DNA of 27,589 nucleotides from a virus. The stretch lies in the IMG/VR virus record IMGVR_UViG_3300030419_004608, positions 1 through 27,589 of that record. The stretch is one strand, 5' to 3'. Positions 1 to 27,589 of the stretch are shown here, one piece after another. Position numbers and translations under genes: made by a program. The number at the start of each line of letters is the position of its first letter. Within the stretch, counting starts at the first letter, position 1. A model generated the notes under the pieces. The model had not been told where the DNA came from and ran no database searches. It worked only from the letters and a program-made list of their open reading frames with translations.

Positions 1-186
1 GAATTAGATAAACGTAATATAATAGATTTAAGAGTTTTGGAAAATGGTGTAGGTTGTGAAAGGTTCGCTGAATTAGTTGCTTTATATCTACAAGATATTG
101 TTGATAAAGAAACAGATGGTAGGGTTTCTATTCATAAAGTACAATGTTGGGAACACGAAGATAATATGGCGGAATATGTCCGATAG
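1..186 (+). CDS. queD: 6-carboxytetrahydropterin synthase (QueD), C-terminal part only
   Basis: Only the last 61 codons lie in the window; the start is off the left edge. QueD turns dihydroneopterin triphosphate into 6-carboxy-5,6,7,8-tetrahydropterin, the second step of preQ0 synthesis. The visible tail fits the PTPS/QueD fold: a helix with a 'GCERFAELVALYL' stretch, then a terminal strand 'VSIHKVQCWEHEDNMAEY', which matches the family pattern of a strand followed by E-x(n)-A-x-Y. The stop at 184-186 overlaps the queE start by 11 bases, so the two are translationally coupled. The neighbours (queE, queC, folE, a DpdA-like gene) support the call. The catalytic Cys/His residues lie in the missing part, so activity cannot be judged. 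Confidence 0.8.
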   Translation, partial: ELDKRNIIDLRVLENGVGCERFAELVALYLQDIVDKETDGRVSIHKVQCWEHEDNMAEYVR

Positions 187-922
187 AATTCTTCCTATAA
201 ATGAAATGTATACTTGTTTACAAGGTGAAGGTAAGTTAACAGGAATACCACATATATTAATTAGAGTATCTGGTTGTAGATTAAGATGTCAGTTTGCTAA
301 TTCTTTTTGTGATACACCATATAGTTCGTGGAGTCCAGAAAAAGGTAAGTATAGTTATGAAGATATTTATGAATTTTATAAGAAACATAAAAGTATTAAA
401 CACACTATGATTACAGGTGGTGGACCAACATTACATTCAGGTATGTTAATTGCTTTATGTGAATTAGTAAAAGAGTTTGATCATTATATAACAATAGAAA
501 CTGAAGGTAGTGAGTACGTTGAAACTAAAGGTGATTTAATTTCTCTTTCACCAAAGTTATCAAACTCAACACCAAGACCTGGAACTTGGATGCCGTATCT
601 TAATAGAGAAGTTACAGAAAGTGATAAAAAGAAACACGAGAAGTGGCGTTGTAATTATGATGCTATGAAAGCTTTAATAAAACATCATCCTGATTATCAA
701 CTTAAACCTGTTATTTCAAGTGAAGAAGATTTACAGGAAGTAAAAGAGTTACAAAAAATATTAGATGTACCAAATGATAGGGTATATTTAATGCCTGAAG
801 GATTAGAACCTAAACAATTAAATGAAAGACGAAGATGGTTGATGGACTTGTGTGTTCGTGAAGGTTATAATTTTACAGATAGATTACATATAATAGCTTA
901 TGGAGATATACGTGGAGTATGA
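176..922 (+). CDS. queE: 7-carboxy-7-deazaguanine synthase (QueE), radical SAM, atypical cluster motif
   Basis: This 248-aa protein should convert 6-carboxytetrahydropterin to 7-carboxy-7-deazaguanine with SAM and a 4Fe-4S cluster. The N-terminus 'INEMYTCLQGEGKLTG' is the classic QueE substrate-binding opening. The cluster cysteines are C34, C38 and C45, which is CX3CX6C rather than the usual CX3CX2C, followed by the expected 'CDTPYSSW'. The SAM-binding 'TGGEP' reads TGGGP at residues 80-84, so its glutamate is replaced by Gly83. The frame is open upstream to 77, but ATG 176 is chosen because it gives the normal QueE N-terminus and overlaps queD by only 11 bases. Context makes the family assignment secure; the motif changes look like a variant subfamily rather than decay, since the frame is intact. 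Confidence 0.9.
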   Translation: MSDRILPINEMYTCLQGEGKLTGIPHILIRVSGCRLRCQFANSFCDTPYSSWSPEKGKYSYEDIYEFYKKHKSIKHTMITGGGPTLHSGMLIALCELVKEFDHYITIETEGSEYVETKGDLISLSPKLSNSTPRPGTWMPYLNREVTESDKKKHEKWRCNYDAMKALIKHHPDYQLKPVISSEEDLQEVKELQKILDVPNDRVYLMPEGLEPKQLNERRRWLMDLCVREGYNFTDRLHIIAYGDIRGV

Positions 923-1133
923 TTGGATAGGTTGGATAGGAACTGTAATGATTATATTTGGTTACTATTTCAACGCTAAAAAAATAAAAAATTGTTTTAT
1001 AATTTGGGGATTAGGTAATGTTGCATTTTTAATATATGCTTATTTAATAGATGCACCACCTCAAATAGCAATAAGTGCATTCGTAATTGGTATGAATGTA
1101 TACGGTTACAGACAATGGAGTTTAGATGAATAA
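900..1133 (+). CDS. Small three-helix membrane protein in the preQ0 cluster
   Basis: A 77-aa protein with three hydrophobic segments at about residues 9-25, 31-49 and 53-70, ending in 'NVYGYRQW'. The size and three-helix layout, with a Pro-Gln at the start of the third helix, recall half-transporters of the SemiSWEET/PnuC type, but I cannot assign a family with certainty. The start overlaps queE by 23 bases, and the 3' end overlaps queC by 8 bases, so it is embedded in the operon. A role in moving a base, nucleoside or vitamin linked to deazaguanine synthesis is plausible but is pure inference. An in-frame GTG at 912 is an alternative start; no strong Shine-Dalgarno decides between them. Confidence 0.65.
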   Translation: MEIYVEYDWIGWIGTVMIIFGYYFNAKKIKNCFIIWGLGNVAFLIYAYLIDAPPQIAISAFVIGMNVYGYRQWSLDE

Positions 1134-1851
1134 AGAAGCAGTATTAAGTATTAGTGGTGGATTAGATTCTACTTCGTTGTTAATTCATTTATTAGATAAA
1201 AGTTATGATAAGATACATGCTATTAGTTTTTATTATGGTCAAAAAAATGAATTAGAATTAAAAAGATTAGAGTTAAATTTGAAATATTTAAAATCTTATA
1301 AATTTGATATAAATCATACGTATATGAATTTATCAAGCTTTATGAGTAAGTTTAATTCTTCTTTGACAAGTAAAAGTATTTATGTACCTACTGGTAAAAC
1401 AGATGAAGATAAAATGAAATCAAACTTTGTACCAAATAGAAACGCTATTTTTTCAAGTTTGATTTATGGTTATGCAGTATCATTAGTAAAAGAAAAAGAT
1501 GTTTATGTAGATATAGGATTAGGTGTACACGATGGTTCACATACAATTCCACCAGATTGTACTCGTATATTTTTTGAAAAATTAGAAAGTGCATTTAAAG
1601 AAGGTAATATTGAGTCAGATAAAATAAATTATTATTTACCATATGTTGATGGTTATAAACATTTGATTGTTAAAGATGCGATTAAATGTTGTGATAATTT
1701 AGAATTAGATTCAGAAACAATATTTAGAAATACTTTATCGTGTTATCATCCTAATAGTACAGGAATATCTTGTGGTAAATGTGGAGCTTGTAACGATAGA
1801 GTATTAGCATTTAAAACATTAAAAGTAAAGGATTCAATAAAATATGAGTAA
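1126..1851 (+). CDS. queC: 7-cyano-7-deazaguanine (preQ0) synthase (QueC)
   Basis: This 241-aa protein is the ATP-dependent enzyme that converts 7-carboxy-7-deazaguanine and ammonia to preQ0. The PP-loop signature SGGLDST is at residues 10-16, and the family motif 'FVPNRNAIF' is in the middle. A zinc site near the C-terminus is complete: C206, C216, C219 and C222. Length is normal for stand-alone QueC, and there is no fused amidotransferase (Gat) domain like that reported in phages that make dG+. The start overlaps the small membrane gene and the stop overlaps folE by 8 bases, so the block is one operon. With no queF or Gat-QueC visible, preQ0 itself is the most likely end product here. Confidence 0.93.
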
Positions 1852-2473
1852 ATTAAAACATGCTAATGGTAATAATCCTTTAGATGAACAACAAAAATTA
1901 AATATGATTAAAGAAGCTTCTAAACATTATGGTCGTTATATGACAGCTCTTGGATTTGATTGGGAAAATGATCCTAATTCATCAGATACACCTATGAGAG
2001 TTGCTAAAGCTTTTGTTAATGATTTAGCAGATGGTGTTTATAATGGACCACCGAAGATTACAGCATTTGATAACGTTGATGGTTATGATGGTATAGTATT
2101 TCAAGGAAATATTAAATTACATTCTTTGTGTTCACATCATCACTTACCGTTTATAGGTAACGCTCACGTAGCATATCTTCCAACACCTGAAGGTAAAGTT
2201 ATTGGACTTAGTAAACTAAATCGTATAGTTGAGTTTTATGCTAGAAGACCTCAAGTGCAAGAAAATTTAACAATGCAGATTCACGACCATATAAATAAAG
2301 AATGTAGTAAAAATATTGGTGTTGCAGTAATGATTGAAGCTAATCATATGTGTGCTTGTGTTCGTGGTGTTAAACACGATGCTACTATGAAAACTGCTAA
2401 GTTAAGTAATACGTTTAAAAGTGTAGATAGAGTTAGAGATGAATTTTATAATTTTATAAGGGATTTAAAATGA
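1844..2473 (+). CDS. folE: GTP cyclohydrolase I (FolE)
   Basis: A 209-aa enzyme that opens GTP to dihydroneopterin triphosphate, the first step toward preQ0 as well as folate. The zinc ligands are visible as C96 and H99 in 'LCSHHHLPF', plus C170 in '[10 protein letters not shown]', which keeps the Cys-x3-Arg-Gly spacing of the family. The central '[22 protein letters not shown]' type segment is the highly conserved allosteric/active-site helix of type IA enzymes. It is full length and intact. It lies between queC and a phosphoribosyltransferase, with a 4-base overlap to the latter. In this setting it feeds deazaguanine synthesis rather than folate, because no other folate gene is present. Confidence 0.95.
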
Positions 2474-2874
2474 AAGAATTTGTAAGTTGGCAAGTAGTTG
2501 ATGAGTGTGTAACTGAAATTGCATTTCACCTTAAAGATACAGGTAAAGATTTTGTAGGTGTGTTTGGAATACCAAGAGGTGGTGTGATATTAGCTGTTAT
2601 GTTAAGTCATAAGTTAGACATACCATATATAACAGAATTTTGGAGAGTTGGTGATGGTGATATTGTAGTAATTGATGACATAGCAGATACAGGTAAAACA
2701 CTTCAATGGTATAAAGAACAACCTGAAACTAAAGATGCACATTATGTTACAATTCATGAACACGAACAAAGTATAGTTAAACCTGATTATTCAGTTTTAT
2801 ATAAACAAGATAAATGGATTGTTTATCCTTGGGAAGTAGAAGAGTCAGAAGAAGTACAGGATTATTTAAGATGA
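2470..2874 (+). CDS. Phosphoribosyltransferase, Gpt/Hpt-like
   Basis: A 134-aa type I phosphoribosyltransferase. The PRPP-binding signature with two acidic residues is at residues 66-77 ([12 protein letters not shown]), a 'GIPRGG' loop is at 33-38, and the C-terminal 'WIVYPWE' resembles the purine-base enzymes of the XGPRT/Gpt group. The family joins a purine base to PRPP to give a nucleotide. It is translationally coupled to folE upstream (4-base overlap) and to the DpdA-like gene downstream (ATGA overlap). Because DpdA-type exchange would release guanine, a guanine salvage role next to it makes sense (inference). It could equally serve general purine salvage; base specificity cannot be read from the sequence. 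Confidence 0.85.
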
Positions 2875-4055
2875 GTAAGTTTATATATTTTCCTTCGTTT
2901 TCAGCGGGAGCGATGGGTAATTCATTAGAAAAAAATGTCAAATTAAAGAATGGTCTATCTATTAGATTTTATAGTGAAGAATTTCCAGAGAGGTTTAGAC
3001 ATAAAGAAATATTAATAACAGCAGGTCATCATTATAAAGATGAAAATTATAAAGATGATTTAGGATTAACAGATAAAAATCTTGTAATGGGAGATTCAGG
3101 TGGTTATCAGATTGCGTCAGGTGCTATCAAATGGGATATGTCTATTCGAGAAAGAATTTTTAAGTGGTTAGAACATAACTCTGATATTGCGATGAATTTA
3201 GATATACCACCTAAAATAAAATATGAAGGTATGTATGAAGAATGTTTAAAGATTAGTAAAGATAACTTTAAATATTTTACAGATAATCAATCAGGTAATA
3301 CTGATTTCTTAAATGTTGTACAAGGTACAAATGAGTTTGAATATATAAATTGGTATAATGAAGTTAAAGATTTTCCTTTTCAAGGATGGGCTGTAGGTGG
3401 TGGAGGTAGAAGTGTATATGCTTTTATGTCAGGTGTAATGTCGTTATTGAATGGTAAAGAACATTTAAAAAATACAAATAAGTATTTTCATATTTTAGGT
3501 ATATCTAAGATTTCAGATTTTTTAATGTTAAATCAATTACAAAAATCTTTAAATGAAGTAGGATCTAATATAGTTGTTACAACTGATAGTTCTTCACCAG
3601 ATAGAGCAGTTGTTTTTGGTTCATACTATTTGAATTATAATTTTAAGAAAGCGACTTTTCAATCAATTAATGTACCTAAGTATGACGAGACTTTCAAGGA
3701 TCAAACATTTAAATATTTACCAGTATCTACTGAATTTGATAAGGAATATTTAAGAGAGGCGTTAACGTGGGATGATACTATAGAATGGAAAGGTCAATGT
3801 ACTATGGCTATAAGACTACATAATTTTATGCTTTTTAAAGAAGCTATTGAGAAAGCTGAATATTATGTTAATAGTCATGATTACATCTTAAAACAGATTT
3901 TATCTACTGATATGTATGAACTTTTAATGTCTTTAGATAAAATGGTTAAAAGTGATGATCCAAGAAAAGTATTTGAACAATATACACCATTATATAAGAA
4001 ATTAAGTAATACTAAAACAGAACCTAAAGTTAACACTAATCATAAATTTTTTTAA
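2871..4055 (+). CDS. dpdA: DpdA-like DNA 7-deazaguanine transglycosylase (TGT fold)
   Basis: A 394-aa member of the tRNA-guanine transglycosylase superfamily. TGT landmarks appear in order: 'MGDSGGYQ' with Asp75 (equivalent to the general acid Asp in DSGGFQ), 'NVVQGTN' (GIVQGG), 'GWAVGGG' (GLAIGG), 'HILGIS', and 'TTDSSSPDRA' with Asp239 at the position of the nucleophile. The C-terminal 'RLHNFMLF' mirrors the IHN helix, but the CXCXXC...H zinc site of tRNA-acting enzymes is absent and there is no PUA domain. This fits phage DpdA proteins, which swap guanine in DNA for preQ0. ATG 2871 is chosen because it gives an ATGA overlap with the previous gene; an in-frame ATG at 2814 lies deep inside that gene. 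It is the likely last step of the cluster. Confidence 0.85.
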   Translation: MSKFIYFPSFSAGAMGNSLEKNVKLKNGLSIRFYSEEFPERFRHKEILITAGHHYKDENYKDDLGLTDKNLVMGDSGGYQIASGAIKWDMSIRERIFKWLEHNSDIAMNLDIPPKIKYEGMYEECLKISKDNFKYFTDNQSGNTDFLNVVQGTNEFEYINWYNEVKDFPFQGWAVGGGGRSVYAFMSGVMSLLNGKEHLKNTNKYFHILGISKISDFLMLNQLQKSLNEVGSNIVVTTDSSSPDRAVVFGSYYLNYNFKKATFQSINVPKYDETFKDQTFKYLPVSTEFDKEYLREALTWDDTIEWKGQCTMAIRLHNFMLFKEAIEKAEYYVNSHDYILKQILSTDMYELLMSLDKMVKSDDPRKVFEQYTPLYKKLSNTKTEPKVNTNHKFF

Positions 4056-4064
4056 GGAAATAAA

Positions 4065-4883
4065 ATGAAACTAACACCAGAACAATTACAAGATAAATGG
4101 GATGAAGTAATTGAAATAATTAATGATACGTTTGAAGGTGAACGTAGAGATAACATTTTAAAAATGTATGAGTATTTTAAAGATAGAATGATGTTTGCAC
4201 CCGCAAGTGGAATAGTGTATTATCATAACGCATTTCCAGGTGGTTATCTATGTCATATATTAAACGTTACACGATTCGCTTTAAAGATATATAGATTATA
4301 TGAAGAGTTAGAATTACATACTTCAGAATATGATGAAGAAGCAATTGTATTCTGTGCACTACATCACGATTTAGGTAAAGTAGGTAATTTAGAGTATGAT
4401 TATTATATACCTAATGAATCAGAATGGCATAGAATAAATCAGGGTAAGATGTATGACTACGATAAGAGATTACATTATATGACTGTTACGGACAGAGCTG
4501 TTTGGTTATTAAATCAGTTTGATATTAAGATGAACGAAGTAGAATATCTTGCTTTAAGATTAACAGATGGTATGTATGAAAAAGCAAATAAAGATTATTA
4601 TATGGGTTATGGAGAATCAAAAAACTTGAAAACTAATTTACCTTATTTACTACATACAGCAGATATGTTAGCTACAAGATGGGAAAAAGAACAATATATG
4701 TTTAGTAAAGATTCTGATATAAATTATTCAGAAGTTTTAAATCCTGAATTAAAAGAAGAACGAGAACAACAGGAAGAAGAATCTGTAAATAATATTAAAG
4801 AAGCAATAACAAAAAATGAAACACCTGACATTTTATCAAAGAAATCTAAAGATTTGTTTGATGAACTATTTGGAGATAAATAA
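4065..4883 (+). CDS. HD-domain metal-dependent phosphohydrolase
   Basis: A 272-aa protein with a clear HD domain: His64 in 'GGYLCHILN', the HD pair H101-D102 in 'ALHHDLGK', and the closing Asp in 'LLHTADMLAT' near residue 199. HD enzymes hydrolyse phosphoester bonds in nucleotides or RNA. The 'GG-x3-H' opening before the HD pair is reminiscent of the YhaM-type exoribonuclease group, but substrate cannot be deduced. The C-terminal 50 residues are Glu/Lys-rich and probably disordered. A good Shine-Dalgarno (AAGGAA) precedes the ATG. It sits between the modification genes and the late sigma gene, so a role in nucleotide or RNA turnover during infection is likely. Confidence 0.8.
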   Translation: MKLTPEQLQDKWDEVIEIINDTFEGERRDNILKMYEYFKDRMMFAPASGIVYYHNAFPGGYLCHILNVTRFALKIYRLYEELELHTSEYDEEAIVFCALHHDLGKVGNLEYDYYIPNESEWHRINQGKMYDYDKRLHYMTVTDRAVWLLNQFDIKMNEVEYLALRLTDGMYEKANKDYYMGYGESKNLKTNLPYLLHTADMLATRWEKEQYMFSKDSDINYSEVLNPELKEEREQQEEESVNNIKEAITKNETPDILSKKSKDLFDELFGDK

Positions 4884-5134
4884 TGATATTAGAAATAGTA
4901 TTAGGATTACTTATTCTTACAGAGGGATATGTAATTTGGAATTTAACAAGAAAAACAGAATTATTAGAAACTTGGGTAGAAGATTTTACCCAAACAATAG
5001 AAACAGTTCAGAATGATTTAAAAGATATAGATTCTACAGGTCATTTTGAATCCGATGATGAAGTCGGAGCAGTTTTTAATCAGATAAAAGAAACAGTAAA
5101 ACAATTAGAAAGTTATAAAGGAGAAGAAGAATAA
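4883..5134 (+). CDS. Small membrane-anchored coiled-coil protein
   Basis: An 83-aa protein with one N-terminal hydrophobic helix (about residues 2-20) followed by an acidic coiled coil. The segment 'FESDDEVGAVFNQIKETV' resembles a small conserved protein I associate with this genomic position in marine T4-like phages, but no function is known to me. It overlaps the HD gene by one base and the sigma gene by one base, with GGAG ahead of its ATG. A single transmembrane anchor with a cytoplasmic helical tail suggests a scaffolding role at the membrane (inference). Confidence 0.7.
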   Translation: MILEIVLGLLILTEGYVIWNLTRKTELLETWVEDFTQTIETVQNDLKDIDSTGHFESDDEVGAVFNQIKETVKQLESYKGEEE

Positions 5135-5895
5135 TGAGTACTAGTACAACATCAGGTTCAGTTAAACCCAAATCAATGATGAAGAAAAAAAGAAAAAAGA
5201 AAAGTAAAATGTATTTTGGTACTCCTGTACAAGAAGCTATAATACGATATAATAACGCTTCTAATCCTGTAATAAAAAATAGAATTTATAGAGAACATAT
5301 TGCGGCTGCGTTTGAAAAAATGGCTGAAAATTTAATTCATACTTTTAAGTTTTATTACTTTGATTATCCACTTGAAGAAGTGAAACATGAAGTAGTTTCT
5401 TTTATGGTAATGCAAATGCCTAAATATAAAGCTGATAAAGGTAGAGCTTTTTCTTATTTTTCTGTAGTTGGAAAGAACTGGTTAATACTAAATAATAATA
5501 ACAATTATAAAAAAATGAAAATACACGATAACTTAGATATATTAGATTACAAAAGAAATTTAGTTTCTGAAAATACTGTTAGTGAAGTTGATGAATTTAA
5601 TGTAGAGTTTGTAAATCAAATGTTAGATTATTGGGAAAATAATATTACAAATATATTTCGTAGACAAAAAGATATATTAGTTGCAGATGCGGTGTTAGAA
5701 TTATTTAGACGTAGAAAAAATATAGAAAATTTTAATAAGAAAGCTTTATATATTATGATTCGTGAAATGACTGGTTCTAATACTCAACATATTACAAGAG
5801 TTATAAATCAAATGAAAAATTATTATTATAGTATGATGAGTGAGTTCTCAGTTACGGGAATGATAGATACTTCTAATACGGGTAGTATATTTTAA
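5134..5895 (+). CDS. 55: Late-transcription sigma factor, T4 gp55-like
   Basis: A 253-aa sigma-family protein, called as the phage late sigma. The N-terminus is Lys-rich and basic. The core contains a sigma region 2-like stretch 'MPKYKADKGRAFSYFSVVGKNWLI' region (given here by its key residues: KGRAFSYF), which matches the pattern K-x-R-A-F-x-Y-F-x-x-x-x-K-N seen in gp55 proteins of marine T4-like phages. A C-terminal helical part (MIREMTGSNTQHITRVI) could be a degenerate region 4 or clamp contact. In T4, gp55 directs RNA polymerase to TATAAATA late promoters; NATAAATA motifs do occur at 6349-6411 and 21096. It is the last gene before the tRNA and terminator. Confidence 0.8.
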   Translation: MSTSTTSGSVKPKSMMKKKRKKKSKMYFGTPVQEAIIRYNNASNPVIKNRIYREHIAAAFEKMAENLIHTFKFYYFDYPLEEVKHEVVSFMVMQMPKYKADKGRAFSYFSVVGKNWLILNNNNNYKKMKIHDNLDILDYKRNLVSENTVSEVDEFNVEFVNQMLDYWENNITNIFRRQKDILVADAVLELFRRRKNIENFNKKALYIMIREMTGSNTQHITRVINQMKNYYYSMMSEFSVTGMIDTSNTGSIF

Positions 5896-5908
5896 TGGTC
5901 ATAGGGCC

Positions 5909-5981
5909 GGGGCTGTAGCTCAGTTGGGAGAGCGCCTCCCTTGCACGGAGGATGTCGCAAGTTCGAGTCTTGTCAGCTCCA
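5909..5981 (+). tRNA. tRNA-Ala (anticodon UGC)
   Basis: A complete 73-nt cloverleaf. The acceptor GGGGCTG (5909-5915) pairs with CAGCTCC (5974-5980) with one G-U. The D stem is GCTC/GAGC (5918-5921/5930-5933), and the anticodon stem is CCTCC/GGAGG (5935-5939/5947-5951) around loop CTTGCAC with TGC at 5942-5944. The T stem GCAAG/CTTGT encloses TTCGAGT. The discriminator is A5981, and CCA is not encoded (the DNA reads ACA). It is far richer in G+C than its surroundings. It is probably processed from the upstream operon transcript. Confidence 0.95.
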
Positions 5982-5986
5982 CAATA

Positions 5987-6015
5987 AAAAAGGGGAACTA
6001 TATGTTCCCCTTTTT
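5987..6015. terminator. Strong bidirectional intrinsic terminator
   Basis: A perfect 12-bp inverted repeat: AAAAAGGGGAAC (5987-5998), loop TATAT, GTTCCCCTTTTT (6004-6015). With a T run on the plus side and an A run (T run on the minus strand) at the other end, it can stop the queD-to-tRNA operon from the left and the minus-strand 73-aa gene from the right. It lies exactly between these convergent units. Confidence 0.93.
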
Positions 6016-6023
6016 ATGTGCTC

Positions 6024-6040
6024 GATAGTGTAGGACTATC
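6024..6040. other. Small perfect hairpin beside the terminator
   Basis: GATAGT (6024-6029), loop GTAGG, ACTATC (6035-6040). It lies between the minus-strand gene's stop and the main terminator, so it would fold in the 3' end of that mRNA. It may help protect the transcript or may be chance; six base pairs is weak. Confidence 0.4.
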
Positions 6041-6054
6041 AAACTATTTCGTAC

Positions 6055-6276
6055 CTACTTACGAAATAAACCCACCAACACCAACAATGCGACGAGTCCA
6101 GCGAAACCAGATTCGCCGAAACTGTTTATGATTGATGTCAGGTTACCTATAACGTTGACGCCAAAGATACCAGTTCCAAAGATTACTTCAGAAACAGCAC
6201 CTATAGCAACAAAGGACATCATTAGATGAGCTAAGTCATCAATGTATCCTTTGACCATTGTTATGATTTCCTTCAT
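6055..6276 (-). CDS. Lone minus-strand 73-aa membrane protein
   Basis: The only minus-strand gene in the window. The 73-aa product has two hydrophobic helices, about residues 18-44 and 53-71, rich in Gly, Ala and Val, with a final 'FRK'. A close match GGGAGA (minus strand, 6287-6282) sits 5 bases before the ATG. The gene is visibly richer in G+C and in C-ending codons than its neighbours. Two exact TATAAATA late motifs read toward it (6379-6372 and 6411-6404), and it has its own terminator. These features suggest strong late expression. Two short helices would fit a holin or a small virion or membrane component. I recall similar unassigned proteins in marine T4-like phages but know no function. 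Confidence 0.8.
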   Translation of the reverse strand: MKEIITMVKGYIDDLAHLMMSFVAIGAVSEVIFGTGIFGVNVIGNLTSIINSFGESGFAGLVALLVLVGLFRK

Positions 6277-6303
6277 GGTTATCTCCCGTTAGTTAGAAAC
6301 AAA

Positions 6304-6329
6304 AGGGTAATTAGTTAACTAAAAACCCT
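6304..6329. other. Palindromic stem in the 5' leader of the minus-strand gene
   Basis: A perfect 12-bp palindrome TTAGTTAACTAA (6311-6322) is nested inside AGGGT (6304-6308) and ACCCT (6325-6329). It lies between the minus-strand late motifs and the gene's ribosome site, so it would form a stem in the 5' leader of that mRNA. It could stabilise the message, or bind a dimeric protein as DNA. Confidence 0.45.
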
Positions 6330-6348
6330 CAATAATAACTATATGGTC

Positions 6349-6356
6349 AATAAATA
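6349..6356 (+). promoter_or_regulatory. Putative late promoter (AATAAATA), rightward
   Basis: AATAAATA matches the NATAAATA form of T4-type late promoters. It is 82 bases upstream of the first gene of the tail block (6438) in a gene-free stretch. The same ten bases AATAAATAAT recur at 21096. No start site data; this is a motif call. Confidence 0.5.
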
Positions 6357-6371
6357 ATAAATTTTGATATA

Positions 6372-6379
6372 TATTTATA
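6372..6379 (-). promoter_or_regulatory. Putative late promoter (TATAAATA), leftward
   Basis: The plus strand reads TATTTATA, so the minus strand has an exact T4 late motif TATAAATA facing the 73-aa minus-strand gene, 95 bases before its ATG. The region is very A+T-rich, which raises the chance rate. Confidence 0.5.
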
Positions 6380-6403
6380 TATTAGAGTTTTTAGGTTATA
6401 TAA

Positions 6404-6411
6404 TATTTATA
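6404..6411 (-). promoter_or_regulatory. Second putative late promoter (TATAAATA), leftward
   Basis: A second exact TATAAATA on the minus strand, 32 bases upstream of the first and in the same direction. Either or both could drive the minus-strand gene. Same caution about A+T content. Confidence 0.4.
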
Positions 6412-6437
6412 TATGAAGAAAAATACCAAGGTTAAAT

Positions 6438-6833
6438 ATGAGTATAGATTACGAAATCTTTGAAGGTAAATCACTATCATCCCTTTTTAAAGATATTTAT
6501 GATAACACAAAATATAATAGAAAACAGCTTGATGTTCTAACAAGAGAACTTGTTCAATTCATCAAAGACGGTGATACTGCTGTTCAAATGGTTCCAATGA
6601 TAAAAGAGTATCTTGAAATTAATGTTAAGAATGATGACCAACTTGTTAAAATGGCTGGTATTGTTCAAAGACTTATTTCAGCGGAAGGTAAAGCTGGTTC
6701 TGAAGATGAATATGGTTTATCAGAAGAAGAAAAAACACAACTACTTTCTGGTATAGAAACTACTATAAAAGATATACAAATAGAATCAGATAAGATACAC
6801 GAAAAGATAGAATCATCAAAAAAGGCAAATTAA
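6438..6833 (+). CDS. Conserved T4-like phage helical protein, first gene of the tail block
   Basis: A 131-aa acidic, all-helical protein beginning 'MSIDYEIFEGKSLSSLFKDIYDNTKYNRKQ'-like (key features: F-E-G-K-x-L-S-x-x-F-K-D-I-Y-x-N). I recognise this pattern, with a middle 'VPMIKEYLEINVKNDDQLVKMA', from marine T4-like phages, where it sits next to the gp5-like gene; its function is unknown to me. It follows the late-promoter region and abuts the spike gene with no gap. A role in baseplate hub assembly, perhaps as chaperone or structural subunit, is inferred only from position. Confidence 0.7.
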   Translation: MSIDYEIFEGKSLSSLFKDIYDNTKYNRKQLDVLTRELVQFIKDGDTAVQMVPMIKEYLEINVKNDDQLVKMAGIVQRLISAEGKAGSEDEYGLSEEEKTQLLSGIETTIKDIQIESDKIHEKIESSKKAN

Positions 6834-7847
6834 ATGGCTTTTAGAGTTAAACGAACTGTAGATACAACTACATCTATCCCTACAGGAATACCATCTTTTA
6901 CCAGAATAAGTCAAATGGTAAAAAAATTAATAAATGCTTCACAGTACGATTATCATGAATCGGAAGCGTTTGAAGTTAGAGAAGTAAATTTAAATGCATC
7001 ATATAAAGGTTATGGAGCAGTAACAGGTACATTTATAAACAATCCTACTCAAGAAATACTCGGTGGAGTGGTTTTACCGTTAATGCCTAATATTACCAAT
7101 ATACCTGTTATCGGTGAGCATGTAGTAGTTACAGAATATAATGGTCAACATTATTATACAAGTATTGTAAATAGAAAAAATTCACCGAATGAAAACGCTA
7201 TACCTGGTGCTAGTGGTACTTATGAAAAAGATACCAAGTACGGTGATACATTTGAACGAAAAGATATTAGAAGAGTTGAAGTAAATGAAGGTGATATTGT
7301 TTATGAAGGTAGATTTGGTAATTCAATAAAACTTGGTAGTGACTCTACTAATGGTTCACCAGTAATTAAAATAAGAGCGGGACAAACATTAGATACTGAA
7401 ACGAAAGATATCTTTCAAAAACCAGTAAAAGAAAGTATAGATAATGATAATTCATCTATTTATTTAATATCAGACGGATTAGTCGGTGAAACGTTTGAAG
7501 AAGAACAAATTACAGGGAAAAAAATACTAATAAAATCTGATGGTATATTTATTAGTGGAAGAGATAATATTAGATTAAAAGCTTTAAACAGTATAAGTTT
7601 AAATTCTGATGTAATTAATTTAGGAAGTGAAGCAAATGAATCGGTTGTTAAAGGTGAAGAATTGAAAAAAATAATTGATATGTTGTTAGATTCAGCTATA
7701 GGTTCAAAAACAGCAGAAGCCGCTGTTCAATCAGGACTCGGTAATTTACCAGGAGCTGCTCAATTAACAGCTGAAGCAACAGAATTACAAACTATAAAAA
7801 ATCTACCAGCGGCACCATATTTAAGTACAAAAGTAAAAACAAGTTAG
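6834..7847 (+). CDS. 5: Baseplate central spike, gp5-like, without lysozyme domain
   Basis: A 337-aa virion protein. Residues about 62-115 look like the OB-fold of gp5/VgrG-type spikes ('GTFINNPTQEILGGVVLPLMP', then 'GEHVVVTEYNGQHYYTSIVN'). The C-terminal half has short beta repeats of the spike shaft ('EGDIVYEGRFGNSIKLGS', 'DNIRLKALNSISLNSDVINLGSEANESVVKGE'), which give a triangular prism or helix in the trimer. Unlike T4 gp5, there is no lysozyme domain between the two. It should tip the tail tube and pierce the outer membrane. The last 60 residues are Ala/Gly-rich and helical. Its place next to the gp25 and gp6 genes supports the call. Confidence 0.75.
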   Translation: MAFRVKRTVDTTTSIPTGIPSFTRISQMVKKLINASQYDYHESEAFEVREVNLNASYKGYGAVTGTFINNPTQEILGGVVLPLMPNITNIPVIGEHVVVTEYNGQHYYTSIVNRKNSPNENAIPGASGTYEKDTKYGDTFERKDIRRVEVNEGDIVYEGRFGNSIKLGSDSTNGSPVIKIRAGQTLDTETKDIFQKPVKESIDNDNSSIYLISDGLVGETFEEEQITGKKILIKSDGIFISGRDNIRLKALNSISLNSDVINLGSEANESVVKGEELKKIIDMLLDSAIGSKTAEAAVQSGLGNLPGAAQLTAEATELQTIKNLPAAPYLSTKVKTS

Positions 7848-7855
7848 GAGTTATT

Positions 7856-8314
7856 ATGACTAAGAAACAGTTAATGAAAATAATCACAGAAGTAATCCGT
7901 AAAGAAGTGAAAAAAGAAGTAGAAAAGATATTTATTAAAGAAGGAACTTCTAGTAAATTAGTTGATACTGTAAGTCGTACTAAGATAATTCCAGAGGTTT
8001 TAGAACCAAAGGAAGAAGTACAGTATACTAAGAATAAAAGTTTAAATAAAGTTTTAAACGAAACTGTTGGGTTAGCAAAATCACAAAAAGAGTTTGATGA
8101 GTATCCAACTTTAGGTAATGGTAGTTTTGATACATCAAAAATGACAGAACTTATGGGATATGGAAAAACTGATGAAGTAAAAAGAGATATAGTGGCGGTT
8201 GATACTTTAAAGAAAGCGGGTAAATCAATTAATGATGTTCCAGAACACGTAACAAACGCATTGACAAGAGATTATAGTGATTTAATGAAAGCTATGGATA
8301 AAAATAAGGGGTAA
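7856..8314 (+). CDS. Unknown tail-block protein with basic helical N-terminus
   Basis: A 152-aa protein with good GGAG ribosome site. Residues 1-30 form an amphipathic, Lys/Glu-rich helix 'MTKKQLMKIITEVIRKEV', a style of N-terminus seen on several proteins of marine phages. The middle is polar and the C-terminus helical. No domain is recognised. It lies between the gp5-like spike and gp25, so it may be a baseplate hub or wedge component. The N-terminal I-T-E at residues 10-12 would also fit a prohead-protease site, so an internal virion protein is an alternative (weak). Confidence 0.65.
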   Translation: MTKKQLMKIITEVIRKEVKKEVEKIFIKEGTSSKLVDTVSRTKIIPEVLEPKEEVQYTKNKSLNKVLNETVGLAKSQKEFDEYPTLGNGSFDTSKMTELMGYGKTDEVKRDIVAVDTLKKAGKSINDVPEHVTNALTRDYSDLMKAMDKNKG

Positions 8315-8317
8315 TAA

Positions 8318-8743
8318 ATGTCAAGTGCTAGAGAAACAGATTTAAATCCTAATACATATATTGGACTTTCATTTCCATTGAGGAGAGATAAGTTTCATGA
8401 CTTTGCACTGACTAAGAATTCATTACAACAAGCAGAACATAATCTTAAAAATTTATTACTAACATATCCAGGTGAAAGAGTTGGTCAACCAGAGTTCGGT
8501 AGTAGATTAAGAGCGTTGTGTTTTGAACAAATGGATGATACATTACCACAACGAATAGAGGAAGAAGTTAGAAAATCAGTTTCTACTTGGTTACCCTATA
8601 TTAATATTATAGAAGTAGTTACATTAACAGAAGAAGGTGATAAGAATAAAATTTTTGTTAGAATGAGATATTCTACATCATTAAACCCTCAAACGATACA
8701 ACAAATTGAACTGGATACAAGTTATACAGCTACAATACAATAA
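8318..8743 (+). CDS. 25: Baseplate wedge subunit gp25
   Basis: A 141-aa member of the gp25/GPW family, which links the wedge to the sheath and starts sheath assembly. The opening 'GLSFPLRRDKFHDFALT' and the core 'LKNLLLTYPGERVGQPEFGSRL' carry the family signature (a T-x-P-G-E-R-x-x-x-P-x-F-G-S loop), followed by the amphipathic helix '..RIEEEVRKSVSTWLPYI'. Length is close to T4 gp25 (132 aa). It is followed 13 bases later by gp6, the same order found across contractile injection systems. Confidence 0.92.
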   Translation: MSSARETDLNPNTYIGLSFPLRRDKFHDFALTKNSLQQAEHNLKNLLLTYPGERVGQPEFGSRLRALCFEQMDDTLPQRIEEEVRKSVSTWLPYINIIEVVTLTEEGDKNKIFVRMRYSTSLNPQTIQQIELDTSYTATIQ

Positions 8744-8755
8744 TAGGAATTTATA

Positions 8756-10747
8756 ATGGCTCGTACAAGTGTAAAAAAGAATATGGTAAAATCAGTCAAT
8801 TATCTCAATAGAGATTTTAGTGATTTTAGAGATGATTTAATTGAATTTGCTAAAGTATATTTTCCAAATACATATAATGATTTTAATGAAGCTTCACCTG
8901 GTATGATGTTTATTGAAATGGCGGCATATGTAGGTGATGTACTTTCTTATTATATAGATTCTCAATTCAGAGAATCATTATTAGCATATGCTGAAGAAAA
9001 AAGAAATGTATATAATATAGCACAGTCATTTGGATATAAACCTAAAGTTACTTCACCGTCCAGTGTAGTGTTAGATGTATTTCAAAGAATACCTGCATTA
9101 AACGCAAAACCAGATTATAGATATGCTTTAAATGTTAAAGCTGGTGCAACAGTAACCGCAGCTAGTACAGGTGCAACATTTAGAACATTAGAAGATTGTA
9201 ATTTTAAATTTTCAAGTTCTTATGATCCACGTGATGTTACTATTTTTGAATCTGATAGTGGAACACCAACAAAATTTTTATTAAAGAAAAAAGTAAAAGC
9301 TGAAAGTGGAACTATAGCTACTGAATACTTTTCTTTCAGTAGTGCTGAAAAATATGCACAAATTAAATTATCTAATCCGAAAGTTATAGAAATAATTTCA
9401 GTAACAGATAGTGACAATAATAAATGGTATGAAGTTGATTCTTTAGCTAGAGATACTATTTTTGAAGATATGGAGAATAATTCATCTAATGACCCTACTT
9501 CTGTAATTAATAGAGAAACATCTCCATATATTTTAAAACTAAAGAAAACTTCACGAAGATTTACAGCGTATATAAATCAAAATGATTTTACTGAATTACG
9601 ATTTGGAGCTGGTATATCGGATAATCCAGATGAAGAAATTATTCCTAATCCAGACATGGTTGGTTCAAGTTTACCAGGTAGTCCTAGTTATCTTACTACT
9701 GCATTTGATCCTAGTAACTTTTTAGAAACAAAAGCATTTGGTTTAGCTCCATCTAATACAACTTTAACTGTAAAATATGCTTACGGTGGTGGTATTGATG
9801 ATAATGTAAATTCAGATGATATTGTTGAGTTATCAAGTGTTTCTTATGGGATAGAAGATAATTTATTATCAACAGCATTAGTACAAGAAGCAAAAGATTC
9901 TGTAGCGTTTACTAATCCAAATCCAGCTACTGGTGGTTCTAACGGACAAACTATAAGAGAAGTAAGAGAAAGTGCACTAGCATTTTTTCAATCTCAACAA
10001 AGAAGTGTTACTAAAGAAGATTATATTGTTAGAGCGTATTCATTACCAGCTAAATATGGTAATCTCGCTAAAGTACATTTAGTACAAGATGATCAATTGA
10101 ATAAGACAGTAGGATTGGATAATTTAGAGAGAAAAGTAACTCAAGCAGATGTTGACGCTAATAAAACTATAAAACAGTTACAAGTAAGAGTACCAAATCC
10201 TTTAGCGATGAATATGTACACATTAGGGTATAACTCTAATAAAAAATTATCAGCTTTAAATCAGACTGTTAAAGAAAATTTAAAAACATATTTGTCTCAG
10301 TATAGATTAGTTACAGATGCAATTAATATTAAAGACGCGTATATTATAAACATAGCAGTTAGTTTTGCTATACTAACAAAATCAGGATTTAACAAAAATG
10401 ACGTACTTCTTAGATGTGTAACAGTAATTAAAGATTTCTTTAATATTGATAGATGGCAGATAGGTCAACCTATTGTGTTATCTGATATAGCTTATGAATT
10501 ATCATTAGTAGAAGGTGTAGCTACTGTAGTACCACCAGTAGAAAATAATCCTGATAAGTTACCAATTTTAATTGAAAATAAATATAAAGTTTCAGCTGGA
10601 TATTCTGGTAACTTTTATGATGTAGAAAGTGGTTTAATAGATGGTGTAATATATCCAGCGTTAGACCCAAGTATTTTTGAAGTTAAATATCCTGATTCAG
10701 ATATTAAAGGTAAAGTTTTAGGTGATAACTTAGGTATAGTGGAGTAG
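8756..10747 (+). CDS. 6: Baseplate wedge subunit gp6 (J-like)
   Basis: A 663-aa protein, the same size class as T4 gp6 (660 aa), which forms the inner baseplate ring. The N-terminus 'VNYLNRDFSDFRDDLIEFAKVYFP', then 'ASPGMMFIEMAAYVGDVLSYYIDSQFRES', is the typical gp6/baseplate J opening. The central part holds beta-rich domains ('LRFGAGI') and a 'REVRESALAFFQSQQRSVTKEDYI' helix with the J-family 'R-x-V-T-x-x-D-Y' motif. It is intact, with AGGAA before ATG. It would work with gp25 and the large protein at 13533. Confidence 0.92.
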   Translation: MARTSVKKNMVKSVNYLNRDFSDFRDDLIEFAKVYFPNTYNDFNEASPGMMFIEMAAYVGDVLSYYIDSQFRESLLAYAEEKRNVYNIAQSFGYKPKVTSPSSVVLDVFQRIPALNAKPDYRYALNVKAGATVTAASTGATFRTLEDCNFKFSSSYDPRDVTIFESDSGTPTKFLLKKKVKAESGTIATEYFSFSSAEKYAQIKLSNPKVIEIISVTDSDNNKWYEVDSLARDTIFEDMENNSSNDPTSVINRETSPYILKLKKTSRRFTAYINQNDFTELRFGAGISDNPDEEIIPNPDMVGSSLPGSPSYLTTAFDPSNFLETKAFGLAPSNTTLTVKYAYGGGIDDNVNSDDIVELSSVSYGIEDNLLSTALVQEAKDSVAFTNPNPATGGSNGQTIREVRESALAFFQSQQRSVTKEDYIVRAYSLPAKYGNLAKVHLVQDDQLNKTVGLDNLERKVTQADVDANKTIKQLQVRVPNPLAMNMYTLGYNSNKKLSALNQTVKENLKTYLSQYRLVTDAINIKDAYIINIAVSFAILTKSGFNKNDVLLRCVTVIKDFFNIDRWQIGQPIVLSDIAYELSLVEGVATVVPPVENNPDKLPILIENKYKVSAGYSGNFYDVESGLIDGVIYPALDPSIFEVKYPDSDIKGKVLGDNLGIVE

Positions 10748-10751
10748 ATAA

Positions 10752-11882
10752 ATGCATTATTTTACATTCGCAGATAAAGATACAACTATTTATGAAGTTA
10801 GTAGTAGTATGAACACTGGATTAGATGAAATATTAGAAGTAAGAAAAGATATTAGTGATACAGGAGATCAGATAAATGTTTCTCGTATATTAATTAAATT
10901 TGATATATCTGATTTATCTGAATCAATTTCTCGAGGATTAATTCCACAACCATCAAACGGACATTATGCTTCAAGTTCATATTATTTAAATTTATATGAT
11001 GCTAATCCGACAGCGTTAGCTACATCACAGAGTTTATTCGCTTATCCAGTTAGTCAGTCTTGGACTATGGGTGATGGTCATTCTTATGATAATCCAATAT
11101 CAAAAGAAGGTGCAAGTTGGACATATAGAATTGGAAAGATTAACGGAACACTATGGGCAGCTCAAGGTCCTAGTGCTTCTGGTGGACAATGGTATAGTGG
11201 TAGTGAATATGAAGCTTCTTTTTCTTTTGACCAAGATACTTCAGATGTTAGAATGAATGTTACTGATATATTTAGTAAATGGTTAGATAATACTATTGGA
11301 AATGACGGATTTATGATAAAAAGAAGTGGTAGTGTTTCAAATCAGAATAGTGGTAGTGATGAAGGTAGTACAACTAAATTCGGTAACTTTTCATTTTTCT
11401 CATCCGATACTCATACAAAATATCCACCAACATTAGAAGTTGTATGGGATGACTCAAAATGGTCTACAGGTTCATTATCACCAATAACAGGTTCTGATTT
11501 AGAAGATATGGTTATGTATATGAAAGGATTACGACCAGAATATAAAGAAAAAAGTAAAGCAAAATTTAGAGTTGTAGGTCGTGGAAGATTTCCAACTAAA
11601 ACATATTCAACAACTCCTTCTAATTTATCTGTGAAGTATTTACCTAGTGGTTCATCATACTATTCTATTAAAGATGCAGAAACAAATGAAACAGTTGTAC
11701 CTTACGGTAGTGGTTCTAAATTAAGTTGCGACTCTTCAGGTAACTACTTTAATGTTTGGATGAATGGATATCAACCTGAAAGATATTATAAACTAGAGTA
11801 TAGAGTGATAAGTGGAAGTGGAACCGCTGATGAAACTGACTTATATTTTGATGAGGGATTTACATTTAAGGTATCGTTATAA
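10752..11882 (+). CDS. Virion protein with DNRLRE-like N-terminal domain
   Basis: A 376-aa predicted baseplate or fibre protein. Residues about 5-60 read 'FADKDTTIYEVSSSMNTGLDEILEVRK' then 'VSRILIKFDISDLSES' (key pattern: D-T-x-I-Y...N-x-G...L-x-V...R-x-L-I-K-F-D-I-S-x-L), which is the signature of DNRLRE/CBM96-type beta-sandwich domains of surface and carbohydrate-associated proteins. The rest to about residue 235 continues that sandwich ('RMNVTDIFSKWLDN..GFMIKRSG'). The C-terminal 130 residues form a separate beta domain. It lies in the baseplate operon right after gp6, so I infer a host-facing wedge component. Exact T4 counterpart unknown. Confidence 0.7.
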   Translation: MHYFTFADKDTTIYEVSSSMNTGLDEILEVRKDISDTGDQINVSRILIKFDISDLSESISRGLIPQPSNGHYASSSYYLNLYDANPTALATSQSLFAYPVSQSWTMGDGHSYDNPISKEGASWTYRIGKINGTLWAAQGPSASGGQWYSGSEYEASFSFDQDTSDVRMNVTDIFSKWLDNTIGNDGFMIKRSGSVSNQNSGSDEGSTTKFGNFSFFSSDTHTKYPPTLEVVWDDSKWSTGSLSPITGSDLEDMVMYMKGLRPEYKEKSKAKFRVVGRGRFPTKTYSTTPSNLSVKYLPSGSSYYSIKDAETNETVVPYGSGSKLSCDSSGNYFNVWMNGYQPERYYKLEYRVISGSGTADETDLYFDEGFTFKVSL

Positions 11883-12574
11883 TGCCGTATACAAAATCAG
11901 AATTAGAAACTGTAAGTTTTTATCAAGACTTTGTAACGAAACTACGTGATAAGTATTTTGATGAAATAAAAACGTTTCTTAATAATAAATTTAGAAGAGA
12001 TGGGATATTATATTCCTTTGAAGATATATTTACGGGTTTAGGTATTGAAGATACTCCAACAGGAGAAGACTCAGAATATTCTTTTTTACGTAAAGAGGAT
12101 TATTCAATGTATACTGCATCAGAAAAGATAGCCGCAAAAAATGATCCTGAAATTCAATTAGAACCAGAAGTAACTGATCATAGAGAAGATCAATATTCAA
12201 AATCTAAAGGTAGATATCCGTTATATGAAAAGAGTGATATTTTAAATAAAGTAATAGATAGAGAAATTTCAGAATTAACAACACCTGAACCAACTGGAGG
12301 TACACTTCCTGCTGGAATAAAAAACGGTGATAGAGTGGCAGTAGAAAATGCTTTTCAATACGGTACATCACTAGACCCTTTAGATATTTGGTTTATTGAA
12401 GATAATAAAAAAAGAAAATATCAAAGTAAATTTGCTTTTTTTAGTAGTGTATATAGTAAAAGTTCTGTAAAATTATTTGAACAAAGTGTTATTGATTTAA
12501 TAGTTGATGGTAAAGATATAACAGTTGGATTTAGTAAATGGGACACAGATAACGCTTCAGAAGGTGTATATTAA
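11882..12574 (+). CDS. Unknown baseplate-block protein
   Basis: A 230-aa protein, one-base overlaps on both sides (TAATG-type junctions). The N-terminal 35 residues are helical ('SELETVSFYQDFVTKLRDKYFDEIKTFLNNKFRRDG'-type amphipathic segment), the middle is acidic and Pro/Thr-rich, and the C-terminus 'FSSVYSKSSVKLFEQSVIDLIVDG' looks globular. No domain recognised. Similar-sized proteins occur at this place in marine T4-like phages; I infer a structural role in the wedge or its assembly. Confidence 0.6.
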   Translation: MPYTKSELETVSFYQDFVTKLRDKYFDEIKTFLNNKFRRDGILYSFEDIFTGLGIEDTPTGEDSEYSFLRKEDYSMYTASEKIAAKNDPEIQLEPEVTDHREDQYSKSKGRYPLYEKSDILNKVIDREISELTTPEPTGGTLPAGIKNGDRVAVENAFQYGTSLDPLDIWFIEDNKKRKYQSKFAFFSSVYSKSSVKLFEQSVIDLIVDGKDITVGFSKWDTDNASEGVY

Positions 12575-13521
12575 TGGCTAGATTAAATGAAAAAGATTTA
12601 CCCTTATTAAGTGATGGTAAAACAGCATCGTTACTTGGTGCTGGCTACGCATATTTGGGTGGTAACTTTACAACTAATCCTAATGATTATGTACAAATTT
12701 CAATTTATGATACGAATGATAATTTTTTAGAAAGTGCCATAGTAGGTTCTGATGATTATATATACAATGCCGGAGAAGTAAAATTAAAAACAGGAACTAT
12801 ACTTAGAAGAATGGGTTATGATAGAGGTAGATATGTTGTAAAATATAATTTTTTTAGAAAGTTAGCAGGATCGTATGAAAATATATTAGTTGATGAAAAT
12901 AATAATAGATATTTCGGAAATTATTCTTTTAATGAAGAGACTGGAGAAATAACTGATGTAAATGGTAATAGAATATATTTAAAAGAATATAAATATTTTA
13001 CACACGAAATATCACCATCAAGAAAAGAAATTAGATTAGTACCTCAACGTATTAATGATAGACAATATAGAGATGATTTCTTTAATTTACAAACAGAACT
13101 TAAAAAAGTAGACGGTGACGGTGAGATTAAATTTGCAGGTGATGAAGGTGGTAAAGCTGATAGTTTAACAATGGAATATGTCGATTCAGATAAAAGTTTT
13201 CCATCACAACTAGCTAATGGTTATATTGTATTAAATAATGTATTCGCTCAACCATTGAAAGCTCCATCAGGATCAATATCCGAACCACCAGATATACCTT
13301 ATGGCCCAACTGGTACTGCAGGTTTTCCTGAGAATCCCATAGACGAGGATAGTTCTGTTGAAGTTAATGATTGGACATGGGGTTATTACCAAGAACAAAC
13401 TGGATTAGTTGATGGATATTTCGCAGATAGTGACAATAATAAATGGCGATATAAAAAAACTGGAAGTGTATTTGATTTTACTTACATACCTGATGATGAA
13501 TACCCACCTGATATTGATTAA
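12574..13521 (+). CDS. Unknown baseplate-block protein, beta-rich
   Basis: A 315-aa protein that starts one base inside the previous gene. The N-terminal third has a beta sandwich look ('YVQISIYDTNDNFLESAIVGSD', 'KTGTILRRMGYDRGRYVVKYNFFRKLAG'), resembling extended structural domains in tail proteins. The C-terminus is rich in Pro, Asp and Gly and ends 'DDEYPPDID'. It precedes the giant 1316-aa protein and is probably part of the same baseplate periphery. No enzymatic motif seen. Confidence 0.6.
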   Translation: MARLNEKDLPLLSDGKTASLLGAGYAYLGGNFTTNPNDYVQISIYDTNDNFLESAIVGSDDYIYNAGEVKLKTGTILRRMGYDRGRYVVKYNFFRKLAGSYENILVDENNNRYFGNYSFNEETGEITDVNGNRIYLKEYKYFTHEISPSRKEIRLVPQRINDRQYRDDFFNLQTELKKVDGDGEIKFAGDEGGKADSLTMEYVDSDKSFPSQLANGYIVLNNVFAQPLKAPSGSISEPPDIPYGPTGTAGFPENPIDEDSSVEVNDWTWGYYQEQTGLVDGYFADSDNNKWRYKKTGSVFDFTYIPDDEYPPDID

Positions 13522-13532
13522 GAAGAAATAAA

Positions 13533-16500
13533 ATGTCTAAGAATCCAACATTAAGTCCATATATTTCAAGAGTTACTTCGGTAGGTAGTACAGGTATATC
13601 GTTAAGCAAAACCTGGAATGAAGTTTTAGATTCAATCCAATCAAAACCAATTTCTGAAAATACTTCAGTTGCAAAATCTGCTAATTCAACTTTTACTGAT
13701 TGGAGTATTATTTACAAACATAACGATAAAAGAGATTTAAGTACATTTTTACATTTCGGTGATGATAAAATACTGTTAACTGTAAACTCTAAAACTGATG
13801 ATAACTTATTTCCTAAGTATCCACATTCTGTTGTTTATAAATTATACGAACCGTTACCAGATGATGTAGAAGTAAAAGATAATGTTTTTGTAGTAAGAGA
13901 AGTATTACCACCGTTAACTGAAACAGTTGAACTAGTTCCATATGATCAAGAAGATGAAGATGTACTAGTATTAAAAGTACCTGATTCAACACAAGTAGAT
14001 TCACCAATAACTAAACGTTCAACTGAGTTTAAAACTTATGATGATTTAGTTACATCAGATGTTAGACTTAAAAAAGAAATAGAAGATAAATTTATTAGTG
14101 GTAGTCAACAACCTGTTGATTTAAATATAGATTATTCCAACTATGAAAATTTTATTAATTTTTCTTCAGCTGAAAAAAGATTAAAAAACTTTAAATATAA
14201 AATAAGTCTATTAGACGGATATATACAAGAGAGTGCTTCATTAGTAAATATTACTAATTCTACGAATGATTTAGTTTCGTATGATAACAAAATAAGAAAA
14301 TTAAAAAGTAATTTTGACGGTTATGAAAGTTATCTCTATAATATAAGTTCTTCTTATAAATCTAGTTCTATGGGAGAAACACTTGATGCTTCGTGGCCAA
14401 AAACTGGAAGTGGATCTTATGCTGATCCTTATAAACCGTTGAGTGCATCAAGTACAGCGTTTACTAATTGGTACGGATCTATACCTTCACAAAAAGGACA
14501 ATTATATAGTGCGTCATTATACGATAGAGATAACCCAAATAGATTAGTTAATCTTTTACCTAATCATATAAGTACAGATGTAAGTAATAAACAGTTTTTA
14601 GATTTTATGGATATGATAGGTCAACAATTTGATGAATTATGGACTTACACAAAAGCAGTCGCAGATATAACAGATAGACAGAATGATTTAAGGGAAGGAT
14701 TTTCTAAAGATTTGATTTATACTTTAGCTAAATCTTTAGGTTGGGATATACAAGACGGTAAAGATTTATTAGAGTTAAGTAGAATAGGTTTTGGTCAGAA
14801 AGTGAGTGGAAGTGGTGATTATTCCTTATATACATCAGGTTCTATTAGTTCACCACCAGAAGCAGATATATCTAAAGAGATAACAAAAAGATTAATAGCT
14901 AGTATGCCATATATACTTAAATCAAAAGGTACTATAGGTTCTTTTAAAGCAATTATGAATTGTTATGGTATACCTTCTTCTATATTAAGAGTGAGAGAAT
15001 ATGGTGGGATACAAAAATCAAATCAACGAGATACGTTTGAAATATCAAGAAAGTTTACTAAAGCATTAGGATTTAGGGGTTCTCAGTACGTTACAAGTAG
15101 TTGGGCAGATGACGGAACTACAGATAGAAAACCTGAAACAGTAGAATTAAGGTTCAGAGCAGTATCTGGTTCTGATCAGATTTTAATTCAAAAAGATGCG
15201 AAGTGGGCTATTAAGTTAAAAGACAACGCTTCATCAGATAATAACGGTACAGTTTCATTTATGTTATCTGGTTCAGATGGTTATAAAGAAATAAGTTCAT
15301 CATTATTACCAGTATTTGATGGTGAATATTATTCAGTAATGTTAAAGAAATCAACGTTAAATATTGAATTATTTTCCTTTCCAGGATTTGATACTGGATC
15401 AATATTTAATCCACCTTTTGTACCAGGTACAAATAGTGCAGAAAACGGAGTAATAAAAATAGTAAGTAGTTCTCAAGCAGTAACACGTTCATCTGGAAGT
15501 AATAGTTTACTTCATAAGAACACAGCCGATGCGGGATCAGATAGTATTTCGTATTCTACTTTATATAAAAATGACGCTACTTTACCAGATTATGATGCGT
15601 CAATAGCTAGTGTTAGTGAAGGTGATATTTATAAGTTTTCTGCTTATGCAAAAGTTTCTTCTAGTGGTGTTGATTCAGTAGGTAGTTTAACTTTATTTGA
15701 ATTAGATAGTAGTGGTAATGTTGTTAATTGGGATGATGAACAACTTTATACTTCAATTGATGGTGGGGTCAAGACTTCTGATGTCGTAGGTTTAAATGAA
15801 ACTGATTGGAATCAAATACAAGTAACTAAAACTATAAAGTTTAGTAATACATCAGGATTAGGTATACGTTTAGAAAATCGTAAACCAGGTTCAACTATTT
15901 ATTGGGATGATGTATCAGTAAGAAAAATTTCTACAAATACAGATTCAATATCTGGTTCATTTACTTATGATTTATTTGTTAAAAAATATGACGCGGGATT
16001 AGATAGAATATTACATTCATCTAAAACATCAATGGTTATTACTGGTTCTAATGCTGTATCATATTCATATAACGCATCTTGGACTGGTAGTGGAGATTTA
16101 TATCTTGCTGGTGGTCCTACTTCAGGATCATTTAGTGCAAATAAATTAACAGGTTCTTTAATGGAATTTAGATTATGGAATGAACCATTAAAAGAAAGTA
16201 GATTTAATACTCATGTTTCAAATCCAAAGTCTTATATAGGTAATACACCAACTTCTTCATATTCTAATTTAATTAGAAGATATTCATTTGACGACAATAC
16301 TACATTATCTGATACAAGTACTATTAGAGATGTAAGACCTAATCAGAATACTACTGTAGCAGGATATACAAATGGATTTGGTGGAGCAAATATGTTTGAA
16401 TCAGTTGTAGATAAAACTAAAACTACAATACCAAATCACGGTCCTAATAGAAGAAGTGCAACTAAAATAAGAATAGAAAATAATTTTATAAGTGGTAGTT

Positions 16501-17483
16501 CTGCTGGATTAAGTAGAACTCAAAGATGGGATAGTAGTGCAAATGATTATTCACCTACAGATTCACCTAAAGTTGGTATATACTTTTCACCAGTTGACGC
16601 TGTAAATGAAGATATTATATTATCTTTTGCGAATTTAGATTTTAATAAATATTTAGGAGATCCTAGAGATAATTTTAAAGAACATTATAGTGAGTTAAAA
16701 GATGTATCAACTCAATATTTTAAAAAGTATGATGATAATAATGATTTTTGGGATTATATGCGTATTGTAAAATATTATGATCAAAGTATATTTAAACAAC
16801 TTAAAAAAGTAATACCGGCACGTACAAAACCACATTTAGGAACAGTTGTTGAGGGTAATATTTTTGAAAGACCCAAATCACCAGTTCAAAGAAACAATCC
16901 ATCTTTTACAAAACCTTTTTATGACAATACAATAAATATTTCATCTCTTGAACAAGAACATGAGGATAGTGGATCAGTAATGTCTATAGAAACTGAATAT
17001 CCAACACATTTAGCTACTATTACTGAATCACTATTTAGAGATCCTTCATTATATAGACTTTCAGCTAGTGATAATTATGAAGATAGAAATTTGTATTCAG
17101 GTAGTTCAGCTAAATACGGTGGTCCTAATTATGTTTTCTCAGAAGCTACTGGTTCAATTGTATTAAAAAATACTATATCACAATATAATCAAGAATATAG
17201 TTTCATATACACAAGTTCAGGTGATTTTGATATAAGTCTTAAAAAGAGCATTAATAGATTTGAAAACCTTTATCATACTAAATCATTAATAGATTCTGAT
17301 TTAGATCCTGGATATCAACATATAACAGCATGGAATAGGTCATTTTATGAAGGAGTAAAGAATACTTCTGATACAACTTTAGATGGAGATTTACCTATTA
17401 TTATTAGAACGACATCACCAACAGTAGCTGTACCTACAGATTCACCAGACGCAAATTTAACTATAATTGATAAGGAAAGATAA
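13533..17483 (+). CDS. Giant baseplate/fibre protein with gpI-like, LamG-like and CBM-like domains
   Basis: A 1316-aa virion protein, the largest in the window, in the place where T4 carries gp7 (1032 aa). About residues 350-500 resemble the phage tail protein I domain: 'FMDMIGQQFDELW' and 'ITKRLIASMPYILKSKGTIGSF' with the K-G-T turn. Residues about 534-625 and 807-905 look like two halves of a LamG/concanavalin sandwich, the second ending 'LTGSLMEFRLWNEPLKESRF'. Between them, about 645-795, lies a jelly-roll like CBM4_9 modules ('YKFSAYAKVSS', 'STIYWDDVSVRKI'). The C-terminus has a 'KKVIPARTKPHLGTVVEG' segment and an extended tail. I infer a wedge protein that also contacts host glycans. Gene 7 equivalence is likely but unproven. 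Confidence 0.75.
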   Translation: MSKNPTLSPYISRVTSVGSTGISLSKTWNEVLDSIQSKPISENTSVAKSANSTFTDWSIIYKHNDKRDLSTFLHFGDDKILLTVNSKTDDNLFPKYPHSVVYKLYEPLPDDVEVKDNVFVVREVLPPLTETVELVPYDQEDEDVLVLKVPDSTQVDSPITKRSTEFKTYDDLVTSDVRLKKEIEDKFISGSQQPVDLNIDYSNYENFINFSSAEKRLKNFKYKISLLDGYIQESASLVNITNSTNDLVSYDNKIRKLKSNFDGYESYLYNISSSYKSSSMGETLDASWPKTGSGSYADPYKPLSASSTAFTNWYGSIPSQKGQLYSASLYDRDNPNRLVNLLPNHISTDVSNKQFLDFMDMIGQQFDELWTYTKAVADITDRQNDLREGFSKDLIYTLAKSLGWDIQDGKDLLELSRIGFGQKVSGSGDYSLYTSGSISSPPEADISKEITKRLIASMPYILKSKGTIGSFKAIMNCYGIPSSILRVREYGGIQKSNQRDTFEISRKFTKALGFRGSQYVTSSWADDGTTDRKPETVELRFRAVSGSDQILIQKDAKWAIKLKDNASSDNNGTVSFMLSGSDGYKEISSSLLPVFDGEYYSVMLKKSTLNIELFSFPGFDTGSIFNPPFVPGTNSAENGVIKIVSSSQAVTRSSGSNSLLHKNTADAGSDSISYSTLYKNDATLPDYDASIASVSEGDIYKFSAYAKVSSSGVDSVGSLTLFELDSSGNVVNWDDEQLYTSIDGGVKTSDVVGLNETDWNQIQVTKTIKFSNTSGLGIRLENRKPGSTIYWDDVSVRKISTNTDSISGSFTYDLFVKKYDAGLDRILHSSKTSMVITGSNAVSYSYNASWTGSGDLYLAGGPTSGSFSANKLTGSLMEFRLWNEPLKESRFNTHVSNPKSYIGNTPTSSYSNLIRRYSFDDNTTLSDTSTIRDVRPNQNTTVAGYTNGFGGANMFESVVDKTKTTIPNHGPNRRSATKIRIENNFISGSSAGLSRTQRWDSSANDYSPTDSPKVGIYFSPVDAVNEDIILSFANLDFNKYLGDPRDNFKEHYSELKDVSTQYFKKYDDNNDFWDYMRIVKYYDQSIFKQLKKVIPARTKPHLGTVVEGNIFERPKSPVQRNNPSFTKPFYDNTINISSLEQEHEDSGSVMSIETEYPTHLATITESLFRDPSLYRLSASDNYEDRNLYSGSSAKYGGPNYVFSEATGSIVLKNTISQYNQEYSFIYTSSGDFDISLKKSINRFENLYHTKSLIDSDLDPGYQHITAWNRSFYEGVKNTSDTTLDGDLPIIIRTTSPTVAVPTDSPDANLTIIDKER

Positions 17484-17484
17484 A

Positions 17485-17559
17485 ATGTATAAAAACTTTA
17501 CATTTAGATATTTATTTTTAGAAAAGTTATATCAATTTTTAATTTATGGAGATAATTAA
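17485..17559 (+). CDS. Possible 24-aa peptide between baseplate and MGFLDN genes
   Basis: A short frame (M-Y-K-N-F-T-F-R-Y-L..) begins one base after the stop at 17481-17483 and ends exactly where the next gene's GTG begins (17560). It is Phe/Leu/Tyr-rich. AAGGAAAG lies a few bases upstream as a possible ribosome site. It may be translated and couple the flanking genes, or may simply be spacer. Low confidence. Confidence 0.25.
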   Translation: MYKNFTFRYLFLEKLYQFLIYGDN

Positions 17560-18234
17560 GTGGGATTTTTAGATAATTCTAGTATTACAGTAGATGCGAT
17601 TATTACAACAAGAGGTCGCGAAATACTTTCTCAAGGAGGTAATTTTGATATAACTAAATTTGCTCTAAGTGATGAAGAAATAGATTATACGATGTATGAT
17701 TCAACACATCCAGATGGAAATTCTTCTTTTGGTTTAATGATTGATAATACTTCAGTATTAGAAGCTACTCCAAATAGAACTGATCTTCAAAGTTTTTTAG
17801 TAGATAGTTCACAGATGGGTTCTTCAATCACATTTCCAGTAACAGACTGGAGAGGAGTACATTGGGGTGCTAAATTTAGTGCAAGACCAGTAACAGTCGG
17901 AACAGAAGAGGAAGAAGCGGAAGATTATACATTTACAATTGAAAATACAAACATAGTTCGATTTAATAGATATTTTTTTGAAGGTCAACCTTGGGCATCA
18001 GATGCATGGTTTAGAAGTACTGATAATAATGCATTTGTAGCTAAAGGGATTGAATTTAGAGCACAGTCAATAAATTCAGTTGGAATGACAACTATTACAG
18101 TCAGAGGAAATGTTTCAGGAATAACTAAAGTACTTACTGTAGAAGTTAGAGCTAATCCTGATTCAAGTGTCAGTCCGTTTAATAATACAGTAGATGTAAC
18201 AGATGAATCTGTTTACATAACACCATGGAGATAA
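17560..18234 (+). CDS. MGFLDN-family virion protein, copy 1 (GTG start)
   Basis: A 224-aa protein and tandem paralog of the next gene. The first 90 residues (GFLDNSSITVDAI..TRGREILSQGGNFDITKFALSDEEIDY) belong to a virion protein family common in marine T4-like phages. The second half resembles a bacterial Ig-like (Big) sandwich: 'YTFTIENTNIVRFN..' then 'ITVRGNVSGITKVLTVEVRA'. Relative to copy 2 it has an extra aromatic-rich loop of about 15-20 residues (W-A-S-D-A-W-F). The GTG at 17560 is chosen because it aligns exactly with copy 2's ATG and has GGAG 10 bases upstream. Likely a fibre or baseplate decoration protein; exact role unknown. Confidence 0.8.
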   Translation: MGFLDNSSITVDAIITTRGREILSQGGNFDITKFALSDEEIDYTMYDSTHPDGNSSFGLMIDNTSVLEATPNRTDLQSFLVDSSQMGSSITFPVTDWRGVHWGAKFSARPVTVGTEEEEAEDYTFTIENTNIVRFNRYFFEGQPWASDAWFRSTDNNAFVAKGIEFRAQSINSVGMTTITVRGNVSGITKVLTVEVRANPDSSVSPFNNTVDVTDESVYITPWR

Positions 18235-18238
18235 AAAT

Positions 18239-18904
18239 ATGGGATTTTTAGATAACACAAGCGTTACAGTTGACGCTATTTTAACAAAAAGAGGTAGAGA
18301 GATTTTGTCTACTGGAGGTGATTTTGAAATTACTAAATTTTCACTTAGTGATGAGGAAGTTGATTATACGTTATATGATGTAACTCATCCTAATGGAACT
18401 GATTATTATGGAACAGTTATTGAAAATATGAATTTATTAGAAGCAACACCTAATAGAACAAATTTTAGAAGTTTTCTTGTAAATCAATCATTGGCTGGTG
18501 CATCAGTTAAATTAGATACTTTGAATTATAATCAAGTAAATAAATTAACTACACTAGCATTAAGTCCAACAACAATTGGATCACCTGATGAAAATTATAC
18601 ATTTACAATTGAAAATACAAATGTAGTTAAGTTTTCTAATAACTCAACAGCTAGAACAGTAACAGCAAAAACTGTAGAACTAATTGCTCAATCTGTTAAC
18701 CCAGGAGCTACAACAACTGTTACAGTAACAGGTGTAAATTCTGGTGTAACAAATATAGTTACTATTTCTGTAAAAGCTGATGCTGCTTCAAGTAAGGATC
18801 CTAGTGGTCCTCAAAAGACAGTTAAAAGAACATTTCAAAGACAACAACAGTCTCAAGAACAGTCTCAACAAGAGAAACAAGAAGGAATTAAAAGAGAGGT
18901 TTAA
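18239..18904 (+). CDS. MGFLDN-family virion protein, copy 2
   Basis: A 221-aa paralog of the preceding protein: near-identical design over residues 1-90 (MGFLDNTSVTVDAILTKRGREIL, LSDEEVDYTLYDVTHPNG, LLEATPNRTN), then the same Ig-like half with a shorter loop. The C-terminus differs: a basic, Gln/Ser-rich tail 'RQQQSQEQSQQEKQ' replaces copy 1's hydrophobic end. GGAGAT inside the end of copy 1 serves as ribosome site. The pair looks like an old tandem duplication in which the tips have diverged. Confidence 0.8.
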   Translation: MGFLDNTSVTVDAILTKRGREILSTGGDFEITKFSLSDEEVDYTLYDVTHPNGTDYYGTVIENMNLLEATPNRTNFRSFLVNQSLAGASVKLDTLNYNQVNKLTTLALSPTTIGSPDENYTFTIENTNVVKFSNNSTARTVTAKTVELIAQSVNPGATTTVTVTGVNSGVTNIVTISVKADAASSKDPSGPQKTVKRTFQRQQQSQEQSQQEKQEGIKREV

Positions 18905-18942
18905 AAGAAACCTTTAGGTAGTATCATATAGGAGAATATAAT

Positions 18943-19983
18943 ATGGCTTTTTATAAAATGTTTAATCCAGATGAAGATGTAAATGAAGATAACGCTATTG
19001 TTACATCAGGATTATTTCAAGATGGTGCATCAAGTATAACAGCGTTTCATACATCATCTACACAATATTCAAACACAGGTGACTATTCAATTGATGCGTA
19101 TAGATATAATCCTGGTACTAATGCTTCAGCATCAGTACAATTTGGAGTAGCATATGGACATAGACATGGTAGTGGTTCTTTAGGAACAAAAGGTGCGACA
19201 GGAGATAGAACTACTGCAGCTATTTTTGGTCAATTTAATAATTTAATAAATCCACCAGAAACTACAGCTTTTAAGTTCCAAGAAAATACTACATCAAAAC
19301 AAATATACGCAATTGTTTTTAACAGAGCTAGAATGCGTGAAGCTATTGAACCTGGAGGTTGGGAATTACGTTTACATGCGGGTGGTACAGGTACTACTAC
19401 GATAAAACTTATTGATGATTCATCTACAAACAAAGGTGGTAATACAGATCAAAGAAATTTTGCTCCAGAATATAATGTTGTTAGTGGTACATTAAGTGGT
19501 GGAACTACAATAAACACAGCAGCATCAGCTGAAACTTCAGGTAATGGTGGTTCATATGGAACTTTTTATCCAAAACTTGGTGTTATTTTATTAAATCCTG
19601 AAAGATTACAAGCAGCTCCACTTTTAATGGCTACAGTAAGTGCTTCAAATACTGATAATAGAAATGATTTAACTTTTTTCGAAGCGATAAAAAGTGGTTC
19701 TTATTTTCAAGTAAAAAGACAAGAAGAAATAACTTCACGTCATTATTTTGTTAGAGCAACTGCAAATAACTTTAACTCTACAACAAATGAAACTTTTTAC
19801 ACAGAATCAGTTTCTGGAGTGAAACAAGTTATATCAGGTTTAAGGACAGATCCTAAAGTTTATATTACTACAGTAGGTCTTTATAATGATGATAATGAAT
19901 TACTTGCAATTGCTAAATTAAGTAAACCAATATTAAAATCAAAATCAAGGGAAGCCCTAATAAAAGTAAAACTTGACTTTTAA
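18943..19983 (+). CDS. Virion structural protein with shared C-terminal domain, copy A
   Basis: A 346-aa protein rich in Ser, Thr, Gly and Asn, typical of phage beta-structured tail parts. Its last 40 residues, 'YITTVGLYNDDNELLAIAKLSKPI', match the end of the next protein ('YVSTIGLYNDQNELLAVGKTAKPI'), which marks them as relatives. The N-terminus 'MAFYKMFNPDEDV' is a virion-like anchoring segment. GGAG precedes ATG. No catalytic motif. Probably a peripheral baseplate or tail-sheath-distal component; the family recurs in marine T4-like phages but I know no proven role. Confidence 0.7.
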   Translation: MAFYKMFNPDEDVNEDNAIVTSGLFQDGASSITAFHTSSTQYSNTGDYSIDAYRYNPGTNASASVQFGVAYGHRHGSGSLGTKGATGDRTTAAIFGQFNNLINPPETTAFKFQENTTSKQIYAIVFNRARMREAIEPGGWELRLHAGGTGTTTIKLIDDSSTNKGGNTDQRNFAPEYNVVSGTLSGGTTINTAASAETSGNGGSYGTFYPKLGVILLNPERLQAAPLLMATVSASNTDNRNDLTFFEAIKSGSYFQVKRQEEITSRHYFVRATANNFNSTTNETFYTESVSGVKQVISGLRTDPKVYITTVGLYNDDNELLAIAKLSKPILKSKSREALIKVKLDF

Positions 19984-19988
19984 GGGCT
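19953..19988 (+). other. Long stem-loop spanning the stop codon of the 346-aa gene
   Basis: AGCCCT (19953-19958) pairs with AGGGCT (19983-19988) and AAAAGT (19962-19967) with ACTTTT (19976-19981), leaving a small internal loop and loop AAAACTTG. The stop codon is in the 3' arm. There is no T run after it, so it is not a classic terminator. It may slow 3' decay, be a processing site, or control re-initiation at the next ATG (19997). Confidence 0.5.
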
Positions 19989-19996
19989 AGTTTATC

Positions 19997-21097
19997 ATGT
20001 CCTTCAGAAAAAATCTTGAACCCGAAGATGTTCTGATATCATCCTTTCAAGTGCATAAATCTTTTACGTTTACTGATGCTGATAGTGGAAGTGGAGTTTA
20101 TGCAGTTAATCTTGTAAAAGGTACTGATTCTAATTCATATAATTATAATCCATCTTCTGCCGACTCTTCTAGTTTTGGTACTGGAAGTGCAGATTCACCG
20201 AAAACAAGAACATTTTTTCATGTTCCGTTATATCATTCTATTAATAAATTATATTATAAAGATATAGATAATATTAGAGGATATGTTGATTACTTTAGAG
20301 GTGTACCTACTTCGTCAGATGCGATTTTTAATTATACTTCAACAAGAAATTTATATGATACTAATTTACCACTTAGAATACCTCATACAAGACAACTAAA
20401 AAATAATGCAGTACTTATTACTGTTCCACAAAAGTTTTATGGAGAACATATAAAACCTACATCTATTAAATTAACAGATAATAGTACTTCTAAAACATTT
20501 ATATTACGTGATGATGGATACGGTAATTTATATGATGAAGCATACAGTTCAAGTTATGCTTCTAGAGCACCAGATACAAATCATAGTGGTAGTTTAGTTG
20601 GTAATGTTTTTTATAATGATGGAGTTATTGTTATTACTGAGACAGGATCATATTCTACAGTAGGAACTGGTAAAGGTTCTGATGGATTTAGTTTAAAACT
20701 TGAATCATCACAAACAATATATGAAAGAGAATACGTTTGTAAAGTGACTGAAGATGAGTTTCAACATACTACGAATAGAAGTTTAAAAGTTGGTTATAGT
20801 GGTAGTGTAGCTTTTTCAGGTAGTGCATTCTCTTCATCTTTTTCTAATACAATTCATGATGGATTTCCATATGATATAACAGGGTATGCTACAAGTTCAT
20901 ATGGAACATCAAAAGAATATGAAATAGGTACTAAATTAATTGGTGAATCTACACATTCTGAATTCGCAACCTATGTTTCAACTATAGGTTTATATAATGA
21001 TCAAAATGAATTATTAGCAGTCGGTAAAACGGCTAAACCGATAAAAAATGATAAGGAATTAGCATTAACTTTTGTTGTAAGATTTGATACAAATTAA
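19997..21097 (+). CDS. Virion structural protein with shared C-terminal domain, copy B
   Basis: A 366-aa protein, Ser/Thr/Tyr-rich, predicted all-beta. Its N-terminus 'MSFRKNLEPEDVLISSFQVHKSFTF' and body 'DYFRGVPTSSDAIFNYTSTRNLYDTNLPLRIPHTRQLKNNAVLITVPQ' (key run: N-A-V-L-I-T-V-P-Q-K-F-Y-G-E) are of a type found in marine T4-like phage virions. The C-terminus repeats the 'GLYNDQNELLAVGK' module of the preceding protein. It is the last structural gene before the promoter at 21096. Ribosome site is weak, which fits translational coupling across the stem-loop. Confidence 0.7.
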   Translation: MSFRKNLEPEDVLISSFQVHKSFTFTDADSGSGVYAVNLVKGTDSNSYNYNPSSADSSSFGTGSADSPKTRTFFHVPLYHSINKLYYKDIDNIRGYVDYFRGVPTSSDAIFNYTSTRNLYDTNLPLRIPHTRQLKNNAVLITVPQKFYGEHIKPTSIKLTDNSTSKTFILRDDGYGNLYDEAYSSSYASRAPDTNHSGSLVGNVFYNDGVIVITETGSYSTVGTGKGSDGFSLKLESSQTIYEREYVCKVTEDEFQHTTNRSLKVGYSGSVAFSGSAFSSSFSNTIHDGFPYDITGYATSSYGTSKEYEIGTKLIGESTHSEFATYVSTIGLYNDQNELLAVGKTAKPIKNDKELALTFVVRFDTN

Positions 21098-21103
21098 TAA
21101 ATA
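21096..21103 (+). promoter_or_regulatory. Putative late promoter (AATAAATA) ahead of the envelope module
   Basis: AATAAATA in the short gap after the structural block, 45 bases before the ATG at 21149. The ten bases AATAAATAAT are identical to those at 6349, and both sites are followed by a TATTTATA, so the arrangement is shared. This would make the 21149-26762 genes a separate late transcript. Confidence 0.5.
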
Positions 21104-21148
21104 ATTAAATATTTATAGTTGTATAGAATTTTTTATTTGGAGAAAAAA

Positions 21149-22435
21149 ATGAGAAAATTATTAATTACATTAATATTATTATCTACTTCTTTATTTGGAC
21201 AAGAATTTATTCTTAACTTTTTCAAATATTCCACAGCGTATGCTAGCTTTAGTTTAAACGCTCCACGTCATCAAGACGATAGATTTGCTATTATAGGTGG
21301 ATTATCTACAGGTCAATTAGAAGTAGATAGAAATAAACGAGAATTGAAACCAGATTTTCAAAAATCATTTGGATTGAGAAAAATTGGTAGATTTAAATAC
21401 GAACCAAAACGAGGTGTTAAGAATGCGGGAAATGGTGGAACTTGGTATGATGGTTCAGAACAAAACGCGAATGAAAATGCTACATTTGGACCAGTTAAAG
21501 GATGGGAATATTTGATTAAATGGTCAGAAGGTCGTCAATGGGGTAATGAATATCTCAATCAAGAATATTGGTTAAGATATACTGGTGATTGGTTAATGAC
21601 TAAAGTTGGATATACTGAATTAGGATTAGAAGACATTACATATTTACAAGGTGACATGAGATTAAAATGGACACCACCGATATTAGATGATAAATTAAAT
21701 TTAAGTGTTGGTTTCAAACACAGACAACATCCTGTTTATGGATTTGATGCTATGGTATTAGATACAACTTGGTATCGTGGTTCTTGGTGGGATTTTGCAG
21801 AAGATGCCTTTGGTATTGATGACAACGCTTGGTTTACAGAAGATTATCATTTGAATGGTGACCAAGATATTCAATTATATGAAATAGACCCTGTAAGTGG
21901 TGAGTTAAGACCAATTGAAGGTGGAGGTCCTTTTTGGAATGATGATGGTAGATTTCTTGGAGTTGATTGGTTGTGGAGAGATGAGAACGGTAGAATATTT
22001 GCTTATACAGATAGAGAATATTTCTTATATCACTTTCCAGGTATGTTAGAAAAATATATTAATGGAGTAAAAAAGAATTTAGGATATCAAAGAGAAACAT
22101 CACTTGTAGTCGGTGTTGATTATTATCATTATGATGATAATTGGTGGTTACACACTTGGGGTAATTGGTTACCTTATCATTTTGGACACGATAAATATTC
22201 ATATCATAACGGAGCACATTATCAAACTCATTTGGAAGAAAATAAAGCTCCAGAAAATTTTATGTTTATGGATCCAATGTGGCATTCTTGGAATGATTTT
22301 GATTTAGGTGCAATTTTTGGTGTAAAACTACAAGATAATCTTGGAGTATTTGCAGAAGGTCGTTATCTATATTATTGGGAACGACCAGCATATGAGTTTA
22401 AGTTTGGTATAAATTATCAATTTGTAGGATTTTAA
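21149..22435 (+). CDS. Predicted outer-membrane beta-barrel protein
   Basis: A 428-aa exported protein. The signal peptide is clear (MRKLLITLILLSTSLFG, cleaved before Gln18). The mature part is very rich in Trp, Tyr and Gly with alternating patterns, for example 'DMRLKWTPPILDDKLNLSVGFKHRQ', 'GVFAEGRYLYYWERPAYEFKFGINYQF'. It ends in Phe with the alternating aromatic pattern (F-G-I-N-Y-Q-F-V-G-F) that BAM recognises in outer-membrane barrels. I do not recognise the family. ATG 21149 is preferred over the in-frame ATG 21119 because TTGGAGA precedes it and the signal peptide starts there. Possible roles: blocking receptors against superinfection or altering permeability (inference). Confidence 0.75.
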   Translation: MRKLLITLILLSTSLFGQEFILNFFKYSTAYASFSLNAPRHQDDRFAIIGGLSTGQLEVDRNKRELKPDFQKSFGLRKIGRFKYEPKRGVKNAGNGGTWYDGSEQNANENATFGPVKGWEYLIKWSEGRQWGNEYLNQEYWLRYTGDWLMTKVGYTELGLEDITYLQGDMRLKWTPPILDDKLNLSVGFKHRQHPVYGFDAMVLDTTWYRGSWWDFAEDAFGIDDNAWFTEDYHLNGDQDIQLYEIDPVSGELRPIEGGGPFWNDDGRFLGVDWLWRDENGRIFAYTDREYFLYHFPGMLEKYINGVKKNLGYQRETSLVVGVDYYHYDDNWWLHTWGNWLPYHFGHDKYSYHNGAHYQTHLEENKAPENFMFMDPMWHSWNDFDLGAIFGVKLQDNLGVFAEGRYLYYWERPAYEFKFGINYQFVGF

Positions 22436-22445
22436 GAGAAATAAA

Positions 22446-22589
22446 ATGCCTAATAGAAAAGCAAAAGATAGGAAATGGAAAAAACGTAAACTTAATGAGA
22501 AATGGAAAAAAGAAGGTAGAACGGCAGTCCAACATAAAAAGTGGTTAAAGAAAAATAAAAATAAAAAAGATATAATGTGGGGGAAATAA
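22446..22589 (+). CDS. Small, highly basic 47-aa protein
   Basis: An intact frame of 47 codons beginning M-P-N-R-K-A-K-D-R-K-W-K-K and ending M-W-G-K, with about twenty Lys/Arg residues and four to five Trp. AGAGAAAT lies upstream, and the stop TAA overlaps the next start (TAAATG). It is too basic to be a membrane protein; nucleic-acid or LPS/acidic-partner binding is possible. It is the one product in this block without an export or membrane signal. No homolog recognised. Confidence 0.65.
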   Translation: MPNRKAKDRKWKKRKLNEKWKKEGRTAVQHKKWLKKNKNKKDIMWGK

Positions 22590-23183
22590 ATGTTTAAAAG
22601 AGTATTACTTGTAATAGGGTTATTACTTTTTAGTTGTGAGGATAAAGAATATATTCCTGTATCATCTATAAATATGTGGTTAAATGGAGAAGAAGTAGAT
22701 GTTGAACGAACTTATAAATCTATAACTACTTATGGTTCGAGAGATACTTATATAGATTCTACAGGTTCAGACGGAACTTGGATTGTAGTACAAAAAACAA
22801 GAAAAATATTTGTAATTCATTTTCAGGCAGAAGATGGTAGAATTCTTGCTGAAAATGAACACTACGCACTCATTTTTGTAGATTGGGATGCAGCTAGTTT
22901 TACTACAAGTTTAATTAATGAGGGAATTTATACTAATCCAGCAACAAATGATAGAGAAGTATTGTTACAAATAGTAGGTCCGTACGATTATACAATAGGA
23001 GCTGAAGCGGAGATAACTAAACTTCAAATGTTACCATCAGGACAATATGTAAGTGGAAGAGCAGAAGGAAGTTTCTATAATCCATTTGCTGACGCTGAAG
23101 TATATGGTATTTTAGAATTTGAAAATTTACTTATATCAACTGATGAAGAGAATACAACATATTATAATATACAAAGGGATTAA
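22590..23183 (+). CDS. Predicted lipoprotein
   Basis: A 197-aa protein with a lipoprotein signal: basic start (MFKR), hydrophobic run, and lipobox L-F-S-C with Cys16 as lipidation site. Glu-Asp at +2/+3 do not form the Asp(+2) inner-membrane signal, so outer-membrane sorting is plausible. The mature part is beta-rich and acidic, without known motifs. TAAATG coupling ties it to the basic 47-aa gene, and its 3' end nearly abuts the next gene. It could be an envelope-surface decoy, an exclusion lipoprotein or a lysis partner; none can be shown from sequence. Confidence 0.75.
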   Translation: MFKRVLLVIGLLLFSCEDKEYIPVSSINMWLNGEEVDVERTYKSITTYGSRDTYIDSTGSDGTWIVVQKTRKIFVIHFQAEDGRILAENEHYALIFVDWDAASFTTSLINEGIYTNPATNDREVLLQIVGPYDYTIGAEAEITKLQMLPSGQYVSGRAEGSFYNPFADAEVYGILEFENLLISTDEENTTYYNIQRD

Positions 23184-23184
23184 A

Positions 23185-23520
23185 ATGAAGAAATTAATAT
23201 TTTTACTTGCACTACTAATTCCAATTTCAGCTCAAGAAGTTGAAAAGGAAGAAGTAAAAGAAACTCCAACTGAAAAAGTTATTAGACATATTCAAGACGC
23301 AGACTTTAGAAAGTTTGAAGCGGCTCATCGTAGAGCTCATTCGAAACACAGAGGAGATCATTCAGTTAGAAAATCAAAACCTGAAATACATTGGTTTAGT
23401 AAGGTCGTAGTCATAACAGGTGCAGGTGTGATTGGATATTATATTGGTTTAAATGAAAGAAAAAAAGGTCGTAAAGGTAGTTGGAATAGACCTGGATATT
23501 ATTGGGGTGAAAGAAAATGA
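23185..23520 (+). CDS. Exported small membrane protein with basic ends
   Basis: A 111-aa protein. Residues 1-17 are a signal peptide (MKKLIFLLALLIPISA, then Gln-Glu). A charged, His/Arg-rich segment follows (about 30-70), then one hydrophobic helix at about 74-91 (VVVITGAGVIGYYIGL), and a basic tail 'RKKGRKGSWNRPGYYWGERK'. ATG 23185 is chosen over an in-frame ATG at 23119 because AAAGGGA precedes it and the signal peptide begins there. The stop overlaps the next gene by 4 bases. Topology suggests a periplasmic middle and a cytoplasmic C-terminus. Function unknown. Confidence 0.75.
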   Translation: MKKLIFLLALLIPISAQEVEKEEVKETPTEKVIRHIQDADFRKFEAAHRRAHSKHRGDHSVRKSKPEIHWFSKVVVITGAGVIGYYIGLNERKKGRKGSWNRPGYYWGERK

Positions 23521-23969
23521 TTTTAGAAGTATTATTACCGCTATTTATTATATTGTATTGGTTTAGTGAAGGTGTAACAGAAGGATATACTTGGGCTAAA
23601 GCAAAGAGAAGAAAAGAAAATAAATTAATTCATCCTAATAATGGTAAAAATGGTATTATGGATTATCATGGTTGGAGAATATTTGAAAACTTAGGTGTAT
23701 GGGGTACAGTAATTACCGCTTATTTTATGAAACCGTGTTGTGATGTACCTGTTAAATCTTTTTTTCTATTAGGAATTGGTGCTTGGTTAATTGGAACTTT
23801 TTGTTATGAAGCTGCATTAAACCATATTTATTACAATAAGATATGGAAGCCAGTTGATTATAAGTGGCACATATTTGGAAAAGATATACCCTGGTTTGGG
23901 GGTAAGAAATCATTAATTCTAATAGGAGTAGGATTAATAGTAATATTATTAGGTATTTTTTGGAGATAG
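23517..23969 (+). CDS. Multi-pass membrane protein
   Basis: A 150-aa protein with four likely transmembrane helices, about residues 2-18, 58-72, 80-102 and 131-149. A Cys-Cys pair and several Trp/His residues occur between helices. It overlaps the upstream gene by 4 bases, so the two are co-translated and may form a complex. No family recognised. It could be part of an inner-membrane assembly with the MshEN-like protein that follows 2 bases later. Confidence 0.7.
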   Translation: MILEVLLPLFIILYWFSEGVTEGYTWAKAKRRKENKLIHPNNGKNGIMDYHGWRIFENLGVWGTVITAYFMKPCCDVPVKSFFLLGIGAWLIGTFCYEAALNHIYYNKIWKPVDYKWHIFGKDIPWFGGKKSLILIGVGLIVILLGIFWR

Positions 23970-23971
23970 AA

Positions 23972-24550
23972 ATGGCACTTAACGGAAAAAGATTGGGAGA
24001 TTTACTTTTAGAAGCCGATGTGTTAACTAAAAGACAATTACAAAAAGCTTTAGCTTTACAGGCGTCAGGTGATAAAAGACAATTAGGTGAAATATTAATT
24101 GAGTTAAAGTTTATTACATTAGAAGATTTAACAGAGATTATGTTATCAAATGGTAGTAAAGCACCTATACAAACATCATCAGTAAAACCAAAAGAATTAA
24201 GTGAAGAAGCTGTATTAAATACGAAGTTTACATTATCAGTACAAACAATGATCGCAGCAGGAACTGGTCTTGCCTCATTAGTTGGTATGTGGTATGCATT
24301 ACAATCTGATATACAAGAAGCGAAAGAACTTCCTAATTTATCAAGCTTATATGAAAATGAGTATCCGTCAAGACCTGAAGGACATAATTGGCCAAGATCA
24401 TATGAACAATATAAAACTCAAGTAGGTTCATTACAGGAAGATATGGACGATGTTTATGAAACATTAGATGAATATGAAGAAAAAATTGAAGAACTTGAAA
24501 AATTAGTTTCTGATCTACGGGTACAGGTAGCTAACAAAAGGGATAAGTAG
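23972..24550 (+). CDS. MshEN-like domain protein with transmembrane helix and coiled coil
   Basis: A 192-aa protein. Residues 7-30 fit the 24-residue MshEN/T2SSE_N signature: R7-L8-G9 at the start, spaced hydrophobics, L17-type helix positions and Q30 at the end. A second, looser copy at 37-60 keeps L-G (38-39) and the hydrophobic pattern but has Gln for the Arg. In MshE, such paired motifs bind c-di-GMP. A hydrophobic helix is at about 93-110, and a strong acidic coiled coil at about 140-190. The domain would sit in the cytoplasm and the coiled coil outside. ATG 23972 is chosen because TGGAGA lies 6 bases upstream; TTG 23960 is an alternative. No ATPase domain is attached. Confidence 0.7.
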   Translation: MALNGKRLGDLLLEADVLTKRQLQKALALQASGDKRQLGEILIELKFITLEDLTEIMLSNGSKAPIQTSSVKPKELSEEAVLNTKFTLSVQTMIAAGTGLASLVGMWYALQSDIQEAKELPNLSSLYENEYPSRPEGHNWPRSYEQYKTQVGSLQEDMDDVYETLDEYEEKIEELEKLVSDLRVQVANKRDK

Positions 24551-24552
24551 TT

Positions 24553-24975
24553 ATGAATAAGATATTTAAAGTGATAAGTTTAACAATACTGTGGTTTTTA
24601 TATGCAGGTTATGTTTGGGCTCAAGATAAAGAAAAAGTTGAAAAAATAAGTGACAGTAATTTTAAACAACATATTTCTAAAGGTGTAGTTGTAGTAAAAT
24701 TTACTGCAAAGTGGAGTGATAAAAATTCTGCATACGATGAAGATGTTTTAGGTAAAGTAAAGGGACACGAAGAAGCTAAAATTATAACAGTAGCTTCAGA
24801 GGATACTAAAAAAGTTTGTAAAAAGTTAAGACTAAGAAATTTTCCATCTATAGTTTTGTTTTATGACGGATCAAAAAAAGAGGCGTGGAAGGCAGATATG
24901 GATGGTATATTAGATGTAACACATGAAGATATTAAAGATTCAATTGATGATATAATAGCAGGAGATGTATTCTAA
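24553..24975 (+). CDS. Secreted thioredoxin-fold protein lacking the CXXC motif
   Basis: A 140-aa protein with a signal peptide (to about Ala23-Gln24). The thioredoxin fold is plain: 'GVVVVKFTAKW' strand, the active-site turn, then 'KKLRLRNFPSIVLFYDG' with the cis-Pro loop at Pro98. The redox motif WCxxC reads W54-S-D-K-N, so both cysteines are lost and it cannot act as an oxidoreductase. A lone Cys89 remains. It probably acts as a binding or chaperone module in the periplasm. It starts 2 bases after the MshEN-like gene and overlaps the next by 1 base. Confidence 0.8.
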   Translation: MNKIFKVISLTILWFLYAGYVWAQDKEKVEKISDSNFKQHISKGVVVVKFTAKWSDKNSAYDEDVLGKVKGHEEAKIITVASEDTKKVCKKLRLRNFPSIVLFYDGSKKEAWKADMDGILDVTHEDIKDSIDDIIAGDVF

Positions 24976-25247
24976 TGGCTGATTTACCAACAGGACCTGA
25001 TGTAACTCACGGTGGAGATGGATTACCGGATTGGATGCAATTTACAATCACGGTAGCAATATTTGGTTTATTTGTATGGATTATATGGTTGTTATTTTAC
25101 TCTACATTAGATGATAAATTCAGAGATTTAATGAATATCATTGTGGGTGGTTTTTTGGCATCATTTGGTAAAGTTGTGGATTTTTGGTTTAAACACGATA
25201 GTAAGAAAAAATCAAATGGTGTGATTAAATGTACAGGAGGTAAATGA
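24975..25247 (+). CDS. Small membrane protein, holin-like topology
   Basis: A 90-aa protein with a short polar N-terminus, a strong helix at about 21-43 (MQFTITVAIFGLFVWIIWLLFY), a second hydrophobic segment at about 53-70 (MNIIVGGFLASFGKVVDFW) and a Lys-rich tail. Size, two helices and basic C-terminus resemble class II holins, but no endolysin is visible nearby and the call is by shape only. It begins inside the thioredoxin gene's stop and overlaps the first leader-bearing gene by 1-4 bases. Confidence 0.65.
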   Translation: MADLPTGPDVTHGGDGLPDWMQFTITVAIFGLFVWIIWLLFYSTLDDKFRDLMNIIVGGFLASFGKVVDFWFKHDSKKKSNGVIKCTGGK

Positions 25248-25570
25248 TGATTAAATTAAAGGATATTATAATAGAACGAGTAAGCCCAACTATAGTAAAA
25301 AAAGTTATGCAGTTTCGTAATCCTAAATTTATAGAAGCTGAATATAAACTTAGCAAAGGTAAAGAAAAAGAAAAATTTAAAGTTAAGAAAACACATGAAA
25401 ATGATAGTTTTTATTTTATAAATGTAAGTAGAGTTAAAGAAAGACCAAAAGAATTTAATAATTTTGAGTTTGTAATAGATAAAAAGAAACTTACTATAAA
25501 GTTTAGAGCTAAAATGGGAATGATGCCAAGTCTGATTTCTGACAAAATTTTAAGTATTAAAGTAAAATAA
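25247..25570 (+). CDS. Leader-bearing protein 1 (unknown), putative packaged head protein
   Basis: A 107-aa basic protein starting MIKLKDIIIE, the leader shared by four genes in a row. The I-I-E at residues 8-10 would be a prohead-protease site of the (L/I)-x-E type. The rest is Lys-rich and alternates strands and helices ('DSFYFINVSRVKERPKEFNNFEFVIDKKKLTIKF' region: a likely beta-sheet core) with no known domain. AGGAGG at 25235-25240 lies 6 bases before ATG 25247; the ATG at 25244 would leave only 3 bases, so 25247 is preferred and matches the other leaders. Inferred role: internal virion cargo. Confidence 0.75.
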   Translation: MIKLKDIIIERVSPTIVKKVMQFRNPKFIEAEYKLSKGKEKEKFKVKKTHENDSFYFINVSRVKERPKEFNNFEFVIDKKKLTIKFRAKMGMMPSLISDKILSIKVK

Positions 25571-25971
25571 TGATTAAGTTAAAAGATTTATTATATGAAC
25601 GTGATGAAAATGACACTAAAAATAGTGGTGGTATTTTATACTATTATGGTGATCAAGTATTATTATGTTTAAGTACTGGTTCTGGAAGGTGGAATATACC
25701 TAAAGGACATATTATGAAAGGTGAAAAACCATTAGAAGGATCAGTTAGAGAATTCAAAGAAGAAACTCAAATAATATTAAATGGTATTCCAGAGTTAGCA
25801 AATACATATAAAAAAGATAATGGTGGAAAATTTTATTTATATGTTTTTAAAGGTGAAAAAAGATTTGTACCTCATTTAGACTTTGAACATACTGATTGGG
25901 GTTATTTTGATATAGGTAATTTACCAGAACCGATAGATGATTGGGTTAAAGAGACTATAGAAAATGATTAA
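25570..25971 (+). CDS. Nudix hydrolase with the shared leader
   Basis: A 133-aa protein: leader MIKLKDLLYE (Y-E preceded by Leu, an L-x-E site), then a Nudix fold. The Nudix box runs from Gly46 to Ile68: G46-x5-E52-x7-R60-E61-F-K-E64-E65, with Gln67 where Gly is usual. All metal-binding glutamates are kept. 'RWNIPKGH' before the box is typical of the dinucleoside polyphosphate/RppH-like branch, which cuts Ap4A-type nucleotides or 5' RNA caps. Its ATG overlaps the previous stop by one base, and its last codons overlap the next gene's leader. Likely active; if packaged it could act at once on host nucleotides or RNA. Confidence 0.88.
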   Translation: MIKLKDLLYERDENDTKNSGGILYYYGDQVLLCLSTGSGRWNIPKGHIMKGEKPLEGSVREFKEETQIILNGIPELANTYKKDNGGKFYLYVFKGEKRFVPHLDFEHTDWGYFDIGNLPEPIDDWVKETIEND

Positions 25972-26182
25972 GTTAAAAAATATAGTAGAAGGATATATAC
26001 CACGAAGAAATGACAGTATGAAAACTGTATTCTTTTCTGCAGTAAGTGCGTTAGAAGATTTAGCCGAACTTTTTAGAGAAAGAGGTGATAGACTTACTGC
26101 TAACGCTCTAGAAAGAATATCACAGAATATTAGAAATATAATAACTGCAAATAAAACTTATAAGAAACACAAAAATGATTAA
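25964..26182 (+). CDS. Leader-bearing protein 3, small helical protein
   Basis: A 72-aa protein beginning MIKLKNIVE (I-V-E site), then a basic stretch 'GYIPRRNDSMK' and one or two amphipathic helices ('ALEDLAELFRERGDRLTANALERISQNIRNI'-type heptads; key run A-L-E-D-L-A-E-L-F). No domain recognised. Both ends overlap neighbours by 8 bases in the same way (…AATGATTAA…). In size it matches T4-type internal proteins such as mature IPI. Role inferred only from leader and context. Confidence 0.72.
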   Translation: MIKLKNIVEGYIPRRNDSMKTVFFSAVSALEDLAELFRERGDRLTANALERISQNIRNIITANKTYKKHKND

Positions 26183-26762
26183 GTTGAAGGATATAGTAGA
26201 AGGTAGTGTAACAGGAAATATAAAAGGTGTTAAAGGTTATACTGCTTTTATTAAACCATCTCAATGGAATGCTAAAAAGAAATCATTAGAAAAATCAATT
26301 AGTAGTTCTACTGGTTATATAATGGTTGGTAATAAAGAATTAGTTAAACCAGGTGATGAAACGTATAGAAGTTGGAAAAGACCAGCTATGTTAAAATTAA
26401 AACCTTTATTAGAAAGAATTGATTATCAAGATACTGCTTCTCAAATAATTAAATCTTATGGATTAAAGTCTAAAGTAAATTTTACAAATGTAGCTCAAAA
26501 AGGTGATTATAATTGGAAAAAAGATATTATTAATTTACGACCAAGTTATTCTACATTTAAAGATTTTTTAATGACATTATTACACGAAATACATCATGCT
26601 CTTCAAAGAAAGAAATTTGGTGTAAATAAATATGAAAAGTTATATCAAAGAGCAGGTGATTTAGCTGTACATCAAGGTAAAGATTTTCATGACGATAATA
26701 AATTTGAAGAAGAAGCTGAAAAATGGGCTAAAAAAAATATATCAAAGTGGATGCAAAAATAA
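26175..26762 (+). CDS. HEXXH metallopeptidase-like protein with the shared leader
   Basis: A 195-aa protein beginning MIKLKDIVE (I-V-E site). A zinc-peptidase motif H137-E138-I-H-H141 occurs in 'LMTLLHEIHHALQRKKFG', and 'FEEEAEKWAKKN' at about 177-188 offers the downstream Glu third ligand seen in gluzincin-like enzymes. The preceding 'DIINLRPSYSTFKDFLMTLL' resembles the edge strand and active-site helix of minimal metalloproteases. Residues 10-110 have no known domain and may recognise a target. It is the last of the leader series and is followed by a gene-free 41 bases. Proteolysis of a host protein after injection is a natural but untested idea. Confidence 0.78.
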   Translation: MIKLKDIVEGSVTGNIKGVKGYTAFIKPSQWNAKKKSLEKSISSSTGYIMVGNKELVKPGDETYRSWKRPAMLKLKPLLERIDYQDTASQIIKSYGLKSKVNFTNVAQKGDYNWKKDIINLRPSYSTFKDFLMTLLHEIHHALQRKKFGVNKYEKLYQRAGDLAVHQGKDFHDDNKFEEEAEKWAKKNISKWMQK

Positions 26763-26768
26763 GTTTAT

Positions 26769-26795
26769 TTGAAGTATACTTTTAATACTTATAAT
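26769..26795 (+). promoter_or_regulatory. Possible host-type promoter before the nuclease gene
   Basis: TTGAAG (26769-26774) and an exact TATAAT (26790-26795) are separated by 15 bases, shorter than the ideal 17. The AAGTAT/ATACTT inverted repeat (26772-26777/26785-26790) lies between them. The TATAAT ends only 8 bases before ATG 26804 and there is no Shine-Dalgarno, so the transcript would be nearly leaderless. It would start the DNA-metabolism genes that follow. Confidence 0.4.
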
Positions 26796-26803
26796 AATAA
26801 GTT

Positions 26804-27139
26804 ATGAAACCACGTAGTGCCAAAAACAAGGGTAAACGGTTACAGAATAAAATCCGTGATTTAATCCTCGAAAAATTCGATTCTTTAGAACCTGATGATG
26901 TTCGTTCTATTACTATGGGAGATAGTGGTGAAGATATTCTTTTATCACCTGCCGCTCGTAGATTGTTTCCTTTTAGTGTAGAATGTAAGAATCAAGAAAA
27001 ACTTAATATATGGGGTGCATTAGAACAAGCTGAAGGTAATAGTGGTAATCATACACCATTAGTTATATTTAAAAGAAACAGAACAAAAACATATGCTGTT
27101 TTAGAATTTGATAAGTTGTTGGAATTACTAAATGAATAA
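26804..27139 (+). CDS. PD-(D/E)XK nuclease, Holliday-junction-resolvase-like
   Basis: A 111-aa basic protein. 'KGKRLQNKIRDLILEKF' forms the first helix, followed by 'GEDILLSP' with Asp44 and 'FSVECKN' with Glu60-x-Lys62, the D...ExK core of the PD-(D/E)XK fold. The closing 'WGALEQAEGNSGNHTPLVIFKRN' matches small resolvase-like proteins of phages. Such enzymes cut branched DNA during recombination and packaging. T4 uses gp49, an unrelated fold, so this is a replacement. The next gene starts 8 bases inside it. No ribosome site is obvious. Confidence 0.75.
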   Translation: MKPRSAKNKGKRLQNKIRDLILEKFDSLEPDDVRSITMGDSGEDILLSPAARRLFPFSVECKNQEKLNIWGALEQAEGNSGNHTPLVIFKRNRTKTYAVLEFDKLLELLNE

Positions 27140-27589
27140 AATAGTTAATTTACTTAATAGAGTACTTAGTTCTAATGGTACAAAATTAAAGAAACAGAAT
27201 GAGTATATGTATTGGTCTCCGTTTGTTTCACATCACAAACCTAAATTACAAATTAATATACAGAACGGTAATTGGCATTGTTGGGTTTCTAATATGGGTG
27301 GTCGTAATTTATTTCAGTTACTAAAAAAAGTAGGAGCGTCTAAACAACATTTCGATGAACTTGTAGAATTAGTAGATGATATTCCACGTTATAAAAAGAG
27401 TATAAAGAATAAAAAAGAAATAGTTCAGTTACCAAAAGAATTTAAACCTCTTTGGAACGGAAGTGACGGTATTGTAAAACGACATGCATTAAGTTATTTA
27501 TACAAAAGAGAGATTGATGATAGTGATATATTAAAATATAATATTGGTTATTGTGATGAAGGTCTTTATAGTAATAGAATTATTGTACC
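27132..27589 (+). CDS. 61: DNA primase, gp61-like, N-terminal part (runs off the window)
   Basis: The first 152 codons are present; the frame is open at the right edge. The N-terminal region 'YWSPFVSHHKPKLQINIQNGNWHCWVSNMGGRNLFQLL' region (key residues: P-F...H-H-K-x-K-L-x-I-N...W-H-C-W...G-G) is the primase zinc-ribbon fold seen in DnaG and T4 gp61, but most zinc cysteines are missing: only Cys in WHCW remains. 'RRY/ALSYLYKREIDDSDILKYNIGYC' (key run: L-x-Y-L-x-x-R-x-I-x-x-x-D-I-x-x-Y-x-I-G-Y-C) is the start of the core seen in T4-like primases. It would make primers for lagging-strand synthesis with the gp41 helicase. Start overlaps the nuclease gene by 8 bases. Confidence 0.82.
   Translation, partial: MNKIVNLLNRVLSSNGTKLKKQNEYMYWSPFVSHHKPKLQINIQNGNWHCWVSNMGGRNLFQLLKKVGASKQHFDELVELVDDIPRYKKSIKNKKEIVQLPKEFKPLWNGSDGIVKRHALSYLYKREIDDSDILKYNIGYCDEGLYSNRIIV

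Follow-up and report, generated by a model that had tools for sequence, protein, structure and literature searches.

A predicted MshEN_N domain on a phage membrane protein from an accessory envelope block: a possible input for host c-di-GMP

The locus described here raises the question of what a domain of the c-di-GMP-binding MshEN type does in a phage protein that carries no ATPase. The gene lies near the end of the window, by which we mean the whole stretch of 27,589 nucleotides that was analysed. Its open reading frame has a GGAG six bases 5′ of the ATG at 23972 and a stop at 24550, and no T2SSE ATPase domain was found in the 192 residues that it encodes. An earlier note, made from the sequence alone, had described an MshEN-like domain in a phage, without an ATPase and joined to a transmembrane helix and a coiled coil; all of these points were confirmed. 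The features of the gene are as follows.

23972-24550, plus strand: focal gene, MshEN_N domain followed by transmembrane helix and coiled coil, 192 aa
23990-24061, plus strand: MshEN motif I (residues 7-30), which matches the extended consensus (R/K/L)LG...L...L..Q in full
24080-24151, plus strand: MshEN motif II, residues 37-60, with L38, G39 and L53 retained, Q37 for Arg and N60 for Gln
24227-24307, plus strand: predicted transmembrane helix, residues ~86-112
24401-24541, plus strand: predicted coiled coil, residues 144-190, probably periplasmic

In phmmer searches of the PDB the domain matched MshE (5htl, E 7.5e-6) and PilB (5tsg, E 8e-6), and a profile built from 58 relatives matched PilF (2e-11) and PilB (6e-9). 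The AlphaFold2 model of the head has the four helices of an MshEN_N fold (residues 3-14, 20-31, 38-44 and 50-61; pLDDT 74-85), and on its C-terminal side a further helix spans 90-118 and a coil 144-190. Structural comparison with MshE, which the earlier note had proposed as a check, returned the MshE/c-di-GMP complex as the top match (Z 9.4 over 57 residues with 37% identity; Foldseek rmsd 1.4 Å over 55 residues), followed by PilF-GSPIIB complexes. Confidence in the full-length model is low except in the head and coil, and because the pTM of the whole protein is only 0.32 the arrangement of its domains is not predicted. The charge flanking the transmembrane helix is of the N-in type in 44 of 58 relatives, which suggests an N-in, C-out topology with a cytoplasmic head.

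Searches of Pfam, PHROGs and INPHARED with the focal protein returned no family and no cultured-phage relative, and PF05157, the Pfam MshEN model, gave no match to it at E values up to 1. In host ATPases the PF05157 match lies downstream of the part that is similar to the phage domain, and the model therefore seems to describe MshEN_C and not MshEN_N; the MshEN_C subdomain, with its contact Asp, is absent from the focal protein. Relatives were found in at least 532 viral contigs. A cellular origin of the whole protein was rejected because no relative turned up among 84,980 cellular genomes in a pattern-based scan, its best cellular kin being proteins of the L142 type, described below, and ATPase N-domains.

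According to Wang et al. (2016, PMC5013675), the ligand is contacted in each MshEN motif by an Arg stacked on guanine, by Leu residues and a Gln, and through the backbone of a Gly; the first position has since been extended to R/K/L, with Lys as a high-affinity variant (PMC11731258). Motif I of the focal protein (RLGDLLLEADVLTKRQLQKALALQ) is complete and exactly 24 residues long, in agreement with the spacing read previously, and motif II (QLGEILIELKFITLEDLTEIMLSN) follows after a spacer of 6 residues; none of 20,000 shuffles of the protein reached a tandem motif score as good. The second copy that had been claimed after a short spacer is thus present at residues 37-60, but it is degenerate: it keeps four of the six key contacts in a QLG...N pattern, with Q37 at the position of MshE R38 and N60 at that of MshE Q61. 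Of its two half-sites, only the first carries (R/K/L)LG together with the final Gln.

Across the alignment of 58 relatives the contact residues G9, L23, Q30 and G39 are invariant, and MshE variants at the corresponding glycines, G11 and G40, lost binding (PMC5013675). Motif I is complete in 56 of the 58, mostly with Lys at its first position, and an Asp (D16) replaces the conserved Gly of its turn throughout. Position 37 is mostly T, K or S, and position 60 mostly H, S, N or T, with Q in six. T19, R21 and Q22 are also invariant and K20 nearly so; these four are the most distinctive conserved residues, yet none of them is a ligand contact, which suggests a protein partner.

The completeness of motif II follows the gene neighbourhood in this alignment, being found in all four proteins whose gene has H-NOX as its upstream neighbour and in none of the other 54 (Fisher 2e-6, for sequences that are related and not independent); each of the 54 departs from R/K/L at the first position of the motif, from Gln at position 24 or from both. 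One of the four, from L001, has a Cys in place of a motif I Leu. An H-NOX neighbour found later (L151) has K and Q in motif II, and a second phage type has K..E or E..E, so the rule fails for some H-NOX neighbours. The L001 gene (5450-5998) encodes a haem-NO-binding domain (Pfam 2e-46) in which YxSxR and a candidate for the proximal His were recognised by eye, and further phage H-NOX genes occur in L004, L050, L079, L151, L154 and L156. An MshEN-TM gene lies directly after H-NOX in all 12 loci with sequence beyond it, several of them near-duplicates, and the pairing extends to the second phage type, where a GH108 endolysin is encoded nearby. H-NOX was not found in eight host genomes, and the one phage H-NOX compared with PHROG matched no family. 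Among the contextual hints of a place for the head in a signalling pathway, this recurrent pairing is the strongest.

What such motifs may mean for binding can be gauged from PilF. A single Gln-to-Glu change in GSPII-B keeps binding at ~0.5-1 µM and a double change abolishes it (PMC11731258), while GSPII-A, whose deviations lie mostly in motif II, binds no c-di-GMP; in the GSPII-A background, restoring Ser at the first position of motif II abolished binding (PMC12002112). Given the QLG...N pattern of its motif II, we put micromolar binding of c-di-GMP by the window protein at about even odds, and by the L050 and L079 proteins at about two in three. That the focal protein could read host c-di-GMP is plausible, since its motif I half-site is intact, GGDEF occurs in most host-phylum genomes (100 of 120, with GGEEF in both sequences read) and motif II is complete in H-NOX-linked relatives. 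PilZ was found in none of eight host genomes. Production of c-di-GMP by the phage itself was set aside, as 17 long phage records held no GGDEF.

The focal gene is embedded in a block of genes for exported and membrane proteins.

21098-26174, plus strand: entire accessory envelope block, missing from L166, a syntenic phage contig
21149-22435, plus strand: outer-membrane beta-barrel protein with signal peptide
22590-23183, plus strand: predicted lipoprotein, LFSC lipobox recognised by eye
23185-23520, plus strand: small secreted or membrane protein, also in L007, L030, L032, L033 and L060
23517-23969, plus strand: multi-pass membrane protein, also in L012, L013, L020, L040, L080, L088 and others
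24553-24975, plus strand: secreted thioredoxin-fold protein without CxxC
24975-25247, plus strand: small membrane protein, holin-like

Neighbours were counted in 85 loci, with denominators of 80, 78 or 51 according to the item. A thioredoxin-like gene, mostly without CxxC, comes next after the focal gene in 80 of 80 relatives; a role for it as a redox partner is unlikely because CxxC is absent. Upstream, the barrel family is found in 76 of 78 loci and the lipoprotein family in 55 of 78. The model of the barrel, with a mean pLDDT of 61, is similar to outer-membrane beta-barrels such as KdgM and autotransporter domains (Z ~15), and a search of 245 phylum genomes, run without a positive control, gave no match that would make it a recent host gene. 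Within 6 kb downstream of focal relatives lie genes for Popeye-like proteins (20 of 51 loci), host-type prepilins (16 of 51) and a three-TM holin (16 of 51; phrog_3427, E 1e-26), the last two never together (0 of 51). A sibling of the holin-like 24975-25247 protein, at 8424 in L010, matched the phrog_689 holin (E 0.0014). The Popeye-like proteins are membrane proteins with a cyclic-nucleotide-binding domain (Pfam 2e-16 at L013 7247-7897) and matched no PHROG family. Kin of an MscS beta domain protein (Pfam 3e-7) are encoded upstream of the barrel gene at L007 3727-4152 and L002 3539-3892.

The envelope block is accessory and removable. In L166, an 18.9-kb phage contig from a Marinimicrobia assembly, most window genes were matched in order (~17 of 28 tested, including two tail paralogues with one common match), and only 24 bases separate the matches to the genes that flank the block in the window, namely the last tail gene (19997-21097) and the gene at 26175. 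Both flanks are in view in 57 records, made up of the window, L166 and 55 relatives; the gene is absent from 45 of these, many of which have a gap of 0.3-0.6 kb between the flanks. The combination of barrel, MshEN protein and thioredoxin-like protein occurs in five of the 57, and another seven have an alternative set of genes, where a related TM-coil protein that lacks the MshEN domain lies amid exported-looking proteins; the head is thus an optional part of a TM-coil protein associated with envelope genes. Examples of the alternative cassette are L176 1379-4932 and L183 3575-7489, where the TM-coil protein is headless and accompanied by several proteins that look exported; these neighbours matched no Pfam family and by eye appear exported, possibly PorV-like and CsgG-like. 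The cassette of the 126-kb contig L013 sits at ~22-37 kb, apart from this hotspot (L229). A virion or tail protein is unlikely in view of the membrane helix, the exported neighbours and the loss of the block from a related phage contig.

The host of this phage family is probably Marinimicrobia. For the window phage the assignment comes from its relatives, in binned assemblies that can be contaminated, and a related baseplate gene was found in only 2 of 245 phylum genomes. The link to the host extends to type IV pili, with two to four prepilins per phage in L005 (7208-9115), L013 (8109-10177), L017 (7227-9273) and L018 (7473-9442). Full-length matches to the first of these, PIL1, are mostly from Candidatus Neomarinimicrobiota at 45-70% identity, and the corresponding host operon holds a prepilin peptidase, PilB, PilC, more prepilins and a secretin-like gene (names by eye). 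In eight host genomes the Pfam MshEN model matched only PilB-type and GspE-like ATPases, types that were assigned by context in several cases and by frame length otherwise, and the best matches of the phage domain in host genomes are PilB-type (31-41% identity). The idea that the phage encodes a complete T2SS or T4P apparatus was rejected, as none of 17 long phage records held a T2SSE ATPase over the cut-off; matches below it, judged from L138 alone, are apparently Walker motifs of an AAA protein.

We favour, with a probability of roughly 0.42, the reading that the focal protein is part of a phage-encoded, signal-gated trans-envelope complex in which the MshEN head is the input domain, most likely for host c-di-GMP. 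It would be a single-pass inner-membrane protein, encoded by T4-like marine phages in an accessory envelope cassette, its cytoplasmic MshEN_N head sensing the nucleotide and passing its state through the transmembrane helix to the periplasmic coiled coil and from there to the thioredoxin-like protein, its constant partner. The latter would connect to the phage-encoded outer-membrane barrel and the lipoprotein, and the output would be a change in envelope or type IV pilus activity of the infected cell according to host signalling state. In some members H-NOX may add a second input (NO or O2), and in others the phage prepilins would be a likely output. We infer complex formation with the neighbours from synteny alone. 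A wider picture seems to us somewhat unlikely: an exchangeable envelope machine in which, during infection, MshEN would sense c-di-GMP, H-NOX would sense NO or O2 and the Popeye-like protein perhaps a cyclic nucleotide, with a phage-encoded complex of inner-membrane, periplasmic and outer-membrane parts relaying these signals to the surface, in some phages via captured type IV pilins.

The conserved TKRQ surface invites a different explanation, in which the head binds no ligand but holds a protein partner and so serves as the constitutive inner-membrane anchor of a trans-envelope complex. Such a docking role would account for the near-complete conservation of T19-Q22 at positions that contact no ligand, for the incomplete motif II of 54 of the 58 relatives and for headless TM-coil proteins at the same hotspot, and GSPII-A provides a precedent for a member that does not bind (PMC12002112). 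It sits less well with the invariance of G9, L23 and Q30 in motif I and G39 in motif II, or with the complete motif II of H-NOX-adjacent siblings, and we regard it as possible, if on the doubtful side.

Two further explanations look outward to the pilus or to lysis. As a mimic of PilB, the head would take the docking site of the host PilB N-domain, or compete for a PilB regulator, and so block or redirect the type IV pilus; the host pilus may also assemble the phage prepilins, with exclusion of pilus-dependent superinfection or altered surface behaviour as possible consequences. The restriction of Pfam MshEN matches in the eight host genomes to the PilB of the prepilin operon and a GspE-like ATPase, the PilB-type best matches, the prepilins like those of the host operon in 16 of 51 relatives and the want of a phage T2SSE ATPase over the cut-off all fit this proposal. 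The first of these points and the prepilins of sibling phages also lend indirect support to the suggestion in the earlier note that the protein could jam a pilus or secretion ATPase by mimicry. However, the window has no prepilin gene, prepilin carriers are confined to one derived clade, the cassette persists in the two-thirds of relatives that have no prepilin nearby, and the head lacks MshEN_C. We judge mimicry distinctly unlikely. An i-spanin-like or antiholin-like protein, with its coil in the periplasm and a head that tunes the timing of lysis, would explain the spanin-like combination of TM helix and coil, the phrog_3427 holin near 16 of 51 relatives and, in the second phage type, the position of the gene 5′ of TM-coil genes and a GH108 endolysin. 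Against this, the whole block is missing from the related phage contig L166; most relatives lack the phrog_3427 holin, which in no case accompanies prepilins, and no endolysin was recognised in the window block. We consider a lysis function very improbable.

If the head does bind c-di-GMP, as the signal-gated reading proposes, the protein would be a phage-encoded receptor for a host lifestyle signal, wired across the cell envelope. No phage-encoded, envelope-spanning c-di-GMP receptor was reported in the literature searched, a PMC subset in which we found nothing relevant on phage MshEN domains, phage H-NOX or phage pilins. It would also offer an entry point to how viruses reshape the cell surface in Marinimicrobia, an ocean phylum that is widespread and for the most part uncultured, and the host-type prepilins and H-NOX of some phages make pili and nitric-oxide signalling possible targets. 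On a practical level, nature supplies a series of proteins with both half-sites, with one half-site or with no head, so the question can be tested directly on small soluble domains.

Several other features of the window and related phages deserve mention. Many unrelated small phage proteins (Nudix, metalloprotease-like, P-loop, HAD-like) share the start MIKLKDLLxE, found in the window at 25244, 25570, 25964 and 26175 and in 119 ORFs of 51 phage loci but in none of 1170 host-locus ORFs; it resembles the capsid-targeting sequence of T4 and may mark capsid-packaged proteins. Window positions 176-4055 carry genes for QueC, GTP cyclohydrolase I and radical SAM proteins, with an ORF at 2814 that is TGT/DpdA-like by eye, and possibly constitute a 7-deazaguanine DNA modification pathway. 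A lone small membrane-type ORF lies on the minus strand at 6055-6276, amid late genes.

Among known systems, the anti-pilus proteins Tip and Aqs1 of Pseudomonas phages resemble the focal protein in that it too would act on a pilus ATPase system, but they are small and soluble and are not known to have an MshEN domain. Spanins (Rz) and other small TM-coil phage proteins share with it a single transmembrane helix, a probably periplasmic coil and, at times, a holin nearby; unlike them, the focal protein has a sizeable cytoplasmic head and an accessory location, and no o-spanin was recognised. Thermus thermophilus PilF (PMC11731258, PMC12002112) is a cytosolic ATPase with three GSPII domains, whereas the phage protein has one half-domain, anchored in a membrane; most phage relatives share the GSPII-B Lys at motif I position 1, and their motif II deviations recall the non-binding GSPII-A. 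Residues 1-145 of V. cholerae MshE (5htl; PMC5013675) have the same tandem 24-residue motifs, four-helix N-subdomain and most of the Gly, Leu and Gln contacts, but in the phage protein motif II is degenerate and fusion to a membrane helix and coil takes the place of MshEN_C and the ATPase. Finally, a 242-aa protein of Marinimicrobia (L142 1489-2214, L143, L145) is cellular, has neither a thioredoxin-like nor a barrel neighbour and is very distant in the tree, yet it shares with the phage protein the same MshEN-TM-coil architecture and an ITK(K/R)QL core.

What the first reader, a model, noticed from the sequence alone, without database searches (positions are those of the whole stretch)
25247..26762. 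Four unrelated proteins in a row share a capsid-targeting-like leader: a candidate injected-effector locus
Seen: consecutive genes begin MIKLKDIIIE, MIKLKDLLYE, MIKLKNIVE and MIKLKDIVE, then diverge completely into an unknown protein, a Nudix hydrolase, a small helical protein and an HEXXH protein. Known: T4 internal proteins (IPI, IPII, IPIII, Alt) carry a short N-terminal capsid-targeting sequence removed in the prohead by gp21 protease after (L/I)-x-E; IPI is injected to inhibit a host restriction enzyme. All four leaders end in (I/L)-x-E. Inference: this is a set of head-packaged cargo delivered with the DNA, using a leader of different sequence from T4.
Basis: partly seen in the sequence, partly recalled or inferred. 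Interest (0 to 1): 0.9.

Follow-up and report, generated by a model that had tools for sequence, protein, structure and literature searches.

The report
Phage cargo proteins sharing a packing tag
Four neighbouring phage genes make unrelated proteins that start with the same ten-residue tag, and the same tag sits on more than a hundred other unrelated proteins in aquatic phages, often next to the genes that build and cut the virus head, so it is probably the address label that loads proteins into the head for delivery into the next bacterium.

Summary
In detail: four consecutive genes (25247-26762) start MIKLK[DN][IL]... ending in (I/L)xE, then diverge. The leader is protein-level (synonymous codons vary) and phage-specific. 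It precedes at least 108 unrelated cargoes in IMG/VR contigs. Among leader proteins not selected for it, 34/37 carry [LIVM]xE at the right place against 5% background.

Its register is that of T4 propeptides (IPII/IPIII MKTYQEFIAE|A; gp24 MAKINELLRE|S). Many leader-bearing phages encode a gp21-type S77 prohead protease with T4 His85/Ser140 conserved, plus a gp23 capsid protein whose aligned pro-site is also (I/L/V)xE|. There the leader genes are enriched between gp21 and gp23 (21/49 against 6 expected). Homologous cargo occurs behind different leaders, mostly ending in xE.

Best explanation: a T4-like capsid-targeting sequence, removed by the prohead protease, loading accessory proteins (here a Nudix enzyme, a zincin and two unknowns) that are probably injected. 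Head targeting and cleavage are well supported by comparison; injection and effector function are inferred. The window itself is a fragment without head genes. T-even phages are known to do this with another leader, so this is a new variant of a known kind, much wider than described in papers I could search.

The parts
25247..25570 (+). Leader gene 1: MIKLKDIIIE|R + 97 aa of unknown function (possible start one codon upstream, 25244)
   Evidence: homolog with the same leader in L007 (cluster 25); no family match
25247..25276 (+). Leader 1, predicted capsid-targeting sequence, predicted cleavage after Glu10
25570..25971 (+). Leader gene 2: MIKLKDLLYE|R + Nudix hydrolase
   Evidence: PF00293 5e-11; homologs behind leaders MIKLKDLIFE (L005), MIKLKDILME (L061) and MIKLAQINE (L042)
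25570..25599 (+). Leader 2, predicted cleavage after Glu10
25964..26182 (+). Leader gene 3: MIKLKNIVE|G + 63 aa small protein
   Evidence: only weak sub-threshold Pfam matches
25964..25990 (+). Leader 3 (9 residues to Glu), predicted cleavage after Glu9
26175..26762 (+). Leader gene 4: MIKLKDIVE|G + N-terminal domain + zincin domain (LLERxD... HEIHH ... HDDN), minigluzincin-like by weak fold match
   Evidence: alignment A2, model pLDDT mostly above 85 over residues 81-195, Foldseek best match abylysin prob 0.98, E 0.02
26175..26201 (+). Leader 4 (9 residues to Glu), predicted cleavage after Glu9
8756..10747 (+). gp6-like baseplate wedge protein, not part of the cassette; used to link the window to phages with head genes
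   Evidence: phrog_6 5e-20; 59% identical in G035, which also has gp21, gp23 and a leader gene

Best explanation
The shared leader MIKLK(D/N)(L/I)(L/I)xE is a capsid-targeting sequence of the T4 type. During head assembly it docks accessory proteins into the prohead scaffold core, by analogy with T4 through hydrophobic residues 4 and 7. The phage's gp21-type (S77) prohead protease then cuts after the Glu, at the same (I/L/V)xE| motif at which it matures the major capsid protein and scaffold. The freed cargo stays in the head with the DNA and most likely enters the host at infection. The four window genes are one small translationally overlapping cargo cassette: an unknown 97-aa protein, a Nudix hydrolase, a small protein and a zincin. 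Shown by sequence: the leader module, its spread over unrelated cargo, its motif, its linkage to the head genes in relatives, and an intact protease in relatives. Inferred: targeting, cleavage, injection, and effector or anti-defence function.
For: (1) The leader is conserved while the cargo is not: 207 leader proteins (types A and B) fall into 123 cargo clusters, 108 of them with MIKLK; in an alignment of 114 proteins only M1 and L4 are invariant, and I2, K3, K5 and E10 are at least 90% conserved (the DNA pattern partly selected these). (2) Unselected MIKLK proteins, one per cargo cluster: 34/37 have [LIVM]xE ending at residue 9-12 against 5.3% in cargo bodies, P 3e-40. (3) S77 protease (PF03420) in 25/48 and gp23 (PF07068) in 19/48 of the leader-bearing or tail-related records, most of them fragments; 0 in 14 control genomes. 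T4 His85 and Ser140 columns are conserved 13/13. (4) MCP pro-site aligned over 17 sequences: P1 Glu 17/17, P3 I/L/V 17/17; scaffold N-termini read M(D/S)DLLKEA or similar. (5) MIKLK starts between gp21 and gp23: 21/49 against 6.0 expected (rotation P 5e-5); with near-duplicate contigs removed 15/42 against 4.9 (P 1e-3). (6) Same register as T4 IPII/IPIII MKTYQEFIAE|A and gp24 MAKINELLRE|S; in T4 IPIII, residues 4 and 7 drive targeting and 8 and 10 drive processing (PMC9026906). (7) Leader swapping: the same cargo occurs behind MIKLK and behind a second leader MK(I/L)TK..LKEIIREEI..(L/I)xE (clusters 2 and 20); zincin, Nudix, HAD-like and kinase homologs carry other xE leaders. (8) One 165-kb contig (G035) holds a window-type baseplate protein (59% identity), gp21, gp23 and a MIKLK gene between gp21 and gp23.
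Against: No virion data. The window and its nearest fragments hold no head genes. The window's leader genes lie beyond the tail genes, not in the head cluster (T4 ip genes are also outside it). About half of leader contigs show no S77 hit, including a 207-kb one (G031); most are fragments, but this is unresolved. Leaders 3 and 4 are one residue short of the T4 register, and P1' is Arg in leaders 1 and 2, whereas in the MCPs it is Ala, Ser or Val. A broader test of xE motifs in other head-interval genes was weak (58% against 45%, P 0.04). Some leader cargoes match lysozyme, M23 or cell-wall hydrolase families, which could be virion enzymes rather than cytoplasmic effectors.
Confidence: 0.8

Rival explanations
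1. The leader targets proteins to the prohead core and is cleaved, but the cargo serves head assembly or DNA condensation, or acts as virion lytic enzymes, and is not an injected effector.
For: Several cargo families recur in many head clusters and look like core components (for example cluster 4). Some cargo matches lysozyme or M23 families. T4 IPIII also affects head assembly (PMC9026906).
Against: Much of the cargo is accessory, variable and enzyme-like: Nudix, zeta-toxin/P-loop kinase, GNAT, RimK ATP-grasp, RNase_T, HAD-like by eye. 95 of 123 cargo clusters are singletons in this sample. T4 IPs with the same arrangement are injected anti-restriction proteins (PMC12373910).
Confidence: 0.25
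2. The shared start is a nucleotide-level feature (translation initiation or coupling element, or a recombination site), not a functional peptide.
For: ATGATTAA supplies TGA or TAA stops for the overlapping upstream gene, and short overlaps are common among the cassettes.
Against: Synonymous codons vary freely at I2, K3, L4, L7 and L8. Conservation extends to the hydrophobic residue-x-Glu beyond any start-codon context. Type B leaders with different DNA end in the same motif.
Confidence: 0.04
3. The leader is a sorting signal for something other than the head (membrane, tail, phage compartment).
For: A syntenic tail-region gene in the window (7856-8314) begins with a type-B-like amphipathic stretch, so short basic amphipathic N-termini are not confined to head genes.
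Against: No transmembrane or secretion character. Enrichment between gp21 and gp23. The motif matches MCP and scaffold protease sites.
Confidence: 0.06
4. The four genes are diverged duplicates sharing a real ancestral N-terminus.
For: Adjacent genes with near-identical starts.
Against: The cargo differs in kind (Nudix, zincin, small proteins), with no detectable similarity after the leader. The same cargo families occur elsewhere behind other leaders.
Confidence: 0.02

Closest known systems
T4 / T-even internal proteins IPI, IPII, IPIII (Tevenvirinae)
   Same: Unrelated proteins sharing only a roughly 10-residue N-terminal capsid-targeting leader cut by gp21; variable cassettes outside the head cluster; T4 ipII and ipIII lie close to a Nudix gene, nudE, which itself lacks the leader (PMC3012670, PMC12373910).
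   Different: Leader sequence MIKLKDLLxE instead of MKTYQEFIAE. Host phages are a distant environmental T4-like group. Many more cargo families, including clear enzymes.
T4 gp24 N-terminal propeptide MAKINELLRE
   Same: Nearly the same peptide pattern and register (K3, I/L4, E/D6, L7, L8, E10); gp24 is cleaved by gp21 (record note).
   Different: On T4 gp24 it is the propeptide of a shell vertex protein, not of internal cargo.
T4 Alt (injected ADP-ribosyltransferase)
   Same: Injected enzyme with a short N-terminal propeptide removed by gp21 (PMC9026906).
   Different: No ADP-ribosyltransferase identity could be established for the leader cargo tested here.
phiKZ / SPN3US ejection proteins
   Same: Internal head proteins matured after a Glu by a gp21-related protease (PMC5694885).
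   Different: Cleavage at (S/A)xE; several propeptides over 100 residues; no short tag shared by many proteins apart from the identical starts of gp53 and gp54.

Membership tests
T4-type capsid-targeting propeptides (functional class) | Short N-terminal peptide shared by otherwise unrelated proteins | tested here: met
T4-type capsid-targeting propeptides (functional class) | Determinants at residues 4 and 7 (targeting) and 8 and 10 (processing) | tested here: met
   L4 invariant, residue 7 L/I, residue 8 L/I/V/M/F, E10 in 97/108 (positions 4, 7, 8 and 10 were part of the scan pattern; in the unselected set the xE motif is at residues 9-12 in 34/37). Window leaders 3 and 4 are one residue shorter.
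T4-type capsid-targeting propeptides (functional class) | Cleavage motif like that of the MCP and scaffold of the same phages | tested here: met
   17/17 MCPs with (I/L/V)xE at the site aligned to T4 E65|A66; scaffold DLLKEA. The cleavage itself was not observed.
T4-type capsid-targeting propeptides (functional class) | A gp21-type S77 protease encoded by the same phage | tested here: inconclusive
   Not in the 27.6-kb window record or its nearest fragments. Present in the three large genomes with a full-length window-type baseplate match and in G035.
T4-type capsid-targeting propeptides (functional class) | Protein packaged, cleaved and found in virions | not testable with these tools
   Needs virion proteomics.
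T4-type capsid-targeting propeptides (functional class) | Cargo injected and active in the host | not testable with these tools
   Needs infection experiments.
T-even internal protein family (IPI/IPII/IPIII) | The T-even leader MKTYQEF(I)AE and homologous mature domains | tested here: not met
   Different leader sequence; the window cargo shows no match to T4 internal-protein families in Pfam or PHROGs.
Nudix hydrolases (25570-25971) | Nudix domain and box | tested here: met
   PF00293 43 bits, cutoff 21; G-x5-E-x7-REFKEE present, the final Gly of the box is replaced by Gln.
Minigluzincin-like metallopeptidase (26175-26762) | HEXXH and zincin fold | tested here: inconclusive
   HEI-H kept in 7/7. 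Foldseek best match abylysin E 0.02, prob 0.98. No Pfam match over cutoff.

The most novel reading that the evidence does not exclude
A large, mostly uncultured group of T4-like phages uses interchangeable, standardised head-loading tags (MIKLK... and MK[IL]TK...EIIREE...) to deliver hundreds of unrelated enzymes and small proteins into hosts, so reading N-termini alone yields a catalogue of injected anti-defence and takeover proteins.
Probability: 0.6. Interest if true: 0.8.

Novelty: new variant of a known kind. Interest (0 to 1): 0.62.

Why it matters
T-even internal proteins are injected anti-restriction factors that share only a leader, and three T4 members were recently shown to each block a different type IV restriction enzyme (PMC12373910). 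If the MIKLK tag does the same job, a ten-residue motif becomes a search key for injected phage proteins across environmental T4-like phages, where nearly all such genes are now 'hypothetical'. The prediction is testable in a cultured phage, Microcystis phage Mel-JY01, which carries the tag, gp21 and gp23.

Tried and rejected
ADP-ribosyltransferase fold for cargo clusters 3 and 21: suggested by H-x-T motifs by eye, but Pfam gave only KptA E 0.044 for one member and the cluster 3 model found no significant PDB match, so it is not claimed. Finding gp21 in the window's own record and nearest tail relatives: none, nearly all are short fragments. A general enrichment of xE in all head-interval genes: weak, since the interval also holds ordinary genes. 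Literature search for the leader sequence itself: none held. Literature on Mel-JY01: none held. tblastn of the zincin in annotated phages: no match. PADLOC scan of cargo: four weak or incidental families.

Full report
OBSERVATION. The window is a 27.6-kb virus record, a fragment. It holds T4-like baseplate and tail genes (gp25 PF04965, gp6-like phrog_6) after a 7-deazaguanine gene set. At its right end four consecutive genes begin MIKLKDIIIE, MIKLKDLLYE, MIKLKNIVE and MIKLKDIVE. A degenerate pattern finds exactly these four places. The second is a Nudix protein (PF00293). The fourth has HEIHH, kept as HEI-H in seven relatives. The DNA of the four leaders differs synonymously, so what is conserved is the peptide.

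IS IT A MODULE? A near relative (L005, 68% identity in the zincin) has seven MIKLK genes, including the Nudix and the zincin. 129 of 139 matches there are true N-termini, whereas a codon-reversed control pattern gave 13 loci and four true N-termini. In 257 Gb of prokaryote genomes the pattern gave 74 loci with 25 true N-termini; contigs with two copies each look like phage contigs binned with Flavobacteria and others, and the rest include plain chance such as a Flp-pilin-like start. The leader is therefore phage-specific and not a general start of cytoplasmic proteins. Together with a second leader type, MK(I/L)TK(S/T)xLKEIIREE(I/L)..., 207 proteins fall into 123 cargo clusters without detectable similarity to each other. 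Among MIKLK proteins that the pattern did not select, one per cluster, 34 of 37 have [LIVM]xE ending at residues 9-12, against 5.3% in the same proteins' bodies (P 3e-40).

LEADER SWAPS. Two cargo clusters occur behind both leader types. The zincin family occurs behind MIKLKDIVE|G, MIKLKDILE|G, MIKLKDLLLE|R, MSKLANLLE|D and MFKRILLE|R. In a descriptive survey of 88 homologs of leader cargo without MIKLK, 77 have a hydrophobic-x-Glu motif in the region before the cargo, by my count of the printed rows. This survey has no matched background and is not a statistical test.

HEAD LINKAGE. Of 48 leader-bearing or tail-related records, 25 have an S77 prohead protease and 19 a gp23 capsid protein, with no match in 14 control genomes. 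In contigs that hold both, 21 of 49 MIKLK starts fall between gp21 and gp23, against 6.0 expected; rotating all starts of a contig together gives P 5e-5, and dropping two near-duplicate contigs 15/42 against 4.9, P 1e-3. T4 has its scaffold gene in this slot. In G021 nine type B genes follow gp21 before the contig ends. The protease looks intact: the columns of T4 His85 and Ser140 (the catalytic residues by my own knowledge of gp21) are conserved in 13 of 13 sequences, T4 included. The major capsid proteins have, at the position aligned with the T4 maturation site, (I/L/V)xE followed by Ala, Ser or Val in 17 of 17 sequences, and the scaffold begins M(D/S)DLLKEA or similar. The leader's K(D/N)(L/I)(L/I)xE is thus the same kind of site.

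LINK TO THE WINDOW. The window and its nearest fragments contain no head genes. But the three large genomes with a full-length match to the window's baseplate protein (Microcystis phage Mel-JY01, Flavobacterium phage immuto, an uncultured 484-kb phage) all encode S77 and gp23. A 165-kb contig, G035, combines a 59%-identical baseplate protein, gp21, gp23 and a MIKLK gene between gp21 and gp23. So the protease is expected, not shown, for the window's own phage.

COMPARISON WITH T4. Translated from the T4 record, IPII and IPIII begin MKTYQEFIAEA, gp24 MAKINELLRES and IPI MKTFKEFTS. MIKLKDLLxE aligns without gaps. In IPIII, residues 4 and 7 are needed for targeting and 8 and 10 for processing, and the first ten residues suffice to package foreign proteins (PMC9026906). 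Those are the conserved positions here. T-even internal proteins are a diverse set sharing only this leader (PMC3012670), and Ip1-Ip3 each inhibit a different GmrSD restriction enzyme (PMC12373910). No paper in the library contains the MIKLK leader.

CARGO. Pfam scans of 114 cargo proteins find zeta-toxin/P-loop kinases, Nudix, GNAT acetyltransferases, RimK ATP-grasp, RNase_T and PAP2, and also lysozyme, M23 and cell-wall hydrolase families; most members match nothing. NCBIfam gives a similar picture. The window zincin is well modelled over residues 81-195 with a weak minigluzincin-like match.

MECHANISM AND CONFIDENCE. Shown: the module, its motif, its phage specificity, its linkage to gp21/gp23 in relatives, and the matching MCP and scaffold sites. 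Inferred: docking to the core, cleavage after Glu, retention in the head, injection. I put about 0.8 on head targeting with gp21 cleavage and about 0.65 on injection of most cargo. What the window's four proteins do in the host is open. A plausible reading is counter-defence or takeover, as for T4 internal proteins; the window also encodes QueC, a GTP cyclohydrolase and a TGT-like protein, which would fit 7-deazaguanine modification of its DNA.

VERDICT. Real, well supported, and a new variant of a known kind: the T4 capsid-targeting principle with a different, very widespread tag.

Noticed in passing
L195 (G021) 11128-17017; L036; L190: Second repeated leader type, MK(I/L)TK(S/T)(Q/K/R)LK(E/Q)IIREE(I/L)..(L/I)xE, on many unrelated proteins downstream of gp21; it shares cargo families with the MIKLK leader.
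   Followed up: partly
L133 39929-41800, L135 9145-14888 (Flavobacterium phage immuto): Two other repeated N-termini in an isolate: MKKSQLR.IIKE.L and (F)(D/N)L(K/R)(K/S)FL(V/T)ENKLT, again on dissimilar proteins, some near head genes; probably further leader types.
   Followed up: no
L024, L063, L071, L091, L193 13422-13790 and others (cargo cluster 0): A second conserved element, R(K/E)FGEPLPTL, follows the leader in many otherwise different head-interval proteins; meaning unknown.
   Followed up: no
window 77-4055: Radical SAM (QueE-like), QueC, GTP cyclohydrolase I, phosphoribosyltransferase and a TGT-like protein in a row: probable 7-deazaguanine DNA modification, itself an anti-restriction trait.
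   Followed up: partly
window 7856-8314: Small gene just before gp25 begins MTKKQLMKIITEVIRKEVKKEV, resembling type B leaders; immuto (L133:19160) and Mel-JY01 (L132:18928) have similar starts at the same place. It may be a leader protein or a tail protein that merely looks like one.
   Followed up: no
L277, L278, L279 (Mel-JY01 near 60-63 kb): A cultured phage with three leader paralogs (MIKLKSLLQEIISDRVWHLTT..., MIKLKSLLKEIISDRVWHLTT..., MIKLMSLVTETISDRVWHVTQ...) and a neighbouring protein with a HELSH motif; a tractable test system.
   Followed up: partly
alignment A2, residues 80-81 of the window 26175 protein: All seven zincin homologs keep an Glu80-Arg81 pair at the start of the zincin domain, mostly as LLE|R, possibly a second protease site or simply part of the fold.
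   Followed up: no
G031 (207 kb), G018 (126 kb): Long leader-bearing contigs without detectable S77 protease or gp23; either incomplete or using a diverged head system.
   Followed up: partly
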